From Phycisphaerae bacterium (lineage in GTDB: Bacteria > Planctomycetota > Phycisphaerae > UBA1845), in contig JAJDDQ010000031.1 of NCBI GenBank assembly GCA_029260215.1, positions 1 to 64,000 on the forward strand: a stretch of DNA of 64,000 bases, in the 5' to 3' direction. A program made the translations under genes and the position numbers. The number at the start of each line of letters is the position of its first letter. The first letter of the stretch is position 1. Below the pieces are notes generated by a model. That model did not search any database. It was given only the letters and a program-made list of their open reading frames with translations, and was not told the origin of the DNA. Of the stretch, positions 1 through 64,000 are shown one piece after another.

Positions 1-480
1 CGGAAGGGGCGGCCCCCGATAGTTCCCGACCCGAGGCCGAGCACGCCCGCCGGAGGCCAGAACGAGGACCGAGAACCCCGCCACGCGCGTGACGGGGAGT
101 TGCTTAACACAATGGACGGATTGTCCAATTCACGCTGAACCTGTACAGAGCACCCACCCATCAAATGACGTGCATCGGAGCACTAGCGGACGTGTTCCGC
201 GTTGCTTTGACTATCGGACGTGCCCGTTTTCCAATTTCACTTGAGGCGTTTCAGTCTGAGTCGCCAAGTCGAAGAAAATTTGTACGGATCGTTTGGGTAA
301 CGGCCTGTGTGGTCGGTATAATCTCCGACTCGTGGCATGGCGATGCCATTCTGTGTTCTTGCATCGCGGGCGATATCTGTGTGGGTGTCTGAGGGACGCT
401 TGCGCGGAGCGTACAGCGTGTACGGTTCGTCCGCCGGTGGGGTTAAGAAGAATCCTGGACGTGAATTGGAGATTCCCTCG
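1..480. other. Left-edge non-coding stretch
   Basis: I see no recognisable gene here. Open frames on both strands have no family resemblance, and the minus-strand ones run on into the cytochrome gene as its antisense shadow. The last bases (around 465-480) carry a GGAG that serves as the ribosome binding site of the cytochrome at 481. The first ~110 bases could be the tail of something upstream, but nothing identifies it. Confidence 0.4.
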
Positions 481-2439
481 ATGAGGAATTGGATTGCGGC
501 GCGCATGCGCCTGCATGGGACGATTGTTTTGGCGCTGCTCGCTTTGGCGGGCGCAGCCTTTGCTACGAATGCAGCCAAGTCCGGGAGTCTGCCGATTCCA
601 ACGACGCTGGAGGATTTTTTCATTGGCGGTACGCAGCCGGACATGCTCGTGGACGAAATTCAAGTTGCCGGGAATTGCGTCGGTTGCCACGGTTTGTTTG
701 ATGTCGGGTTTGATATCCGAATCGCGCCGAACTGGCAGGGTAGCCTGATGGCTCAAGCGGGGCGTGATCCTCTCTTTTATGCCTGCCTCGCAGTCGCAAA
801 TCAGGATGCAACCGACAGCGGCGACATGTGCATTCGATGTCACGCGCCGAAGGCGTGGCTTGAAGGACGATCAGGCCCTCCGACAGACGGTTCGCTCTTC
901 ATTGATGAGGATCGTGACGGCGTGAGTTGCCACATTTGCCATCGTCTGGTCGATCCGGTGTTTCAACCCGGCGTGAGTCCGTCTGTCGATGAGGAAATCC
1001 TCAATGAGTTGATGTCGCTCGGATACATGCCGTCGCGCCCCGGTACGGGCAGCTTCGTCATCGATCCGCATGACCGTCGTCGCGGTCCTTTCGATTTCCC
1101 GGCGGGTACGGAAGAGCCTCCTCACTTTCCGCTGAATCCCGAGTTGCCGAATTTCCTGGAAAGCCCATTTCATCACAACAGCGAGTTGTGCGCGACGTGT
1201 CACGATGTCAGCAACCCCGTGTACGTTCGTCAGCCGGACGGCAGCTACGCAGCCAGCCCTTTGGATCAAGCTCATCCTACCGGTGACCAATATGATATGT
1301 TCCCGGTCGAGCGCACCTACAGCGAGTGGCTGAATAGTGACTACCCAGCCGGTGTCGATGCGGGCGGTGTGTTCGGCGGCAATCTGCCGACCGGTGTGGT
1401 CAGCTCCTGTCAGGACTGTCACATGCCGAAATACGACGGCAAAGCTTGTGTTCAGCCGGCGATTCTCTATCCACCGAGGCCAAACACGCCAGCTCACGAT
1501 TTCGCTGGCGGAAACTCGTGGATACGCGACGCGGTCGGTGATTTAATCGTGGAATTCTGGCCTTCAGATGCCACGCAGGGTATTGACGGATACTTGGAAA
1601 ACCTTGACGCGGGGCAGCAGCGTTCCATCGAAATGCTCGAAAGAGCGGCTACGCTCACAGCCGATCAGGATGCGGCGCGCATGCGTGTGACCATCACCAA
1701 CGAATCGGGCCACAAGCTGCCGACCGGGTATCCGGAAGGGCGACGGATGTGGCTTAACGTGCAGTTCTTCGATGGTTCCAATACTCTGATCGGCGAGCGT
1801 GGGGCCTACAATCTGCTGTCGGCGGACCTGAACAAGGCGGACACGACCGTGTACGAAGCGGAGTTGGGCGTGGATGCGGCGGCTGCGGCGCTCACCGGTT
1901 TGACCGAGGGCGTGACGTTTCACTTCGCGTTGAACAACACATACGTTAAGGACAATCGCATCCCGCCGCGCGGTTTCACCAACGCCGCATTCGACACGTT
2001 CGGCGGCAAGCCTGTCGGTGCGGTCTATGTGGATGGGCAGTACTGGAGCGACGTGGACTACGCGCTGCCGGTTGGGGCTGCTTCGGCGACGGTGAACCTG
2101 TACTACCAGACGTCTTCTAAGGAGTACATCGAATTTCTTCGCGACGAAAACCACACGAACGAGTGGGGCAATCGTCTCTACGACTTGTGGGTGACGCACG
2201 GCAAGAGCGAGCCGGTGTTGATGGTCAGCGCGAACGCGGCGTTCAGCGGATTCTCCCCCGGCGATTTTGACGGCGATGGCGACACGGACCTGTACGACAA
2301 CGTGTCCTATTTTGACTGCGTCACGGGGCCTGGTGCGGGGCCGTTTGACGTCGACTGCGAAGTGTTCGACTTTGACACGGACCAGGACATTGATTTCGCC
2401 GACTGGTCAACGTTGCAGCGGGTATATTCCGCCCCGTAG
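481..2439 (+). CDS. Secreted five-haem c-type cytochrome with dockerin-like C-terminus
   Basis: An exported electron-transfer protein of 652 residues. The start at 481 is chosen over the longer frame from 337 because GGAG precedes it and a signal peptide follows (about residues 1-30, ending in a hydrophobic stretch before AFATNAA). Five CxxCH haem motifs are visible: CVGCH (~66), CIRCH (~117), CHICH (~150), CATCH (~237) and CQDCH (~310). The segment SGHKLPTGYPEGRR (~420) is typical of cytochrome c554-like multihaem proteins. The tail (~600-652) holds two Asp-rich calcium-loop motifs (DFDGDGDTD, DFDTDQDID) like type I dockerin or Phycisphaerae C-terminal repeats. It leads an operon with the di-haem peroxidase 20 bases downstream, so electron exchange between the two is plausible. 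Substrate unknown. Confidence 0.85.
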   Translation: MRNWIAARMRLHGTIVLALLALAGAAFATNAAKSGSLPIPTTLEDFFIGGTQPDMLVDEIQVAGNCVGCHGLFDVGFDIRIAPNWQGSLMAQAGRDPLFYACLAVANQDATDSGDMCIRCHAPKAWLEGRSGPPTDGSLFIDEDRDGVSCHICHRLVDPVFQPGVSPSVDEEILNELMSLGYMPSRPGTGSFVIDPHDRRRGPFDFPAGTEEPPHFPLNPELPNFLESPFHHNSELCATCHDVSNPVYVRQPDGSYAASPLDQAHPTGDQYDMFPVERTYSEWLNSDYPAGVDAGGVFGGNLPTGVVSSCQDCHMPKYDGKACVQPAILYPPRPNTPAHDFAGGNSWIRDAVGDLIVEFWPSDATQGIDGYLENLDAGQQRSIEMLERAATLTADQDAARMRVTITNESGHKLPTGYPEGRRMWLNVQFFDGSNTLIGERGAYNLLSADLNKADTTVYEAELGVDAAAAALTGLTEGVTFHFALNNTYVKDNRIPPRGFTNAAFDTFGGKPVGAVYVDGQYWSDVDYALPVGAASATVNLYYQTSSKEYIEFLRDENHTNEWGNRLYDLWVTHGKSEPVLMVSANAAFSGFSPGDFDGDGDTDLYDNVSYFDCVTGPGAGPFDVDCEVFDFDTDQDIDFADWSTLQRVYSAP

Positions 2440-2459
2440 GGCTGACGGACAATCGTGAC

Positions 2460-4037
2460 ATGACGAAGGGGACGTGGATCCCAATCCATTCCAAGCCTCC
2501 GGAGACGCCGGTTGCCTGCATTGACCGGCTGGGCGTGTGGTATGGTGTCGTGGTTCTGTCACTCTTCGCGTGTGTGTTTCCGTTGATCGGAATTGCGGCG
2601 GCGGGCGATCTCGAATCGCGGGCACAGGAGGTTCGCTCGTTCATCGGTGCGGTGGTCGGCGGGGTCGAATCGCTTCAAGTTCCCACAGATATTAACGACC
2701 TCCCGCAACCACTGCTGCCCGGCGGCGACATCGATCCACTCTATATCATCACCGAAGCCAAGGTCGCGTTGGGCAAGTTGCTGTTCCACGACCCCGCTTT
2801 TTCGGGGGCGTCTTCGTTTGCAGAAACGCGCCTGACGGCTTCGTGTGCGTCCTGCCATTTCTCCGCTGCCGGTTTTCGCGCCGGGCAGGTGTCGTCATTC
2901 GGCGTCGGCGCACGCGGGTTTGTCGATGAGGAGGGGCGAGCGCGGCGAGCGCCGATTCCGTCTCTGCTCGCAGTGGACGAAGGCCCAACGCCGGTTGATT
3001 TCAGCGACGCGGTGGACAATCCCGCCATCGTCTCGCCGTCGATCAACATGGTCGCCTACTTTGATGAACTGTTGTGGAACGGTTCGGCGCGGCAGGCTGG
3101 CCCTGGGGAATTACCACCCGTGGAGCGACAGATTCGCATCGCGTTTGAGCAGCACCGCATGAACGACGAAGCTCTGCAATTGATCGATGCCTATCTGCCC
3201 TTGTTCGAGATTGCGTTTCCGGAAACGGCGGGTCAGCCGGCTGAGATTCAGATTGACCTCTTCAATATTTTTCGAGCCATCGGAGCGTACGAGCGAACCG
3301 TGGTCAGCAATCAGTCGCGATGGGATGCGTTTCTTGCGGGTGACGATCTCGCCCTTTCGCTTCAGGAGCTTGACGGGGCGGAACTGTTTTTCGGGGATGG
3401 TGGCTGCGTCGCCTGTCACAGCGGTCCCGCGTTAGGGTCCACTACCTACCACGCGATGGGGACAGCCGAGCATCCGGGCCTGCCGCAGGGTGTGCAGGAT
3501 GTCGGTCGATACGCCGTGACGCTGGACCCAAACGATCGATTCAAATTTCGGGCCATGACCGTTCGACACCTCAAGGGCAACGGCCCGTTCTTTCACGGTG
3601 GATCGGCTGAGACGGTCGAGGACGTGATTCGCTACAAGAACGCGGGCGTGCCGGAGCAGATTGTCCCCACGCTATCGCCGTTGTTCGTGCCGCTGGGGTT
3701 GAGCGAAGGCGAGGTGCTTGCGTTGACTGTGTTTGTGCGGGACGCTTTGCACGATCCGAACATGACACGGTTTGCACCTGCGGAACTTCCCAGCGGGTTG
3801 TGTTTGCCGCATGATGACCGGACCTCGCGGTTTGACGCTGCCTGCGAGGCTTACGGTGATTTCGACGGTGACGGCGATCAGGATTTCGCGGACTTCAGCC
3901 TCTTGCAACGATGCATAGGCTGTGACGCAAACGTGACGGATGGAATTTGTGCGAGCTACGATCGCGACGGCGATGAAACGATTGATCTCTTCGATTTCGC
4001 CGCGTTCGATGCAGCACGCTCCGGGCCTCAATCGTAA
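2460..4037 (+). CDS. MauG/CcpA-like di-haem cytochrome c peroxidase with dockerin-like tail
   Basis: A periplasmic or extracellular di-haem protein of 525 residues. Two haem motifs, CASCH (~129) and CVACH (~316), are spaced as in bacterial cytochrome c peroxidase/MauG. The family pattern ALGKLLFHDPAFS precedes the first haem, and RHLKGNGPFFHGG follows the second. A hydrophobic segment (~28-48) serves as signal peptide after an unusually long N-region, so the true start may be slightly downstream; no strong ribosome site distinguishes the options. The C-terminus (~446-520) has two Asp-rich EF-hand loops (DFDGDGDQD, YDRDGDETID). The activity is either peroxide reduction or MauG-like oxidation of a protein or organic substrate; sequence alone does not decide. 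It lies between the multihaem cytochrome and a CRTAC1-like gene. Confidence 0.85.
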   Translation: MTKGTWIPIHSKPPETPVACIDRLGVWYGVVVLSLFACVFPLIGIAAAGDLESRAQEVRSFIGAVVGGVESLQVPTDINDLPQPLLPGGDIDPLYIITEAKVALGKLLFHDPAFSGASSFAETRLTASCASCHFSAAGFRAGQVSSFGVGARGFVDEEGRARRAPIPSLLAVDEGPTPVDFSDAVDNPAIVSPSINMVAYFDELLWNGSARQAGPGELPPVERQIRIAFEQHRMNDEALQLIDAYLPLFEIAFPETAGQPAEIQIDLFNIFRAIGAYERTVVSNQSRWDAFLAGDDLALSLQELDGAELFFGDGGCVACHSGPALGSTTYHAMGTAEHPGLPQGVQDVGRYAVTLDPNDRFKFRAMTVRHLKGNGPFFHGGSAETVEDVIRYKNAGVPEQIVPTLSPLFVPLGLSEGEVLALTVFVRDALHDPNMTRFAPAELPSGLCLPHDDRTSRFDAACEAYGDFDGDGDQDFADFSLLQRCIGCDANVTDGICASYDRDGDETIDLFDFAAFDAARSGPQS

Positions 4038-4041
4038 GCTC

Positions 4042-5781
4042 ATGTCTCGCTCCATGCACTTTCGACGCAATGTTTCGATTGTCGTGACGTTGCTCGGCTT
4101 CGCTTCCTGCGACAAATGCGAGAATAACAATCGACCCAACAAGACCGCCTCACCAGTGTGGCTTGTTGACGCGACCGACGAAACGGGTCTTCGTTTTGAG
4201 CATACAACCGGAGCGACAGGGCAATTCTTTTTTCCGGAGATCATGGGGTCGGGGTGCGCCCTGCTGGACTACGACAACGACGGCGATCTCGACATTTACG
4301 TGCTTCAAGCCCACCCGCTGGATGCGACGAAGCGCAGACGAGGCGACGGTGTCAATCGTCTCTATCGCAACGATCTGGTCGTACAGGCCGACGGCTCGCG
4401 AACGATGAGCTTTGTTGATGTAACCGATCGGGCCGGTGTTGGTGACGATGGATACGGCGTTGGATGTGCGGTCGGTGACGTGGACAACGACGGCGATCAG
4501 GATATCTACGTTACCAATTCCGGGCCTAATGTCTTCTACCGCAACAACGGCGACGGAACGTTCCGTCGCAACGAGGCAGCCGTGCCGGCGCATGACACGT
4601 GGAGCTCGAGTGCAGCGTTCGTGGACTTCGATCGCGACGGCTGGCTGGACTTATTCGTCGCGGACTATGTGGTGTACGACGTGCGTGAGAACAAAGTCTG
4701 CCATTCCAAGTCGAGTCGGCGAGACTATTGTGGCCCGCAGTCGTTCGACCCCGCACCGGATCACCTCTTTCGCAACACTGGTTTGGGAACGTTTTTGGAT
4801 GTCTCGACCCGTGCGCGCGTGCATACCGAGTTTGGCAGCGGGCTGGGTGTCGTGTGCGCCGATTTCAACGACGACGGTTGGCCTGACATTTATGTAGCCA
4901 ATGACGGAGACGCGAATCAGCTTTGGATAAACAAGACGGACGGCACTTTTGAAAACAACGCACTGTTTTCAGGAGCTGCCTACAACGCCGAAGGTGAGGC
5001 TGAAGCAGGCATGGGTGTGACGGCGGGGGATTTCGATTGCGACGGCGACGAGGATATTTTTCTCGCGCATCTTCTCGGCGAGCACAACACGCTGCTGGTC
5101 AATCACGGCGGCGGCGGGTTCGAGGATGAAACAAACGAACACGCACTGGGCGCGAAGAGTCGATCGTTGACCGCGTTTGGTGTCGGATGGGTGGACATCG
5201 ACAACGATGGTTATCTCGATCTGCTGTCGGCCAACGGAGCGGTCAAAATCGCCGAGGGGTACGCCGATCACGACTATCCTTACCCGTTTCCGAATCAGCT
5301 TTTTCGCAACCTGGGGCCTGGTGCTTTCAGGTTTCAGGATGTGACGAGTTCCCTGGCGCCGGAGTTGGCCGGTCTCGAATCTTCGCGCGGAGCGGCGTTC
5401 GGGGATATGGACAACGATGGTGATACGGATGCGATAATCTCGAACGGCAACGGACGATTGCGTCTGTTTCGCAACGAGATCGGGCACACACGGTCGTGGT
5501 TGCGATTGAAGCTCGTGGGCACGTCGAGCAATCGGGACGCAATCGGTGCGATCGTTCGCCTGAAACGTAGCGGCGGTGAAGTTCTGCAACGTCGCGGGCA
5601 TACGGACGGGAGCTATTGCAGCGCCAACGATTCGCGCATTCTGTTCGGATTGGGGAGCGATCGGGCCACGCAGGAAATCACGGTTCGTTGGCCGAGCGGG
5701 GTAGTGGAACGCTTCGATCATTTGAGCGTCGAACGCGAACACAGAATCGTCGAAGGCGAAGGCAAGGTTCCCGCGCCATGA
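4042..5781 (+). CDS. CRTAC1-type FG-GAP/VCBS repeat protein with ASPIC/UnbV domain
   Basis: A probable lipoprotein of 579 residues. From the start at 4042 the signal is short and ends in LLGFASC, a plausible lipobox. It begins 4 bases after the preceding stop, although the frame is open back to 3940. The body is an integrin-alpha-like beta-propeller with repeated Ca-binding loops such as DYDNDGDLDIYV, DVDNDGDQDIYV, DFDRDGWLDLFV, DFNDDGWPDIYV and DIDNDGYLDLLS. The last ~75 residues match the ASPIC/UnbV domain (NRDAIGAIVRL ... ITVRWPSG). Function of bacterial CRTAC1 proteins is not established. Its stop overlaps the start of the TPR lipoprotein by ATGA, so the pair is translationally coupled. 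Confidence 0.88.
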   Translation: MSRSMHFRRNVSIVVTLLGFASCDKCENNNRPNKTASPVWLVDATDETGLRFEHTTGATGQFFFPEIMGSGCALLDYDNDGDLDIYVLQAHPLDATKRRRGDGVNRLYRNDLVVQADGSRTMSFVDVTDRAGVGDDGYGVGCAVGDVDNDGDQDIYVTNSGPNVFYRNNGDGTFRRNEAAVPAHDTWSSSAAFVDFDRDGWLDLFVADYVVYDVRENKVCHSKSSRRDYCGPQSFDPAPDHLFRNTGLGTFLDVSTRARVHTEFGSGLGVVCADFNDDGWPDIYVANDGDANQLWINKTDGTFENNALFSGAAYNAEGEAEAGMGVTAGDFDCDGDEDIFLAHLLGEHNTLLVNHGGGGFEDETNEHALGAKSRSLTAFGVGWVDIDNDGYLDLLSANGAVKIAEGYADHDYPYPFPNQLFRNLGPGAFRFQDVTSSLAPELAGLESSRGAAFGDMDNDGDTDAIISNGNGRLRLFRNEIGHTRSWLRLKLVGTSSNRDAIGAIVRLKRSGGEVLQRRGHTDGSYCSANDSRILFGLGSDRATQEITVRWPSGVVERFDHLSVEREHRIVEGEGKVPAP

Positions 5782-7385
5782 TCGTCTCGCGCAACGTGAA
5801 AATCCGGGGGACGGCAGTGCTGGCCATCGTCGTCGCACTTATCGGTGGGTGTGAAAAAACGCCGTCACAACCCCAAGAGCGGGCACCGTTCCTCGAATCA
5901 CTTGTCGCATTCCCGCTGGATTCTCTTGAGCCAAGCGTCCGAGCACAGATCACCGAGGCGCTTGCCCTCGTGAATTCTGAACCAGCCAACGCCGAAGCGG
6001 TGGGCCGACTGGGCATGCTGTTTCACGCTTATCAGGTTCATGCTCAGGCACAAACGTGCTACCGGGAAGCTGTTCGCCTGTCGCCCGGTGACACGCGGTG
6101 GCATTTCTATCTTGGTAGTATTTTAGCGTTGAATGGAGCCTATGGGGACGCGATCAAGCACTTTGAAGAAGCGTTGGCGTCCAAGGCGGACGAACCGGCG
6201 ATCCTGTGTGCCCTGGCTGAAGCGAAGCTGGCGCTTGGGGAGTTCGACGCAGCGCTGTCGTACTTCAGCCGGGTGACGACGCTGGCACCGGAGTCAGTCC
6301 GTGCGTGGTATGGGGCCGGTGCGACGTTGTACAAGCTCGGGCGATTTGAGGAGGCGGAGGACCGGCTTAGCCGAGCGCTGATACTTTGGCCCGAGCATGG
6401 GGCGGCTCGCTACGTGTTGGCCAAAGTGCTTCGCAGGCTGGGGCGGGGCGAGGATGCGAAAGTCGCGTTTATGGCGGCGGAATGGAATCGTGAAAAACCC
6501 CTGCCGGTAAGCGATGCGTACGAGCAAGCCTTGGACGATCTCGCCATCGGAGCGATCAAGGCGCTGACGCGCGGTGTCGCTCGCTTGCAGGCGGGCGATG
6601 CGGAGGCAGCGATCGTGCTGCTGGAGGAATCGTTGCGGATCAATCCGCGATTGGCAGAGACACAGATGCACCTCGGCGTTGCGTATCTCAAGCTCGATCG
6701 TCTCGAACAGGCCCGGGCACACCTGGAGCGGGCGGTTGATATGCAGAGTGGATTTGCGCTGGCTCACTACAACCTTGGCCTGATCGCGCACCGGCGAGGC
6801 GCGTACAAAATTGCATCCGAACACTTTCGCGCTGCGTTGGAAACGCAACCGAACCACTTCGATGCACTACTCGGGCTGGGTATCGCACGGATGCGCCTTG
6901 GGCGATCGGGTGAAGCTGTCGTGTCGCTTCGATCGGCTGCACGCATCCACCCAACCGATCCGCGACCCTACAAGCACCTGGCCACCATCCTGAAAAACCG
7001 AGGCGCATTTCGCGAAGCAATAGCGGTTATGCGCGAAGCCGTGACCCATCTGCCGGAAGATGCAGCTATCGCCAATCGTCTCGCTTGGCTGCTTGCGACC
7101 TGTCCAAATGAAGAGTGTCGCAAACCTGCAGAAGCGTTGACGCTGGCAAGACGATGCTGCGCCATGACGGAAAATCGTGTTCCACAGGCGATGGACACGC
7201 TGGCAACCGCGCTGGCTGCCAATCATCTTTTCGACGAGGCTGTGCGCGTGGCGGGTGAAGCCATGGCTCTGGCCCGCGCGCGTGGACGGGACGATCTAGT
7301 TCGAGAAATCGAATCGCGTCTTGAGATGTTCAGGCGCGGGCGACCTTACATCGGCGAACCTGTTCCCGCAGCCGCCGATGACTGA
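5778..7385 (+). CDS. TPR-repeat lipoprotein
   Basis: A 535-residue protein starting inside the previous stop (ATGA). The first ~28 residues form a lipoprotein signal ending VALIGGC. The rest is built of tetratricopeptide repeats (for example GDTRWHFYLGSILALNGAYGD, DEPAILCALAEAKLALGEFD, SVRAWYGAGATLYKLGRFEE, AHYNLGLIAHRRGAYKIA), with a disordered-looking break near residue 250. TPR superhelices are protein-interaction scaffolds. CRTAC1 and TPR genes commonly sit together in Planctomycetota and Acidobacteria, so it probably scaffolds the cytochrome/peroxidase/CRTAC1 set at the membrane. Last gene before the hairpin at 7418. Confidence 0.88.
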   Translation: MIVSRNVKIRGTAVLAIVVALIGGCEKTPSQPQERAPFLESLVAFPLDSLEPSVRAQITEALALVNSEPANAEAVGRLGMLFHAYQVHAQAQTCYREAVRLSPGDTRWHFYLGSILALNGAYGDAIKHFEEALASKADEPAILCALAEAKLALGEFDAALSYFSRVTTLAPESVRAWYGAGATLYKLGRFEEAEDRLSRALILWPEHGAARYVLAKVLRRLGRGEDAKVAFMAAEWNREKPLPVSDAYEQALDDLAIGAIKALTRGVARLQAGDAEAAIVLLEESLRINPRLAETQMHLGVAYLKLDRLEQARAHLERAVDMQSGFALAHYNLGLIAHRRGAYKIASEHFRAALETQPNHFDALLGLGIARMRLGRSGEAVVSLRSAARIHPTDPRPYKHLATILKNRGAFREAIAVMREAVTHLPEDAAIANRLAWLLATCPNEECRKPAEALTLARRCCAMTENRVPQAMDTLATALAANHLFDEAVRVAGEAMALARARGRDDLVREIESRLEMFRRGRPYIGEPVPAAADD

Positions 7386-7417
7386 AATTATCGATTCAAG
7401 CTATCGAATAAAAGCCG

Positions 7418-7458
7418 GCCCGGGCGAGCGGAGCATCAATCACTCCGCCCACCCGGGC
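7418..7458. terminator. GC-rich hairpin between convergent genes
   Basis: A 16-bp inverted repeat (14 of 16 pairs) with a 9-base loop, CATCAATCA. The left arm is GCCCGGGCGAGCGGAG and the right arm CTCCGCCCACCCGGGC. It lies 33 bases after the stop of the + operon and before the convergent - gene, so it probably terminates in both directions. No T-run follows directly. The rest of the 7386-7748 gap shows no gene I can support. Confidence 0.6.
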
Positions 7459-7748
7459 TCGGGGTTTCACCATGGTAAATGTCTCAGCGCTCTGCCGTGG
7501 CGTCAGCTATCCGCGCCGCGACGAGGAAGAGCCAGTAAACTTTGTTTCGGCCCCCCACACCCCGTTTTCAACGCCCGGATGTGTCCGCCCCGCCAAACCG
7601 AAAGCGGAAAGCGTCACGCCAACCCTCAGATTTTTCTTGAAAAAGCCTGCCAGCCATTCAGGCAGTAGTGGGGTGAAATCTCTGACGAGCCGAGACGCCT
7701 GCGCGTCCGCCGATCCTGGCCCATCGCATTTTTTCGGACGCGCCTCGC

Positions 7749-10700
7749 TTACGGGAAGGTCAGGGCGAAGAAACTTGCAAAGTCGTCGAGATCAACGTCG
7801 CCGTCGAGGTCGAAATCAACACACAAACACGCAACATCGAATTCGCAGTCGGGCTTTTTCGCAATCTGGCTGCGGCAGACCTGGAAAACAGCGAAATCGT
7901 GCAGATCAATCGTGCCGTCGCCGGTGCCGTCGCCCTGCATCGCGCAGCCGAAGCACGTGTTGGGACTCCCCGGCGACGGAATCACACCACCGTCCGTGCC
8001 ATCGCCCGCCAAACTCAGTGTGCAGAAATCGCTTGGAGATTCCGTATCGAAACCGTTGAACACACGCGCGACGCCCGCCGGCGCTGCCGATTTTTCCGGG
8101 CCTATGGTGACCACGCCGAAGTAGACAGCGTCGGACGGGTCATCATCGATGCCGTCGTCCGCGAATCCGATACCGTCAACGATCTCGCCGAGAGCGATTG
8201 GCGCATCCGCAAAACCGTCATTGTCGAAATCAATGTCCGTTCCCTGCGGGTATAAGCCCTGGTCGTAATTGCGGATCAGGAGAATCGTACCGGTGCCGTT
8301 TTCGAGTTGATTGATATCACCGATGACAAAGTCGGCTTCCGCAACAGCGGAATCTCCCAGGACAAAAAAACCGTCGTTCGGAACGGACTCCCCCAGCAGC
8401 GGCCAAACCTTGTCGATGCGACCCTGCTGCCCGGCGAGGCTGCTGTCACCCTCGATGACAATGAGCGTGTATTCTTCGAGACCAACTCCACCCGGGCCAT
8501 AGAGTTCGATAAACTCCATGTCGTCGAGGCTCGCATCGTCGCGACGAATTTCGTTGATCTTGATCGGCTGAAGCGCACCGCAGATCGGGCCTGAGCAAGT
8601 GGTCGCGTCTCCCATGTAGGTTCCGGAAACGTCGCCGCAACCGTTGGGCAACGTGATGACACATGCACCGTCAGCCAGGCAGCAGGCACCCTCCACGGTC
8701 AATTCGCACGCAACATCCGAGCACGTTGTACCGGGCTGAAAGAACATTCCCGCGACCGCATCGCAAACAGCCGTCGTTGTATCGATGCACGATCCGTCGA
8801 TTCGACAGCAGGCTCCGAAAAGCTCCGGGCATGTACCTGTGCATTCAGAGCCGTCGCCCACATAACCACCGCCCGCCGTTTCGCAGACCAGAGCCTCGAC
8901 GAAACTGATGCACGATCCGTCCGGCAGGCAGCAGGCACCGTAGGGGGCGGGCAACGGCCGCGTGTTGATCGCCCCCGGTGTACCGTCAGGTCCGAAGCCG
9001 CCGTCGGTTGTGACCGTCCAAGCTCCGGCCCCGTTGGGAATGCGTTGCAGGACGATTTCCTGTGCGGGACCACCATCGGGTGGGGCGACATCCTCCACGC
9101 CGATGCTCTCAAAAAAAACACCCTCAGCCGGTCCGTTGACTGCCGTAAACGAATCGCCGTAAGCCAGCGCTTCGGCGATGTCCCCCAAAGGCGCGATCAG
9201 TGCGATTCCGTCCGGCGAGCCGTTCTGAATGCTCTCAACCGTGAATTCGATTTGATCGACGTTGGGCACGTTGGCGGAACCGATGACGAAGTACCCATCG
9301 TCGGGCATGAAAGCCTTCAGCGGAATGATGCGATACAGGCTGAGCTGGTTTGGCGCAGCGTTGTACAGTGCGAGGTCGTATCCGAACAAACTCAGGCCCG
9401 GTCGCCCGTAAAGCTCCACATACTCCCGCGTATCGGTGCCGGCTTGTACGTAATCGATCTCGTTGATGCTCACGAGCAGCGACGGCGTGCATGAAACGCC
9501 TGAACAGGTATCTCCCGCACCCTCAAGCGTGCCGGCGAAGTCGATGCAATCGACCGTGTTCATCTCAAGACAGGCACCGTTCGGCATGCAGCATGCTCCG
9601 ACCGGTGGCTGCGAGCAGGGTTTAACGTCGGCGCACGGTGTGTGGTCGGCGTTGTACATTCCGCCCAGATCGAAGCAAACGAACTCGGACAACACCGCGC
9701 ACGTACCGTTCGGCAAACAGCACGCACCCAACGGCGGTGGTAGGCATTCCGGAAGCGGCTGAAAACCTTCATTGTAACCGGCGGGCACGAACCCCGGGCT
9801 GCCGAGGCCGACACCACTGTAGGAAAAGCGCAACCCGACGAAATTCTTAGGGCCTGTGTAAATCCACAAGATGATGGGGTCGTTGCCGACAGCGTCGAAA
9901 TTGCCTCCGGTCAGCTTTAGAAGACTCGCCCGGACGCTTTGTGATGCGCCGCGCACCAGCGCCCAGAAGTCGCCGGGGCTGAAACTGACCGCGTCGAGCA
10001 GCACGTCGTTTTCCCCGAACAGAAGCAATCGCGAACCGCGAAACATGTTCTCGTAGCGCTCATGTGGGATGCGAATGATGTCAGACTCCGACAAGCCCCA
10101 CTCGCAGCGGAAGGCTTCATCCGAGCCCGGAAACAAGCCGCCCGGAGCAATCACGCGCATGGACTGTGCGGGCACAACGGAAGGCGAACCGTCGATCACA
10201 AGATTTCCGGTTGTGTCTACGTTCTTGGCGACGAGCGTGTCCAGCCGTGTCAGCGAAATGGCACTATTGGTGTGATTAAAAACCTCAACAAATTCAAACA
10301 CACGCTGATCCTGCGGGCTTTGACCGGTCCCCGGCGTGTGCATGACCTCGGTAATGACAATGCCGCCGCCGGCTTGGACTGCCAGCTCCTGAACGGCTGG
10401 GTCGGAAATGCGATCGAGCGCATCGACGACATCGAACATGAACGACGTCACACCGTTGAACCCCGATGGCGGAAGATACGTAAGCGGGCCGACAACGATG
10501 AGCGGAAGCTGGCTCGAAGTCGTCAACGACGATTGGTTGACGAACAGTTGGCCTGACTGCGGAAGCGTGCGGACGCGAAAGCGCAACGTCCCGACGCCGC
10601 CCTGCCCTCGCAGGCTCACGGGGACCGGTGTGGTTGTGTTTGCGTGCAGGATGGTGGCATCTTCCAACGAGAACAGCGGCGGATCGGCATCGTTGCTCGC

Positions 10701-11294
10701 GCCCGGCGTCGGCGTCGCACCCGTGCCGAACGGTCCGCCGTCGGGGCTTCGGGCGATCGAAAACACCGATCCGACAGAACCCTGGTCATTCCATTCGTCG
10801 TGGAACGCGCTCGCGCCGAGCGATTGCATCAGTTCAACGTCGGGATCATCGCCCGTGCCGTAGACGATCACGTCGCGGAGATTGACGGCCGTCGGCGGAC
10901 CCTGCGACGACCACTCGGTGATGAGTCCCGTGTACAATGCCACTGCGTCCGGGCCGTTCTGGATCAGGTTGCTGCCGCCCGTGCCGATGAGGATGTCCAC
11001 CTCCGCGACAGCCGACCCACCCACGACGAGATATTCCCCCGCGGGCAGAATCCCGATCAGTTGAACCGCACGGTACGAACCGTTGATGACCGGAAGCGTG
11101 TTGTCGCCGCCGTTGAAGAAGACCAGCACATGCGGCGTGACAGCCAGGTTGACCGTGCCGGGGCCGGAGTTGTAAATCTCGACGAATTCCTCGGTGTCGG
11201 TTCCGAACTGATCGACATCGAGTTCGTTGATATACAACTCGGCTGTGACCGACCCAACGGACAGAAGAATGGCGATAACCGTTCTGAGGAACAT
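7749..11294 (-). CDS. Giant secreted lamin-tail-domain protein with cysteine modules and dockerin-like tail
   Basis: A protein of 1181 residues with an N-terminal signal peptide (MFLRTVIAILLSVGSVTA). I count four lamin-tail-like domains, opening with ELYINELDVDQFGTDTEEFV, IVITEVMHTPG, LVSINEIDYVQAGTDTREYV and PIKINEIRRDDASLDDMEFI. A cadherin-like segment (LEDATILHANTTTPVPVSL..., ~210-310) follows the first. Between the later domains are five cysteine modules of the form ACCLPxGxC...C...C. The end carries two calcium-loop motifs (GDGTGDGTID, DFDLDGDVDLDD). Such proteins are extracellular adhesive or structural components; no catalytic site is visible. It is 9 bases downstream of the M14 carboxypeptidase gene and in the same operon. 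Confidence 0.8.
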   Translation of the reverse strand: MFLRTVIAILLSVGSVTAELYINELDVDQFGTDTEEFVEIYNSGPGTVNLAVTPHVLVFFNGGDNTLPVINGSYRAVQLIGILPAGEYLVVGGSAVAEVDILIGTGGSNLIQNGPDAVALYTGLITEWSSQGPPTAVNLRDVIVYGTGDDPDVELMQSLGASAFHDEWNDQGSVGSVFSIARSPDGGPFGTGATPTPGASNDADPPLFSLEDATILHANTTTPVPVSLRGQGGVGTLRFRVRTLPQSGQLFVNQSSLTTSSQLPLIVVGPLTYLPPSGFNGVTSFMFDVVDALDRISDPAVQELAVQAGGGIVITEVMHTPGTGQSPQDQRVFEFVEVFNHTNSAISLTRLDTLVAKNVDTTGNLVIDGSPSVVPAQSMRVIAPGGLFPGSDEAFRCEWGLSESDIIRIPHERYENMFRGSRLLLFGENDVLLDAVSFSPGDFWALVRGASQSVRASLLKLTGGNFDAVGNDPIILWIYTGPKNFVGLRFSYSGVGLGSPGFVPAGYNEGFQPLPECLPPPLGACCLPNGTCAVLSEFVCFDLGGMYNADHTPCADVKPCSQPPVGACCMPNGACLEMNTVDCIDFAGTLEGAGDTCSGVSCTPSLLVSINEIDYVQAGTDTREYVELYGRPGLSLFGYDLALYNAAPNQLSLYRIIPLKAFMPDDGYFVIGSANVPNVDQIEFTVESIQNGSPDGIALIAPLGDIAEALAYGDSFTAVNGPAEGVFFESIGVEDVAPPDGGPAQEIVLQRIPNGAGAWTVTTDGGFGPDGTPGAINTRPLPAPYGACCLPDGSCISFVEALVCETAGGGYVGDGSECTGTCPELFGACCRIDGSCIDTTTAVCDAVAGMFFQPGTTCSDVACELTVEGACCLADGACVITLPNGCGDVSGTYMGDATTCSGPICGALQPIKINEIRRDDASLDDMEFIELYGPGGVGLEEYTLIVIEGDSSLAGQQGRIDKVWPLLGESVPNDGFFVLGDSAVAEADFVIGDINQLENGTGTILLIRNYDQGLYPQGTDIDFDNDGFADAPIALGEIVDGIGFADDGIDDDPSDAVYFGVVTIGPEKSAAPAGVARVFNGFDTESPSDFCTLSLAGDGTDGGVIPSPGSPNTCFGCAMQGDGTGDGTIDLHDFAVFQVCRSQIAKKPDCEFDVACLCVDFDLDGDVDLDDFASFFALTFP

Positions 11295-11303
11295 GCAGCC
11301 ATT

Positions 11304-13058
11304 CTAATCATCTGCCAGTCGAATCTCCGTGGAAATATTGGCGGCTTTGTCACTGGTGTACAAAACTGTCACCGGCCCTTCGCCAACCACGATCCAGCGC
11401 AGCAGGAGCGTCCTGCGTCCGCCGACACCCTTCGGAACCCAGATACGTTGCGGATTGTGCTTGGTGAGCGTCTTGGGCGCAGAATAGCGATCGGAACGAA
11501 CGCCCGATGCGATAACCGTAGCATCGCCGCCACCCAACGTGGAAAGCACCGCAAAATCGCGGGCACCGATCTTCTTCTCAGCCGATCGACCGCTGACTGT
11601 AGGGATAAGGCGGTCATTGCGGATTTCAACGTCTACCTGCCACAGATTCTCGCCGATCGAGGTGGCACGCGCGTCGGCAAACGTGAGCAGCGGCATCTGA
11701 TCCGCGTGATAAAGCGTAAAGGCGGTGTTGCGGTGGCAAATTTCTTCCAGCATGAACGTCGGCGGGACGCGCGACGAGTACTGATTCCATCCCCCGATTT
11801 CCACCGTGCCGTATTTCGGATGCTCGTACTCCGTAAATTCGGTAAAAGTCTGCCCAAAGTCGAGATGGTCTGCGAAATCGTAGCGTTCCTTCCGCCCGCC
11901 CCCGCGACGAAAACCTCGCTCCGTCTTCTTTCCCATGTATTGAGCGCTGGACCACAGTTCGTTCGTAAATGTGAAAATGCCAAGTCCTTCGTACGCCCAG
12001 GTGACGAATCCGCCGTGAACCTCGTACAAGTCCTTGTACAAAACCATGTAGTCGTAGAACGGCAGGATGCTTTCGCCGGTCTTGCCCAGCTCGTCGTACA
12101 CGCGGACATCCGATCGCGGGTAGTCAGCCACGCGATCCTTCGTCCCAGGCCCGCGAAGGATCATCCCCCCAGAGTTGTGATACGATTGGACAGCCGCCAC
12201 GTTGGCATGGTCCACGAGAAAGCGCCCGATGCTCTCCGTCTCCGGGTAAGAAAACGGATAATCGCCCGCCCCATACTGAATATGGTTCGGTTGCCAGTCC
12301 GAAGGCCAATTACGGTTCATGTCGTAGCCGCCCGGGCCATCCTCGTTGATCCTGCCGTCCCCGTCGTTGTCAACGCCCTCCGAACCGAGACGCTCGTATT
12401 CGCCCTTCACATCCGCAGGTACGCGCTCCATCATGCGCGGGTCATCAGCCGACCGCCGCCATCGGCCATTCGGATTCTTCTTCCACATCGTGGTGATGTA
12501 CCCGTCGCCGTCCAGATCGTCAGGCCCATCCTCATCGTAAAGCCCGTCGTAGTCGTTGTCCGTGGGCGATTGGCCCGTACGCGATGAATGCGGCGTGTTC
12601 GGCTCATCAAACCAGTAGGCCCGACCATCGGGGTTGACCATCGGCAGAATGTAAAACGCACGCTGATCGACCAGCTCCGTAATCTTCTTCACAACACCGT
12701 AGTTCTTGGTGAGATACCAGATCGTGTAGAGACACGTTTCAGTGCCCTGCACTTCGTTCCCGTGGACATTGGCATCAATGTAGATAGCCGGCTTGTCGCG
12801 ATCGTCACCCGTCTCCGGGTTGTTGATCGTCATCAGCCACATATCCCGGCCCTGAACACTCTTGCCGATGCTCTTGAGCGTGAGTAAATCCGGGTAGGCA
12901 CGCTGGAGGAGCCACAACGCATCGACCACTTCGTCATAATTGTAAAATCGGTTGAATTCGAGCGGGGCGCGGCTGGGCACGTTCGGCTGAGCGAGCACCC
13001 CCACCGGTGAAATCACCACGGCTGCAACCGCCGCCAGTACCATCTTACGCACGATCAT
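11304..13058 (-). CDS. Secreted M14-family zinc carboxypeptidase
   Basis: A 584-residue exported metallopeptidase. AAGGAGG lies 6 bases before the ATG, and the ATG overlaps the upstream stop (ATGA). The signal peptide ends near VLAQP (~24). Zinc ligands of the M14 fold are all present: HGNE at 99-102 and the third histidine at 294 (QSYHNSGG). The substrate-binding NRN motif (DMNRNW, ~246-251) and the catalytic glutamate E367 (FTNELW) are intact. Acidic insertions resembling calcium loops (DNDYDGLYDEDGPDDLDGDG, DNDGDGRINEDGPGG) interrupt the domain between the zinc motif and NRN. The C-terminal ~120 residues form an extra beta domain. It likely trims extracellular peptides. Tandem with a catalytically degenerate paralogue. 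Confidence 0.88.
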   Translation of the reverse strand: MIVRKMVLAAVAAVVISPVGVLAQPNVPSRAPLEFNRFYNYDEVVDALWLLQRAYPDLLTLKSIGKSVQGRDMWLMTINNPETGDDRDKPAIYIDANVHGNEVQGTETCLYTIWYLTKNYGVVKKITELVDQRAFYILPMVNPDGRAYWFDEPNTPHSSRTGQSPTDNDYDGLYDEDGPDDLDGDGYITTMWKKNPNGRWRRSADDPRMMERVPADVKGEYERLGSEGVDNDGDGRINEDGPGGYDMNRNWPSDWQPNHIQYGAGDYPFSYPETESIGRFLVDHANVAAVQSYHNSGGMILRGPGTKDRVADYPRSDVRVYDELGKTGESILPFYDYMVLYKDLYEVHGGFVTWAYEGLGIFTFTNELWSSAQYMGKKTERGFRRGGGRKERYDFADHLDFGQTFTEFTEYEHPKYGTVEIGGWNQYSSRVPPTFMLEEICHRNTAFTLYHADQMPLLTFADARATSIGENLWQVDVEIRNDRLIPTVSGRSAEKKIGARDFAVLSTLGGGDATVIASGVRSDRYSAPKTLTKHNPQRIWVPKGVGGRRTLLLRWIVVGEGPVTVLYTSDKAANISTEIRLADD

Positions 13059-14860
13059 CGCACGCCTCCTTCCGTCGACTTCAGGGCAATGGACCGCGTG
13101 AAGTCTCCGTATTTCTCGCTGTAGACCTGAAGCGTGACGCTGTCCTCCGCACTGTTACGCACCAGCCAGCGCACGCGATGCACCCCACCGCGACCGTCCA
13201 CATTCCAAACCCTCTGCAAACGCTCACCACCGAGCAGCACACCAGCCCCCACATCGAGCGTCACCACAATAGGCCTGACACGACGATTCACCTGCGCGAT
13301 CTTCAAACCCGTCGGGAAGTAGCCGCTGTTCGTCAAATTGGCTTTGATCTCAAAAACCCCGTCGTGCAGCTTGGCCACTTCCACATTCTCGACCGAGACC
13401 TGCGGCAGTCGCCCGCCGACATCGAGCAGGAACTTCACCTGCCCCTCGGCGATTTTGTCCAGTTGATCGGCAGGAGGATCAGCCTTGAAATAAGGCACGA
13501 AACCGCCAATCTCCACATCGCCCAGCGTCGGATGCTTGAAAGACCGCCAGGGCACGAATCCTTCACCGCCGCGAACATCGTCACTGTATGTCAGCCACGC
13601 CAACGCCTCTTTGATATCCCCGGACTCCTTGTCAGCCTTTTTCTTGCCCGCCCGTCCGCGCCGTTTTTTTCCGTGCCCGTGCCCGTGCCCGTGCCCGTCC
13701 TTATCCTTCACCTTGGATTCGGGCTCATCATCTTCTGCGGCTGATTCAGCCTCACCGTCCGCCTCGTCCGCCTCATCTTTTTGAGGCTCGGGTCTTCGCC
13801 AGGCAGTTACCGCAAAAGACGGGATGCCGTACTGTGCGTACGCCCAAGAATGAAAAGCACCAGCCCCGTCAACCTCATCAGCTTTCTCAATGCCCGTCAG
13901 CTCCTTGAATCGCTCGCCGATGAACGAAAAAATGGCTGCGTCTTCCTCCATGACCGTCACCGGGGCTTCACCCGTCGCGTCCTTTTTTCCGCCCTTGTCG
14001 ACATTGAGCACGTTGTTGTGTTTGCCCAGCGTGATGGCCGCTGCGATGTGCGGGTGATCGATCACAAAGTTGATCAACGCACGCGACTCCGGCTCACAAA
14101 GCTGATAAGGGCCTGCCCCCTCCGCATGCTCGCGGTAACCGTGCGGAAAATTCGCGTTCAAATCCACGCCGCCGATCGGGTCTTCGTTGTACTCACCGTC
14201 GCCGTCGTTATCGATCCCCTCGACATAGACTTTGTAAACGGGCGTCTCATCCTTCGCACGGTCAGCCGACCTGAGCAATCGCGGCTCCTTCGCGTCGAGC
14301 ATGTACGTCGCCTCCGGATCGACGACGCGCATCATGGTAATCAAACCATCCCCGTTCAAATCGTCCGGACCGTCCTCATCCGCCACGCCGTCGCGATCGT
14401 CATCCACAGGCCTGCCGGTCAATCGCGATTCTGATAAAGGCATGGCGAATCGCCGGTCCCACGCATCGGCATTGACGACACAAACCACATAGACCGTGTG
14501 ACGGCCCAGCAGCGCACGGGCGGCTTCATCCTCGGAATCGTATCGTTTCAGAATTTTCTCCGCGATGCGCAGCGCGGTCTCGCCGCTGGCGTTGCGATCC
14601 CCGTCCAGACCGCCGACCACCAGAACAGCCGTTCGCGCCTGCGGCTCGATGTCGCCATCCGCAGCCAGCGTCAGAACGTACAGTTCGCGCCCGCCGCGAC
14701 TTTGTCCGAATGTTTCCACTGAAGCTGCCGCGTACGTATCCGCGATCCGATTCAACTCACGTGTGAGCGATTCGTAGTCGTGATAGTCCGCCCGCGAACT
14801 CGTCGTCAGACATAGGATGCAACCGAGTGAAAAGAGGCTGCGGAATCGTCCAGGAAGCAT
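13055..14860 (-). CDS. Degenerate M14 carboxypeptidase-like protein
   Basis: A 601-residue paralogue of the next gene. The start at 14860 has GGGAG upstream and opens a signal peptide (MLPGRFRSLFSLGCILCLTTSSRA); the frame is open further upstream but without signal or family match. The M14 scaffold and the acidic DxDGDG insertions are kept, but key residues are not. The zinc motif HxxE reads DGDR (~86-89), NRN reads NAN (DLNANF), and the catalytic Glu segment reads SFAVTAW. The third histidine (GKHNN) may remain. A hydrophilic insert with alternating Gly-His (GHGHGHGHG) and Lys/Arg runs sits around residues 385-410. It is probably a non-catalytic binding or partner protein. The two genes overlap by ATGA. 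Confidence 0.78.
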   Translation of the reverse strand: MLPGRFRSLFSLGCILCLTTSSRADYHDYESLTRELNRIADTYAAASVETFGQSRGGRELYVLTLAADGDIEPQARTAVLVVGGLDGDRNASGETALRIAEKILKRYDSEDEAARALLGRHTVYVVCVVNADAWDRRFAMPLSESRLTGRPVDDDRDGVADEDGPDDLNGDGLITMMRVVDPEATYMLDAKEPRLLRSADRAKDETPVYKVYVEGIDNDGDGEYNEDPIGGVDLNANFPHGYREHAEGAGPYQLCEPESRALINFVIDHPHIAAAITLGKHNNVLNVDKGGKKDATGEAPVTVMEEDAAIFSFIGERFKELTGIEKADEVDGAGAFHSWAYAQYGIPSFAVTAWRRPEPQKDEADEADGEAESAAEDDEPESKVKDKDGHGHGHGHGKKRRGRAGKKKADKESGDIKEALAWLTYSDDVRGGEGFVPWRSFKHPTLGDVEIGGFVPYFKADPPADQLDKIAEGQVKFLLDVGGRLPQVSVENVEVAKLHDGVFEIKANLTNSGYFPTGLKIAQVNRRVRPIVVTLDVGAGVLLGGERLQRVWNVDGRGGVHRVRWLVRNSAEDSVTLQVYSEKYGDFTRSIALKSTEGGVR

Positions 14861-14972
14861 TGCATCGTCTCCCGTGTTGGGTTGACAGCCGCACCGATTC
14901 CACCAATCAGCACAGCAGTTCTGAAGGCCCGAGTGCAGCATCAACTTCGCTATTAAGGGATTCACTCCCTCC

Positions 14973-14998
14973 GAGCCGCGAACTTCAGTTCGCGCGGA
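14973..14998 (+). repeat. Dispersed 26-base palindromic repeat, copy 1
   Basis: Begins GAGCCGCGAACT and ends GTTCGCGCGGA around a GCGAACTTCAGTTCGC hairpin core. Further copies are at 17921, 44643 (inverted) and 47826, all in intergenic gaps. The surrounding gap 14861-15202 shows no gene I can support. Confidence 0.75.
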
Positions 14999-15202
14999 CT
15001 CCGGATTCGCGACCACTGCAAACCGCTCGTGCGTTGACGCGCGCCATTCGACGGGTGGCATGCCCGCCTCGGCGGTGGGCATGTTGCGCCAAAAGCACAC
15101 TCACGCCCGCAGCAACAACGCACACATCCGGCAGGGCGACGATAGCCCAACGCCCGCACGGTTTCAACCCAACACGCCGAGCCGACACATTCGCACGATA
15201 CG

Positions 15203-16303
15203 TCAGAAATTGTAATAGCTGTAGTAGTGATCCAGGATGGCACCATCGACATTGAAGACGTACGCCAGCAAAGCAGACCGCATCCACATGCCGTTGCGCA
15301 TCTGGTTCCAGTATTTGGCGCGCGGGTCGGTATCGTAGAACGTGTCGAGTTCCTGTCGCCGAGGCAGAGGATGCAGGATAGCCAGGTCTTTCTTGAGCAT
15401 CGGCTCCAACTCGCGCGTCAGAGAGAACCGTGAAAGGTCGATCTTGCCCGACTCACCTTTCTGATCGTGCTCGTCCTGAAGGCGCGTCATGTACACCGCG
15501 TCGCATTCGCCCACGACCTCGGGAAGATCGAACTTCAACGCATAGTCAACCTCGGATCGATCGAGATACTCAACAATATCCTCGCCAATCTGCAGCGACT
15601 CCGGTGCCACAAAGAGCAACCGAACATCAGGATAGCGCGTGAGCAGGTAAGCCAGCGAACGCACCGTACGCCCGCGAGCCAGATCGCCGACGAACGCGAT
15701 GGTTTTGCCCGCAAATAAATTGCGCTCCGGATCCTGCCGAACACGATCCGCCAGCGACTCGGCGAAACACCGGTAAAGCGTGTAAATGTCCAGCATCGCC
15801 TGCGTCGGATGTTGATCCTTGCCCGAGCCGCCGTTGAGGATCGGAATCGTCCGGGACATGCCGTTGAGCATGTTGGCCATCTGCTCGGCGAAGCCCTCCG
15901 ACGGATGACGCATGATGACAATGTCGAAGTACTGGCTTAACGCGCGAACGGTGTCCTCTTCCGATTCACCCTTCACCTCCGACGACGTCGACGGATCGCG
16001 CACATCGTTGTACGGCATGCCCAGCACCTGACAAGCCGCCGCAAACGAAAGATACGTGCGCGTCGACGGCTGAATGAAGTATAGCATAGCCCGCTTGTGG
16101 GAGAGAATCGTGTTGAGAAAACGCGCGCCCGCCCGGGCGTCGGCAATGATGCGCGTCATCTCGGAGATGCGGCAAAGGTGATCGATCAGCTCACGATCGA
16201 ATTGCTGGGCCAAAATAACGTGATAAAGGCGGTCGTCCCGATTCAGGAGACGAACACGACGCCTCGTTGGCAGATTTGCTGGGTCTTCCGGTCGTATGTC
16301 CAT
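15203..16303 (-). CDS. pyrB: Aspartate carbamoyltransferase
   Basis: Catalyses carbamoyl phosphate + L-aspartate to N-carbamoyl-aspartate, the committed step of pyrimidine synthesis, in the cytosol. The carbamoyl-phosphate loop IQPSTRT is at ~77-83, the mobile lysine loop STSSEVKGES at ~105-114, HPTQAMLDIYT at ~165, and the aspartate loop HPLPR at ~310. These assign it to the ATCase/OTCase superfamily; KGE and HPLPR favour aspartate over ornithine carbamoyltransferase. At 366 residues it is ~50 longer than the usual catalytic chain, with extra residues at both ends (C-terminus Tyr-rich, DHYYSYYNF). No pyrI or pyrC lies beside it, so it stands alone here. Confidence 0.85.
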   Translation of the reverse strand: MDIRPEDPANLPTRRRVRLLNRDDRLYHVILAQQFDRELIDHLCRISEMTRIIADARAGARFLNTILSHKRAMLYFIQPSTRTYLSFAAACQVLGMPYNDVRDPSTSSEVKGESEEDTVRALSQYFDIVIMRHPSEGFAEQMANMLNGMSRTIPILNGGSGKDQHPTQAMLDIYTLYRCFAESLADRVRQDPERNLFAGKTIAFVGDLARGRTVRSLAYLLTRYPDVRLLFVAPESLQIGEDIVEYLDRSEVDYALKFDLPEVVGECDAVYMTRLQDEHDQKGESGKIDLSRFSLTRELEPMLKKDLAILHPLPRRQELDTFYDTDPRAKYWNQMRNGMWMRSALLAYVFNVDGAILDHYYSYYNF

Positions 16304-16382
16304 GCTGACTGCCCGGATCGATTCGCACCGGGGTACACGCCTCTACTGGCCGACTCGCAGTGCGGCCGCACCCATCACAGCC

Positions 16383-16426
16383 AACCTCTTTCTCCCCTCC
16401 TTTAGAAGGAGGGGCCGGGGGAGGTT
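16383..16426. repeat. Intergenic pyrimidine/purine inverted repeat
   Basis: CCCCTCCTT-TAG-AAGGAGGGG (16394-16414) is a perfect 9-bp stem nested in a weaker outer pair AACCTC/GAGGTT. A related C/G-rich motif (CCCCCTTCTCATGGGGG) follows at about 16466-16484. It lies upstream of waaA and of the divergent pyrB. Likely a dispersed repeat, possibly also affecting transcription. Confidence 0.5.
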
Positions 16427-16599
16427 CTTTCGCGAATAGTCGCGGCTGTCCTGGCCCCCCTCGATTCCCCCTTCTCATGGGGGGAACGTAAGACGCCTCA
16501 AATCATGTGCCCCGCAAGCGCGCATTACACCGCTGTTTTTCAGGCATGTCAATCAATGCGTTGTCCCAGCCGCCGGTGTCGTCTAGCATCCCGCTCATC

Positions 16600-17898
16600 A
16601 TGCGCTGGCTTGCCAATGCTCTTTACCTGCCCGCCGCCCTCTGCTACACGCCCGTGCTCGCCTATCAAATGATCGCCCAGCGCAAGAATCGCCAAGGATG
16701 GCGGCAACGCACAGGCCGACCGGACCTGCCCCCGGCACAAAGGCCCAGAATCTGGGTTCACGCAGTCTCACTCGGCGAAATAAACGCAGCCAGAGGCCTC
16801 ATCCAATCCCTCGAAACTGAACAGCCCGCCGTCGAAGTCGTGATTTCCACGACGACCGACACTGGTTTTCGTCGGGCGTGCGACTTGTTTGGAAGCCACC
16901 GCGTCTTTCGCTACCCGCTCGATTTCAGTTGGATGGTCGCCCGCGCTTTGTCGCATGTGAATCCGACGCTCATCGTGCTGATGGAACTCGAAGTCTGGTA
17001 CAACTTCGTCCACATCGCCGCCTCGCGCAACATCCCCCTCGCCGTCGTCAACGGACGGCTGACCGAGCGCAGCGCGAAGCGATTGGCTCTGCTGGGCACA
17101 TTTTCGCGATCCATGTTTCAAGAGCTCGCCTGGGTCGGAGCGCAGGATGAGACCATCGCCGAGCGCTTCGTGCGCGTCGGCACGCCCCGCGAACGCGTCA
17201 AAGTCACTGGGTCAGTCAAATGGGACACCGCCGACATAACCGATTCCGTCGCCGGTTCGCCGGAGTTAGCCGATGCGTTCGGGCTGGATCGCTCCCGCCC
17301 GCTCTGGGTCTGCGGCAGCACGGGACCGGGCGAGGAAGCCATGATTCTCGACGCCCACCGCGCGCTCGCCGAGCAAGACCGCGCCCCCACGCTGGCCATC
17401 GTTCCACGCAAACCGGAACGTTTCGAAGAGGTCACCAAACTCATCGAACAGCGAGGCCACCGCTGTCTCCGCCGCTCGCAAAACCCGGACGGCACGCGTC
17501 GCGACCAACCGCCCGCGCGGGACGATATCATTCTCGGCGATACGATGGGCGAACTGCGAAAGCTCTACAGCCTAGCCGACGTTGTGTTCGTCGGGCGCTC
17601 GCTCGTGCCAATGGGCGGGTCCGACCCGATGGAGGTCGCAGCATTAGCCAAGCCGATCATCACAGGCCCGCACATGGAAAACTTCGCCGTCGCGACCGAC
17701 GCACTGCACAAGGAAGGCGCTCTGACCATCGTCGGAAACCCCGAAGAACTCGCATCGGCCGTCCGCCAACAATACTCCAATGCCACCACCGCCAAGGATG
17801 CCGGCAGAAAAGGCCGAACCGTCGTGCTCGATCACCAGGGCGCGACAAAAAGAACAATCAAAGCCCTGACGACGCTCATGCCCCGTCGCAACAACTGA
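16600..17898 (+). CDS. waaA: 3-deoxy-D-manno-octulosonic acid (Kdo) transferase
   Basis: Transfers Kdo from CMP-Kdo to lipid A precursor at the inner membrane. From 16600 it is 432 residues, the normal family length. It opens with the N-terminal membrane anchor (MRWLANALYLPAALCYTPVLAYQM), then IWVHAVSLGEINAARGLI (the catalytic-glutamate region near residue 60). The C-terminal GT-B half contains VCGSTGPGEEAMILDAHR, PRKPERFEEV and the MGGSDPMEVAALAKPIITGPHMENF donor-binding region. Earlier in-frame ATGs at 16507 and 16546 have no good ribosome site either, so the start is uncertain. Its presence indicates an LPS-type outer membrane. Confidence 0.88.
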   Translation: MRWLANALYLPAALCYTPVLAYQMIAQRKNRQGWRQRTGRPDLPPAQRPRIWVHAVSLGEINAARGLIQSLETEQPAVEVVISTTTDTGFRRACDLFGSHRVFRYPLDFSWMVARALSHVNPTLIVLMELEVWYNFVHIAASRNIPLAVVNGRLTERSAKRLALLGTFSRSMFQELAWVGAQDETIAERFVRVGTPRERVKVTGSVKWDTADITDSVAGSPELADAFGLDRSRPLWVCGSTGPGEEAMILDAHRALAEQDRAPTLAIVPRKPERFEEVTKLIEQRGHRCLRRSQNPDGTRRDQPPARDDIILGDTMGELRKLYSLADVVFVGRSLVPMGGSDPMEVAALAKPIITGPHMENFAVATDALHKEGALTIVGNPEELASAVRQQYSNATTAKDAGRKGRTVVLDHQGATKRTIKALTTLMPRRNN

Positions 17899-17920
17899 GT
17901 AATACGGTATTACACCCAAC

Positions 17921-17946
17921 GAGCCGCGGACTTCAGTCCGCGCGGA
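17921..17946 (+). repeat. Dispersed 26-base palindromic repeat, copy 2
   Basis: Same element as at 14973, with paired changes inside the stem: the core reads GCGGACTTCAGTCCGC instead of GCGAACTTCAGTTCGC. The compensating substitution keeps the hairpin. It follows the waaA stop by 22 bases and is convergent with the acetyltransferase gene. Confidence 0.72.
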
Positions 17947-18014
17947 TCCCAAAAACGAATCCGACATGATCGGCAGCACATGCACCAAAGGCAGCATCAA
18001 GCAACGCAGGCCGT

Positions 18015-18599
18015 CTACCCATCCAACGCCGCATCCAGCTTCGCCTTAACCGCCAGCCACTCGCTCGCCACCAGGCTGTACATGATCGAATCCCGCCACG
18101 TCCCGTCCGGGCGAAGCATGTGATGACGCAGCACACCCTCGCGCGTCGCCCCCAATCGTTCGATCGCCCGTTGAGACTGTTCGTTCCGAATATCCGTCTT
18201 GAGTTGCACACGCTCGATGCCAAGCTCTTCAAAGCAAGCAGCCAACAGCAGACGCTTGCAGGCGGTATTCACATGCGTCCGCTGAACACCCGGCGACAAC
18301 CACGTCCAGCCAATCTCCAGACCGCGATGAGCAGGGCGAATATCCAGAAACCGCGTCGAGCCGACAATACGACCGTCCGCAAACGTCACAAAAGGCCACT
18401 CCCGCCCCCCATCGCGCCCGACGATGGCATCCTCAACAATGCGTGTCATAACTGCAACACTGCTCGGCGCACGAATGGGCAGGTGTGTCCAAATCCGCGC
18501 GTCACGCGCCGCCTCCAGCAACCCGTCGACGTGCGACATCGTCATCGCCACAAGCCGAACACCAAACCCGCAAAGCTCCCGAGGCAATCGCTCCTTCAT
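18015..18599 (-). CDS. GNAT acetyltransferase, RimJ/RimL-like
   Basis: A 194-residue cytosolic acetyl-CoA-dependent N-acetyltransferase. I chose the ATG at 18599 (MKERLPREL), 12 codons inside the longest frame. The fold elements are visible: VRLVAMTMSHVDGLLEAA at the start, GRIVGSTRFLDIRPAHRGLEIGWTWLSPGVQRTHVNTACKRLLLAACFEELG over motif A, and QLKTDIRNEQSQRAIERLGATREGVLRHHMLRPDGTWRDSIMYSL at the end. These closely follow the RimJ/RimL and YdaF-type pattern. The real substrate (ribosomal protein or small molecule) cannot be told. Stands alone on this strand. Confidence 0.8.
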   Translation of the reverse strand: MKERLPRELCGFGVRLVAMTMSHVDGLLEAARDARIWTHLPIRAPSSVAVMTRIVEDAIVGRDGGREWPFVTFADGRIVGSTRFLDIRPAHRGLEIGWTWLSPGVQRTHVNTACKRLLLAACFEELGIERVQLKTDIRNEQSQRAIERLGATREGVLRHHMLRPDGTWRDSIMYSLVASEWLAVKAKLDAALDG

Positions 18600-18678
18600 C
18601 AGAGCATCGTATCGCAGCCAAAGGATCAAAAGCAATCGGTGTTGGTCGGGCAGGCGCTTCGCGGTGCGCGCAAAAAAT

Positions 18679-18929
18679 ACCAGGCGAGGGTTGCTCTACG
18701 AACAACCCAAGCCTGGGAGGGAGAGAGAGAGCTTGTGGACGCCCGACGGCCCTCAATTTCGCCGGTGCGCTTCTCCTTGCCAGGCGAGGGCTGCTCTGCG
18801 AGCAACCCAAGCCTGGGAGGGAGAGAGAGAACTATGATCACCCGCCCGCTTTCGCCGTGCGGGGTTGATCGCAATACCAGGCGAGGGTTGCTCTACGAAC
18901 AACCCAAGCCTGGGAGGGAGAGAGAGAGA
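18679..18929. repeat. Three-copy array of a ~53-base nested-hairpin repeat
   Basis: Copies at 18679-18731, 18780-18831 and 18877-18929, spaced 101 and 97 bases apart. Each has an outer stem CCAGGC/GCCTGG, an inner stem GGGTTGCTC/GAACAACCC around a TAC loop, and a purine tail GGAGGGAGAGAGAGA. Copy 2 differs at several inner-stem positions (GGGCTGCTC-TGC-GAGCAACCC). The spacers are not alike. Apart from this array I see no gene in 18600-19035. Confidence 0.75.
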
Positions 18930-19035
18930 CCATTGTCGGCTCGACGCGGTTTCCCAACCCGCACCGAACACGTTAGACAACCTGTTCACGCGACGCTTTC
19001 GCATCGCCTCGAACCCTCGTTTCCGATTGCCCCGA

Positions 19036-19296
19036 CTAGGCTCGCAACTGAGCGTCGGATTGATCGGTCAGGTTCGCAACTTTCAGCATGCTCACCGGCA
19101 CAATCAGAGGGGCGTGGATTCCGTCAACGTGGACGACCGCGAAATGATCCTTCTCATTCCCTCGATCGCTCAACAGGACGATCTCACCTGCCACCGCCAG
19201 ATCCGGTCCCAACTGGGCGGCGATTTGCTCGAAATCGGGGCAAATCGCATTGCCGAGTTGAAACGCTACTTGATTTCCGGTCTTGAGCTTAAACAC
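19036..19296 (-). CDS. Small hypothetical protein
   Basis: I do not recognise a family. An 86-residue product is proposed from a GTG at 19296 preceded by GGGAGGA about 9 bases upstream; the frame is open to 19623 but the upstream part has no protein-like character. The segment LKTGNQVAFQLGNAICPDF...LAVAGEIVLLSDRGNEKDHFAVVHVDGIHAPLIVPVSMLKV has the alternating hydrophobic pattern of a small beta-rich domain. No signal peptide or membrane segment. It stands alone, divergent from the VOC gene, so a spurious frame remains possible. Confidence 0.4.
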   Translation of the reverse strand: MFKLKTGNQVAFQLGNAICPDFEQIAAQLGPDLAVAGEIVLLSDRGNEKDHFAVVHVDGIHAPLIVPVSMLKVANLTDQSDAQLRA

Positions 19297-19610
19297 GACC
19301 CGTGCTCCTCCCGCGGTATGTACCGCACACTTGCCGCCGAACCTTAAGCACGCCCCGTGCCAGCAACCCCGCAAGCACGCAACTATGTCATTAATTGTTG
19401 AGAACAAACGACTTAGAGTCGCTGGCGGGTCTTCGGTTACCTCCGCGTCACCCCGATAAACGAGCGAAATTCGGCAAGTCTCTGCAAACCGTCGGAAAGA
19501 ACTTTCACAACCGCCGAGGTCCAGGCTTCGTGTCAATGCGACGCGATTGTCCAATTCGCGCACAACCGCTACAAACCCACTTCGTACTCCCTCAAACCAA
19601 GAGAATGTAA
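19297..19610. other. Divergent intergenic region
   Basis: It separates the small minus-strand frame (start 19296) from the VOC gene (start 19611). I see no hairpin family or convincing promoter boxes. An AT-richer patch around 19382-19405 (TATGTCATTAATTGTTGAGA) is the likeliest place for promoters. Confidence 0.3.
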
Positions 19611-20006
19611 ATGAAACAGACAATTGGTCTTGTAGCCCTGGTGGTGGCGGACTACGACGAAGCCATCAGATTCTACGTGGACATCCTGGGCTTCAGCCTC
19701 ATCGAAGACACCCTCATCAAGGCCCAAGACAAGAGATGGGTCATGGTGGCTCCGCCCGGCTCGACTGAATCCCGGTTACTGTTGGCCAGGGCTGTGGGGG
19801 AGGAACAAACTTCGCGCGTCGGCAATCAGACCGGCGGACGCGTATTCCTGTTTCTTCAGACAGATAATTTCTGGCGTGACTTTAACACATACAAAGGCAG
19901 GGGCGTCGTCTTCGTGCGCCAACCCGTCGAGGAGTCCTACGGCACGGTCGCTGTTTTCGAGGATATCTACGGAAACCTGTGGGACTTGGTGCAGCCCACA
20001 CAATAG
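19611..20006 (+). CDS. VOC/glyoxalase superfamily protein
   Basis: A 131-residue single-domain vicinal-oxygen-chelate protein. The two beta-alpha-beta-beta-beta halves are clear: IGLVALVVADYDEAIRFYVDILGFSLIED, then GRVFLFLQTDNFWRDFNTYKGRGVVFV ... YGTVAVFEDIYGNLWDLVQP. The first metal position, usually His, is not evident in GLVALVV, and the usual final Glu is replaced by the WDLVQP ending seen in many uncharacterised members. True glyoxalase I activity is therefore doubtful. Could be a lyase, a dioxygenase-like protein or a ligand-binding protein. Single gene; it converges on the sigma54 regulator. Confidence 0.85.
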   Translation: MKQTIGLVALVVADYDEAIRFYVDILGFSLIEDTLIKAQDKRWVMVAPPGSTESRLLLARAVGEEQTSRVGNQTGGRVFLFLQTDNFWRDFNTYKGRGVVFVRQPVEESYGTVAVFEDIYGNLWDLVQPTQ

Positions 20007-20020
20007 ATGCCGGATTTACC

Positions 20021-21544
20021 CTACAAGCGGTACTTGCGACGCTTGTTGTAAAGCGTGCGTGTGGACAGCCCCAGCATCCGCGAAAGGTCCGCCTGGTTCT
20101 CGCCGCCATTCTCGATGGACTGTTCGAGCACGACGCGTTCGCAGCGATCAACGAATTCCGGCAGGGTCATGCGCCCAGCCGCGATCATGTTGCAGGCGTT
20201 TTCGAGGGTTTCCCTGGTCAGGACTTCGTTCGTGGACTTGAGCGACTGCACATGACGTTCGAGGAACGCGCTCGGCAGATCGCGCAGCGTCAGCTCATCC
20301 CCCTCGGTCTTGAAAGCCATCGCCCGGCGGATCAGATTCTCCAATTCCCGGACGTTCCCCTCGAGCGCACAACCCGACAGCAATTGATGCACACGATGCC
20401 CCACACGCGCGACGGGCTTGTCGTAGTGCATGGCGTACTTCTTGATGAAGAAATCAACCAGCAGCGGAATATCCTCGCGCCGCTCGCGCAAAGGCGGAAT
20501 TTCGAGTGCAATAACGTTCAGGCGTTGATAAAGATCAAGCCGAAAACGCTCTTCCTCGACCAGCGCCGGAATGCGCCGGTTGGAGGCTGCGATCACGCGA
20601 ACATCGACCGCGTATTCGCGATCACTGCCGACCGGCATGACCACGCCCTCTTGCAGAAAGCGCAGCAGTTTCGGCTGCAATTCCAGCGACATTTCACCGA
20701 TTTCATCGAGGAAAACCGTCCCACCGTCAGCCGCCCGGAAATACCCGTCACGCGGCTCGGTTGCCCCGGTAAACGCACCTTTGACGTGTCCGAACAGGGC
20801 GCTCTCAGCCAATGTCCCCGTGATGGCGGCGCAGTTGACCGCGAGAAACGCTCGGCTGGACCGCTTGGGATCAAGGCGGTGGATCATCTCCGCGAGCAGT
20901 TGCTTACCCGTTCCCGATTCCCCGTAGGTCAGCACCGGGGCGTCTGATATTTCGGCAGCGCGGGAGGCTTGTTGAAGCAGGCTGGCCATCGCCCGACTGC
21001 ATCCGACAATGCCGGTGCTCTCGTAAATCTCCCCGCTGTGCAGTTTCTTGTTGTGTTCAACGGATCGCCGGTGACGCTGGCAAGCGTGGTCGAGTCGTTT
21101 TCGCAGAACGTCGTTGTCGATGCGTCCGCTTTCATCGATCTCGACGAAGCCAGCCAACCCGTTGTTGATGGCTTCGCAACAGACGGAGACATCGACCGAC
21201 GCGTCGATTGTCATCACGACCTGCGTATCGGCGGACACCTGGCGGATGGCACGGATGCCGTCGACCAGTTCGTCGTAGGCGCCTCGCAGGCGAGCACCCT
21301 TCTCCCACGCGACAATCATCGCGACGGAGTACATCGGTTCCGCTGCGAGCTTCGGGAGCGCGTCAGCCAACGAGCCGACCGCATGCACGTCATAGCCAAA
21401 TTCGCGCAGACTCGCTGCAATTTCCTCGCGGAAATCGTCCACGATATTGATAAGAAGCAACCTTTCGGCTGCCACTTTAGAAAGGTGCAACCCTTCTCCC
21501 TCCCGCAACTTTCCCTGCCCCACCATCCGTTGATTTGATGGCAC
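20021..21544 (-). CDS. NtrC-type sigma54 activator with degenerate receiver domain
   Basis: A 507-residue enhancer-binding protein. The AAA+ domain has Walker A GESGTGK (208-214), the sigma54-contacting GAFTGA loop (256-261), Walker B TVFLDEIGEM (D280) and a GNVRELEN arginine-finger region. The last ~40 residues are a Fis-type helix-turn-helix (NQADLSRMLGLSTRTLYNKRRKYRL). The N-terminal ~150 residues look like a receiver (RLLLINIVDDFREE...), but the phospho-acceptor Asp strand reads VAMIVAWEKG and the conserved Lys position reads FVEID. Control by phosphorylation is therefore unlikely. Start uncertain: 21526 or a TTG after GGGAGGGAGAAGGG are alternatives. No kinase beside it. Confidence 0.88.
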   Translation of the reverse strand: MPSNQRMVGQGKLREGEGLHLSKVAAERLLLINIVDDFREEIAASLREFGYDVHAVGSLADALPKLAAEPMYSVAMIVAWEKGARLRGAYDELVDGIRAIRQVSADTQVVMTIDASVDVSVCCEAINNGLAGFVEIDESGRIDNDVLRKRLDHACQRHRRSVEHNKKLHSGEIYESTGIVGCSRAMASLLQQASRAAEISDAPVLTYGESGTGKQLLAEMIHRLDPKRSSRAFLAVNCAAITGTLAESALFGHVKGAFTGATEPRDGYFRAADGGTVFLDEIGEMSLELQPKLLRFLQEGVVMPVGSDREYAVDVRVIAASNRRIPALVEEERFRLDLYQRLNVIALEIPPLRERREDIPLLVDFFIKKYAMHYDKPVARVGHRVHQLLSGCALEGNVRELENLIRRAMAFKTEGDELTLRDLPSAFLERHVQSLKSTNEVLTRETLENACNMIAAGRMTLPEFVDRCERVVLEQSIENGGENQADLSRMLGLSTRTLYNKRRKYRL

Positions 21545-21890
21545 GTGAACGGTCGGACCGGGAATCCTCTCTCCTCAGTCGGCCTGACGTCGGCCGTCTT
21601 GGGAAGCTGCCTCCACACAGCCTCTCAAGCAGTCGCAATCCTAATGGAAACGCATGCGCGAGTCAAGAAAATGCCGGTTTTCACGGGCGACAACTTCATA
21701 AGAACAAAAAACTTGCCGCAATTTCAAGTCAAACGCGACAGCCGCAAGCGGCACGCGAACAGCACACACTATAGGTCCGGATAATGCCCGAAAAAGCGAG
21801 GATGATCGGACCCAGATTCAAGACTGTCGATCGACTCAGCCTGCACCGAGCGAGGATTTCCAGTGCATTGTCATGACTCGATTGACGGAT

Positions 21891-21974
21891 TGGGTGCCCC
21901 ACGGCTTTAGCCGTGGGGAAGTCGAATCCGAGAACCTATTCGACTCTCCCACCTCTGAAGAGGTGGGGCACCCA
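21891..21974. repeat. Cloverleaf-like 84-base inverted-repeat element
   Basis: Perfect 12-bp outer arms, TGGGTGCCCCAC (21891-21902) and GTGGGGCACCCA (21963-21974). They enclose three further hairpins: CCCCACGGCT/AGCCGTGGGG, AGTCGAAT/ATTCGACT, and CCCACCTCT/AGAGGTGGG. The first and third overlap the outer arms, so two alternative folds compete. Looks like a miniature mobile or REP-type element in the gap 21545-22000, where I see no gene. Confidence 0.7.
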
Positions 21975-22000
21975 CCCTTCGATTCACGCGTGACAAAGCG

Positions 22001-22381
22001 CTAGCGGTTGCGGGCGAACGTACGCCCCAACTCAACGTCGCCGCATTGGGTAACCACGACGGAGTCGATGCCGCCACGCAGGCTCCAGCGCGATTCGACC
22101 TCCATCCACCTCGGGCGACAGCAGGCAGACAGGTCATCGAGAATGCGGTTGGTGACATCCTCGTAGTAGATGCCCTCGGTCCGATAGGATTGAAGGTAAA
22201 GCTTCAGGCTGCGCAGCTCGACGCACAAATCGGACGCCACGTAGCGGAAAATCAGCTTTCCGAAATCCGGCTGCGACGTGACCGGGCAGACGCTGGTGAA
22301 TTCGTGGGCCGTGTGCGTAATGAGGTAATTCCGCTTGGGATGCGGATTGGCGAAGGATTCAAGCAGTGACGTGTCAGGCAC
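22001..22381 (-). CDS. queF: NADPH-dependent 7-cyano-7-deazaguanine reductase
   Basis: Reduces preQ0 to preQ1 in queuosine biosynthesis, in the cytosol. The 126-residue length and sequence fit the short, single-domain (type I) QueF. The catalytic cysteine and aspartate lie in SVCPVTSQPDFG (~30-41). The family motifs ELRSLKLYLQSYR and VESRWSLRGGI follow. The start is a GTG at 22381 (VPDTSLLESFANPHP). An in-frame stop 18 codons further upstream limits alternatives. No other queuosine gene is adjacent. Transcribed in the same direction as the small gene at 22493-22666, 111 bases upstream. Confidence 0.92.
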   Translation of the reverse strand: MPDTSLLESFANPHPKRNYLITHTAHEFTSVCPVTSQPDFGKLIFRYVASDLCVELRSLKLYLQSYRTEGIYYEDVTNRILDDLSACCRPRWMEVESRWSLRGGIDSVVVTQCGDVELGRTFARNR

Positions 22382-22492
22382 GGGTAACTCGCGATACGGA
22401 TCAGGAAACGCAACTCGTTCGACGGCGGCAGAGTTTCACCAATATCCCCCGCCCGTCAAGACAGCCGGGGGCTGAGTGTGTCCCTGTGAAGA

Positions 22493-22666
22493 TTATTGCG
22501 ACAGACCTGCCGCGATGGCCCAGCCGATCATGGCACCGAACATGGCACCCGTAATCGGCGAGCTGGTGGCTCACGAGCCGCAGTCGCCGGCTTTTCGCTT
22601 GCCCGCCCATCCGAGCAATCCGCCCAGCATTGCGCCCGCAGAGATCGAAAGCGCGTTGATAACCAT
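22493..22666 (-). CDS. Tiny two-helix membrane protein with in-frame TGA (candidate selenoprotein)
   Basis: The frame opens at 22666 with AGGGAG six to seven bases before the ATG. It encodes MVINALSISAGAMLGGLLGW and AGKRKAGDCGS, then TGA as codon 32 (22571-22573). Reading on in the same frame gives ATSSPITGAMFGAMIGWAIAAGLSQ and a TAA. The part after the TGA is a second glycine-zipper helix that mirrors the first (GAMxGxxxGWA), as expected of one intact two-helix protein. Reading TGA as selenocysteine gives Cys-Gly-Ser-Sec, a CxxU redox motif at the helix turn, beside a TSSP segment. Small membrane proteins with Cys...CPxTSxP turns (DUF6132-like) look similar. By eye I find only a weak stem (CCG-AUUA-CGG) where a SECIS should be. 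The alternative is a nonsense mutation in a once Cys- or Ser-containing gene. Confidence 0.45.
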
Positions 22667-22809
22667 ATCAAGCTCCCTGGTGTGTGTGGCGATCGCGTTG
22701 TCTCCGACGCACCCGTCGAATCGTCGCCAATCGTCGTTTTTTGTCGCCGCCAGCCAGCCCAACGGTGACGCCGTCGTCAAACCGATCATTGAACCGAACA
22801 CGCCCGCAT

Positions 22810-22825
22810 TATAGTATCTACTATA
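22810..22825. promoter_or_regulatory. Palindrome in divergent promoter region
   Basis: TATAGTA-TC-TACTATA is a perfect 7-bp inverted repeat in the 301-base gap between the tiny membrane gene (start 22666, -) and the serine protease (start 22968, +). It resembles an operator overlapping -10-like sequences on either strand. I see no gene in the gap. Confidence 0.4.
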
Positions 22826-22967
22826 GTGTTTATCGTGCAGGCCGACTTGCGACGATATTACGATCATCGGATTCGTACCGCAAAGTGTGCCCGCGAGGCA
22901 AGCCCGTGCTGTTGGCCGACACCGCAGCAGCTGTTGTCGTCGGGATTGAAAACGAGGTATTTAGAAC

Positions 22968-25265
22968 ATGAAACGAAGCATCTGGGTTTTCCCCGTACTG
23001 TTGGCTGGCGTTGTTTTTTCGTGTGTCGAGCAGGCCCGGGCGCAAAGCCTGGACGAAGAAACACTGGATCGTGTGAAGCTGGCTGCGGTCATGGTACGCA
23101 CGGCTGCGTCGAAGAATCGCGAGGGTGACGACCCGCAAGGCACGGGCAGCGGATTCTTCGTCAATGCGACGGGATTGTGCATCACCAACAACCACGTCGT
23201 GGACCCTGGGCACAAGAAGTCATCACAGGAGAAATTTGACTTGAAGGGGCGACTCAACCGCCTCGTGTGGACGGTGGTTCGCGAAAGCGGAACGGACAAC
23301 GAAGAAGGATACAAAGCCGACGTCCTTTACCAGAACGAACAGGCTGACATCGCTGTTCTTCAGGTTAAGAACGAAGATGGCGAGTTCCTTGATACGCCCG
23401 ACGGGTTTCTGACGTTTCTTCCCACGTCCGATGTAAGCCCCGGATTGAAGGCGTTCTGCTTCGGATTTCCGGGCGGCGATCGGTTGAAAACCACCAAGGA
23501 GTTTCCACCGGTTCGCTTGTCATCCGGAAATATTGTAAATATTCCGCGCACCACTTCGGGCCGAATCAGAATGATCGAGACCGATGTGTTGGCCAACCCC
23601 GGCAACAGCGGTGGCCCCTTTGTGAACGAAACCGGCCAGCTGATCGGTGTCCTGACGCTTGGTTCTCAAACCGAGAGTCGCACGAACACGACGATGCTTG
23701 TTCCCGGTGATCTTGTTCAGGAGATGATTGCCACAGCTTTCAATCGCGGCAAGGTTCCCGCCGGTGTGGATATTGACCCTTTTTACGACCTGTTCGTCGA
23801 CGGCAGCCGTGTGTGGAAACTCCCGCTGCTCGAGCGCAAAGCCAATCTGGACTGTCTGACCGTGGACTCCGACACGCGGGTTTGCGGCAAAGTTGCACAA
23901 AAGACCATCAAGTGGCCTTCACCTTTGGGCGACATCGAAGTGCCGATTTCAGCTATGGCGTACATGCGCAAGGACGATCGTCACGCGATGGCGTTTATCG
24001 ACGGCGGCGATCGATTCCCGTTCGACCCGTCTGAAGTCACCATCAAGTTCGCGCCCGAGGGCGGGCAACCGATCGACATAGACCTCGACGACGTGGATGC
24101 GATTTCGTTTCGCCGGCCAACAGCCCCACCCAAACTCCCGACAGGCACTGCCCTGGTTCTCAAAGGGCGCGATTACAATGTCTCGCTACAGGAAATCACC
24201 GGCGAGTTGAAGATCGACTCCGGCTCGATCCTGGGTGAACTCAAAGTACAAGCCGCCGACGTGAAACGCATCGTGGAAGAAGATCTCGATCGCGTGTTCT
24301 ACACCAAGAGCGGCTCCCGGCTGGCCGGTGAGGTTGCACCGCACAAGTTGAGGGGGATTTTGGCGTGGAGCGGGTCGCCGATCACGTTTACGTACGAGGA
24401 TGAGGAGGTCAACAACATTGAGATCAGGCCCATCAACTATCGCGAGGAAGTACTGGACAGCGAGTTGAGCCTCGTGGCCTCGTTAGAGACCTCTGATCCG
24501 CGACTGGTCAACATCGCCGAATTACTCGACCACAACCTGTTCGTTGAAGCGAAACCGTTTATCGATGAACTAATCGAAGGACGCGCTTTTCGTGACCTGT
24601 CATCGGAAAAGAAGAACCAGCTACGCTTTCTGAACGGTGAATACCTGATTCGCAGCGGGCAATTCGCCGCCGCCGCCGATGCGTTCAAGAAGGTGCGCAG
24701 CGCAAAAGTTGAAAGCATAGCCTGGAACGCGCGTGCCCGACTCGCCATTCTTAATCGTTACGAGAACGGCCAATACAACGGTGAACCTGTTTCCGAACCG
24801 CGCGTGTTCAAGCTGGCAGCCCGGGCGCTGGCTGAGGAGCTGGCGGACAAGGGTGCCATTGGTGTCGAGAGTGTTGAGGACAGCAAACCGGACTCTCGCG
24901 GCGACTACCTCAAGATTCTCAAACGCAGCAAGTCCACCGAGGAAATCCTGCAAATCGCTAACAGCCTGACCACGGGGTCGTCGGAGGAGTACATCGTCTA
25001 CCTGTGGCGCATCACCGCCCAGGCCCACGCCAACGAGATTCAGCGATTGGCCCGGCAACAGCGGGATTTCCAGGAACAGTTGACCCGCCCCGGCCCCGGC
25101 GGGCGACCGCTTGTAGCCGCCCAACGCCGGCAACTGGATCGAAAAATCACGCAACTGACTCGGGATATTGGGACGGCCCAGGAAGCGGAAGCGATCCTTC
25201 GCGGTAAAATCGAAGAAGCTGGTTTCATCATCGATGACCCCGACAATCTCGCCCGCCGCGATTGA
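22968..25265 (+). CDS. Secreted trypsin-like serine protease with C-terminal repeat region
   Basis: A 765-residue exported protein (signal ~1-25, ending QARA). The chymotrypsin-fold triad is visible: H76 (NNHVV), D127 (ADIAVLQV) and S214 (PGNSGGP), as in HtrA/S1C proteases. No PDZ domain is evident. Instead a beta-rich region follows (~290-500), with two related repeats about DCLTVDSDTRVCGKVAQKTIKWPSPLGDIEVPI and IKFAPEGGQ/LVLKGRDYNVSLQEITGELKI. Then come TPR-like helices (~530-640) and a C-terminal coiled coil (EIQRLARQQRDFQEQL ... RQLDRKITQLTRDIGTAQEAEAILRGK). GAGG precedes the start by ~9 bases. Probably periplasmic quality control or cleavage of an envelope substrate. Confidence 0.85.
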   Translation: MKRSIWVFPVLLAGVVFSCVEQARAQSLDEETLDRVKLAAVMVRTAASKNREGDDPQGTGSGFFVNATGLCITNNHVVDPGHKKSSQEKFDLKGRLNRLVWTVVRESGTDNEEGYKADVLYQNEQADIAVLQVKNEDGEFLDTPDGFLTFLPTSDVSPGLKAFCFGFPGGDRLKTTKEFPPVRLSSGNIVNIPRTTSGRIRMIETDVLANPGNSGGPFVNETGQLIGVLTLGSQTESRTNTTMLVPGDLVQEMIATAFNRGKVPAGVDIDPFYDLFVDGSRVWKLPLLERKANLDCLTVDSDTRVCGKVAQKTIKWPSPLGDIEVPISAMAYMRKDDRHAMAFIDGGDRFPFDPSEVTIKFAPEGGQPIDIDLDDVDAISFRRPTAPPKLPTGTALVLKGRDYNVSLQEITGELKIDSGSILGELKVQAADVKRIVEEDLDRVFYTKSGSRLAGEVAPHKLRGILAWSGSPITFTYEDEEVNNIEIRPINYREEVLDSELSLVASLETSDPRLVNIAELLDHNLFVEAKPFIDELIEGRAFRDLSSEKKNQLRFLNGEYLIRSGQFAAAADAFKKVRSAKVESIAWNARARLAILNRYENGQYNGEPVSEPRVFKLAARALAEELADKGAIGVESVEDSKPDSRGDYLKILKRSKSTEEILQIANSLTTGSSEEYIVYLWRITAQAHANEIQRLARQQRDFQEQLTRPGPGGRPLVAAQRRQLDRKITQLTRDIGTAQEAEAILRGKIEEAGFIIDDPDNLARRD

Positions 25266-25359
25266 CCGGGGTGGAGGGCAATCTTTCGTTTCAACCCACG
25301 GTCGGCGATAGATCGTGGCATGGACCGGTCCGTGACCGGCTTGGGGTTTTCCGCGCGCT

Positions 25360-26130
25360 TTGACCTATTCCGTTCTCATTCTTGCCGCAGCCGCGTTTGT
25401 GACGTCGATGATCTCGGGGATCATCGGCATGGGCGGTGGCATCCTCATGCTGGCCACGATGTTCTGCTTCCTGCCGCACGCGGAGGCCATCCCCAGCCAT
25501 GCAGCCGTTCAACTCGTCAGCAACACCACGCGCGTGGCGGGCTTCATTGGCCACGTCGATTGGCGGGCCTACCGCAGATTCGTGTGCGGGGCGATTCCGG
25601 GATCCGCCTTGGGCGCCGTGCTCTTGTGGGGACTTGGCGATCCGGGTGAGAGCGAGCCTTACTTGAAGCTCATCGTCGGTGCCTACATTCTGATTATCAC
25701 GTTCCTGCCCAAATCGAAGGGATCGGGGCGATTGGCGAAATGGTTCGATTTCCCTCTTATGGGGGTTGTGGCTGGGACCGCGGGGCTGACCATCGGTGCC
25801 ATCGGGCCGCTGATCGCACCACTGTTCGCCCGGCGAGATTTCGTAAAGGAGCGACTCATCGCCACCAAGGCGCTCTGCCAGACGACGATTCACGTTTTGA
25901 AAATTCCGGCGTTCTTGCTGTTTCGATCGCTCGATATCGAGAGGCTGGGCATGCTGACGCTCATCATGATGGTCATGGTCATTCCCGGCACGCTCGCGGG
26001 TAAAGCCGTTCTCAAGCGGGTGAGCGAGACACAATTCGGACGACTCTATCTCATCACACTGACCGTCGCCGGTCTCAAGGTGTTGCTGGTGGACGGTGTT
26101 TGGCCTTTGTTGTCATCCGAAATCGAATGA
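25360..26130 (+). CDS. TSUP (TauE/SafE) family membrane permease
   Basis: A 256-residue multi-pass inner-membrane protein, predicted to export small sulfur-containing or organic anions. The start is TTG at 25360 (MTYSVLILAAAAFVTSMISGIIGMGGGILMLA). The first helix with the SGIIGMGGG motif and the second internal copy GVVAGTAGLTIGAIGPLIAPLF are characteristic of the inverted-repeat TSUP fold. About seven to eight hydrophobic segments are visible. The substrate cannot be inferred from neighbours. Its stop overlaps the end of the convergent radical SAM gene by 18 bases. Confidence 0.85.
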   Translation: MTYSVLILAAAAFVTSMISGIIGMGGGILMLATMFCFLPHAEAIPSHAAVQLVSNTTRVAGFIGHVDWRAYRRFVCGAIPGSALGAVLLWGLGDPGESEPYLKLIVGAYILIITFLPKSKGSGRLAKWFDFPLMGVVAGTAGLTIGAIGPLIAPLFARRDFVKERLIATKALCQTTIHVLKIPAFLLFRSLDIERLGMLTLIMMVMVIPGTLAGKAVLKRVSETQFGRLYLITLTVAGLKVLLVDGVWPLLSSEIE

Positions 26131-27165
26131 CAATTGCGGTTCGCTATTCTCAATTTTGCGAAACGGGCTTTCGTCTGACGAGCGCCGCAAACCGAATCGC
26201 CGGGCGGATACGTTGAACAGATCCTTGATACTGTCCCAGTAGACCCCCTCGCCTCGCATTCGCCGGCCAAACCGAGAATCGCTCATGCCCCCGGATCGGA
26301 TGTCTCGGATTCGATGCTCGATTCTGCTTGCCCGGTCCGGCATGACCCTTCGCACGCGCTCCCAGAAAATCTGCTCAACGCTCCCGGGCAAGCGCAACGC
26401 GGCGAAACCGGCTCGGCTTACGCCCATGTCGGCTGATCGTTCCAGGATTTCGGGAATCTCGCAATCGTTCAGGCCGGGGATGATCGGTGCGACCAGCACA
26501 CCGACCGGCACGCCCGCGTCGCGCAGGCACCGTATCGCCTCAAATCGCAGTGACGGCGGCGGCGCGTGGGGTTCGATAAGGTCGGCTGTCTCATCTTTGG
26601 CAAAAGGGATGCTCATGTAGACCATAGCGCCAGCGACCCGATTGTGGTCAGCCAGCAACTCGGCATCTCGGCGCACGAGACAGGATTTGGTCACGATTGC
26701 CAGCGGGTTGCGGAATCGCCGGCACACCTCGATGCAGGCGCGCGTCAGGCCGTACCGAATCTCGTACGGTTGATAACAATCCGTAACGCCCGAAAAGACG
26801 ATGCCCTCCCGTTTCCACTTGCGCGACCCCAGCCCGGTCGCGAGCAAATCGGCTGCGTTGACCTTGGCCACCAGCTTGGTGTCAAAGTCCGTCCCCGCGC
26901 CGTAGCCGAGGTATTCGTGATAAGGTCTTGCGTAGCAATAGGCGCAGGCATGCTGGCATCCGCGATAGGGGTTCACGGACCATCGAAAGGACAGGTCGGG
27001 GCTATCGTTTTCCGACAGGATCGAACGTGCCTCTTCCTCGTAGACTTCGATGGATACGCGAGGCGGCGGGCCGATCCACGTCCGATAACTGCTTTCATAG
27101 GGATTCGGAGGGTTTTCGACGCGACGCATGGCTTTGGCCCAATGTGTTCGGGTTTTGTTTGGCAT
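26113..27165 (-). CDS. PA0069/Rv2578c-type radical SAM protein
   Basis: A 350-residue protein with the radical SAM cluster motif CQHACAYC (C70, C74, C77) after SFRWSVNPYRG. This context, with YARPYHEYLGYGAGTDFDTKL, VTDCYQPYE, CLVRRDAELL and IIPGLND, matches the PA0069 family, distant relatives of spore photoproduct lyase. The ATG at 27165 (MPNKTRTHWAKAMRR) is chosen over the longer frame to 27357, whose extra N-terminus looks non-coding. The C-terminal ~40 residues are basic. Function of this family is unknown; DNA or nucleotide repair is often suggested. Confidence 0.88.
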   Translation of the reverse strand: MPNKTRTHWAKAMRRVENPPNPYESSYRTWIGPPPRVSIEVYEEEARSILSENDSPDLSFRWSVNPYRGCQHACAYCYARPYHEYLGYGAGTDFDTKLVAKVNAADLLATGLGSRKWKREGIVFSGVTDCYQPYEIRYGLTRACIEVCRRFRNPLAIVTKSCLVRRDAELLADHNRVAGAMVYMSIPFAKDETADLIEPHAPPPSLRFEAIRCLRDAGVPVGVLVAPIIPGLNDCEIPEILERSADMGVSRAGFAALRLPGSVEQIFWERVRRVMPDRASRIEHRIRDIRSGGMSDSRFGRRMRGEGVYWDSIKDLFNVSARRFGLRRSSDESPFRKIENSEPQLSFDFG

Positions 27166-27318
27166 TCTATCGGCCCCACGGTGGCCTTGCAAGTGTTTTC
27201 TGGGGTCGATTTTCTGCTTGGTAAATTTTATTTTTTCATTGAGGGTGGATTTTTGGCCTGCCGGGTGGAATTTGTTTGTATAAAACGATGAGCGAGGGCG
27301 TCGAAAAAGAATTTCGAC

Positions 27319-27348
27319 TTGAAACTTGCGTACAGGTTCCGCTAATAT
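27319..27348 (+). promoter_or_regulatory. Candidate sigma70 promoter for the prepilin/kinase pair
   Basis: TTGAAA (27319-27324) and TAATAT (27343-27348), separated by 18 bases, lie about 55 bases before the ATG at 27401. Both boxes are close to consensus and nothing else occupies the gap. Confidence 0.45.
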
Positions 27349-27400
27349 GCAGTGCAACTGACAATCGGCGGGGAATCCCTACCGACGGAAGGGTGGATCG

Positions 27401-28291
27401 ATGGGGCCATTGCTTGGCTCGGCTAATTTTTCAGGCCGAGGGGTGCATAGACAGAAGCGGTTTACTCGCACATCGAATCGTGCGTGTCGCCGTCGCTGCG
27501 CCTCTGCCGCCGGTGCCTTCACGCTCGTTGAAGCGATGATCGCGGTTTCGATCGTGGCGTTGCTTTTGACCTTCCTCCTTCCCGCATTGAAATCCGCGCG
27601 TGGGCAAATGAAATCCTTGATGTGCGCGTCCAACCAGAAGACGGCGGTCTTCAAGTTCCAGTTGTTCGCGGAAGGCTTGAGTGAAGATGGCCGAGGTCGA
27701 AGCGAACGGCTTGGCAGGAAGACGTTCTGGATGGACGATTTTCAATCCTCGCTTTACGGCACCGATACGTTCTGGACTGCGCGCGGGCCTGATGCCGTAA
27801 CGCTACAGGCTGGGGCCGAGTTGATGATGTGCCCTGCCGGTCCTGCCACGCTTACGAAGGTTCGGGGCAAGGAATTCGGGTCTGGTGCTTTGACTCCTCC
27901 CGAGAATGTTTCGATTGGGATGAACAGCCGGCTTTATCGAGCCGTTACAGTCAATGAGGCTGGAGCGCGGGTTCTGGCACAAAAGGAATCCACGGCTGTC
28001 ACGGTGAGCATTCTGAACCATCCATACGTACCGCTTTTGTTTGATGTGGACGGTATCGAAGCCGGGAAACGGGGGGTCGCCCCGTTTTACAGCGCTCCGC
28101 CCGGTCGGGGTCTTAACGATCCTTACACTGACGGCTCGCGATGGATCCCGTCGCGTCGCCATCGCGGCGGCACGAATGTCGCATTCGTCGGTGGGCACGT
28201 TCAGTCCAGCTTGAAGCCCGCCCGCGAATCCTGGGATTGGGAGTATCAAGCCACCGTGCTCAGAAGGTTGCCTTCCGACCCCAGGAAATGA
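27401..28291 (+). CDS. Prepilin-like protein with N-terminal methylation motif
   Basis: A 296-residue type II secretion/type IV pilin-like protein. After a long basic leader (~38 residues) comes GAFTLVEAMIAVSIVALLLTFLLPAL, the prepilin cleavage and methylation signal with Glu at +5 and a transmembrane helix. The C-terminus, RRHRGGTNVAFVGGHVQSS, resembles the H-x9-DG tail of the DUF1559-type pilins abundant in planctomycetes. The globular part has no catalytic motif. Two cysteines (SLMCAS, MMCPAG) could pair. The stop overlaps the start of the histidine kinase gene (ATGA), an unusual pairing. Confidence 0.82.
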   Translation: MGPLLGSANFSGRGVHRQKRFTRTSNRACRRRCASAAGAFTLVEAMIAVSIVALLLTFLLPALKSARGQMKSLMCASNQKTAVFKFQLFAEGLSEDGRGRSERLGRKTFWMDDFQSSLYGTDTFWTARGPDAVTLQAGAELMMCPAGPATLTKVRGKEFGSGALTPPENVSIGMNSRLYRAVTVNEAGARVLAQKESTAVTVSILNHPYVPLLFDVDGIEAGKRGVAPFYSAPPGRGLNDPYTDGSRWIPSRRHRGGTNVAFVGGHVQSSLKPARESWDWEYQATVLRRLPSDPRK

Positions 28292-30594
28292 GCCTCCGCC
28301 GCCGACTGATCTACCTCATGGTCTGTTTTGCCGCCTTCGTTGTCGTGGCGGCTTTGGGTACCGTCTCGGCGCTTGAGGGGCGTATTCAGGACGCGCTGGA
28401 CACGTTCCACCGCACCATGAACGATGCCGACGAGGTCAATCGGTATCGCATCTCCATCCGAACACACTTCGACCTGCTTGTGGAGGTCATTGAACAACGG
28501 GAGCCGGTTCCGGACGATCTTCGCCGCGCGTTCGACGACGATTTCCGGGCAATTCGCAACTCGGACCATTTCGCCAGCCAGAGTGCGGCCGGGCCGATCT
28601 GGAAAACCGTTGAGGAAATAACGAACAAGCTGGAGCGAAAGACGACTCGCTGTTTTGCGCTGATTAAGGAATCACAGTTCGACGAAGCCCGAACGGTTGT
28701 TGAAACAAGAATCAAAGGGGATCTGCTCGATGAATTGGCTGCGGCGTTGTATTCAGCCGCGGACGTGTTGACCGACACATGGAATGCGTCGGTCCGTGAT
28801 CTGACCACCACGGGCAACAAGGTGCTCATACTCGCGGCCGTCGTACTCGTTTTCGCGGTCGGGCTGCTCGGCGTGGGGGGGTGGCTGATGGGCAAGTGGC
28901 TGATCGTGCCCATCACACAGCTTCGCGATGCGACGGAGCGATTCAGTCGCGGCGAGCTGGACTTTCGTGTCAACATGAAAAATCAGGACGAACTCGGTGC
29001 CCTGGGATCGGCCATGAACAGCATGGCAGAGCACTTGACGGCCGCACAAGCTGACTTGCACACGTCAGAGGCGAAATACCGAACACTGTTCGAGAATCTG
29101 CGTGACGCGGTGGTCATCTGTGATGGCGAAGGCACGATCATTGAGTGCCACGATGGTGACACGCATGTTCTTGGCGGGGGCGGCGAGGATCGCATCGGAA
29201 GGCGGCTGCTGGAAGTTTGGCCTGAATGGCGAAGCGATACACGGGACTGGTATTCGCTTATCAGGAAAGTCATCACGTCGGGACAACGCATCAACGCGCC
29301 GGACATCGCCCTTCGCCATGATGAAAACGGAGAGCCGCTCGCGACGGCGGACGTGGTTGTTTATTCGGTCGAATATGATTCAGCGCGTTACGTGGCCATC
29401 ATTCTTCGAGACGTGACCGAGCGCGACCGCATGCAGCGGCGCCTACGTCATGCGGACCGCATGGAAGCTACGGGGACACTGGCTGGCGGCATCGCGCATG
29501 ATTTCAACAATCTCCTCACCAGCGCGATCGGCACCATGACGCTTCTGGGCGGGCAAATCAAAAAGGAAAGTCAAAACGACCTTATACAGACAGCCTTACG
29601 CGCCTGTTGGCAAGCGGCTGGTTTGTCGCGACGACTGCTGAATTTCGCCGCAGGCGGATACCATCGCCTGCAACTTCTGCGGATGGCCGACGTGGTCGAA
29701 TATGTGGTTCGGTCTCTGGATGAATCGATTATTCGCGGGATTTCAATCGTTCAGGAATGCGACGAGGATGTTTTGGTCAAAGCCGACAAGGATCAGCTCG
29801 CACAGATCATCCTGAACCTCGTCCACAACGCCCGCGACGCGATGCCCGACGGTGGAGAAATACGTATCGAGGCCCAAAGCGTGTTGGCTGAGCATCCCGA
29901 ATCGCGGGATGGGGAGAAGGTGTGGATCAGAATCACGGTGTCCGACACTGGTGTCGGCATGACGCCCGAGGTCAAAACTCGTTTGTTTGAACCTTTCTTC
30001 ACGACCAAGGTGCGCGCCGCCCACCGGGGCAGAGGGTTGGGGTTGGCCATCGTTTATGCGTCCGTGCGTAACGCGGGTGGATTTATCCAAGTGGACAGCC
30101 AAGTCGGTGTGGGGACGACGTTCAGAATCTTCATGCAGACGGGCGAGGGTGAACCCGAGCCGGTCGAGCCGCCTGAGTACATAGGCCCGGTGCAGATGGG
30201 CGAAGGGACTGTGCTCGTGGTCGATGACGAGCCGATGATTATCGAGATGTGCCAGCAGGCGCTCCGCCAATGGGGTTACTCTGTCATCAGTGCCGCGACT
30301 ATTTCCGACGCGGCTGACCTTTTTGACGAACATTTCGATGCGATACAATTGGCGTTGATAGATATCAATCTGCCTGACGGTTCGGGTGTGGTGCTCGCTC
30401 AGGATTTGATCGAACTCAAGCCGGATTTGCCGATCATTTTTGCCACCGGGTTTTCTGACACAGACGTCCCCGAGGCGATCGATGCCAATGTGTGCGCGCG
30501 CTTGTCCAAACCCTTCGCGCTCGAGGAGTTGGCCCAGTCGTTGTCGGCTGCGTTGAAGCAGGAGGCCGGCGACGATTCCAAGCCTTCAGAGTGA
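28288..30594 (+). CDS. Hybrid sensor histidine kinase (HAMP-PAS-HisKA-HATPase-REC)
   Basis: A 768-residue inner-membrane kinase. Two transmembrane helices (~7-29 and ~178-203) flank a helical periplasmic sensor resembling a four-helix bundle. Then follow a HAMP domain (GKWLIVPITQLRDATERFSRGELDF), a PAS domain (~265-375), and the dimerisation H-box GTLAGGIAHDFNNLL (H404). The ATPase boxes are NLVHNARDAMP, DTGVGMT, FEPFFTTK and GRGLGLAIVYA. A C-terminal receiver has VLVVDDEPMI with the phospho-acceptor at ~D692 (LIDINLPDGSG). The H-box type is like NtrB/FixL-family kinases. No separate response regulator follows, so the output probably passes to an unlinked partner. Confidence 0.92.
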   Translation: MSLRRRLIYLMVCFAAFVVVAALGTVSALEGRIQDALDTFHRTMNDADEVNRYRISIRTHFDLLVEVIEQREPVPDDLRRAFDDDFRAIRNSDHFASQSAAGPIWKTVEEITNKLERKTTRCFALIKESQFDEARTVVETRIKGDLLDELAAALYSAADVLTDTWNASVRDLTTTGNKVLILAAVVLVFAVGLLGVGGWLMGKWLIVPITQLRDATERFSRGELDFRVNMKNQDELGALGSAMNSMAEHLTAAQADLHTSEAKYRTLFENLRDAVVICDGEGTIIECHDGDTHVLGGGGEDRIGRRLLEVWPEWRSDTRDWYSLIRKVITSGQRINAPDIALRHDENGEPLATADVVVYSVEYDSARYVAIILRDVTERDRMQRRLRHADRMEATGTLAGGIAHDFNNLLTSAIGTMTLLGGQIKKESQNDLIQTALRACWQAAGLSRRLLNFAAGGYHRLQLLRMADVVEYVVRSLDESIIRGISIVQECDEDVLVKADKDQLAQIILNLVHNARDAMPDGGEIRIEAQSVLAEHPESRDGEKVWIRITVSDTGVGMTPEVKTRLFEPFFTTKVRAAHRGRGLGLAIVYASVRNAGGFIQVDSQVGVGTTFRIFMQTGEGEPEPVEPPEYIGPVQMGEGTVLVVDDEPMIIEMCQQALRQWGYSVISAATISDAADLFDEHFDAIQLALIDINLPDGSGVVLAQDLIELKPDLPIIFATGFSDTDVPEAIDANVCARLSKPFALEELAQSLSAALKQEAGDDSKPSE

Positions 30595-30630
30595 ACCGCT
30601 ATTCTTCCACACGGTTCATGCCGACCCGTT

Positions 30631-32394
30631 TCAGGAAAGCACAAGCAGCGGCGTCGCGTCGGTCGATGGTGTGCGACGACGGCTGTTGTGCCCGGTCTCT
30701 TCCGCGAAGGTCTTTTTCGACGGTTTCCGCGAGGGACCTACGTTGTAGACCTCGCGCAAGACGGCCATGCAATCCGTCTTGGTGATGTGCGAACGTCCCC
30801 AGGCGTCTGGGACATAGCCTGAGTGGTCCGGCTTGGATGTTTCCGAGGTGTTCCATTTGTTCGAGAACTTCATGGTGAGCCGATCGCGAGCGGCCTGAAA
30901 GACCGGGCGATGGTAGAAACGCGATCGGTTGCCACGGGCGAACTCGCGCACGCTGTGTCGCAGGACATTGCCCGATGTGTACACCTCAGCCAGGAATCGC
31001 TTGTGCCAGTATTGCAGCGCCTCGGCGGTGAGTTCCTCTGTTGATACGACGCTGTTTCCCCAACGGCGATACTGTGCGTAATCCCTCGCACCGGGTTCGA
31101 AATACAGTCCGCGACCGATGCGAGCGTCGTCGTAAACGCGCGTGCCGGGGTAGGGTGTCATGATGTTGACACCGACGCGATGAAGCCTCAGCTCTTTGGC
31201 GAACGCGATCGACTCGCGGATGGTGGAGGCTGTCTCGTATGGGTGTCCGATGATGAACGATCCGCGCCGCTCTTCGAAATCCACTTTGTCCAGTATCGCG
31301 TAGGCGTTTCGATAATCGTCAAGCGTGACGCCTTTGTTCATCGCATCGTTGATGCGCTCGCTGCCGGTTTCGATGCCAAAGGAAATCGTTACCGAGCCGG
31401 CGCGTTTCATCAAACGTGCGAACGCGATATCGTCTTTAAGCCCGTGGCGTGTGGCGACCGTGTTGGCACGGGTGAATGCTTTGTAGTGCAGTTTCAGGTT
31501 GCGTCGCAGGATGCCCTCGAACAGTTCGACCGCGCGCTGCCGGCTGAAGGTTAGCGTGTCGTCCAGGAATACGACGAATCCGCGTTCGCCGCGTGCGCGG
31601 AACCGCCCGTCGATTTCCGTAAGCTCGTCCAGAACGCTCTCGACGCTTCGCAGACCCAGGCCGCTGTTCGCGCTGCTGCAGAAAGTGCAGCCGTATGGGC
31701 ATCCTCGGGCTGTTTCGATGGATTCCGTACTGACCAGCCCGATCTCGGGATCGGCATACTTGTAGTAGCGCATGTCGATGTGCGGGAGATCGCGCAACGC
31801 GCGCAGCCGTTCCAGGTCGGCTGTGTTTTGACTTTGGCCCAGAAGAATCCGTCCGGCGTGTCGTTCGGGTTCTTCGACGCCGACGCGGTGCATCAGGCGC
31901 TGGGCATTATTTGAATATTCGCGCAGTCGCTCCGTAGCGCCCGAAGCGATGGCGGTCATCGCCTGCTCGCCCTCGTACACGACGACATAGTCCACGCCTT
32001 CAATCTCGTCGGCCAACTCCCACGGAACGTGCGTCGCGTGGGCACCGCCCATAACTGTGATCGTGTGCGGGAGACGTCGCTTCACTTCCTCCGCGATGCG
32101 TTTGGAAGCCCAATACTCGGGTGTGGTGCCCGTGACCCCGACGATGTCCGGAGCTTCTGCACAAATGCGATCAACCAGTGCATCGGCTGTGAGGTTCTCA
32201 GCCTCGCCGTCGATGATGCGTACATCGTGCCCCGCCTCCACCAGGGCAGCCCCAATTTGCATAAGGGCCATCGGCGGTTCAACCTGTTTCATGCCCGGTT
32301 GAAATCGCCCTTTGTAGGATGATCGATACACGGCCACCGAGTATTCCGGGCGGGCCAGGACGACCTTTGTTTTGGAGGCACGAAGCCGGTTCAT
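30631..32394 (-). CDS. B12-binding-domain radical SAM protein
   Basis: A 587-residue enzyme of the BchE/P-methylase type. The start at 32394 (MNRLRASK) has GGAG six bases upstream. Residues ~1-160 form a cobalamin-binding-like Rossmann domain (MALMQIGAALVEAGHDVRIIDGE, VGVTGTTPEYWASKRIAEEV, GGAHATHVPWE). The radical SAM cluster motif is CPYGCTFC (C232, C236, C239), followed by an Elp3-type barrel (VVFLDDTLTFSRQRAVEL, SFGIETGSERINDAMNKG, FIIGHPYET). Such proteins methylate or rearrange lipids, cofactors or peptides; the substrate here is unknown. No biosynthetic cluster surrounds it. Confidence 0.87.
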   Translation of the reverse strand: MNRLRASKTKVVLARPEYSVAVYRSSYKGRFQPGMKQVEPPMALMQIGAALVEAGHDVRIIDGEAENLTADALVDRICAEAPDIVGVTGTTPEYWASKRIAEEVKRRLPHTITVMGGAHATHVPWELADEIEGVDYVVVYEGEQAMTAIASGATERLREYSNNAQRLMHRVGVEEPERHAGRILLGQSQNTADLERLRALRDLPHIDMRYYKYADPEIGLVSTESIETARGCPYGCTFCSSANSGLGLRSVESVLDELTEIDGRFRARGERGFVVFLDDTLTFSRQRAVELFEGILRRNLKLHYKAFTRANTVATRHGLKDDIAFARLMKRAGSVTISFGIETGSERINDAMNKGVTLDDYRNAYAILDKVDFEERRGSFIIGHPYETASTIRESIAFAKELRLHRVGVNIMTPYPGTRVYDDARIGRGLYFEPGARDYAQYRRWGNSVVSTEELTAEALQYWHKRFLAEVYTSGNVLRHSVREFARGNRSRFYHRPVFQAARDRLTMKFSNKWNTSETSKPDHSGYVPDAWGRSHITKTDCMAVLREVYNVGPSRKPSKKTFAEETGHNSRRRTPSTDATPLLVLS

Positions 32395-32603
32395 CAAACA
32401 CTCCGTCGTCGCGAGCACTCTGTCATCGCGGGATGAGCCTCCCGAGGTGCGCGCAGTCAACCGGAGTTATCGGCAAGGAATCCGTTTCAGTTGATCGATT
32501 CTGAAGCGCAGCGAGGGGTTTCGGCTGCACAGATCGCCTGCGCCGATAAGAGAGGGGCGGAGATGTTCACAAACGGGTTTGCTGCGCGTGCAGCGCTCGC
32601 CTT

Positions 32604-34985
32604 CTACAACGTATCGAGAAAGGCGAGGAGCATGTTTCTTTCGTCTTCGCTCAACGATTCATAGGCCTGTCGGATGCTCACAGCTTCGCCGTCGTGCAGG
32701 CGAATCGACGCGTCGATCGTGTCAGCCTCCCCGGTGTGGGAGTATGGTGCGGTCTGACTCAGGCCCCACAGCGGGGCTGTCCGAAACTCGCGCTGCGTCG
32801 CTTGGCCGTCCTCGATGCCGGCAGTGCCTTCCGGTGTGATGTCGTGCAGGAGCAGATCGGAATAGAGCGGTACGTCGATGGGTTGGCTTTCAAGGATGCC
32901 CGATAGTGACGCGATGTGGCACTTGTCGCAACCGATCGTAGCGAACAGTGCTTGGCCTTGCATCGCGTCCGCGCTTGTCGATCCCGTCTGACGAGGCGGG
33001 GCTGCCAGCATCGACAGGAAGAACGCCAAATCTTCGACCTCCGGCAGCGAAAGCTCCGGGTCCGCAATGCCGTCGTCGTCCTCCGTCGTGCCGAAGGTCA
33101 ATCCCTCCTGGGGCGGCAGGGTCACGCCGAGTTCGGCGGCCATCCCGTCGCGAATGAATTCCGCGAGACTCGGAACCTGGGCTTTCCAACCGAATCGACC
33201 GATGCGAACCCTCTCGCCCTCGACAATTCGGTGCGCTCGGCCGCTGATGCCGTCGCCGTCGGAATCAGTTTCGTCTTCGTTTGCCAGAATGCTTTCCTCG
33301 GTGATGGCGTCGAGCAGGCCTGCTCCGAAGAGGTGCGGCGTCTGGCGAGGCTCGAACGTGTTGATTCCGTCCTCGGGGATGTTGGGGCGGGCGGACGACC
33401 GCGTTTGTGTATGCAGAATCGTGTTGACCGTGGTCGCGGGCGCTGTGAATGTGCCGTCGTCGCTGACCGATCCGTGTCGCATGACGTTCACACCCCTTGG
33501 CCCTGCTCCACCGAACACGGGTTCGAAATGGCATGCGCGACAACTGTCGCCGTTGAAACGGGGCAAGCCATCCGCTCCGGGCAGCGCGCCGACACCGGTA
33601 CTGAAGCCGAAGTCCCGGTCGAACACTTCGCGACCGGTGACGAAACGTTTGCTTTCCGCACTCGTCAACGCCCGTACCGGCCCGCCGTAGGTGCCTACGT
33701 CCGGAACGGGGGCGTCCGGAGGAATCAAACCCGTGGTGAACTGGTTTCGCCCGCCGAGCGACTGCAGAAACTCGACGATGTCGTCACGCTCCGATTCAGA
33801 GAGCGCGGCGAATCGGTCTCTGGAAGATTCCGCTTCGCCGCCGTGCAGGAGAATGGCCTCCGAAATCGTCTCCGCCCGCCCGTCATGCAGAAAGGGTCCA
33901 ACCGCAGACAAGCCCCAGAGCGGTTGCGTTCGGAACTCGGAACCCGTCGCCTCGCCCTGAACGATGCCGTCGGCCAGTTCGGTACCCATGTCGTGCAGCA
34001 AAAGGTCGGAATAGATCGGCAGCGCACCACGCGGGCCTTGCACACTCGGCGCATGGCACGCGGTGCAGCCGCTGTCGGTGAACAACTGTCGGCCTCGCTC
34101 GCTTTGCGCTGTGGGTTCTTCGGGCTGCGGGGCCGCCAAGAGCATTGCGAAGCTAACCAGGTCGAACAGGTCGTCTGGTGAAAGCTCGGGGTCGGGCGCG
34201 TCGTCGTCGTCGATCAGTGGGCCGTCGGGGGCAGCGGCCTGCAACGCGGGAAGAGGTTTGTCGCCGTTCCGCCGCCTCAACGCCGCACCGGAGGAACTGT
34301 CCACCGGCAGCCGGTTGCGTTGCGCGTCGCTCAGCGGGTCGCTTGTGATGCCGAGATGATTGTTGAGCGGGCCTCTGATGAAACCTTCGATGGATACGGT
34401 TTGGGCCTTTCTGCCGAATCGCCCCACGAATCCGCGATCGAAGTTGGCCCGGCCGCTGATTCCGTCGCCGTCGGCGTCTTCGGGGTCTTCTCTGGATCGG
34501 ATTTCGTCGTCTTCAAGCTCGGCAATCAAACCGACGCCGAAGAAAGGGATTGGGTTTCGCTGTGCGAACACGTTCAGCGTTGCGGGCAGCATCGGAAAAA
34601 AGGGCATCCCCGCGCCGAATGAATTCTTGCGCAGAACCCCGCCGAATTCCGGCGTGATGAACGCTCCGCCCTCAGTCAGCGTGCCAGCCAGGAAGAAATT
34701 GCGATACAACCCCGCGCTACCCCCGAACACGGGTCGCTCGTGGCAGGCGGTGCAGAACGTGACGTTGAATCCTGGGCCTAGTCCTTCCCCAATGTCGAAC
34801 CGCTTCAACGCGACCTGTCGGCCTCGCTCGAAGGCGGCCAACTGTTCCTGCGTGGCAGAAGGTAGAGGATCGCCCAGTTTCGCGAAGATACTGTCGTTAT
34901 CCGGCGGCGTGGTGTTTACGCCGGGGCAGCCGATGACCAAAATCGAGACAGCAAAAACAGCGAACGTGGTCAGGAATCGAATCAT
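32604..34985 (-). CDS. Duplicated DHOR-like tetrahaem lipoprotein
   Basis: A 793-residue exported protein with lipobox LVIGC (C20). It holds four CxxCH motifs: CTACH (78), CTACH (307), CRACH (482) and CDKCH (686). The two halves repeat the same unit: CxACHxxPVFGG, then a GDGISGRANFDRGFVGRFGRKAQ / GDGISGRAHRIVEGERVRIGRFGWKAQ segment, then LYSDLLLHDMG/LYSDLLLHDIT, then a second haem. This is the di-haem oxidoreductase (DHOR, 'thiol oxidoreductase') family in tandem. Family members are normally ~400-500 residues with one unit. The role is presumably periplasmic or cell-surface electron transfer or peroxidation. AGAGGTG precedes the start. Confidence 0.86.
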   Translation of the reverse strand: MIRFLTTFAVFAVSILVIGCPGVNTTPPDNDSIFAKLGDPLPSATQEQLAAFERGRQVALKRFDIGEGLGPGFNVTFCTACHERPVFGGSAGLYRNFFLAGTLTEGGAFITPEFGGVLRKNSFGAGMPFFPMLPATLNVFAQRNPIPFFGVGLIAELEDDEIRSREDPEDADGDGISGRANFDRGFVGRFGRKAQTVSIEGFIRGPLNNHLGITSDPLSDAQRNRLPVDSSSGAALRRRNGDKPLPALQAAAPDGPLIDDDDAPDPELSPDDLFDLVSFAMLLAAPQPEEPTAQSERGRQLFTDSGCTACHAPSVQGPRGALPIYSDLLLHDMGTELADGIVQGEATGSEFRTQPLWGLSAVGPFLHDGRAETISEAILLHGGEAESSRDRFAALSESERDDIVEFLQSLGGRNQFTTGLIPPDAPVPDVGTYGGPVRALTSAESKRFVTGREVFDRDFGFSTGVGALPGADGLPRFNGDSCRACHFEPVFGGAGPRGVNVMRHGSVSDDGTFTAPATTVNTILHTQTRSSARPNIPEDGINTFEPRQTPHLFGAGLLDAITEESILANEDETDSDGDGISGRAHRIVEGERVRIGRFGWKAQVPSLAEFIRDGMAAELGVTLPPQEGLTFGTTEDDDGIADPELSLPEVEDLAFFLSMLAAPPRQTGSTSADAMQGQALFATIGCDKCHIASLSGILESQPIDVPLYSDLLLHDITPEGTAGIEDGQATQREFRTAPLWGLSQTAPYSHTGEADTIDASIRLHDGEAVSIRQAYESLSEDERNMLLAFLDTL

Positions 34986-35176
34986 GATTAAGACACCTCT
35001 TGCCGGCGTTTCGCATTCAGTCTCGCCCGACTACCCAGCCGGGCTGCGCGAAACGATCATACCGCACTTCTCGGTATCGCTCATCACCCGGCGGCCCGGT
35101 TTTCTTGTGTTGCCGGAATGGTTTCCAAAGTCAATTCAAGTGATGTGAGCAGCAGCGGCGTGCCGCACCGTGTTCT

Positions 35177-36631
35177 CTATTGCGGGAAAACAAGCTGAAG
35201 CGATCCGAAATCTGCGAGGTCGACATCCCCGTCTCGATCGAAGTCTGCAAGATCGCAGCGCGGGACGTTCGGATCGCACTCCGGCGAGCTGCTTTGGCTG
35301 GCACAGCACGCGAAGGCGGCGTAGTCGAACAGATCGACGTCGCAATCATCCTGAACATCTCCCGCAAGATCGCAGACACATGAGAAGACATAGGCAGACC
35401 CGCACTCAGCTCCGTCCGGGCAGTCGTCCCGCCAAGCACCCACCATCGCCGTGCTGCCGCTGAGCGATACGAACCAGCCCAGCCAATCGGCGGCGGCTGC
35501 GTCCGAAGCTGCCAGCCGCCGCTTCTCGACCCAACTCGAACCGTCGTACCGAAACACATAGGCCGACCCGCAGTCCGTCCCGTCCGCGCAGTCCGCCGTC
35601 CGCGCACCGATGAGTGCCGTGTTTTGATGAATGGACACGGAGCTGCCAAAGAGATCGTCGGCCTTCGTGTCCGCCGCGACAATTTTCTGCTCCTGCACCC
35701 AGCTTTCGCCGTCGTAGCGGAAGGCGTACGCCGCCCCGCAGTAAAGTCCGTCCGAACACTCCGCCAGCATGGCGCCCACGAGCGCCACCGTGGGCGTGGT
35801 CGATACACTGAAACCGAACACAGCCAACCCGGCGTCCGAGGGCGTCAGTTTCTGCTCCTGAACCCAGTCCTTTCCCGTATCCCGAAACACATAGGCAGAC
35901 CCGCAATGCGAACCCGTCGCACAGCTATCCAAAGCCGCGCCGATCAGTAGCACCTCCCTGTTGAGCGAGACGGATCGGCCGAACCAGGTGTCGGCCCGTG
36001 CGTCACCGGCCGTCAGCTTTTTCTGCTCGAACCAGCCGGTACCGTTGAATCGGAACACGTACGCCGACCCGCAATCGACACCGTCTGAGCAGTCGTCCCA
36101 AAGTGCTCCGACCGCGATCACATCGCCGCTGATCGAAACAGACCGGCCAAACGCCGCCCCCGCAGAGGCATCCGAGGCTGTGAGCTTCTGCTCCTGAATC
36201 CATGTGTCGTCGTCATATCGAAAAACGTATACCGCCCCACAATCCAGACCGGCGGCGCAATCATCGCCCCCAGCCCCCACAACGATAACGTTACCGTCGG
36301 TGGCGGCAGCGCTGCCCAGAAGCCCGAACTCGGTTGCATCGACGGCTCTCAGTCTTTGCTCTGGAACCCAGCTCGTACCGTTGTTTCGGAATACATACGC
36401 GGCCCCGCAATTGTTCCCCGCCGGGCAATCGTCGTACACCGCACCGATAACCGCCACATCGCCGCTGACAGCCAGCGACGATCCGAAAGCGTCGCCCGTG
36501 AAGGGATGTGCAGCCGTCAGCCGGGCAGTTTCCTGACACTGTATCGATTGTGCCCCTGCGTTGTTGACGCAACAAACCGCGCATGTGGTGATTAAAATGC
36601 CAATACAGTGACACCGACGATGGAATGGCAT
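35177..36631 (-). CDS. Secreted seven-repeat FG-GAP propeller with dockerin-like tail
   Basis: A 484-residue exported protein. GAGGAGG nine bases before the ATG at 36631 sets the start, and the signal peptide ends NNAGAQS. Seven repeats of ~54 residues follow, each with FGxSVSxxGDVAxVGAxxDDC, then xxGxxCGSAYVFR and GxxWVxEQKL. This implies a seven-bladed beta-propeller with a cysteine pair in every blade, probably a disulfide. The tail has two calcium loops (DVQDDCDVDLFDYAAF, DFDRDGDVDLADFGSL). Extracellular, probably ligand-binding or structural. No cohesin is visible in the window. Confidence 0.82.
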   Translation of the reverse strand: MPFHRRCHCIGILITTCAVCCVNNAGAQSIQCQETARLTAAHPFTGDAFGSSLAVSGDVAVIGAVYDDCPAGNNCGAAYVFRNNGTSWVPEQRLRAVDATEFGLLGSAAATDGNVIVVGAGGDDCAAGLDCGAVYVFRYDDDTWIQEQKLTASDASAGAAFGRSVSISGDVIAVGALWDDCSDGVDCGSAYVFRFNGTGWFEQKKLTAGDARADTWFGRSVSLNREVLLIGAALDSCATGSHCGSAYVFRDTGKDWVQEQKLTPSDAGLAVFGFSVSTTPTVALVGAMLAECSDGLYCGAAYAFRYDGESWVQEQKIVAADTKADDLFGSSVSIHQNTALIGARTADCADGTDCGSAYVFRYDGSSWVEKRRLAASDAAAADWLGWFVSLSGSTAMVGAWRDDCPDGAECGSAYVFSCVCDLAGDVQDDCDVDLFDYAAFACCASQSSSPECDPNVPRCDLADFDRDGDVDLADFGSLQLVFPQ

Positions 36632-36908
36632 GACGTCTATCCTCCTCGCGTGCGCAATCAGCAGAACCCCGGGGCGATCTGGAGCAAACACAGCCACACG
36701 GTCAGCCCTGAACAGGTCGCACCATTGCGATCCACACGCAGTATTGTAACAAAACAGAGTGCGTCGCAGGCACAGAGAACTGCCAGCCAAAGAGAACACA
36801 CAGATATTCTCGTTTGCGAGAAAACATCCGAACAGAGGTACCCGGATGGGGTTTCGCAAACATCAGCAGGGCCTGTTCAGGGATTCAATATGTTGCCTCG
36901 GGCCAACC

Positions 36909-38300
36909 TCAATGCGGCTCGGTCATGTGCCGGGCGTTTAGGGTTTCGTTCAGTTCAGCCTCGGGCAGGGCACCCTTGGCGAGTGCGACCTGGCGCACGG
37001 TCTGCCCGCTTTTGAAGGCCTCTTTGGCGATGGCGGCTGCGTTGTCGTATCCGATTTTCGGGGCGAGACTCGTACACATCGCCAGGGATTGTTCGACCAG
37101 TTCCTCGCAGCGTTCGACGTTGGCTTCAATGCCGACCACACAGCGATCGGCGAATACCCGGGCGGCGGACGAGAGCAGGCGGATCGATTCGAGCAGGTTG
37201 TGTCCCATCAGCGGCATGCCCACGTTTAGCTCGAAGAAGCTTTCGCGGCAGCCCATCACGATGGCGTGGTCATTGCCCAAAACCTGCCCCGCAACCTGAG
37301 CGACCATTTCGCTCATCACCGGGTTGACCTTCCCCGGCATGATGCTCGAACCGGGCTGCGTCTCGGGAATGCGAATCTCGCCGATCCCACACCGAGGCCC
37401 GCAGCCGAGCAGGCGGATGTCGTTGGCGATTTTGTACAGGCTGATGGCGATGGTGCGCAGGAAGCCGCTCGCCTCGCAAACGCCGTCCTTGGCTGCCTGC
37501 CCTTCGCAGTGGTTGGCAACTTCGACGAACTCGATCCCCGTGGCCGACGACAGCTCCGCGCTGACGCGCCGGCCGAATTCCGGGTGGGTGTTGATCCCCG
37601 TACCGACGGCTGTCCCACCGATGGCCAACTCACGCAGGGCGCGGATGGCTTTGTGACAGCGCATGACACTCAACTGTGCCTGGGCAGCGTAACCGCCGAA
37701 CTCCTGACCAAGTCGCACGGGCGTCGCGTCCTGCAAATGCGTGCGGCCTATCTTCACAATATCGTCGAATTTGCCGGCTTTTTCCGTTAGATGCTTTTGC
37801 AGGTGTTCGAGCGCGGGGATGAGACTTTCCTTCAAAGCCATCGCGGCCGAGACATGGATGGCCGTCGGAATGACGTCGTTGGAGGACTGCCCCTGGTTGA
37901 CATGATCGTTGGGATGGACGGGATCGCGCGTGCCGATTTTCCCGCCGGCGATGTCGATAGCCCGGTTGCTGATGACCTCGTTGGCGTTCATGTTCGTGCT
38001 GGTGCCCGAACCGGTCTGAAAAATGTCCAATACGAAATGGTCGTCGAGCTTGCCTTCGATGACTTCGTCCGCCGCCTGAATAACCAAGTCGCAAACTTTG
38101 CCGTCGACGCGGCCCAATTCCTTGTTGACCGTAGCGGCTGACTTTTTGACCAATCCCATCGCTTTGATGAACGCCCGCCCGAAGCGATAGCCGCTGATGG
38201 GAAAATTTTCCACCGCGCGCTGCGTTTGTGCGCCCCAGTATGCACCGGCTGGCACGGTCATCTCGCCCATGCTGTCTTTCTCAATCCGTGCTTCTGCCAT
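36909..38300 (-). CDS. fumC: Class II fumarate hydratase
   Basis: Interconverts fumarate and (S)-malate in the TCA cycle, as a cytosolic homotetramer without an Fe-S cluster. The 463-residue length is normal. The signature GSSIMPGKVNP carries the catalytic serine loop (~315). TGSGTSTNMNANEV, HPNDHVNQGQSSNDV and GRTHLQDATPVRLGQE are the other active-site regions of the fumarase/aspartase family. TGSGTSTNMN and MPGKVNPV fit fumarase rather than aspartase, although the two are close. AAAGGA precedes the ATG. Monocistronic by position. Confidence 0.93.
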   Translation of the reverse strand: MAEARIEKDSMGEMTVPAGAYWGAQTQRAVENFPISGYRFGRAFIKAMGLVKKSAATVNKELGRVDGKVCDLVIQAADEVIEGKLDDHFVLDIFQTGSGTSTNMNANEVISNRAIDIAGGKIGTRDPVHPNDHVNQGQSSNDVIPTAIHVSAAMALKESLIPALEHLQKHLTEKAGKFDDIVKIGRTHLQDATPVRLGQEFGGYAAQAQLSVMRCHKAIRALRELAIGGTAVGTGINTHPEFGRRVSAELSSATGIEFVEVANHCEGQAAKDGVCEASGFLRTIAISLYKIANDIRLLGCGPRCGIGEIRIPETQPGSSIMPGKVNPVMSEMVAQVAGQVLGNDHAIVMGCRESFFELNVGMPLMGHNLLESIRLLSSAARVFADRCVVGIEANVERCEELVEQSLAMCTSLAPKIGYDNAAAIAKEAFKSGQTVRQVALAKGALPEAELNETLNARHMTEPH

Positions 38301-38449
38301 CGTTGTGTTCCTTTCGTTGAATCGAATTTCGATTGGAGCAGTGTAACGAGGATTCGCCCGCGAATAAATCGTCGCGCCGGGGCACGTGTCATTTCGAATT
38401 GCACGAAACTGGACGAATCGCCACGATCCGGCGATACCTATCTTGCGAC

Positions 38450-39205
38450 ATGTTTATAATTGACGTGCAAAATTTGCGGAAGACGTTCCCCTCTCCCGAC
38501 GGCTGCGATAAGGTGGCCGTCGACGGGCTGTCGTTTTGCGTCGAGCAGGGTCGCATTTTCGGGCTGCTCGGGCCTAACGGTGCGGGCAAAACGACCACGC
38601 TGCGGATGCTCAGCGGTTTGATGGCCCCCACGTCGGGCAGGGCGATGCTGGCGGGCTACGACATCGCCACGCAGCCCAACGACGTCAAACGCTCCATCGG
38701 ATTTCTAACGGCGAACACGGGTCTCTATCAGCGTCTGACGCCCCGCGACATTCTGGTCTACTTCGGTCGCCTGCACGGGATGGCTGATGATCGGGCATTC
38801 GCCCGCGCCGAAGAACTCATCACGTGGCTGGAGATCAGCGAATTCGCCGACCTGCGCTGCGGAGCACTGTCCACGGGCCAGCGGCAGCGGGTCAACATCG
38901 CCCGAGCTTTGGTGGCTGATCCGCCGATTCTCATTCTCGACGAGCCGACGCTCGGGCTGGACGTGCTCAGCAACCGGTTGATTCTCGATTTCATCTGCCG
39001 CGAGCGCACCGAGGGCAAGACCATCATCCTCTGCACGCACTATCTCGACGAAGCGGAGGACATGTGCGACCACATAGGCCTGCTGCATCGCGGCACGCTT
39101 GTGGCCAATGGCACGATTGAAGAGCTGCGCATCCAGGCCGGCGCGGAAAGACTCAGCAACATCTTTCTCACAATCGTTCATGAAGACAAGTCGGTGGATA
39201 TCTGA
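38450..39205 (+). CDS. natA: NatA-type ABC transporter ATP-binding protein
   Basis: A 251-residue ATPase. Walker A is GPNGAGKTT (41-49), the signature motif STGQRQRVNIARAL (~139) and Walker B ILILDEPTLGLD. An H-loop histidine lies in TIILCTHYLDEAEDM. The ATG at 38450 (MFIIDVQNLRKTF) gives the standard length; the longer frame from 38333 adds a non-homologous leader. The following gene, 5 bases away, is the permease. By family this pair resembles NatAB sodium exporters, though ABC-2 exporters of drugs or other ions look alike. Confidence 0.85.
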   Translation: MFIIDVQNLRKTFPSPDGCDKVAVDGLSFCVEQGRIFGLLGPNGAGKTTTLRMLSGLMAPTSGRAMLAGYDIATQPNDVKRSIGFLTANTGLYQRLTPRDILVYFGRLHGMADDRAFARAEELITWLEISEFADLRCGALSTGQRQRVNIARALVADPPILILDEPTLGLDVLSNRLILDFICRERTEGKTIILCTHYLDEAEDMCDHIGLLHRGTLVANGTIEELRIQAGAERLSNIFLTIVHEDKSVDI

Positions 39206-39210
39206 CGCGT

Positions 39211-41340
39211 ATGAATCTCCGCCGAGCCAAGACCATTTTCGTTAAGGAACTTGTCGACATTCTGCGCGATCATCGAACGCTCGCAGCCATGATCGTCGCG
39301 CCGATCGTACTCTACCCGCTGCTCATGCTCGGCGGCATTCAGGCGGCCACGAGTCAGGCGCGCGAGATCAAAAAGGACGACATCGTTGTCGGCTTTGTTA
39401 AGGAGTCGGACTGGGAGGATGTCGTCAAGCCCATCCTGCTCGAAGATCACCGCATTCTTCGCAGGCAACTGGCCGAAGCCAAAGCGCGCAGCGCGTCGGA
39501 TGACGAAATAGCGGAAATCCCGATCGCCATCGGTGAAAAAATCAGGCCGCTGCGCACGGACGTAATCCGGGAATCACTGCTCCAGCGTAAGATTCAGTGC
39601 GCCATCATTCTAAACGAACCCCCCGAATCCGACGGCCAAACAAGCCTGACCATCGTCGTTCAGCAGGACGAAATGCGCAGCCAGATTGCCGGGCAATTCC
39701 TTGAAGAGGCTTTCATGCGCGTGCGCGACGAGCAACGCGACCGCAACCTGGCCCGCCTGCACATTCCAATCGCCGTGGTGGAACCAATCGTGCTGACACG
39801 CGAGGAAATCACGACCCCGGGTTCCGTGCTCGGGCTTATCCTGCCGTTCATTCTCGTGCTCATGACCGTGACCGGTGCCATTTATCCCGCCATCGACCTG
39901 ACCGCCGGTGAGCGCGAGCGCGGCACGCTTGAATCGCTCATGGTCTGCCCCGTACCGGTCATGGACCTCATCGTCGGCAAGTTTATGGCTGTCACCACCA
40001 TCGCCATCATCGCCGCCGCCCTGAACATCGCCAGCGTGACCGCCACCGTATACTTCGGCGGCCTCGGCGAGACGCTCATGCAAAGCGCGGAGGATGCTGA
40101 GCAGGCGTTCCCGTTGTGGGCGTTCCCGGTCGTTCTTTTTTCGCTCATACCGTTCGCCGTGCTGATGTCAGCCATCATGATCGCGGTGTGCTCCTGTGCC
40201 CGGACGTTCAAGGAAGCCCAGAACTACGTCATGCCCGTCATCATGCTCGTCCTCGTGCCCGGAGGCATCGCTGCGCTGCCCGCCTCCCGGCTTGAGGGCG
40301 TGATGATCGTTCTGCCGGTGGCCAACATGGTGTTGCTGACGCGCGAGTTGCTCAGCGGTGTGGAGGTCAGCATCTCGACTTTTCTGACCGTGCTGCTTTC
40401 CACGTCTCTGTACGCAGCCGTCGCCGTCACCGTCGCCGCGCAGGTATTTGGCAAGGAGTCCGTGCTCTTCGCGGATTCGATTTCACTGCGGGCGATAGTA
40501 TCTCGAAGACTGATGAAGCCTCAAAAGTATCCGTCACTCTCTCTCGCTGGCCTTTATGCGGCTGTGCTGTTTCCCGTCTGGTTCTATCTTCAGAATTCCC
40601 TGCAACTCGCATCGCCCGACAATATGGAAAGCGTGTTGCTTTGGACGACAGCACTTATGCCTGTGTTCTTCGTTCTGGCTCCGGTGGGCGTCGCGCTGTA
40701 TGCGAAAATCAATACCATCGCCACGTTTCGCCTGCGGCTTCCCAGATGGCCGGCCATCCTCGGCGCGATCTTTGTCGGGTCTGCCACATGGGTGTTGGCC
40801 CACGAATTGTTCGTGTTTCAGGATCGCCTGTTCGGCACGCCCGACATCCTCAAGGATTCAGGCCAAGCGATGACCGACGCTTTGCAGGCCATGCCGTTTG
40901 CGGTGGCAGTGCTGGTCATCGCCATAGGCCCCGCGCTGTGCGAGGAGCTTTTCTTTCGCGGCTTCCTGCTCAGCGGCCTGCGCACGTCGATGCGCAAGTG
41001 GCCCGCGATCCTTTGTGGAGCAGCCGCTTTCGGCGCGTTTCATTTCCTGATCTTTCGATTCCCCGTGACAGCCACCCTCGGCGTGCTGCTCGGATGGATT
41101 TGTTGGCAGTCGCGTTCCATTTGGCCGGCGGTGATCGTACATGCCATGCACAATGGTTCCGCGCTCGCCCTGGCCCGGGCGCCCGCTCTTCAGGAGCGCT
41201 TGGGCCTGTCCGAATCCGGTCCCCCCACGCACCTGCCACCGCTTTACATCGCGATCGCTGTGGCTTTGTTGGCGATTGGCGGATTCCTCATTTCCATCAC
41301 CGGCGACCGTTCCGCCGATCAGAAATACCCTGCACACTGA
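39211..41340 (+). CDS. ABC-2 permease (NatB-type) fused to CPBP intramembrane protease
   Basis: A 709-residue membrane protein. The N-terminal half (~1-400) is an ABC-2 permease with one helix near residue 25, a large extracytoplasmic loop (~50-205), then five or six helices starting at GLILPFILVLMTVTGAIYPA. GERERGTLESLMVCPVPVMDLIVGKF is typical of NatB. The C-terminal half (~500-705) carries the CPBP/Rce1-like motifs: EELFFRG (E578, E579), FHFLIF (H611) and VHAMHN (H644). Fusions of this kind occur in planctomycetes. The protease may process a prenylated or membrane peptide exported by the transporter; that link is inference. Confidence 0.85.
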   Translation: MNLRRAKTIFVKELVDILRDHRTLAAMIVAPIVLYPLLMLGGIQAATSQAREIKKDDIVVGFVKESDWEDVVKPILLEDHRILRRQLAEAKARSASDDEIAEIPIAIGEKIRPLRTDVIRESLLQRKIQCAIILNEPPESDGQTSLTIVVQQDEMRSQIAGQFLEEAFMRVRDEQRDRNLARLHIPIAVVEPIVLTREEITTPGSVLGLILPFILVLMTVTGAIYPAIDLTAGERERGTLESLMVCPVPVMDLIVGKFMAVTTIAIIAAALNIASVTATVYFGGLGETLMQSAEDAEQAFPLWAFPVVLFSLIPFAVLMSAIMIAVCSCARTFKEAQNYVMPVIMLVLVPGGIAALPASRLEGVMIVLPVANMVLLTRELLSGVEVSISTFLTVLLSTSLYAAVAVTVAAQVFGKESVLFADSISLRAIVSRRLMKPQKYPSLSLAGLYAAVLFPVWFYLQNSLQLASPDNMESVLLWTTALMPVFFVLAPVGVALYAKINTIATFRLRLPRWPAILGAIFVGSATWVLAHELFVFQDRLFGTPDILKDSGQAMTDALQAMPFAVAVLVIAIGPALCEELFFRGFLLSGLRTSMRKWPAILCGAAAFGAFHFLIFRFPVTATLGVLLGWICWQSRSIWPAVIVHAMHNGSALALARAPALQERLGLSESGPPTHLPPLYIAIAVALLAIGGFLISITGDRSADQKYPAH

Positions 41341-41366
41341 CCGTCGCGGTGCTCGCACTTCTTCGA

Positions 41367-42965
41367 TCAGTTCGATTCTTGTCTCGCGGTCTCGCCCGCT
41401 TGATCGAGAAGCCAAGCTGCTGCTTCACCAACGGTTTTCTTGTCCTTATCGCGATCGACCATGAGGTTGGCGTGGCGCATGGTGTCGACAGAAATCGTGC
41501 CGATGAGCGGCTTCAGTGCGTTGACGATTTCCGGGCGGCGAACAGCGTTGGCGGAGAGCAGCAGCACGGCGTCGTAGGGCGGAATGACGTTGGCTGGGTC
41601 GTCGAGCACGACGAGATCGAATGCGGCGATGCGCCCGTCGCTGGTGAAGGCGGAAATGACATCGACCTCACCGCGGGCGACGGCTTCGTACATGAACGTG
41701 GAATCGAAGCTGACCTTTTCCGAGAAGGCGAGATGGTACGTATCGCGAATCGCGTGCCATTCAGGTCGGCCAAAGAATTCGTAATCGCCACCGATTTTCA
41801 TGTCGCGTGAATGGTTTGCCAGATTGGCGATGCTTGAGAGGTTGAGTTGCTTTGCTTTTGCGTTCAGCATCGCCAGTCCGTAAGCGTTTTCAAAACCGAG
41901 CGACCCCAGACAAACCACACCGTGCTCGGTGGCCAGCCAGTCGGTCATTTCGCTTAGAACGGTCGCGGCTGGGGCGGTGCCCGCGCGTTTCATATGGTTG
42001 GCCCAGATCGTGCCGCTGTAATCGACGTAGCAATCGATGTCGCCTGATGCGAGCGCGTCGAACACGACGGTAGAGCCTAAACTCTCGATCTTATCCGACG
42101 GCACGTGGGCGCGATCGAGCAGTTGAGCCAACGCATCGGCCAGAATGTACTGCTCCGTGAATGTCTTGGCACCGATTCGCACAACGAGTGGGCCGTCGAA
42201 ATTGTTCGCGCCCGCGCTCATACGCTTCGCAAGCGTGGGAGCAGCCATGCCCCCGACCAACAACCCCACCAACGCAATGCCGCATGACAGGCCCAGCGCG
42301 CGGTTTCGTGTTTTGACGGAACGTTCGATCCCACCGAGCAGCATGTCGAGCAGAATGGCCAACACTGCGGCTGCGACGCATCCGACCAGGACGGCTGTCC
42401 AGTTGCGTGTTTGCAATCCGCGAAAGATGAAATTCCCCAGGCAGCGCTGGCCGACGGGCGTCGCGAGTGTAGCGATACCGACGACCCACACGGTGGCGGT
42501 TCGAATGCCCGCGATAATTACCGGGGCAGCCAACGGAAGTTCGACTTTCCACAAGACCTGGCGCTCGGTCATGCCCAGACCACGAGCAGCCTCGGTCAGC
42601 GCGCCGCTGACTTCGTCGATTCCCGTGACCGTATTACGCACGATGGGCAGCATGCTGTAGAGCGTTAGGGCCACCACGGTCGGCGGCAGGCCCAGGGCTG
42701 AGATTTCGAATCCGAAGAGTTTTGTGGTTACCACGCTGAGCGCGACGAGGATCGGCACCATCAACGCGAGCAGGGCGAGGCTTGGTATCGTCTGGATCAC
42801 GCCGACGACCGTCAGAACGCCGTATCGATAGCGGGCGCGCCTGGTTACAAAGATGGCCAGCGGCAGACTGACGGCTACCCCGATGACCAGCGGAATGACG
42901 CTGATCATCAGATGGTTGGCGAGGTTGCCGGGCAGGTCATTCAGTTCGTAGGCTAAGTTGTCCAT
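41367..42965 (-). CDS. Osmoprotectant-type ABC permease fused to substrate-binding domain
   Basis: A 532-residue membrane protein combining both import functions. Residues ~1-225 are an OpuCB/OpuBB-like permease with about six helices and the cytoplasmic EAA loop (TEAARGLGMTERQVLWKVELPLAAPVIIAG). After another helix (~232-255) comes a type II periplasmic binding domain (VVRIGAKTFTEQYILADALAQLL ... SGDIDCYVDYSGTIW), tethered outside the membrane. The same architecture occurs in EgtU/BilE-type and some glycine-betaine/choline importers, so the substrate could be betaine, choline, carnitine or ergothioneine. The ATPase gene is 39 bases upstream. Confidence 0.85.
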   Translation of the reverse strand: MDNLAYELNDLPGNLANHLMISVIPLVIGVAVSLPLAIFVTRRARYRYGVLTVVGVIQTIPSLALLALMVPILVALSVVTTKLFGFEISALGLPPTVVALTLYSMLPIVRNTVTGIDEVSGALTEAARGLGMTERQVLWKVELPLAAPVIIAGIRTATVWVVGIATLATPVGQRCLGNFIFRGLQTRNWTAVLVGCVAAAVLAILLDMLLGGIERSVKTRNRALGLSCGIALVGLLVGGMAAPTLAKRMSAGANNFDGPLVVRIGAKTFTEQYILADALAQLLDRAHVPSDKIESLGSTVVFDALASGDIDCYVDYSGTIWANHMKRAGTAPAATVLSEMTDWLATEHGVVCLGSLGFENAYGLAMLNAKAKQLNLSSIANLANHSRDMKIGGDYEFFGRPEWHAIRDTYHLAFSEKVSFDSTFMYEAVARGEVDVISAFTSDGRIAAFDLVVLDDPANVIPPYDAVLLLSANAVRRPEIVNALKPLIGTISVDTMRHANLMVDRDKDKKTVGEAAAWLLDQAGETARQESN

Positions 42966-43004
42966 GAAGCTGTGCTGACGTTTCCGTGATTGCAGCGATG
43001 AGCA

Positions 43005-43775
43005 TTAACCGATCGAATTCATGAGCGATTCCAGCCTGTCCGCCTGCCGTTTTGGTGTTTCCATGAGCGAGCGCACGTAGTCGCTGTGCGGGTCGGTCAG
43101 CAGGTCGCGCGGCGTGCCCGTCTGAACGATTCGCCCGTTGAGCATGACGGCGATGCGGTCAGCCATCAACAGGGCTTCGGTCATGTCGTGCGTGACCATC
43201 ACGGTGGTCAGGCTGAGTCGATCGTGCAGGTTTCGGTATTCGTCCTGAAGCGCATCGCGCGTCAGTGGGTCGAGGGCACCGAGCGGCTCATCCATAAGCA
43301 TGATCTTCGGCTTAGCAGCTAGTGCTCGAGCCAGCCCGACGCGTTGTCTCTGTCCACCGGAGAGCTCGCCGGGCATGCGTTCGCGGTAATCGTTCGGTTC
43401 GAGATTGACCAGCGACAGTAGCTCGTCGACCCGCTCATCCGTTCGCCTGCGAAGCCAACCGAGCAGGTTGGGCACGACGGCTACGTTTTCCCCAACGGTC
43501 ATATGAGGGAACAAGCCGACGCCTTGAAAGGCGTAGCCGATCGATCGCCGAAGCATGACCGGGTCGACGGTTTGCGTGTTTTGTCCATCGACCTCAATCC
43601 GCCCGGACGTTGGCTCGATGAGCCGGTTGATCATCTTGAGCGTCGTCGTCTTCCCGCAGCCGGACTCGCCAAGCAGGACGAGAAATTCACCGGCGTCGAT
43701 ATCGAGATCGACCCCGTCCACGGCGAAAGCACCGGCATTGGCGTAGGCTTTGCGAACTTCACGCAGTCGGATCAT
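43005..43775 (-). CDS. Osmoprotectant-type ABC transporter ATP-binding protein
   Basis: A 256-residue ATPase of the OpuCA/ProV class. Walker A is GESGCGKTT (36-44), the signature LSGGQRQRVGLARAL, Walker B IMLMDEPLGALDP, and the switch histidine sits in VMVTHDMTEALLMADRI. It lacks the C-terminal CBS pair found in full-length OpuCA (~380 residues), so ionic-strength sensing through CBS domains is absent. First gene of a two-gene operon with the fused permease/binding protein. Confidence 0.87.
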   Translation of the reverse strand: MIRLREVRKAYANAGAFAVDGVDLDIDAGEFLVLLGESGCGKTTTLKMINRLIEPTSGRIEVDGQNTQTVDPVMLRRSIGYAFQGVGLFPHMTVGENVAVVPNLLGWLRRRTDERVDELLSLVNLEPNDYRERMPGELSGGQRQRVGLARALAAKPKIMLMDEPLGALDPLTRDALQDEYRNLHDRLSLTTVMVTHDMTEALLMADRIAVMLNGRIVQTGTPRDLLTDPHSDYVRSLMETPKRQADRLESLMNSIG

Positions 43776-43820
43776 CGCCGGACAACGTCCACCGGATACG
43801 CACGGATGTCAAATCCGATT

Positions 43821-43943
43821 AAAAGGGGTCGGGAGTCGTTTCTGTGATTACGGGCTGTGGTTCGAACGAAAGCGGGCCGATCCATCTCACGCACAACAAA
43901 CGACTCCCGACCCCTTTTCCTCGTCCGACCCCTTTTCCTCGTC
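43821..43943. repeat. 21-bp perfect inverted repeat plus tandem 18-mers
   Basis: Arms at 43821-43841 (starts AAAAGGGGTCGGGAG) and 43898-43918 (ends CTCCCGACCCCTTTT) are exact complements, 56 bases apart. The right arm runs into two head-to-tail copies of CGACCCCTTTTCCTCGTC (43908-43925, 43926-43943). The second copy ends at the first base of the nuoC stop codon. Likely a dispersed non-autonomous element; it could also terminate nuoC transcription. Confidence 0.7.
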
Positions 43944-44482
43944 TACCGGCTGTCGCGAGTAAGGACTTTGTAATTCTCGCGTTCGCCTTGGCCTCGGAGG
44001 GGGTAGTCCTTGCGCAGGGGATGAGCTTCGAAACCGTCCCAGGTGAGGATGCGACGCAGATCGGGGTGGTTCGTGAAACGGATGCCGAACATGTCCCAGA
44101 TTTCGCGTTCCATCCACTCGGCTCCGTGCCAGATTCCGGTGACGGCGGGCACCTCGGGGTCAGGATCGTTCACGAAACACTTCACCCACAGGCGATGATT
44201 GCGACGCAGGCTTAGCAGTGAATAGATAACACCGTAGCGGTCGCGGGCTTTGGGAAATTCGAGGTAGTCCACGCAGGTGAGATCGCACAACTGCTGAAAA
44301 TCGCAGCGCGAATCGTCGTGCAGGAACGTCATCACGGGTTCGAGTCGAACAGCTGCCACACGCACGAATACCTGCTCGACACCCGGTTTACCATCCCGAT
44401 CGAGGAGCGGTGCCGGTTGGAAGTCGATGTCCGCGAAGGCTTCCTTCAACGCATCGATGACTTGCTGTGTTTCCTGGTTCAT
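43943..44482 (-). CDS. nuoC: NADH-quinone oxidoreductase subunit C
   Basis: The 30-kDa peripheral-arm subunit of complex I (or a related hydrogenase or Fpo-type complex). 179 residues from the ATG at 44482, which has GGAG nine bases upstream. The family signature EREIWDMFGIRFTNHPDLRRIL is intact, followed by HPLRKDYPLRGQGERENY. The first ~45 residues are divergent. No nuoA, B, D or other subunit gene lies on either side: trmB is upstream and a repeat plus ABC genes are downstream. It has therefore separated from the usual nuo operon, unless the rest lies elsewhere in the genome. Confidence 0.9.
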   Translation of the reverse strand: MNQETQQVIDALKEAFADIDFQPAPLLDRDGKPGVEQVFVRVAAVRLEPVMTFLHDDSRCDFQQLCDLTCVDYLEFPKARDRYGVIYSLLSLRRNHRLWVKCFVNDPDPEVPAVTGIWHGAEWMEREIWDMFGIRFTNHPDLRRILTWDGFEAHPLRKDYPLRGQGERENYKVLTRDSR

Positions 44483-44642
44483 TGCAGAATTCTCCGCCGT
44501 TGTGAGCGTATGGCCACGCTGCGAAATCACCTCATTCAAACGCAGCCGTCCCACCCACCAACTTAACCTTTCGAGGCACCGGCGTCGAATGCATGATTCC
44601 GGCGGTTTGGTCGAGGCTGGTGACGTTCTTTGAGTCCGAATA

Positions 44643-44668
44643 TCCGCGCGAACTGAAGTTCGCGGCTC
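44643..44668 (-). repeat. Dispersed 26-base palindromic repeat, copy 3 (inverted)
   Basis: Identical to the copy at 14973 but on the opposite strand, in the 229-base gap between nuoC and trmB. Confidence 0.75.
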
Positions 44669-44711
44669 GCTTGGTGTAAACCAAAATCACTTCAGTGTCG
44701 CGGTTCTGGCG

Positions 44712-45326
44712 CTATTCTTCGCGGCGGACGACGGCGAGGCGGTAGATCGGCCTGCCTTCGCGCAGATACTTCGTTTCGTAGTTCGTCGCGGTCTTCTCAT
44801 TCTCAATACCGAAAGCGGGGTCGTCGTACGGCACCTCGCGCAATTGCATATGAGACCGTAGAAGCGGTTCGATTTGCTCGTAATACTCCGCGTGATCGGT
44901 CTGGACAGCCCAGCGGGCACCGGGGCGCAGTGTACGGACGGCTGCGTCGACGAAATCCTGTTGAATAAGCCGCCGCTTGTGGTGCCTCTTCTTGGGCCAA
45001 GGGTCGGGGTGATAAATGTGCAAGGCGGACAAGCACTTTGGGGACAATTGCTGCATGACAAAGTAGCGTGCGTCGGTGCGCATAATGCGGACGTTGGTCA
45101 CGCCACGGCGGGCCATACGGTCGGCTGTGTAACGGAATATCTTGTTGGCCCACTCGATGCCGATGAGTCGTTTGTCGGGATGGCTCATCGCACGACGCAG
45201 CAGGAACCCGCCCTTGCCGCAGCCGATCTCCAACTCAACTTCGCCGGGGTCGTCGAACCACTGCACGGGGTCCACAACAACACCCTCGGCGGGCGGTTCA
45301 ATTATGATGTCGCTTACTTCTATCAT
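44712..45326 (-). CDS. trmB: tRNA (guanine-N7)-methyltransferase
   Basis: Uses S-adenosylmethionine to form m7G46 in the tRNA variable loop. The 204-residue protein has the SAM-binding motif LEIGCGKGGFLLRRA (~32-46), then GIEWANKIFRYTADRM, and the family signature YHPDPWPKKRHHKRRL with the catalytic aspartate. The C-terminal TNYETKYLREGRPIYRL matches the tRNA-contacting end. Divergent from the YggS-type gene, with about 76 bases between starts. Confidence 0.93.
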   Translation of the reverse strand: MIEVSDIIIEPPAEGVVVDPVQWFDDPGEVELEIGCGKGGFLLRRAMSHPDKRLIGIEWANKIFRYTADRMARRGVTNVRIMRTDARYFVMQQLSPKCLSALHIYHPDPWPKKRHHKRRLIQQDFVDAAVRTLRPGARWAVQTDHAEYYEQIEPLLRSHMQLREVPYDDPAFGIENEKTATNYETKYLREGRPIYRLAVVRREE

Positions 45327-45402
45327 GTGTTTGCCCGAACTTTTTCTGGCGGTGCGGGATGACTCGGTCTATGATCGCCGCATGCGCAAGAGCTACTGTA
45401 AC

Positions 45403-46164
45403 ATGGGTGTACTCGACGAGAAATTGCGTGGCAACCTTGGTTCGGTTGTGGGCCGAATCGAGCAGGCGTGTCTTCGTGCCCGGCGCGAGCCAGCCGACGT
45501 GCGGATGATCGCGGTCACCAAGTACGCACCGATCGAAGCCATCGCCGCTCTGGTGCGGCTGGGCATGGTTGATCTTGGCGAAAGTCGCGTGCAGCAGCTC
45601 GTCGAGCGTCGGGAATATTTTGAGAAATATCCGCCGCGCGAGGAGCCGGATGCACCCCCCATCCGCTGGCACATGATCGGGCAATTACAACGCAACAAGG
45701 TCAAGCCGATTGTGCCGTTCGTAACGCTTATTCATACGGTCGATCGGCTGCGGCTGGTAGAGGACATTAGCAAGCGGGCCGAGTCGGTAGGCCGGCGCGT
45801 TGACGTGCTCCTGGAGGTCAACGGCGGCGACGAACCGCAAAAGGGCGGGGCGGCTGTTTGTGCGGCTGCTCATCTTGGCGAGCAGATCGCGTCGATGCCG
45901 GCGTTGCGGTTGCGCGGGTTGATGTCGATGGCCCCAAATATTGAGGATGGGGATGACGTCCGCCGCGTGTTCACGCGCGTGCGCGAGTTGTACGACGAAA
46001 TGCGCAGCGATTATGACGTCGGAGCCGCGTTCAACGTTCTCAGCATGGGCATGAGTTCCGATTTCGAGATCGCCGTCGAATGCGGTGCGAATCTGGTACG
46101 CATTGGATCGGCTTTGTTCGAGGGCATGCAAGAGAACGAAGAGAGCATCCTTCCAAGCGTATAA
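45403..46164 (+). CDS. YggS/PLPBP-type PLP homeostasis protein
   Basis: A 253-residue alanine-racemase-like barrel protein. The PLP lysine lies in VRMIAVTKYAP (K40), GESRVQQL replaces the usual GENxVQE, and WHMIGQLQRNKVKP is diagnostic. LRGLMSMAP and SMGMSSDFEIAVECGANLVRIGSALF complete the phosphate-binding part. Members balance free PLP and amino-acid pools and have no known catalytic turnover. I prefer the ATG at 45403; 45382 is also possible. A small-membrane-protein/symporter pair follows 9 bases later. Confidence 0.9.
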   Translation: MGVLDEKLRGNLGSVVGRIEQACLRARREPADVRMIAVTKYAPIEAIAALVRLGMVDLGESRVQQLVERREYFEKYPPREEPDAPPIRWHMIGQLQRNKVKPIVPFVTLIHTVDRLRLVEDISKRAESVGRRVDVLLEVNGGDEPQKGGAAVCAAAHLGEQIASMPALRLRGLMSMAPNIEDGDDVRRVFTRVRELYDEMRSDYDVGAAFNVLSMGMSSDFEIAVECGANLVRIGSALFEGMQENEESILPSV

Positions 46165-46173
46165 GGCCACCCC

Positions 46174-46305
46174 ATGAACCTGTCGCTGCTGCTGTTGCAA
46201 ACATCGCTACCCGGTGAGACCAAATTTTGGCTCATCGCGCCAATCATTGTCATGTTCCTGGCTGCGTTGATCCACACCATCAAAAACTGGAACAAAGCCC
46301 GATGA
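46174..46305 (+). CDS. 43-residue single-helix companion of the symporter
   Basis: This frame encodes MNLSLLLLQTSLPGETKF, then one transmembrane helix WLIAPIIVMFLAALIHTI, then the basic tail KNWNKAR. Its TGA overlaps the symporter start as ATGA, and it begins 9 bases after the YggS stop. Small one-helix proteins with a tryptophan/asparagine-rich end encoded just before sodium/solute symporters are known as symporter small accessory proteins. This one fits by size, topology and position. It probably binds or stabilises the symporter in the membrane. Confidence 0.7.
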   Translation: MNLSLLLLQTSLPGETKFWLIAPIIVMFLAALIHTIKNWNKAR

Positions 46306-47810
46306 CTTTGGCGATCGTCTTTGGCATTTATCTCGCCGCGATGGCGGGCGTGGGGCTGTACTGCTCACGGTTCAACAAGAACCTTGACGATTTCGTGCTT
46401 GGCGGTCGCAAGCTGGGCCCGTGGGTGGCAGCCTTCAGCGCCCAGGCAAGCGACTTCAGCGGCTGGCTGCTGATCGCACTCCCCGCAGCCGCCTATGCGG
46501 GCGGATTCAGCATGGTGTGGACGTGCATCGGCTGCTCGCTGGGTGTGATGTTCAACTGGATGGTGTTGGCCCCGCGACTGCACAAGTATTCCGTCGCGGG
46601 CAACGCTCTGACCATCCCCGACTTTCTCGAAACGCGCTTCAACGATCGCACGCGGATCATCCGCGTTCTCAGCGTGTTGACGATTCTCGTTTTCTACGTG
46701 GTCTACATCTCCGCTCAATTCAACGCAGCCGGCGACGTATTCCGTACCGCGTTCGCCGGACGCGTGCCGTGGGGCGAGACCAACATAACCTTCTACCACC
46801 AAGGCCTGCTCATCGGTGCGGTCATTATTCTCGGCTACACGGCTGTGGGCGGATTCATGGCGGTCTGCTGGACGGACTTCGTACAGGCCATCCTGATGGT
46901 CTCCGCCGTCGTCGTCGTGCCGATTTTCGCTGTGCTAAAGCTTGGCGGGTTCAGTGAGGCGTGGGCTGCCATGGTCGAGCACGCGAGCAGCGATATGTTC
47001 CTCGCCTTGGACAACGGGCAGGCGGGCACAGCCTTCACATTCGGCGTCGTGCTGTCGGGGCTTGCGTGGGGTGTCGGTTATCCGGGTCAGCCGCACATCG
47101 TCGCACGGTACATGGCCATCGAAGACCCGCGCAAGATCGCAAAAAGCTCGTTCATCGCAATCGTCTGGTCGCTCATCGCATTGTACGGTTCGTTGTTCGT
47201 CGGACTGACGGCCCGGGCTGTTCTCGATGTCGAGCTTGTCGGCAAAGATCAAAACATGGCAATGCCCCTGCTCGCACTGGAGTTGCTGCCCGAGGTGCTC
47301 GCAGCCTTGGTTCTGTCCGCCGGTGTGGCAGCCATGATGAGCACGGTCGATTCGCAAATTATCGTGGCGGTGTCAGCCGTAGTGAGTGACATCTACGTCA
47401 AGCTGCTCGGCGGGCATCCCAGCGGGAGGACAGCCGTGTGGCTGTCGCGGCTCGTGGTGGTCGCGTTCGGTGTGGCAGGCGTGTGGGCCGCTTGGAAGAG
47501 TGAAAAGGTTTTCGACACCGTGCTCAATGCGTGGGGCGGTCTCGCCGCAGGGTTAGGCCCCGCCATTGTGCTCGGCAGCATTTGGCGACGTGCTTCGCGA
47601 TCCGGCGTCATCGTCGGCATGATCGCCGGCGTACTCATGACGCAATTCTGGAATCAGATTATGGACGGCGTGACACGGTTGGGCGGTTCGCTTGCGAACG
47701 CGGTGCCCCATCTGAACAGCATTCAACTGCTCGTCTGCGTTGGCGTGAATCTCGGCATCGTGGTGATCATTTCACTCTTCGTGCCAAGCACCGAAACGGA
47801 AGGCCAATAG
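46302..47810 (+). CDS. Sodium/solute symporter, PutP-like
   Basis: A 502-residue inner-membrane SSS-family transporter with about 13 helices. It opens MTLAIVFGIYLAAMAGVGLYCSRF, and the family marker DDFVLGGRKLGPWVAAFSAQASDFSGWLLIALPAAAYAGG is near the N-terminus. Helix 8-9 features (GVGYPGQPHIVARYMAIEDPRKIAKS, and AAMMSTVDSQIIVAVSAVVSDIY) match sodium/proline symporters well. It is most likely a Na+/proline importer, but related substrates are possible. Coupled by ATGA to the small companion gene. Confidence 0.9.
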   Translation: MTLAIVFGIYLAAMAGVGLYCSRFNKNLDDFVLGGRKLGPWVAAFSAQASDFSGWLLIALPAAAYAGGFSMVWTCIGCSLGVMFNWMVLAPRLHKYSVAGNALTIPDFLETRFNDRTRIIRVLSVLTILVFYVVYISAQFNAAGDVFRTAFAGRVPWGETNITFYHQGLLIGAVIILGYTAVGGFMAVCWTDFVQAILMVSAVVVVPIFAVLKLGGFSEAWAAMVEHASSDMFLALDNGQAGTAFTFGVVLSGLAWGVGYPGQPHIVARYMAIEDPRKIAKSSFIAIVWSLIALYGSLFVGLTARAVLDVELVGKDQNMAMPLLALELLPEVLAALVLSAGVAAMMSTVDSQIIVAVSAVVSDIYVKLLGGHPSGRTAVWLSRLVVVAFGVAGVWAAWKSEKVFDTVLNAWGGLAAGLGPAIVLGSIWRRASRSGVIVGMIAGVLMTQFWNQIMDGVTRLGGSLANAVPHLNSIQLLVCVGVNLGIVVIISLFVPSTETEGQ

Positions 47811-47825
47811 ACATCTCCCACCAAC

Positions 47826-47851
47826 GAGCCGCGAACCTCAGTTCGCGCGGA
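47826..47851 (+). repeat. Dispersed 26-base palindromic repeat, copy 4
   Basis: As at 14973, with one change in the loop flank (AACCTCAGTT). It lies between the symporter stop and the convergent methyltransferase gene. Confidence 0.72.
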
Positions 47852-47871
47852 CGCTACTCAATACACAAGTC

Positions 47872-48801
47872 TCAATCGAATAATTGATTGGATGTTTCTT
47901 TCGGGCGTTGCTTGCGCACGCGACGCCCGTCAACACGCACCTTTCCGTTGGCTGTGTTCGGTGCGCTGGCGAGCGGGTTCTCCGCCCCATCCAGCGGATG
48001 CCCCGGCTGAACGTCTTCCAGACGCTTGCTGCCCCGCGTCGAATAATCCTTGGACAGTTCAAACCCGATCCAGCTTCGCTTGAGCTTCTTGGCCACCACG
48101 AGCGTGGAAGCGCTGCCGGAAAACGGGTCGAGCACGAGCTCGCCTTCGTTCGACGAGCTTTTCACGATGCGACCTAGCAATTGCTCCGGCATCTGGCAGC
48201 CGTGGAAACCGGCTCGCTCCTTGAACGTGCCAGCCACGCGCGGGAAGTACCAGACGTCGCCGTCGGATTCAAACCCTTCGGGCAAATCCTGCGGACGGAG
48301 AATCCACATATCGTCCGGCAGCCGGCCCTTGCTGTTGGCGCGTGCATCGGCGTAAACGAGTTGCCGCGCCGACGGCACGCGGATGTCGTCGACGTTGAAT
48401 GTGAAATTCTTCGCGTCTTTGACGAAGTGAAACAAATGGGCGTGCGACCGGCTGAACTTGTACTTGCAGTTGACCCCGAATGTGTAATACCAAATGACCC
48501 AGCTTCGACAGGTGAAGCCAAGCTCGCGCGTGGCCAGCACTTTCAGCTCGGCCGCGTATTCATCCCCGATGGCCAGCCAGAACGTACCGTCACCCTTCAG
48601 CACACGGTGGACCTCCGTCATCCATTCCTTCGACCAGCCAAGGTACGAGTCGCCGTCGCGCTTGTCGTCGTATTCGTCGTAGTCGTAACCAATGTTGAAC
48701 GGCGGATCGGCGAACACCAGATCGACACAACCGTCGTCGAGCTTCTTCATGCCCGCGACACAATCACCCTGATGAATTTTCTCGACCTTCGGCTTAGCCA
48801 T
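47872..48801 (-). CDS. Beta-class DNA methyltransferase (orphan)
   Basis: A 309-residue SAM-dependent amino-methyltransferase. The catalytic motif [10 protein letters not shown] (D32) comes first, and the SAM-binding motif DPFSGSAST (~225-233) lies near the C-terminus. This is the beta-class order (M.HinfI/CcrM-like, N6-adenine or N4-cytosine). The ATG at 48801 has GGAGG nine bases upstream. The basic tail ([20 protein letters not shown]) could contact DNA. No restriction endonuclease or specificity gene is adjacent, so it is probably a solitary, possibly regulatory, methyltransferase. The recognition site cannot be read from the sequence. Confidence 0.87.
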
Positions 48802-48917
48802 TGCGTTCAACCTCCACTTCGCACTGCAAACTACTAACTGTTCCGGTGTCAGACGATGTGGATATCATAGACGTGACCCATGCGTCGCGCAAGCCCCCTG
48901 TGAATTGTGCAGCCCGC

Positions 48918-49763
48918 ATGGACGTATCGTTTTTCACTTCATATTATTCCCACATGTTCTTCGCAAATAGAGAATTGGCACAACGCATCGAAAACGCCGA
49001 AGCCGCCCTCGGTGCGGGGTGTGTGACTGTGACGGCTGATCGTTCGCCGGATATTGAGGCTACGACGCTTTTAGTCGGCGGCGGAATCGCATGCTTCGCC
49101 GGACGGGATTCACACCTGACACAGACCATCGGTTTGGGCATGGGGACGCCGGTGGACGCAGCCGAACTCGATCGCCTTGAATCTTTCTACCGCGAACGCG
49201 ACACGCCCGTTGTGATTGAACTCTGCCCGCTGGTCGATCCCGCGCTGACCACCGTGCTGGCCGATCGCGGGTATCGCCTGGTTGAACACTCCAATGCGCT
49301 GGTCCGCAAGATCGAAGCCGACGAGTCGTTCAAATCGACGCCCGGCATCACGATTCAATCCGTACGACCGGGCGAAATCAACCAATGGGCTGAACTCGTC
49401 GCACGCGGATTCATGGACGGCCAAGATGTGACGGCGGACTTCGTGGATATCGTCGCGACCGGAGCACAACTGCCCGAAGCGCGCTGCTGCCTCGCACTGA
49501 TCGACGGCCAACCAGCAGGCGGAGCGGCAGTCACCCTGCGCGACGGCATCGCAGCCAGCTATGGTCACAGCACGTTGCCAGCCTATCGAGGGCGCGGCAT
49601 ACAGTCAGCGATGATCCGCTGGACGCTCACGACCGCAGCAGCCAACCGATGTTCGTGGGCGTACATGTTCACGCAACCAGCCAGCGCCTCACAACGAAAC
49701 GCGGAGCGCAACGGCTTCCGCGTCGCCTACACACGATCAAAACTCGTGCGAGATTTTCGTTAG
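48918..49763 (+). CDS. GNAT-family N-acetyltransferase
   Basis: A 281-residue two-part acetyltransferase. The N-terminal half is a divergent GNAT-like fold (MFFANRELAQRIENAEAALGAG...). The C-terminal half has the acetyl-CoA loop LPAYRGRGIQSAMIRWTLTTAA (~220) and ends with ASASQRNAERNGFRVAYTRSKLV. The ATGs at 48918 and 48954 both fit; neither has a clear ribosome site. The frame extends further upstream into the divergent methyltransferase promoter, which is unlikely to be coding. Substrate unknown. Confidence 0.78.
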   Translation: MDVSFFTSYYSHMFFANRELAQRIENAEAALGAGCVTVTADRSPDIEATTLLVGGGIACFAGRDSHLTQTIGLGMGTPVDAAELDRLESFYRERDTPVVIELCPLVDPALTTVLADRGYRLVEHSNALVRKIEADESFKSTPGITIQSVRPGEINQWAELVARGFMDGQDVTADFVDIVATGAQLPEARCCLALIDGQPAGGAAVTLRDGIAASYGHSTLPAYRGRGIQSAMIRWTLTTAAANRCSWAYMFTQPASASQRNAERNGFRVAYTRSKLVRDFR

Positions 49764-49786
49764 CCTCCACACGGTCGAGATGGGAT

Positions 49787-50761
49787 TCAAAACCTTAAAC
49801 TAACCACGACCTGAAACTCGCCCAGCGTGAGCAAGTCCCGGTCGTGAATCAGGCGTCGCATGACCGTTTCACCGTTGACCTGCGTGCTGTTCGTGCTGTC
49901 GAGGTCTTCGACTTCCCAACTGTCGCCCACCGTTTGAATCGCACAATGTTGGCGGGAAATGGTGCGGTCGGGCAGTTGCCAAAGCGCCGTCTCGGAGTGG
50001 CCTATGACGATGCGCTGTGGCGGCAGAACGTTGAACAACGGCGTGGGAATACTGGGGCCCTTCTGCACGATGAGGGACAACGGAGGCGGGCCTGCACGCC
50101 GTGTTCGGCGAAGCGCCTCGCGCTGATCGATACGCGAGAACAGCAGGCGGTACCCGGCGATGTCGATCCGGTCTCCAGCAGCCAGCACGAACTCGTCCGT
50201 AAGATGGTCGTTGACATAAATCGGATGGTCCGGGCCTGCGGGCTTGACCATCCACTCGCCATCCACGCAATGAATCACCGCGTGCCGATTGCCCGCCCGA
50301 TCCGAATTGAGCGTCAGCGAACAGCGATGATCGCAACCAGCCACGAATCGCGTGCCCTCGACAAGCTCAAAATGTGCATCGACCAGCGTCGGACCAGCGA
50401 TGACCTCGACCTCGTACTCGGGAATGGGCGCTGCCAACAAAGCCGAAAGATGGGCTTCGCGATCGATGTCCAGATTTTCCGCAAGTTCAATATCGTACTC
50501 TTCCTTGCGCGTAGGATCCGTCAGAACAACGCGAGCCGTTGCGATGGCGTTCATGATATCCTGAATGGCTTCGCGGGTATCACGGTCGTGGTGATCGTGA
50601 AAGCGCTTGATGACCCGAAACTGCTTGCGGACGGCCTGGTTGATGCGCTCCGTGTGACTGCAAAAAAGCTCAAGGTCCAGCAGTTCATAGTAATTCGGCG
50701 GGCGCGCACCGGCCGGCAGTCCGAGATAGGCTGAGTAAGGATCGAGCGATTCGTCAGTCAT
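49787..50761 (-). CDS. J-like plus double-FHA protein
   Basis: A 324-residue cytosolic protein. Residues ~1-95 look like a J-domain scaffold (NYYELLDLELFCSHTERINQAVRKQF ... LTDPTRKEEYD), but the HPD tripeptide needed to stimulate Hsp70 reads HDHHDRD. Two forkhead-associated domains follow. The first (~125-205) is divergent. The second (~245-324) has the phosphothreonine-binding pattern IVIGHSETALWQLPDRTISRQHCAIQ...DLDSTNSTQVNGE. It starts 19 bases after the Hsp70 stop in the same operon. Probably a partner of that Hsp70 that recognises phosphorylated proteins. Confidence 0.8.
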   Translation of the reverse strand: MTDESLDPYSAYLGLPAGARPPNYYELLDLELFCSHTERINQAVRKQFRVIKRFHDHHDRDTREAIQDIMNAIATARVVLTDPTRKEEYDIELAENLDIDREAHLSALLAAPIPEYEVEVIAGPTLVDAHFELVEGTRFVAGCDHRCSLTLNSDRAGNRHAVIHCVDGEWMVKPAGPDHPIYVNDHLTDEFVLAAGDRIDIAGYRLLFSRIDQREALRRTRRAGPPPLSLIVQKGPSIPTPLFNVLPPQRIVIGHSETALWQLPDRTISRQHCAIQTVGDSWEVEDLDSTNSTQVNGETVMRRLIHDRDLLTLGEFQVVVSLRF

Positions 50762-50780
50762 TATGGGTGCGTGGACGCGC

Positions 50781-52460
50781 TTACTCCACCTTCAATTGTG
50801 CGATCGCGTCGGTCAGCTCTTCGAGCGTAACAGGGTCGAACCCGGAATCGCGCGTAAAGGAGGCTTCGGATCCGATCTGTGTCGTCTTCTCCCGCGCGTA
50901 CACGTGAATCATACCGCTCTTGTCGTACTTGAACGTAACCTCCACCGGCGAACCCTGCGGCAACCCCTTGGGCAAGTCGCGAATCACACACTCACCGATC
51001 TGCGTGCAGCCGCGCAAGTCGCGCGTCTCCCCTTCGACCACCAGCACACGCACAACACGCTGATTGGCTGCCTCGGTCCCGAACACTTTCGTGCGCGAGG
51101 TGGGCAACGGCGTGTTCGCGGGAATGACCACGGAGCTGGCCAGCTTCCGCTCACGCGAGGAACGCACCACCACACCGAGACTGTGCGAGTTCACATCGGA
51201 CAGCCTCACCCGGGTAGCCACCTCCACAACCTCACGATCGAAAATGGACAGAATGTCCTCGTTCGGATCATCGGGGGCCTCGGTGAGCGCATCCTGCACC
51301 ATGCCGCGTCCGCCGTCCGCCGCCACCGCGACCGGCGATTGAACCATCTGTGTGATCGCAGCGTGAATAGCCGCACCGTGCGCGACAATCTGCTCGGGAG
51401 CGGTGGCCATGTTGGGCTGCTTGCCCGACACGCGCTCCAGCATGCGATGGATCATGGGCATGCGCGAGGATCCGCCGACCAGAAGTATGTCGTCGATTCG
51501 GTCCCACGTCAGAAGCGCGTCTTCCAACAGCATCTCCACGGACATCTGCAAACGCGTGAGCAGGTCCGACGTGACCTCCTCAAGCTTGCTTCGCGTAAAA
51601 GGGACAGCCAGGTATCTGCCCATGTGCTTCAGTTGAACCGCCACCTGCTCAGCCGTGCTCAATTCGATCTTGGCACCCTCGCAGGCTGACAGCAATCGCC
51701 CATTCGCGATCTCGTCATCGCGCGGATCGACACCATGATGACGAACGAAATCATCCGAGACCGCGTCGGCCAACCGCTTGTCGAAATCAACGCCGCCCAG
51801 ACGCACCTCGCCGCCAGTAGCCAACACGTTGAAATTCTCTCCGCTGATGCGAATGATGGTTACGTCAAACGTGCCACCGCCGAGATCGAACACCAGCGTC
51901 GTCGACGGCGCGGTGGCGGCGATGGCTGCGATCTCGAATTGAATCGTCGATCCGCCAGCCGCCAGATATTGCCTGAACGCGTTGGCCAGCGCAGCCGCAG
52001 TCGGCTCGTTGATAATGCCCACGACATCCAGCCCAGCCATGCGCCCGGCATCCTCGGTAGCGCGGCGGCGGGCGTCGCCGAAGTAGGCTGGCACCGCAAT
52101 GACCGCACCGGTGATATCCCCTACGGATTTGCGGAAATCGTCCGCCAAGCGCCGCAAAACCAGCGCAGAGAGCGCTTCCGGGGAAAACTCCCGACCGCCG
52201 ATGCGACGGTGGTAAAATTCATCGCCCATGTCGCGTTTGAAATTGACCGCCACCCGGTCCGGCTCATCCGCCGCCCGCGTCCGAGCCGCCTGACCCACGA
52301 TCACGTCACGATCGGGGCCTATGTAGACCACAGACGGCGTCACCGCCTGACCGTCTCGATTCTTGGCCGTCACAGGCCTGCCGTGGCTGTCCACGTATGC
52401 AATGGCGGAAAACGTCGTTCCCAGATCGATCCCGACGTATCTTCCGTGCGAATTGCTCAT
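50781..52460 (-). CDS. Hsp70-family chaperone with truncated lid
   Basis: A 559-residue DnaK relative. The nucleotide-binding domain is complete: YVGIDLGTTFSAIAYV (phosphate 1), LVFDLGGGTFDVTII (phosphate 2), IINEPTAAALAN, and ILLVGGSSRMPMIHRML (adenosine). The beta substrate-binding domain is present (NSHSLGVVV ... VIPANTPLPTS ... VEVTFKYDKSGMIHVYA). The helical lid is almost absent, and the protein ends ~80 residues earlier than DnaK. Insertion of ~20 residues (RQYLAAGGSTIQFEIAAIAAT) precedes phosphate 2. It is probably a specialised chaperone acting with the adjacent J-like/FHA protein rather than the housekeeping DnaK. Confidence 0.88.
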   Translation of the reverse strand: MSNSHGRYVGIDLGTTFSAIAYVDSHGRPVTAKNRDGQAVTPSVVYIGPDRDVIVGQAARTRAADEPDRVAVNFKRDMGDEFYHRRIGGREFSPEALSALVLRRLADDFRKSVGDITGAVIAVPAYFGDARRRATEDAGRMAGLDVVGIINEPTAAALANAFRQYLAAGGSTIQFEIAAIAATAPSTTLVFDLGGGTFDVTIIRISGENFNVLATGGEVRLGGVDFDKRLADAVSDDFVRHHGVDPRDDEIANGRLLSACEGAKIELSTAEQVAVQLKHMGRYLAVPFTRSKLEEVTSDLLTRLQMSVEMLLEDALLTWDRIDDILLVGGSSRMPMIHRMLERVSGKQPNMATAPEQIVAHGAAIHAAITQMVQSPVAVAADGGRGMVQDALTEAPDDPNEDILSIFDREVVEVATRVRLSDVNSHSLGVVVRSSRERKLASSVVIPANTPLPTSRTKVFGTEAANQRVVRVLVVEGETRDLRGCTQIGECVIRDLPKGLPQGSPVEVTFKYDKSGMIHVYAREKTTQIGSEASFTRDSGFDPVTLEELTDAIAQLKVE

Positions 52461-52588
52461 TCAGCTCCACCTTCACTTCATCAAACACCGCCGCCAAGGA
52501 AGTGTAGGTCGCCCCAGGTGCCCGTTCAACTGTCAGTGTACAATCGAAAACGGCCCGCCAAGCACCTAAACCCGTTACTTACAATTGT

Positions 52589-54226
52589 TTAAGGACGATG
52601 CCAGTCGTCGCAGGCCCCGCAGAGCGCAAGCTCGTGAAATCGTCCCTCGCGATGGATTGTTCTGGTTGTAGCGATTGTGTTGCCTATCCAGACGTCGGCC
52701 AGAGAATCGTCCGCGAGCGACCCCAGCGGTGCGATGCCGGAAAAATCCTGATCGCAGCGGATCACGCTTCCGTCCGCCAGTACCATGACGCGGGAATTCA
52801 ACCGCCCGCACGCCCGGCGAACCGGGGGGGCCATGATCGTGACGCCGCGGTCTTCAAGCTGCCCCGCACAATGGCTAAATCCAGAAATATTGGCCCAGCC
52901 TACCTCGCGTACCCAGCCATCGAAGAACGCATCCATTTCATCCATCGTTTCGACACATTTTGTCATTTCCGGGACGACGACTGGGGTACTTACCTTACGG
53001 CTGCACCGCTGCTCCGACAACCGCCGAACGTTGGCGGTCGCCTGCTCCAGCCCCTCGCGTCCGTGAACACATCTGTACAACTCCGGCGTCCACGCGTCCA
53101 GCAGGGCGGACACGACATCCACTTCGCACCGAATCAGCGTTTCAATGTGCTCATCGGTCAGGTTCAGGGCGTTTGTGCGCACCGCGATACCGTACACGCC
53201 CGCGCTGCGCAGGCAGGTCACGATTTCATCGAATTGCGGATGCAGCAGAGGCTCGCCGAACCCACCGAACACCACCAGCGAATCGTCCAGCGAAGCCAGC
53301 TCGCCAGCCACGCGCCGCACGATGTCGGGATCGATCAGCCCCCGATCGCCCACGCGCGAACCGCGTGGGCGCATGCGCGTTTCTGAAAGCTCGTCTTCCG
53401 TGGTCAGCTCGATTTCCACCTCGCGCGGCAAAGGCGGCACGTGTCGTTCCTCGCGATGGATAAGCCACGAGCCGATGGCCTCGGCGTTTGTCGGCTGACT
53501 GCTGCTCAGAAAATCTTCGACGGTTTTCCACGAACGATCGGTATCGACCACGAGTCGCCCGCCGGCGTGACGGACGGCTGCCGGGGCGGTGAAGCAGCAG
53601 GATTTGAATGCCAGGTCCATCATGGGCGCGTCGGGCTTGTAACTCAGCACGATGCCCGGCGGAACACGCTTCTCACCCATCTCGTACAGAATGTCGCGGC
53701 TGAAGACAACGCCCGCAAGACCCGGCGGCGCCTGGGCGAAGGTGATGCGCGATTCGTGGGCGGTTTGCACATTATAGTCGATCATCTCGTCGATCATGTC
53801 CGAATCGAGCAGAGGAGCGGCAGCCGGCGCGCAAAAAACGGTGTCAGCCTCCTCAGCCTGTGCGAGCAACGCCAACTCGTCGCTTCGGGCGAACTCATCG
53901 AAATAGCACGTTCCGCCAATACCCCCGCGCCACGAATCGAGCGACCACTTGCGTGTCACACGAACAATATCCGCAAAAGGTCTGGATTCAACACGGCGGG
54001 CTTGAACGACAACACGCTGACCCAGCTCCGCCGGCACAAAGGCGCGACACGTCTCGACCCGTTCCGGCGGGCACAGGAGAAACACACGTTCGATCCGCTC
54101 TGCGCTCGCGACGCGTTCGAGCGTTCTGGTCAGCACAGCACGCCCGACCATGTCGTCGGCCAGCCGACTTCGCGTGCCAATCGACGTTCGCTCGAAATCC
54201 ACGTCCAGGGCTGCTATGCATTTCAT
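52589..54226 (-). CDS. SPASM-domain protein lacking the radical SAM cluster motif
   Basis: A 545-residue protein. The N-terminal ~240 residues resemble a nucleotidyl- or glycosyltransferase-like Rossmann domain (LTRTLERVASAERIERVFLLCPPERV; EEADTVFCAPAAAPLLDSDMIDEMIDY). The middle keeps the radical SAM barrel (LDDSLVVFGGFGEPLLHPQFDEIV, VRTNALNLTDEHIETL), but the position of CxxxCxxC reads IELTTEDELSETRMRPRG, with no cysteine. The C-terminus has a SPASM-like cysteine cluster (CGRLNSRVMVLADGSVIRCDQDF ... LCGACDDW). This matches what I recall as the 'spiro-SPASM' family of spirochaetes. It overlaps the Maf/DUF115 gene by ATGA, pointing to flagellin or surface glycosylation. Confidence 0.75.
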   Translation of the reverse strand: MKCIAALDVDFERTSIGTRSRLADDMVGRAVLTRTLERVASAERIERVFLLCPPERVETCRAFVPAELGQRVVVQARRVESRPFADIVRVTRKWSLDSWRGGIGGTCYFDEFARSDELALLAQAEEADTVFCAPAAAPLLDSDMIDEMIDYNVQTAHESRITFAQAPPGLAGVVFSRDILYEMGEKRVPPGIVLSYKPDAPMMDLAFKSCCFTAPAAVRHAGGRLVVDTDRSWKTVEDFLSSSQPTNAEAIGSWLIHREERHVPPLPREVEIELTTEDELSETRMRPRGSRVGDRGLIDPDIVRRVAGELASLDDSLVVFGGFGEPLLHPQFDEIVTCLRSAGVYGIAVRTNALNLTDEHIETLIRCEVDVVSALLDAWTPELYRCVHGREGLEQATANVRRLSEQRCSRKVSTPVVVPEMTKCVETMDEMDAFFDGWVREVGWANISGFSHCAGQLEDRGVTIMAPPVRRACGRLNSRVMVLADGSVIRCDQDFSGIAPLGSLADDSLADVWIGNTIATTRTIHREGRFHELALCGACDDWHRP

Positions 54227-56175
54227 TGGGTTTTCCCCTGACTGCGGAGGTCAAAGCGTTTGAGTGTGTCGCGCAGGTATTCGCCCATCCGTTGCGAGGC
54301 TTCGCTGAAACTTTCGACGAATCGCTTGTCGCGTGCCAACTGGCTTCTGGCCAACTGCGCGCCCTTGGCGTTGCTGGCGCTGAGCTTGCGGTCGGCGGTG
54401 AAGCGTTGAAGCTCCGCCAGTTGCGACGATGCGTTCACGATGCGAATCGCCCGGTGGCAACGTTGAATGCGCGTGCGCAAGTCGTCGACATGAACAATCT
54501 TGCGATTAAAAATCACCGGCTGGTCGATCAATCCTTCCAGCTCTGTCAGGGCTTCGTTCATCTGTTCACACAGATCGTGAATATGCTCGACCTCGCCGAT
54601 CCTGGATTCGATCTCGGCGCGGGCGGCCGCGAACCGCGACGTATCGTTCCAGTTGCAGGTTTTGCGATAATCGAACGCATCGGCTGGGAGCGGTTCGACA
54701 CAGAACCGATCAACGGCTTCACGAAGCGGCATGACATCGCTGCCGCGCATGCGTGCGCCGCCTTCGGTCGCGTCGATAATGCGTGCGCTCGTGCCGATGA
54801 AATCGCGCTCAAACTGTTCGAGATAGGTAAAGAGCAAATCGTCGGTGTAGGCGGTCCGCTCGTCGATGCCCTCAACTTTTCTCAGTATGCTGCGGTTGCG
54901 CACGATGCGCTCCCACTCCTTCGTCTCTATCGACACGAAACGGTTCGTCTCGCTCTGCCACGTTTTGTGGGCTTCGACACCGGGCACGTAGAAGCAATGA
55001 TTCGTAAACGCGAGGTCCTGCCCAATGAAGATGATCGGATCGCAGCCCATGTATCGCGCCAAATAGAAAGCCAGATGTGCCACGGTCGCACCAGCCTGCA
55101 GACCGTCTCGCTTGGCGAGTTTTTCTCCGATCAAATCAGACGCAAACGCACTGTGCAGCAGCGACACCGGACCCTTGAATTGATCGAGTACGTGCCACGT
55201 GACTTTAGGCTCTGCCACGAGGTGCACGTCGTGAAAATCCTCGATCCCGCCGAAAAACTGCCTGGATACGGAGTGAAAATCCAGGCTGGTGACAAAGTCC
55301 GGCACGATCCCGCGTTCCAGCAGCGGCTTGAACGTCGTCTGCACCGCGATGATGACAGCCTTGCCTTTGGCTTCGTGCAGGAGGTCAACGTTCTTGCGCA
55401 GCGACGGGCCTGCCGCCACAATCACGCAAGGCCGACCCGCAAACTTGTTCCGCAGAATGTCGATGGGCGGTGTGCGCAGACAATCGGGCAGGTTGTAGGC
55501 GATGTTCTGACAGGTGACGGCTGCGTTACCGACCAGAGTCAGCAGCGTCATGCGCGAGTAGGCGATCAGGTCGGTGATCATCTTGGCGGCTTCCGCCTGA
55601 AACGCGCCGGCCACCGCACGAGACGGTGCATGCACAACAATCTGCGCACCGAGCATCATCAGCGAGTTGTGCGGCTGAAGTTTTTCGTGCATGCACGACT
55701 TGTCCAGCCGATCGAGAATGACCAGCTTGTCCTCCCGGATCAGCTCGGAGAAATCCGTGACCGCGAAGGCTGTCGAAAGCGTTTCGATCGACGGCTCGGC
55801 CACCACGATGACCGCGTCACCCTTGAGACGACCGTACAGCGCGATGACATGGTGCCCCAAACCCATCCCACACACGACGAAGCAAAATCGCCCGTCGATT
55901 TCGACGGACTCGGCAAACTTGGCTGCCTCCTTCTGCGGATCGTATCGACTGTGCAGGTACGTTTTGCCGGAGGACGTCGATACACACGCCGTCCACGCCC
56001 CCGAGCGGGCAGCCTCTATCGACAAACGATCTTCGTCCGGAACTTCGTCAATGCGCTGAGCGAGTTGGGGATCCTTGCGGTACAGGGCGATCAGATTGCG
56101 CACAAAGATTTCGTGGTCTATGTCGGCGGGCGCAGCCGTCGCACTGCGTGGTCTGACGAGTGTGGGGACGTCCAT
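54223..56175 (-). CDS. Maf/DUF115 (MptE-like) protein
   Basis: A 650-residue cytosolic protein. The core is the MAF_flag10/DUF115 domain: PCVIVAAGPSLRKNVDLL (~243), VIIAVQTTFKPLLERGIVPDFVTSLD, and YMGCDPIIFIGQDLAFTNHCFYVPG. In Campylobacter, Clostridium and others these proteins add nonulosonic acids to flagellins ('motility accessory factor'). The fold is shared with 6-hydroxymethylpterin pyrophosphokinase MptE. N-terminal ~200 residues form another Rossmann-like region (FCFVVCGMGLGHHVIAL), and the C-terminus is helical. The coupled SPASM protein downstream strengthens a glycosylation role. No flagellin lies in the window. Confidence 0.82.
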   Translation of the reverse strand: MDVPTLVRPRSATAAPADIDHEIFVRNLIALYRKDPQLAQRIDEVPDEDRLSIEAARSGAWTACVSTSSGKTYLHSRYDPQKEAAKFAESVEIDGRFCFVVCGMGLGHHVIALYGRLKGDAVIVVAEPSIETLSTAFAVTDFSELIREDKLVILDRLDKSCMHEKLQPHNSLMMLGAQIVVHAPSRAVAGAFQAEAAKMITDLIAYSRMTLLTLVGNAAVTCQNIAYNLPDCLRTPPIDILRNKFAGRPCVIVAAGPSLRKNVDLLHEAKGKAVIIAVQTTFKPLLERGIVPDFVTSLDFHSVSRQFFGGIEDFHDVHLVAEPKVTWHVLDQFKGPVSLLHSAFASDLIGEKLAKRDGLQAGATVAHLAFYLARYMGCDPIIFIGQDLAFTNHCFYVPGVEAHKTWQSETNRFVSIETKEWERIVRNRSILRKVEGIDERTAYTDDLLFTYLEQFERDFIGTSARIIDATEGGARMRGSDVMPLREAVDRFCVEPLPADAFDYRKTCNWNDTSRFAAARAEIESRIGEVEHIHDLCEQMNEALTELEGLIDQPVIFNRKIVHVDDLRTRIQRCHRAIRIVNASSQLAELQRFTADRKLSASNAKGAQLARSQLARDKRFVESFSEASQRMGEYLRDTLKRFDLRSQGKTQ

Positions 56176-56214
56176 GTCCGCTCCGTAAGTACCTGAAACC
56201 GGGGATCGTGCCTG

Positions 56215-56850
56215 TTAATCGGCAAAAGTGCAGTCGAGTCTGGACGCCAATTTCAACCTGCGCAGGTATTGGCTTCGGCTGATTTCGACGGCTCCCAGTC
56301 GAACGAGGTGTGGCGTGGAGAATTGCGTGTCGAGCAGCTTGAAGCCGCGTTCGTTCATGCGCCGGACAAGATGTACAAGAGCCACCTTCGACGCATCCGT
56401 TTCCGTGTGAAACATCGATTCCCCACAGAACACGCCGCCAAGCGATACCCCGTAAAGCCCGCCGGCCAGCTTCCCCTCGCGGCGCGTCTCGACGCTGTGT
56501 GCGAATCCCATTTCATGAAGCCGTGTGTAGGCTTCGATGATCTCGGGGGATATCCACGTGCCGTCCTCGCGATCGGCACAACAGTGCATCACTTCTTCGA
56601 ACGACTGATCCACCGTCACCGTGAATCGGTCGGAATCACACCGCCTGCGCAGGTTCTTGGAGATGTACAAGCCGTCCAGCGGAATGATCGCGCGGGGATC
56701 GGGACAGAACCACATGATCTCGCCCGAATCGTCGGCCATCGGAAAGATGCCGGAGGCGTAGGCACCGAGCAGGATTTCGGGTTGAAGTTCCTCGCACATA
56801 GCCGGATCGAAAATCGGCGGACCGTTGGCGGATCGCCCAAGCCAAGCCAT
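56215..56850 (-). CDS. aat: Leucyl/phenylalanyl-tRNA-protein transferase
   Basis: Adds Leu or Phe to proteins with N-terminal Arg or Lys, marking them for ClpAP (bacterial N-end rule), in the cytosol. From the ATG at 56850 it is 211 residues. Family motifs are YASGIFPMADDSGEIMWFCPDPRAIIPLDG, TWISPEIIEAYTRLHEMGFAHSVE, GGLYGVSLGGVFCGESMFH and FKLLDTQFSTPHLVRLGAVEISRSQYL. It starts 5 bases after the stop of the small membrane gene; a longer frame reaching 56955 would overlap that gene and lacks homology. Confidence 0.92.
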   Translation of the reverse strand: MAWLGRSANGPPIFDPAMCEELQPEILLGAYASGIFPMADDSGEIMWFCPDPRAIIPLDGLYISKNLRRRCDSDRFTVTVDQSFEEVMHCCADREDGTWISPEIIEAYTRLHEMGFAHSVETRREGKLAGGLYGVSLGGVFCGESMFHTETDASKVALVHLVRRMNERGFKLLDTQFSTPHLVRLGAVEISRSQYLRRLKLASRLDCTFAD

Positions 56851-56855
56851 CCTGA

Positions 56856-57224
56856 CTACGCACCGGTGACAATCTGAAAACGCAGCTTCCAGAAGGCATA
56901 GAACATAATGATCGTCAGCGACAGAACCCCCGTCCCGATGAAGAAGCCGATCCACGACTTGCCGCTGTCCTTGTTACGACGCTGGCCTGCGCTGTTGAAA
57001 CCGAGTCCCAAACCCACGACGCTCAAACCCCCTGCCGCCAGCACACAGCCCAGAATAATAATCTGAAACATGCCTTCTTTACCGTACGGGATGGCTCGAA
57101 GCTCGTGGTTGTAGTTGCGGAAAAGCGCAGCAAAACCAGCCAGGCAAGGAACGATCGCGGCGATGGATGCTGTGAGGCCGAACCGCGCCTGCACGTCGAA
57201 TTTGCGTAGACTTGGCATGCCCAT
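56856..57224 (-). CDS. Small three-helix membrane protein
   Basis: I do not recognise a family. The 122-residue product has a short cytoplasmic start (MGMPSLRKFDVQARFG) and three hydrophobic helices (TASIAAIVPCLAGFAALF, FQIIILGCVLAAGGLSVVGLGLGF, IGFFIGTGVLSLTIIMFYAFW). A basic loop (NSAGQRRNKDSGKSW) lies between the second and third. GGAG precedes the ATG by nine bases. It is in the same operon as aat, five bases upstream of it. Confidence 0.65.
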   Translation of the reverse strand: MGMPSLRKFDVQARFGLTASIAAIVPCLAGFAALFRNYNHELRAIPYGKEGMFQIIILGCVLAAGGLSVVGLGLGFNSAGQRRNKDSGKSWIGFFIGTGVLSLTIIMFYAFWKLRFQIVTGA

Positions 57225-57314
57225 TTGTTATGACTCCGGTGTTGATTGAATACATCGTCGCGACTGAATGATCCTTGGCAATCGTATGTTCACGGTCAAG
57301 TCGAGTCCAGCCGG

Positions 57315-58430
57315 TTATCGGGCGGCGGTCTGAATTGCCAGGATCGCGTAGGCTGACACAAGGTGCGGGTTGCCTTCAAACCAACGATCGCTGTCGTTCA
57401 CCCAACTGCCGTCCGATCGCTGTCGCTTGCACAATTTTTCGCACAATTCCCGCCGCCACAGATGAGGCGAGCCGGCGGCGTCCGCAATGGTCTCGTCGCC
57501 CCATGTGTCCAACGCCCGGGCGAACGTGTGATAATAGTAGTATAGGCCTTCCTGAGACCGGGCGGCGGGCATGTTGGGGTTGGCGTCGAGCGTATAGTGC
57601 TGGCGAAACCAGTCGAACGCGGCACGCACGCGCCGATCGTCGCGAGACAGCCCGGCGTAGAGCATGCTCTTGAACCCGGCGTAGGTCATTGATCCATAGC
57701 TGCGCAGGACTTTTTTCCCACCGATCGACTCGACACCCGCCTTGCTCTCGCCGTCGTTGGCCGGCGTGTAGATGAATCCGCCGTCGCTTGCACCGCGTGC
57801 GAACTTCTGATCGTTGTGTTCCGCCAACATCTGCGAACGTGAAATGAAGACCAGCGCTTTCTGATACGCAGGATCATCCCTGGACAAGCCGCTTTGCTTG
57901 AGCGCTTCGAGCATCATCTGCGTGTTAGACAGATCGGGCCTCTTGTGCGAACCGTATCCCGCGCCGCCGTACCACGAATTGGTCTTATCGATACTCTCAG
58001 CCTCGTCCCACTGGCCCTTTTTCAAGAACGCCTGCGCGGATTGGATGACCGTATGGTGCTCAGCCTGTCGCGTGGCGGATAGTGCCATGACTGCGACACT
58101 CGTGTAGTAGTTGTTCAAGCCGCGATCGGGTACGTAGATGCCGCCGTCGGATTGCACGTTCCGAAGAATGAATCGAATCGCTCGCTTGGACACAGGATGC
58201 CCAGGCCCGTAATCCGGCGATTGGATGAAACACTTAGCCACCAACGATGTGATGGCTGGATCGCTCCGTCCTCGATCCTCCCAGCCGCCGTCGGCCTGCT
58301 GCGTGGCTGCTAGAAACACCAAGCCTCGATCTACAGCGGCCTTCGTTTGTGCGCGCCAGTCAGTCTCGTCAGCCGGACAGATGGCCGCACAAGCTAAAAC
58401 CGTGACAGCTAAACCATATTTGAGAACCAT
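57315..58430 (-). CDS. Secreted prenyltransferase/squalene-oxidase-repeat protein
   Basis: A 371-residue exported protein; the signal peptide is MVLKYGLAVTVLACAAICPA. It has the alpha/alpha-toroid repeats of terpene cyclases and prenyltransferases, with QW-type motifs ATQQADGGWED, NVQSDGGIYV and KRQRSDGSWVND. The DxDD or metal-binding catalytic motifs of cyclases are not evident. With a signal peptide it is more likely an extracytoplasmic binding protein than a cyclase. Such genes are frequent in planctomycetes. No hopanoid gene is adjacent, although a GT2 transferase lies three genes away. Confidence 0.8.
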   Translation of the reverse strand: MVLKYGLAVTVLACAAICPADETDWRAQTKAAVDRGLVFLAATQQADGGWEDRGRSDPAITSLVAKCFIQSPDYGPGHPVSKRAIRFILRNVQSDGGIYVPDRGLNNYYTSVAVMALSATRQAEHHTVIQSAQAFLKKGQWDEAESIDKTNSWYGGAGYGSHKRPDLSNTQMMLEALKQSGLSRDDPAYQKALVFISRSQMLAEHNDQKFARGASDGGFIYTPANDGESKAGVESIGGKKVLRSYGSMTYAGFKSMLYAGLSRDDRRVRAAFDWFRQHYTLDANPNMPAARSQEGLYYYYHTFARALDTWGDETIADAAGSPHLWRRELCEKLCKRQRSDGSWVNDSDRWFEGNPHLVSAYAILAIQTAAR

Positions 58431-58504
58431 GCTCGGATGATAGTATTCCGGGAAGGCGGTGGCCAGCCTGGTCAGTCCCGAGAGGGTCAGCGTAATGTGA
58501 CCGT

Positions 58505-58578
58505 GGCTTGCCGATTAGCGGATGCTACGATGTCATGGGGCGCTCTCTTTGGAGGCAGTGCCCGCTAATCGGCAAGCC
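58505..58578. repeat. 17-bp perfect inverted repeat
   Basis: GGCTTGCCGATTAGCGG (58505-58521) and its exact complement CCGCTAATCGGCAAGCC (58562-58578), 40 bases apart. They lie in the 204-base gap between two - genes. Unrelated in sequence to the other repeat families in the window. Confidence 0.7.
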
Positions 58579-58634
58579 GCTACCAGCTCGTAAACCGTAG
58601 TCGGGCTGGGGGCCACATTCGCGAAAAACACACC

Positions 58635-59207
58635 TCAATGGTTGCGACGGGACGCGCGGCGGATGCGTTCGTATTCTTCGAGCCAGGCATCGTCCACAAT
58701 GGACGCATCCTCGGGCGGCGGATGACGCCTGAGCTGACCCGCACTATGCCCTGCGAGCAAGAACATCACGGTGGCAGCCGCCGCCAACGTGATCGAAACC
58801 AGCATGCCGAACCAGTGTGGACCGACCGCCCAGTAGCCGACGGTCGCTGCCAGGTGAATCAGGGCGAGCACGCCCGTCACGAACAAAGCCGCCCGCCCGC
58901 TGCCGCGCTGCTCACCTTGCAGACCTATGCCCAACGCGGCCATAGCCAATCCACCACAGAACGATGCCAACACGTTGATCGTATCGAGGGTCAGTGCGCG
59001 ATTCGGCTCAGCCCAATAATCCGCGAATCGCTCGATGGGCACGCTCGCATCGTTTTGCAATCGGCCGCTAAGGAACCAGTAGGCCGCCGCCGCCAGGAAA
59101 TAGAGCACGCCGACAAATTGAAACACAACGCCCGTGCCGGTCACGAACGCACGCGGTGTATCGCGTTCACTCGGTTCGCCCCGGTTGGCCTGCGTGTCAT
59201 CCGGCAT
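58635..59207 (-). CDS. Four-helix membrane protein of unknown function
   Basis: No family recognised. 190 residues from the ATG at 59207, which overlaps the end of the glycosyltransferase gene by 11 bases. The N-terminal ~20 residues are polar (MPDDTQANRGEPSERDT). Four hydrophobic segments follow (TGVVFQFVGVLYFLAAAAYWFL, LDTINVLASFCGGLAMAALGIGL, AALFVTGVLALIHLAATVGYW, FGMLVSITLAAAATVMFLLAG). The tail is cytoplasmic and charged (VDDAWLEEYERIRRASRRNH). Likely co-translated with the glycosyltransferase. Confidence 0.65.
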   Translation of the reverse strand: MPDDTQANRGEPSERDTPRAFVTGTGVVFQFVGVLYFLAAAAYWFLSGRLQNDASVPIERFADYWAEPNRALTLDTINVLASFCGGLAMAALGIGLQGEQRGSGRAALFVTGVLALIHLAATVGYWAVGPHWFGMLVSITLAAAATVMFLLAGHSAGQLRRHPPPEDASIVDDAWLEEYERIRRASRRNH

Positions 59208-60420
59208 GAGCGGTCGCTTTGGTCGTTTGTGCGTGGTAGGACGTTCCCCGCCAGGTCGTCGCACCGAAGCCCAGCGTCTTGCGCAGCGCGTTCATAAGAA
59301 TACCGAAACAAAACAGGGCGGCCCCGGTGTAGGTAAGCGATCGCCACCAAGGTGCCCCGATCATCCGGTAGTAACGAAAAATAACCGTCTGAAGCATAAA
59401 CCAGCAGGCCGACGATGTCGCAAGCACCCACCACCACTGCGACGGCTGTTCCGGATTCCCGACGGCCAGCATAACGGCAGAAGCCACCACAGAGACGACC
59501 GGGAGGATGCTAAACACCGTCAGCACCGCAGCCGCTCGAATGACGCGCCGCGGAGATTGAAAACACCCCAGATAAATACGCGTCCAGCCCAGCCACACTT
59601 CCATGAAGGATGCGTACATACGCGTCGTGTACAAATCGCGATTCTGCATCGCCACCAACCGCACGCCACTTTCCTTGGCCAGCCGGGCCATCTCGATGTC
59701 TTCGTTCAACGCGTGTCGCACGCGATCATGCCCATGCCCGCCGATGCGTTCGTAAATATCCCGCCGAAGCAGCATGAACGCACCGTTGGCGTACGCTTCC
59801 TTGCGCTTGGGATTGTTCACCCGGTGCGGTTGATGCCAGATCATAAGGATCGCGGTACAGACGGGCTGAATCATCGCCTCCCACACGCAGCTCGGCTTGA
59901 TCACCGGGATAAGCGAAAGGAATTCCACCTGATGCTCAAGCGTGTATTGCATCGCTACCGAAATGGTCCGCTTGGAAACCTGCTCGCAGTCCGCATCGCT
60001 GAACAACAAATACGCGCCGTCAGCCGACGCAACACCCACACGCATCGCGTTGACCTTGCCCATCCAGCCAGCCGGCAGTTCGGTAATCGTGTGAACGCGA
60101 AGCCGATCCTTGAACTCCGTCGCCAGTGATTCGAGAATCTCGCCCGTGCGGTCGCAACTTCGATCGTTCACAATGATGACTTCGAAATTCGGATAATCCT
60201 GTGCGAGCAGGGACCGGACGCAAGTCTCAATGCACGACTCCTCGTCCTTGGCAGCCACCAGCACCGACACCTTCGGCGCGTTGGCGGGCTGCCCGCTGTA
60301 CGTCGAAGCGGAAAGCACGTCGCACTTGCGCTGCACGCGGGTCAAATTCTCGTGCCGAAGCGCCCAGGCGAGCGTAAGCAGCCCGCACACCGACCACCAG
60401 ATTGTCAGCATTGTATCCAT
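59197..60420 (-). CDS. GT2/GT21-type membrane glycosyltransferase
   Basis: A 407-residue processive-type or ceramide-glucosyltransferase-like enzyme. One N-terminal helix (MLTIWWSVCGLLTLAWAL) precedes the GT-A domain: VSVLVAAKDEESCIETCVRSLLAQDYPNFEVIIVNDRSCDRTGEIL, the metal motif LLFSDADCEQ, and the acceptor-base region HALNEDIEMARLAKESG. Three or four C-terminal helices follow. This layout is that of HpnI- or GT21-like enzymes that glycosylate lipids at the inner membrane. Acceptor unknown. Second gene of an operon beginning with the multi-pass protein at 61818. Confidence 0.85.
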   Translation of the reverse strand: MDTMLTIWWSVCGLLTLAWALRHENLTRVQRKCDVLSASTYSGQPANAPKVSVLVAAKDEESCIETCVRSLLAQDYPNFEVIIVNDRSCDRTGEILESLATEFKDRLRVHTITELPAGWMGKVNAMRVGVASADGAYLLFSDADCEQVSKRTISVAMQYTLEHQVEFLSLIPVIKPSCVWEAMIQPVCTAILMIWHQPHRVNNPKRKEAYANGAFMLLRRDIYERIGGHGHDRVRHALNEDIEMARLAKESGVRLVAMQNRDLYTTRMYASFMEVWLGWTRIYLGCFQSPRRVIRAAAVLTVFSILPVVSVVASAVMLAVGNPEQPSQWWWVLATSSACWFMLQTVIFRYYRMIGAPWWRSLTYTGAALFCFGILMNALRKTLGFGATTWRGTSYHAQTTKATAHAG

Positions 60421-60459
60421 GAGAGATTCCGTCAGGCCGACGCTGAGAAGATCGACGTT

Positions 60460-61818
60460 CTAACCGGCGTTGATCACAGGCAGAGACAAGTCGCCGCCCG
60501 GTTCGACCTTGTTGACCGGCGAAGCGCCGCCGCTGGCTGACTCGTCGCGATCCTCGCCGTCCAAGGCGATTTCCGAAAGCTCCGTGCCGTCATTGTCCCT
60601 TCGCAAAAGAAAAAACGCGACAGTACTGCCCGAAAAGTAAAAGGACGCAAGCAGCGACCAGACGACCAACCCCAGAAGCGACACCCAAAGACCAATCAAA
60701 CCAGCCGCCATCCAATCCGCCCCTTGCACGGAACCTGGAATTGCGTGCAGAGATTCAAACGTGGGAACATCCCAAAGTGCAGTCAGCTTGTTCGCACTGC
60801 CGGGCCTCGACGCCAAGGCGCTGCCCCAACCAACGAAAAAGTGCGTACTCGCCGCCGTCAGCCAAGCTGCAAAAGACGCAAATAGCCATCCAAACGCCCC
60901 GCACACGGTCAGCCAGCCGGCATACCAGAGCGAGCGCAGCGGTCTGGCTGACACGTAATTGAAACTGCGCGAGACGGCGTCGAATGCGTCCGAGCCTTCC
61001 ACAGCAATCGCCGGGCAAAACAGACTGCCGCCCGCGACCGTCCCCATCGCCATCACAGCCACAACAAAACCGCCGACCAGAGCAACGACGAAGAGCAATC
61101 CGCCGAGCAAATCGCCGACCCACGGAATCGACAGAATCGCCCCGTCGACGATGAGCATCACACCAACAACCAGACCCACGCAAATCGGTAGCAGCGGAGC
61201 GGTGAACAGGTTCCCCAGATTGGCTCGGGCGAAACGGACCGCTTCACCCACACTGATTTTTTCGTCGCGCGCAATCTCAATGGCAGCCATCCGGCAGATC
61301 GCGCCGCCCACAAGCGTCCAAGCCAACATCATCACGGGGACAAAGAACAGGGTATAGACGTAATGATATCGCAACATCCACGCAGCCGCCCGCCCCATCA
61401 GCACAACGTTCGACAGCACACCGCGCGCCGCATGCCCGCCGACATCCGCGTTCACGCTCGCCGATTCCTCAAGCCCCCCACGACCCAGCAAACGGCCATA
61501 CCGCACGGATTCAATCGCGTCGCGCAAGTACTCCATCTCAATCGCACTGAACGCCTGAAACACACCTGCCGACCCCGACGCATCGCCCGCCTCGCCGGTC
61601 AACGCCAGCCTCGGCGCATCAACATCCACACCCCAGCCCGCACCGGTCCAGATCAGATCGAGCGTCGTACCCCACACAAGCGTGGCGAGAATCGCGCCCA
61701 GCGCAAGAAAAACCTTGCCCGCATGCGCTGCCAGCGAAAAAGTGTGCAGAATCGACGACAGACCGCTCGATTCCGTCCAGCAGACCTGTTCCGTGTGGGT
61801 CGATGACGTCGGCTTCAT
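60460..61818 (-). CDS. Large multi-pass membrane protein
   Basis: 452 residues from the ATG at 61818 (MKPTSSTHTEQVCW), with GGAGC six bases upstream. About seven to eight hydrophobic helices are visible, including KVFLALGAILATLVWGTTLDLIW, YTLFFVPVMMLAWTLVGGAICRMAAIEIARDEKISVGEAVRFA, and LLGGLLFVVALVGGFVVAVMAMGTVAGG. A soluble periplasmic segment lies at ~75-160. The ISVGEAVRFA...GSDAFDAVSRSFNYV pattern recalls DUF4013/YihY-like bacterial membrane proteins of unknown role. The C-terminus is acidic and cytoplasmic. 39 bases separate it from the glycosyltransferase gene. Confidence 0.7.
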   Translation of the reverse strand: MKPTSSTHTEQVCWTESSGLSSILHTFSLAAHAGKVFLALGAILATLVWGTTLDLIWTGAGWGVDVDAPRLALTGEAGDASGSAGVFQAFSAIEMEYLRDAIESVRYGRLLGRGGLEESASVNADVGGHAARGVLSNVVLMGRAAAWMLRYHYVYTLFFVPVMMLAWTLVGGAICRMAAIEIARDEKISVGEAVRFARANLGNLFTAPLLPICVGLVVGVMLIVDGAILSIPWVGDLLGGLLFVVALVGGFVVAVMAMGTVAGGSLFCPAIAVEGSDAFDAVSRSFNYVSARPLRSLWYAGWLTVCGAFGWLFASFAAWLTAASTHFFVGWGSALASRPGSANKLTALWDVPTFESLHAIPGSVQGADWMAAGLIGLWVSLLGLVVWSLLASFYFSGSTVAFFLLRRDNDGTELSEIALDGEDRDESASGGASPVNKVEPGGDLSLPVINAG

Positions 61819-62051
61819 GTTGCCGCTCCGAAGCCATAAAAAAACAATGCGAACGCGCCTCGGACGGAAGTATAGCTGGATGTTGCCGTCACGCCACCAA
61901 ACAACCCAACCCATCGAATCCAAGCGCATCGCAAGCCATAACCACGCCCCCAGGAGTATTCAAAAAGCATCCCGAAGCACTGCCGTTGGATCGCGACACA
62001 CGAATTCACCTGTTGCCGCGAGGTCCGCATTCGCAAAAAAAACACTCAGCC

Positions 62052-62080
62052 TTGACTTTCACTGTTTTGTGCTGTATATT
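62052..62080 (+). promoter_or_regulatory. Sigma70-type promoter of the GbsR-like gene
   Basis: TTGACT (62052-62057) and TATATT (62075-62080) separated by 17 bases, about 30 bases before the ATG at 62110. This is the best promoter match in the window. Confidence 0.65.
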
Positions 62081-62094
62081 CTGTATTAACAGAA
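62079..62094. promoter_or_regulatory. Palindromic operator candidate
   Basis: TTCTGT-ATTA-ACAGAA, a perfect 6-bp inverted repeat, overlaps the end of the -10 box and the expected transcription start. The location suits autorepression by the regulator encoded just downstream. Confidence 0.5.
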
Positions 62095-62109
62095 ACAGGA
62101 GAAACACAC

Positions 62110-62643
62110 ATGGCCAACATGACTCCCGCGACACAAGGGTTCATCCTTCATTGGGGCGAAATGGGCACAAAGTGGGGCATCAACCGCACCGTAGCGCAAA
62201 TCCACGCCCTGCTGTACCTCTCCCCGAAACCACTGGATGCCGAGCAAATCGCCGAAACACTCTCGGTGGCCCGATCCAACGTAAGCAACAGCCTGCGCGA
62301 GCTTCAAAGCTGGAACATCGTCAAGGTCGTGCATGTCATGGGCGATCGCCGCGACCACTATGAATCGATGAAAGACGTGTGGGAGATGTTCCAGGTCATC
62401 CTCGACGAACGAAAAAAACGGGAGATCGACCCCACACTGGCTGTCTTGCGCGATCTGACTGCCAAGGCCCAAAAATCCGGCATCAAAGACGCCTACACGC
62501 ACGAACGCTTGAACGACATGCTCGGATTTTTCGAGTCCATGACCACATGGTACGCGCATATTCGTCGGATGCCGACAAAGGCGTTTATCAGATTCGTGAA
62601 GATGGGCGACAAGGTTCGCAAACTACTGGGGCTTGCATCATGA
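62110..62643 (+). CDS. GbsR/MarR-type transcriptional regulator
   Basis: A 177-residue winged-helix protein of the GbsR family. AGGAGA precedes the ATG by seven bases. FILHWGEMGTKWGINRTVAQIHALLYLSPKPLDAEQIAETLSVARSNVSNSLRELQSWNIVKVVHVMGDRRDHYES spans the DNA-binding domain and wing. The C-terminal part is a helical dimerisation arm. GbsR in Bacillus senses choline and represses betaine genes, but many relatives control other functions. Here a palindrome sits on its own promoter, and an SDR gene follows 139 bases downstream. Confidence 0.87.
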   Translation: MANMTPATQGFILHWGEMGTKWGINRTVAQIHALLYLSPKPLDAEQIAETLSVARSNVSNSLRELQSWNIVKVVHVMGDRRDHYESMKDVWEMFQVILDERKKREIDPTLAVLRDLTAKAQKSGIKDAYTHERLNDMLGFFESMTTWYAHIRRMPTKAFIRFVKMGDKVRKLLGLAS

Positions 62644-62782
62644 CAGAACAAGCCAATACCGCAGATTGCAGCAATCAAAACGGTTAGGCAATTCACGACA
62701 ACCCTCTTGTGTTCCCGCTCGCGTAAAGCGTTTGACGGTCCCTGGAGGCTTTGAAGAAGCCTTGCCGCTCGGAGACAACTCA

Positions 62783-63709
62783 ATGGCCAACAAAGAAATC
62801 GCTGATGTGACGGGTGCTTTCGGGTATTCAGGACGTTACATCGCACGCCGGCTTCTCGACGCTGGCGTGGAGGTTCGCACGCTCACCAACGCGCCGGATT
62901 CACAAAGCCCATTTGGAACACGAGTCAAGGCTTTCCCGCTCTCGTTCCACGATCACACCCGACTCATCGAAGCGATGCGAGGAGCAACATCGCTATACAA
63001 CACCTACTGGGTCAGATTCAACCACGCCAGATTCAGGCAGTCGGACGCGGTGAAAAACACGCTCGCCCTGTTTCGTGCGGCACGTGAAGCCGGCGTGCAA
63101 CGCGTTGTCCATCTCAGCATCACGAACCCTTCGGAAGACTCGCCGCTGGAATACTTCCGCAGCAAAGCCACGCTCGAAAAAGCGTTGGTAGATTCCGGTT
63201 TGTCGCACTCGATCCTGCGACCGACCGTGCTGTTCGGGCGTGAAGATGTCCTGGTCAACAACATCGCGTGGTTGCTGCGAAGGTTCCCGTTCTTCGGCCT
63301 GTTCGGAAACGGCTCGTACCGCTTGCAACCCATGTATGTGGACGACATCGCCAAGCTCGCCGTGGAGGAAGGCCAGCGAACCGAAAACCGTGTCGTTGAT
63401 GCCATCGGGCCAGAAACATTCACCTACCGAGAACTCGTCGAGCAGATAGGGCGCGCCATCGGAAAACCAAGGCCGATCATGTCCTTTCCGCCCACAGTCG
63501 GACATCTCGTCGGCTGGATGGTTGGCAAAATCGTCGGCGATGTGGTCATCACGCGCGAGGAAATAACAGGCCTGATGGCCGGGCTTCTATGCACAAATTC
63601 CAAACCGGCAGGTGAAACCAGCCTGACCGAGTGGGCAACCACAAACCACGAGACACTCGGCCTGCGCTACGCGAGCGAACTCGGCAGACGGAAGGACAGA
63701 ACAACGTGA
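62783..63709 (+). CDS. NAD(P)-binding atypical SDR (NDUFA9/NmrA-like)
   Basis: A 308-residue cytosolic Rossmann-fold protein. From the ATG at 62783 (GGAGA upstream) the dinucleotide motif VTGAFGYSGRYIARRLLDAG comes at once; the Gly pattern GAFGYSG is close to GxxGxxG. HLSITNPSEDSPLEYFRSKATLEKALVDSGLSHSILRPTVLFG contains a YxxxK pair and the SDR continuation. LQPMYVDDIAKLAV and the C-terminal FTYRELVEQIGRAIG match the atypical extended SDRs related to complex I NDUFA9 and NmrA. Substrate unknown. Probably in the regulon of the preceding GbsR-type gene. Confidence 0.85.
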   Translation: MANKEIADVTGAFGYSGRYIARRLLDAGVEVRTLTNAPDSQSPFGTRVKAFPLSFHDHTRLIEAMRGATSLYNTYWVRFNHARFRQSDAVKNTLALFRAAREAGVQRVVHLSITNPSEDSPLEYFRSKATLEKALVDSGLSHSILRPTVLFGREDVLVNNIAWLLRRFPFFGLFGNGSYRLQPMYVDDIAKLAVEEGQRTENRVVDAIGPETFTYRELVEQIGRAIGKPRPIMSFPPTVGHLVGWMVGKIVGDVVITREEITGLMAGLLCTNSKPAGETSLTEWATTNHETLGLRYASELGRRKDRTT

Positions 63710-63863
63710 CTGCCGGGTACACGCAGATGCGAGGGCAACTCACCGGCGCGATCAAAAAGCTCGTAAAGATGGACCACAAGGCTCACTCGAAGCACTTGGT
63801 GCGGTTGTCGCGATGTGAATATTGGCTGAGCTGCAATTCCTTTTTTTGACTCAGGATTTTGTC

Positions 63864-64000
63864 ATGACTATAGAATCCGAAAAAACAGTCCGAACAGATT
63901 CTCGATCACATGGGTTGTTCAGCTTGCGCGGTGAGATCAATCGGCTTCCCTTCGCTGCAGTTGGCATTGGGCTGTTTCTTGCCAAATATGCTCTGGATTG
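63864..64000 (+). CDS. Membrane protein, N-terminal fragment (runs off right edge)
   Basis: An open frame of 45 codons to the window end, MTIESEKTVRTDSRSHGLFS then LRGEINRLPFAAVGIGLFLAKYALD. The last part is the start of a hydrophobic helix. The FSLRGEINRLPF... opening resembles DUF805-like membrane proteins with an N-terminal F-x-x-x-GRI-R motif, but too little is visible to decide. The gap 63710-63863 before it contains no gene I can support. Confidence 0.55.
   Translation, partial: MTIESEKTVRTDSRSHGLFSLRGEINRLPFAAVGIGLFLAKYALD

Follow-up and report, generated by a model that had tools for sequence, protein, structure and literature searches.

The window analysed here, a stretch of 64,000 nucleotides from a Phycisphaerae-type bacterium, carries on its minus strand a short reading frame with a TGA in its middle. 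This raises the question of whether the codon terminates a gene or is read as selenocysteine (Sec), and, if the latter, by what signal it is decoded and what the protein may do. The gene occupies positions 22493..22666 (-) and comprises 57 codons, including the UGA, from ATG to TAA; it is supported by its translation, by eight homologues and by a match to the DUF6132 family. The translation reads MVINALSISAGAMLGGLLGWAGKRKAGDCGS, followed by TGA at codon 32 (22571..22573, -), the proposed Sec codon, and then by ATSSPITGAMFGAMIGWAIAAGLSQ and the terminal TAA. It bears out the preliminary description, according to which the frame is interrupted by this TGA alone and a second helix mirrors the first (GAMxGxxxGWA twice), since the motif GAM-x-G-x3-GWA is present in each of the two helices. 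Cys29 (22580..22582, -), the proposed redox partner of Sec32, is located three residues ahead of the TGA. A single-sequence AlphaFold prediction places helices at residues 5-24 and 35-55, with a mean pLDDT of 65 that is too weak for any further reading. The good ribosome-binding site claimed earlier can be read as AGGGAG (22673..22678, -), 6 nt before the ATG. In the list of open reading frames of the window an ordinary 98-codon frame terminates at the UGA, but its upstream extension is not conserved among homologues, which supports the start at 22666.

To which extent the arrangement is conserved was assessed by a translated search of 60 relatives (including the own genome), which returned homologues in seven other genomes, and by a profile search of the order (114 genomes), which added an eighth. 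All eight other carriers belong to the same family as the window genome, and their homologues are 44-58% identical at the protein level. Each of the nine genes has one internal stop only, a TGA, and in the codon alignment these TGAs share a column; 25-27 conserved codons lie between it and the final stop. A single in-frame TGA conserved at the same column in eight other genomes puts the observation well beyond chance. The pN/pS ratio of the nine genes was 0.65 before the UGA and 0.63 after it, so that the downstream frame is under a protein-level constraint equal to that of the upstream part. The genes of carriers G020 and G099 end with a true TGA stop, which argues that UGA has not simply been reassigned. 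The pattern that would have spoken against the selenoprotein, relatives terminating at the UGA or carrying a sense codon other than Cys there, was absent among the relatives found. A Cys precedes the UGA by three to six residues in 9/9 genes: four members have a spacing of x2, one of x4 and the remaining four of x5. The CxxU motif noticed at the outset thus holds for the window protein, but is ruled out as a constant of the family. Weak matches in three further genomes (G022, G066, G085) proved unrelated when read. A strict pattern scan of named genomes, requiring the UGA and a distal hairpin, gave one true member, in the Phycisphaerae MAG JAFGJQ010000300.1 (the same gene as in carrier G035), and eight other matches judged by reading to be due to chance; because the pattern was strict, the scan sets no bound on the distribution of the family.

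The gene lies just upstream of queF (22001..22381, -; identified by a TIGR03139 match and synteny) in eight of the nine carriers, G035 being the exception. Further downstream follows a gene for a sigma-54-type response regulator (20021..21544, -), and on the other side there is a divergent gene for a trypsin-like protease (22968..25265, +), both being open reading frames named by reading their sequences. The regulator follows wherever the fetched stretch is long enough, and homologues of the protease gene are found beside carriers on the opposite side. Among the queF loci fetched, protease and regulator flank queF only in those of the carriers, and the non-carrier loci show no trace of the gene, neither as Cys nor as truncated copies. 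No thioredoxin gene adjoins the carriers. There is no clear functional link to the neighbors, and the shared ancestry of the carriers may explain the synteny. Elsewhere in the window, a 56-nt repeat occurs three times at positions 18676-18928, in copies that are 88-100% identical and at a spacing of 97-100 bases; the repeat ends are partly self-complementary (CCAGGCGAGGGTTG...CAACCCAAGCCTGG), and the stretch has no clear gene.

The preliminary description left the protein without a name, but judging by its sequence it is a divergent DUF6132 (PF19628). The hmmscan score of the window protein against this Pfam model was 21.3 bits (E 2e-4), just under the gathering cut-off of 23.2 bits, while a genome search for DUF6132 gave 23.2 bits for the window gene and 24.7 bits for that of G099; some other members of the nine had no Pfam match with hmmscan. 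Profile-profile alignment (hhalign) against the Cys forms of the family gave a probability of 98.3% and an E value of 1.2e-14 over 55 columns and aligned the UGA column with the second Cys. In MAFFT alignments a one-residue gap shifts the UGA one column off this Cys in most rows. A profile search found these Cys forms in other families of the class, with the consensus G-x3-G-x2-LGY-x-GKC-x-SG-x-CPLT-x-NP and the motif C-x4-C-P-[LIF]-T. More distant relatives thus carry Cys at the UGA position, the place at which the preliminary description had proposed to look for it. Carrier G035 also possesses a standard Cys paralogue of DUF6132 (L040, G035:C28:100-237; GCSSGACPITSNP), the Sec and Cys forms here occurring in one genome.

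A clue to function comes from the Cys homologues: among those read, nine continue as a thioredoxin and one as a redoxin (peroxiredoxin) domain; two of these fusions, one of each kind, were confirmed with Pfam. The fusion loci, each in one frame, are L042, L043, L048, L052-L054, L056, L057, L059 and L047, the last of which holds the thiol-peroxidase-like redoxin. From the fusions we therefore infer that DUF6132 may be a dithiol partner in the membrane for thioredoxin-type proteins, with the present protein as its selenol-thiol form. This thioredoxin-linked redox role rests on homologues only, and we give it an even chance. Lys and Arg residues are concentrated in the loop in 9/9 proteins (two to five, with at most one at each terminus), which by the positive-inside rule would put the loop on the cytoplasmic side. 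Alternatively, the Cys-Sec pair could serve in binding or moving a metal, as in the handling of mercury or copper, without any electron transfer. Vicinal thiol and selenol groups do bind soft metals, and Sec-containing metal-transport membrane proteins are included in the catalogue of prokaryotic selenoproteins. We nevertheless consider such a role unlikely, as the fusion partners of the Cys homologues are thioredoxin and, in one case, a peroxiredoxin, and no metal gene was seen adjoining the carriers.

If the UGA is read as Sec, a SECIS element is expected. The bacterial model is a hairpin whose first two loop positions include a G and which lies 16-37 nt from the UGA; a subset of genes departs from it (2026 review, PMC13188914). 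The stem suggested in the preliminary description, CCG-AUUA-CGG at 13-22 bases after the TGA, is not conserved among the genes and was rejected. When the 100 nt after each UGA were scanned, the sole G-loop hairpin common to all nine genes was GYGRCA-GGUN-UGYCRC, of 6-7 bp, which in the window is GCGGCA-GGUC-UGUCGC (22498..22513, -). The search for a SECIS after the UGA did therefore yield a conserved candidate, but it lies 63 nt away and ends at the stop codon of the gene. The distance from UGA to loop is 63 nt in eight genes and 66 in G035, which has one extra codon, and is outside the published range. Pairing is complete in 9/9 genes; one pair alternates between U-A and C-G and another between G-U, A-U and G-C. 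Under random synonymous codons the observed pairing has a probability of 0.006-0.09 per gene; the test is conservative since the codon weights were taken from the nine genes themselves, and the per-gene values are not independent, the genes being related. The isolated hairpin has a predicted energy of -5.3 to -10.2 kcal/mol, and 5/9 reach the SECIS criterion of -7.5 kcal/mol or lower. Its GGUN loop resembles that of the SelD element of the own genome and the loop of E. coli fdhF. We conclude that the terminal hairpin is very probably the SECIS.

It is also conceivable that the protein is a genuine selenoprotein with a working SECIS proximal to the UGA, 16-37 nt away, and that the terminal hairpin is otherwise used, for instance in stabilizing the mRNA or in coupling to queF. 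The published distance range, the folding of the helix-2 codons near the UGA and a G-loop hairpin at 32-37 nt in two genes are in line with this possibility. However, no G-loop hairpin at 16-37 nt is common to the members, in contrast to the GGUN hairpin that is fixed in 9/9 and has a loop like that of the genome's own SelD element, and G035 keeps the hairpin even though queF is not adjacent. A proximal SECIS therefore appears improbable.

How a terminal SECIS could act from such a distance is less certain. Individual folds of the nine genes contain a stem-loop domain between the UGA and the terminal hairpin, within the helix-2 codons (22518..22563, -, in the window), and this region is more stable than synonymous versions of it in 8/9 genes (z -1.0 to -4.3; +0.1 in G015). 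With the approximately 39 nt of this spacer omitted, the loop of the hairpin would be about 24 nt from the UGA and within the published range, and the SelD element is predicted with the same order of UGA, small hairpin and SelB-type hairpin. On the other hand, the spacer stem is not in the same register in all members, and its inner GGNGCC hairpin, tried as a covarying helix, was rejected because its covariation did not exceed that of shuffles. The Gly-Ala codons of a glycine zipper are self-complementary regardless, and in whole-region folds of the G020, G035 and G003 genes longer pairings replace the terminal hairpin. Given the variable register, the lack of covariation and the three folds losing the hairpin, the spacer is a proposal and not an established fact. 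We lean slightly towards the model in which the SECIS acts from more than 60 nt, an intervening stem-loop returning the SelB-binding hairpin to the vicinity of the UGA.

Of the selenium genes that the preliminary description proposed to look for, selA, selB and selD are present in the own genome, all above curated cut-offs and with selB adjacent to selA, but neither the Rfam model nor a relative's gene used as query detected tRNA-Sec (selC) in this 88-contig MAG. High-scoring tRNA-Sec genes were found in 29/39 relatives, including the carriers G003, G015 and G020, and the anticodon was TCA in all five genes checked. The likeliest reason for the missing selC is an assembly gap, although this has not been shown. 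All eight carriers tested have selA, which is weak evidence because most relatives (51/60) have it as well. By sequence reading, the own selD has itself an in-frame TGA in the context CAG-U-AGK, a Sec-SelD site (L010 at about 1500-1600, G000:C34). The SECIS region of this selD is predicted as two successive hairpins, the second with a GGU-type loop about 32 nt after the UGA.

That the UGA is instead read without selenium, by a near-cognate tRNA such as that for Trp or as a leaky stop giving two products, would be compatible with a frame conserved on either side of the codon and with the absence of selC from the own assembly. We regard this as very improbable, since distant homologues have Cys at the position, these genes otherwise use TGG for Trp, two members terminate at a true UGA stop, and the conserved GGUN hairpin accompanies selA, selB and selD. 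Still less tenable is a genuine stop at residue 31 followed by a chance frame or a separate gene, for although the 98-codon frame does end at the UGA, its upstream extension is unconserved, while nine genes preserve the downstream frame, which has a pN/pS of 0.63 and belongs to the same domain family. The 57-residue membrane selenoprotein originally envisaged is thus supported by the sel genes, by the conserved SECIS-like hairpin and by the UGA/Cys pattern of its relatives. We are left with little doubt that the protein contains Sec at the in-frame UGA, selenium incorporation itself being inferred.

The explanation that we favor, and hold to be likely at its core, is a Sec form of DUF6132 with readthrough by means of the terminal hairpin. 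The gene product would be a small two-helix membrane selenoprotein in which codon 32 is decoded as Sec by SelB and Sec-tRNA. SelB would be recruited by the terminal GGUN-loop hairpin, at the 3' end of the coding region, and the stem-loop in the helix-2 codons, if it forms, would fold away the intervening RNA and leave an effective distance of about 24 nt from UGA to loop. In the protein, Cys and Sec at the turn between the helices may form a reversible selenenyl-sulfide pair, probably on the cytoplasmic side if the inferred topology is correct, and this pair might exchange electrons with a thioredoxin- or peroxiredoxin-type partner.

A 2026 catalogue lists 119 prokaryotic selenoprotein families, and neither DUF6132 nor a comparable protein is among them. 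A literature search returned no description of DUF6132 and nothing relevant on selenoproteins of Phycisphaerae; most subscription journals were outside its coverage, so that an earlier notice cannot be excluded. As far as tested, the present protein adds a family to the prokaryotic selenoproteome beyond those 119. For the uncharacterized membrane family DUF6132, in turn, a redox role is made likely by the Sec/Cys exchange and by the fusions to thioredoxin and peroxiredoxin. A SECIS at 63 nt would break the distance rule used for finding bacterial selenoproteins, and if spacer-type elements are real and missed by predictors confined to 16-37 nt, further selenoproteins of bacteria may so far have gone unnoticed.

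Bacterial selenoproteins that have Cys counterparts are known as a kind; it is the family that is new, to the extent tested, and the position of its SECIS that is unusual. Like the canonical bacterial SECIS of the fdhF type (PMC13188914), the candidate is a small hairpin with a loop-initial G, downstream of the UGA within the coding region, but its loop is at 63-66 nt rather than 16-37, it touches the end of the gene, and no bulged U is seen in the stem. With the Cys form of DUF6132 the protein shares a pair of glycine-zipper helices and, between them, a loop containing Cys, T and P, and it differs in that Sec replaces the second Cys, the spacing is x2 to x5 instead of x4, and the Pro after the second Cys is absent. 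The DUF6132-thioredoxin fusions of the class have the same N-terminal membrane domain, whereas the Sec form stands alone, unfused. Finally, the catalogued CxxU selenoproteins (SELENOW-like, AhpD-like and GrdA) likewise have a Cys ahead of Sec, the two probably forming a redox pair, but they belong to other domain families, whereas the window protein is a membrane hairpin with variable spacing.
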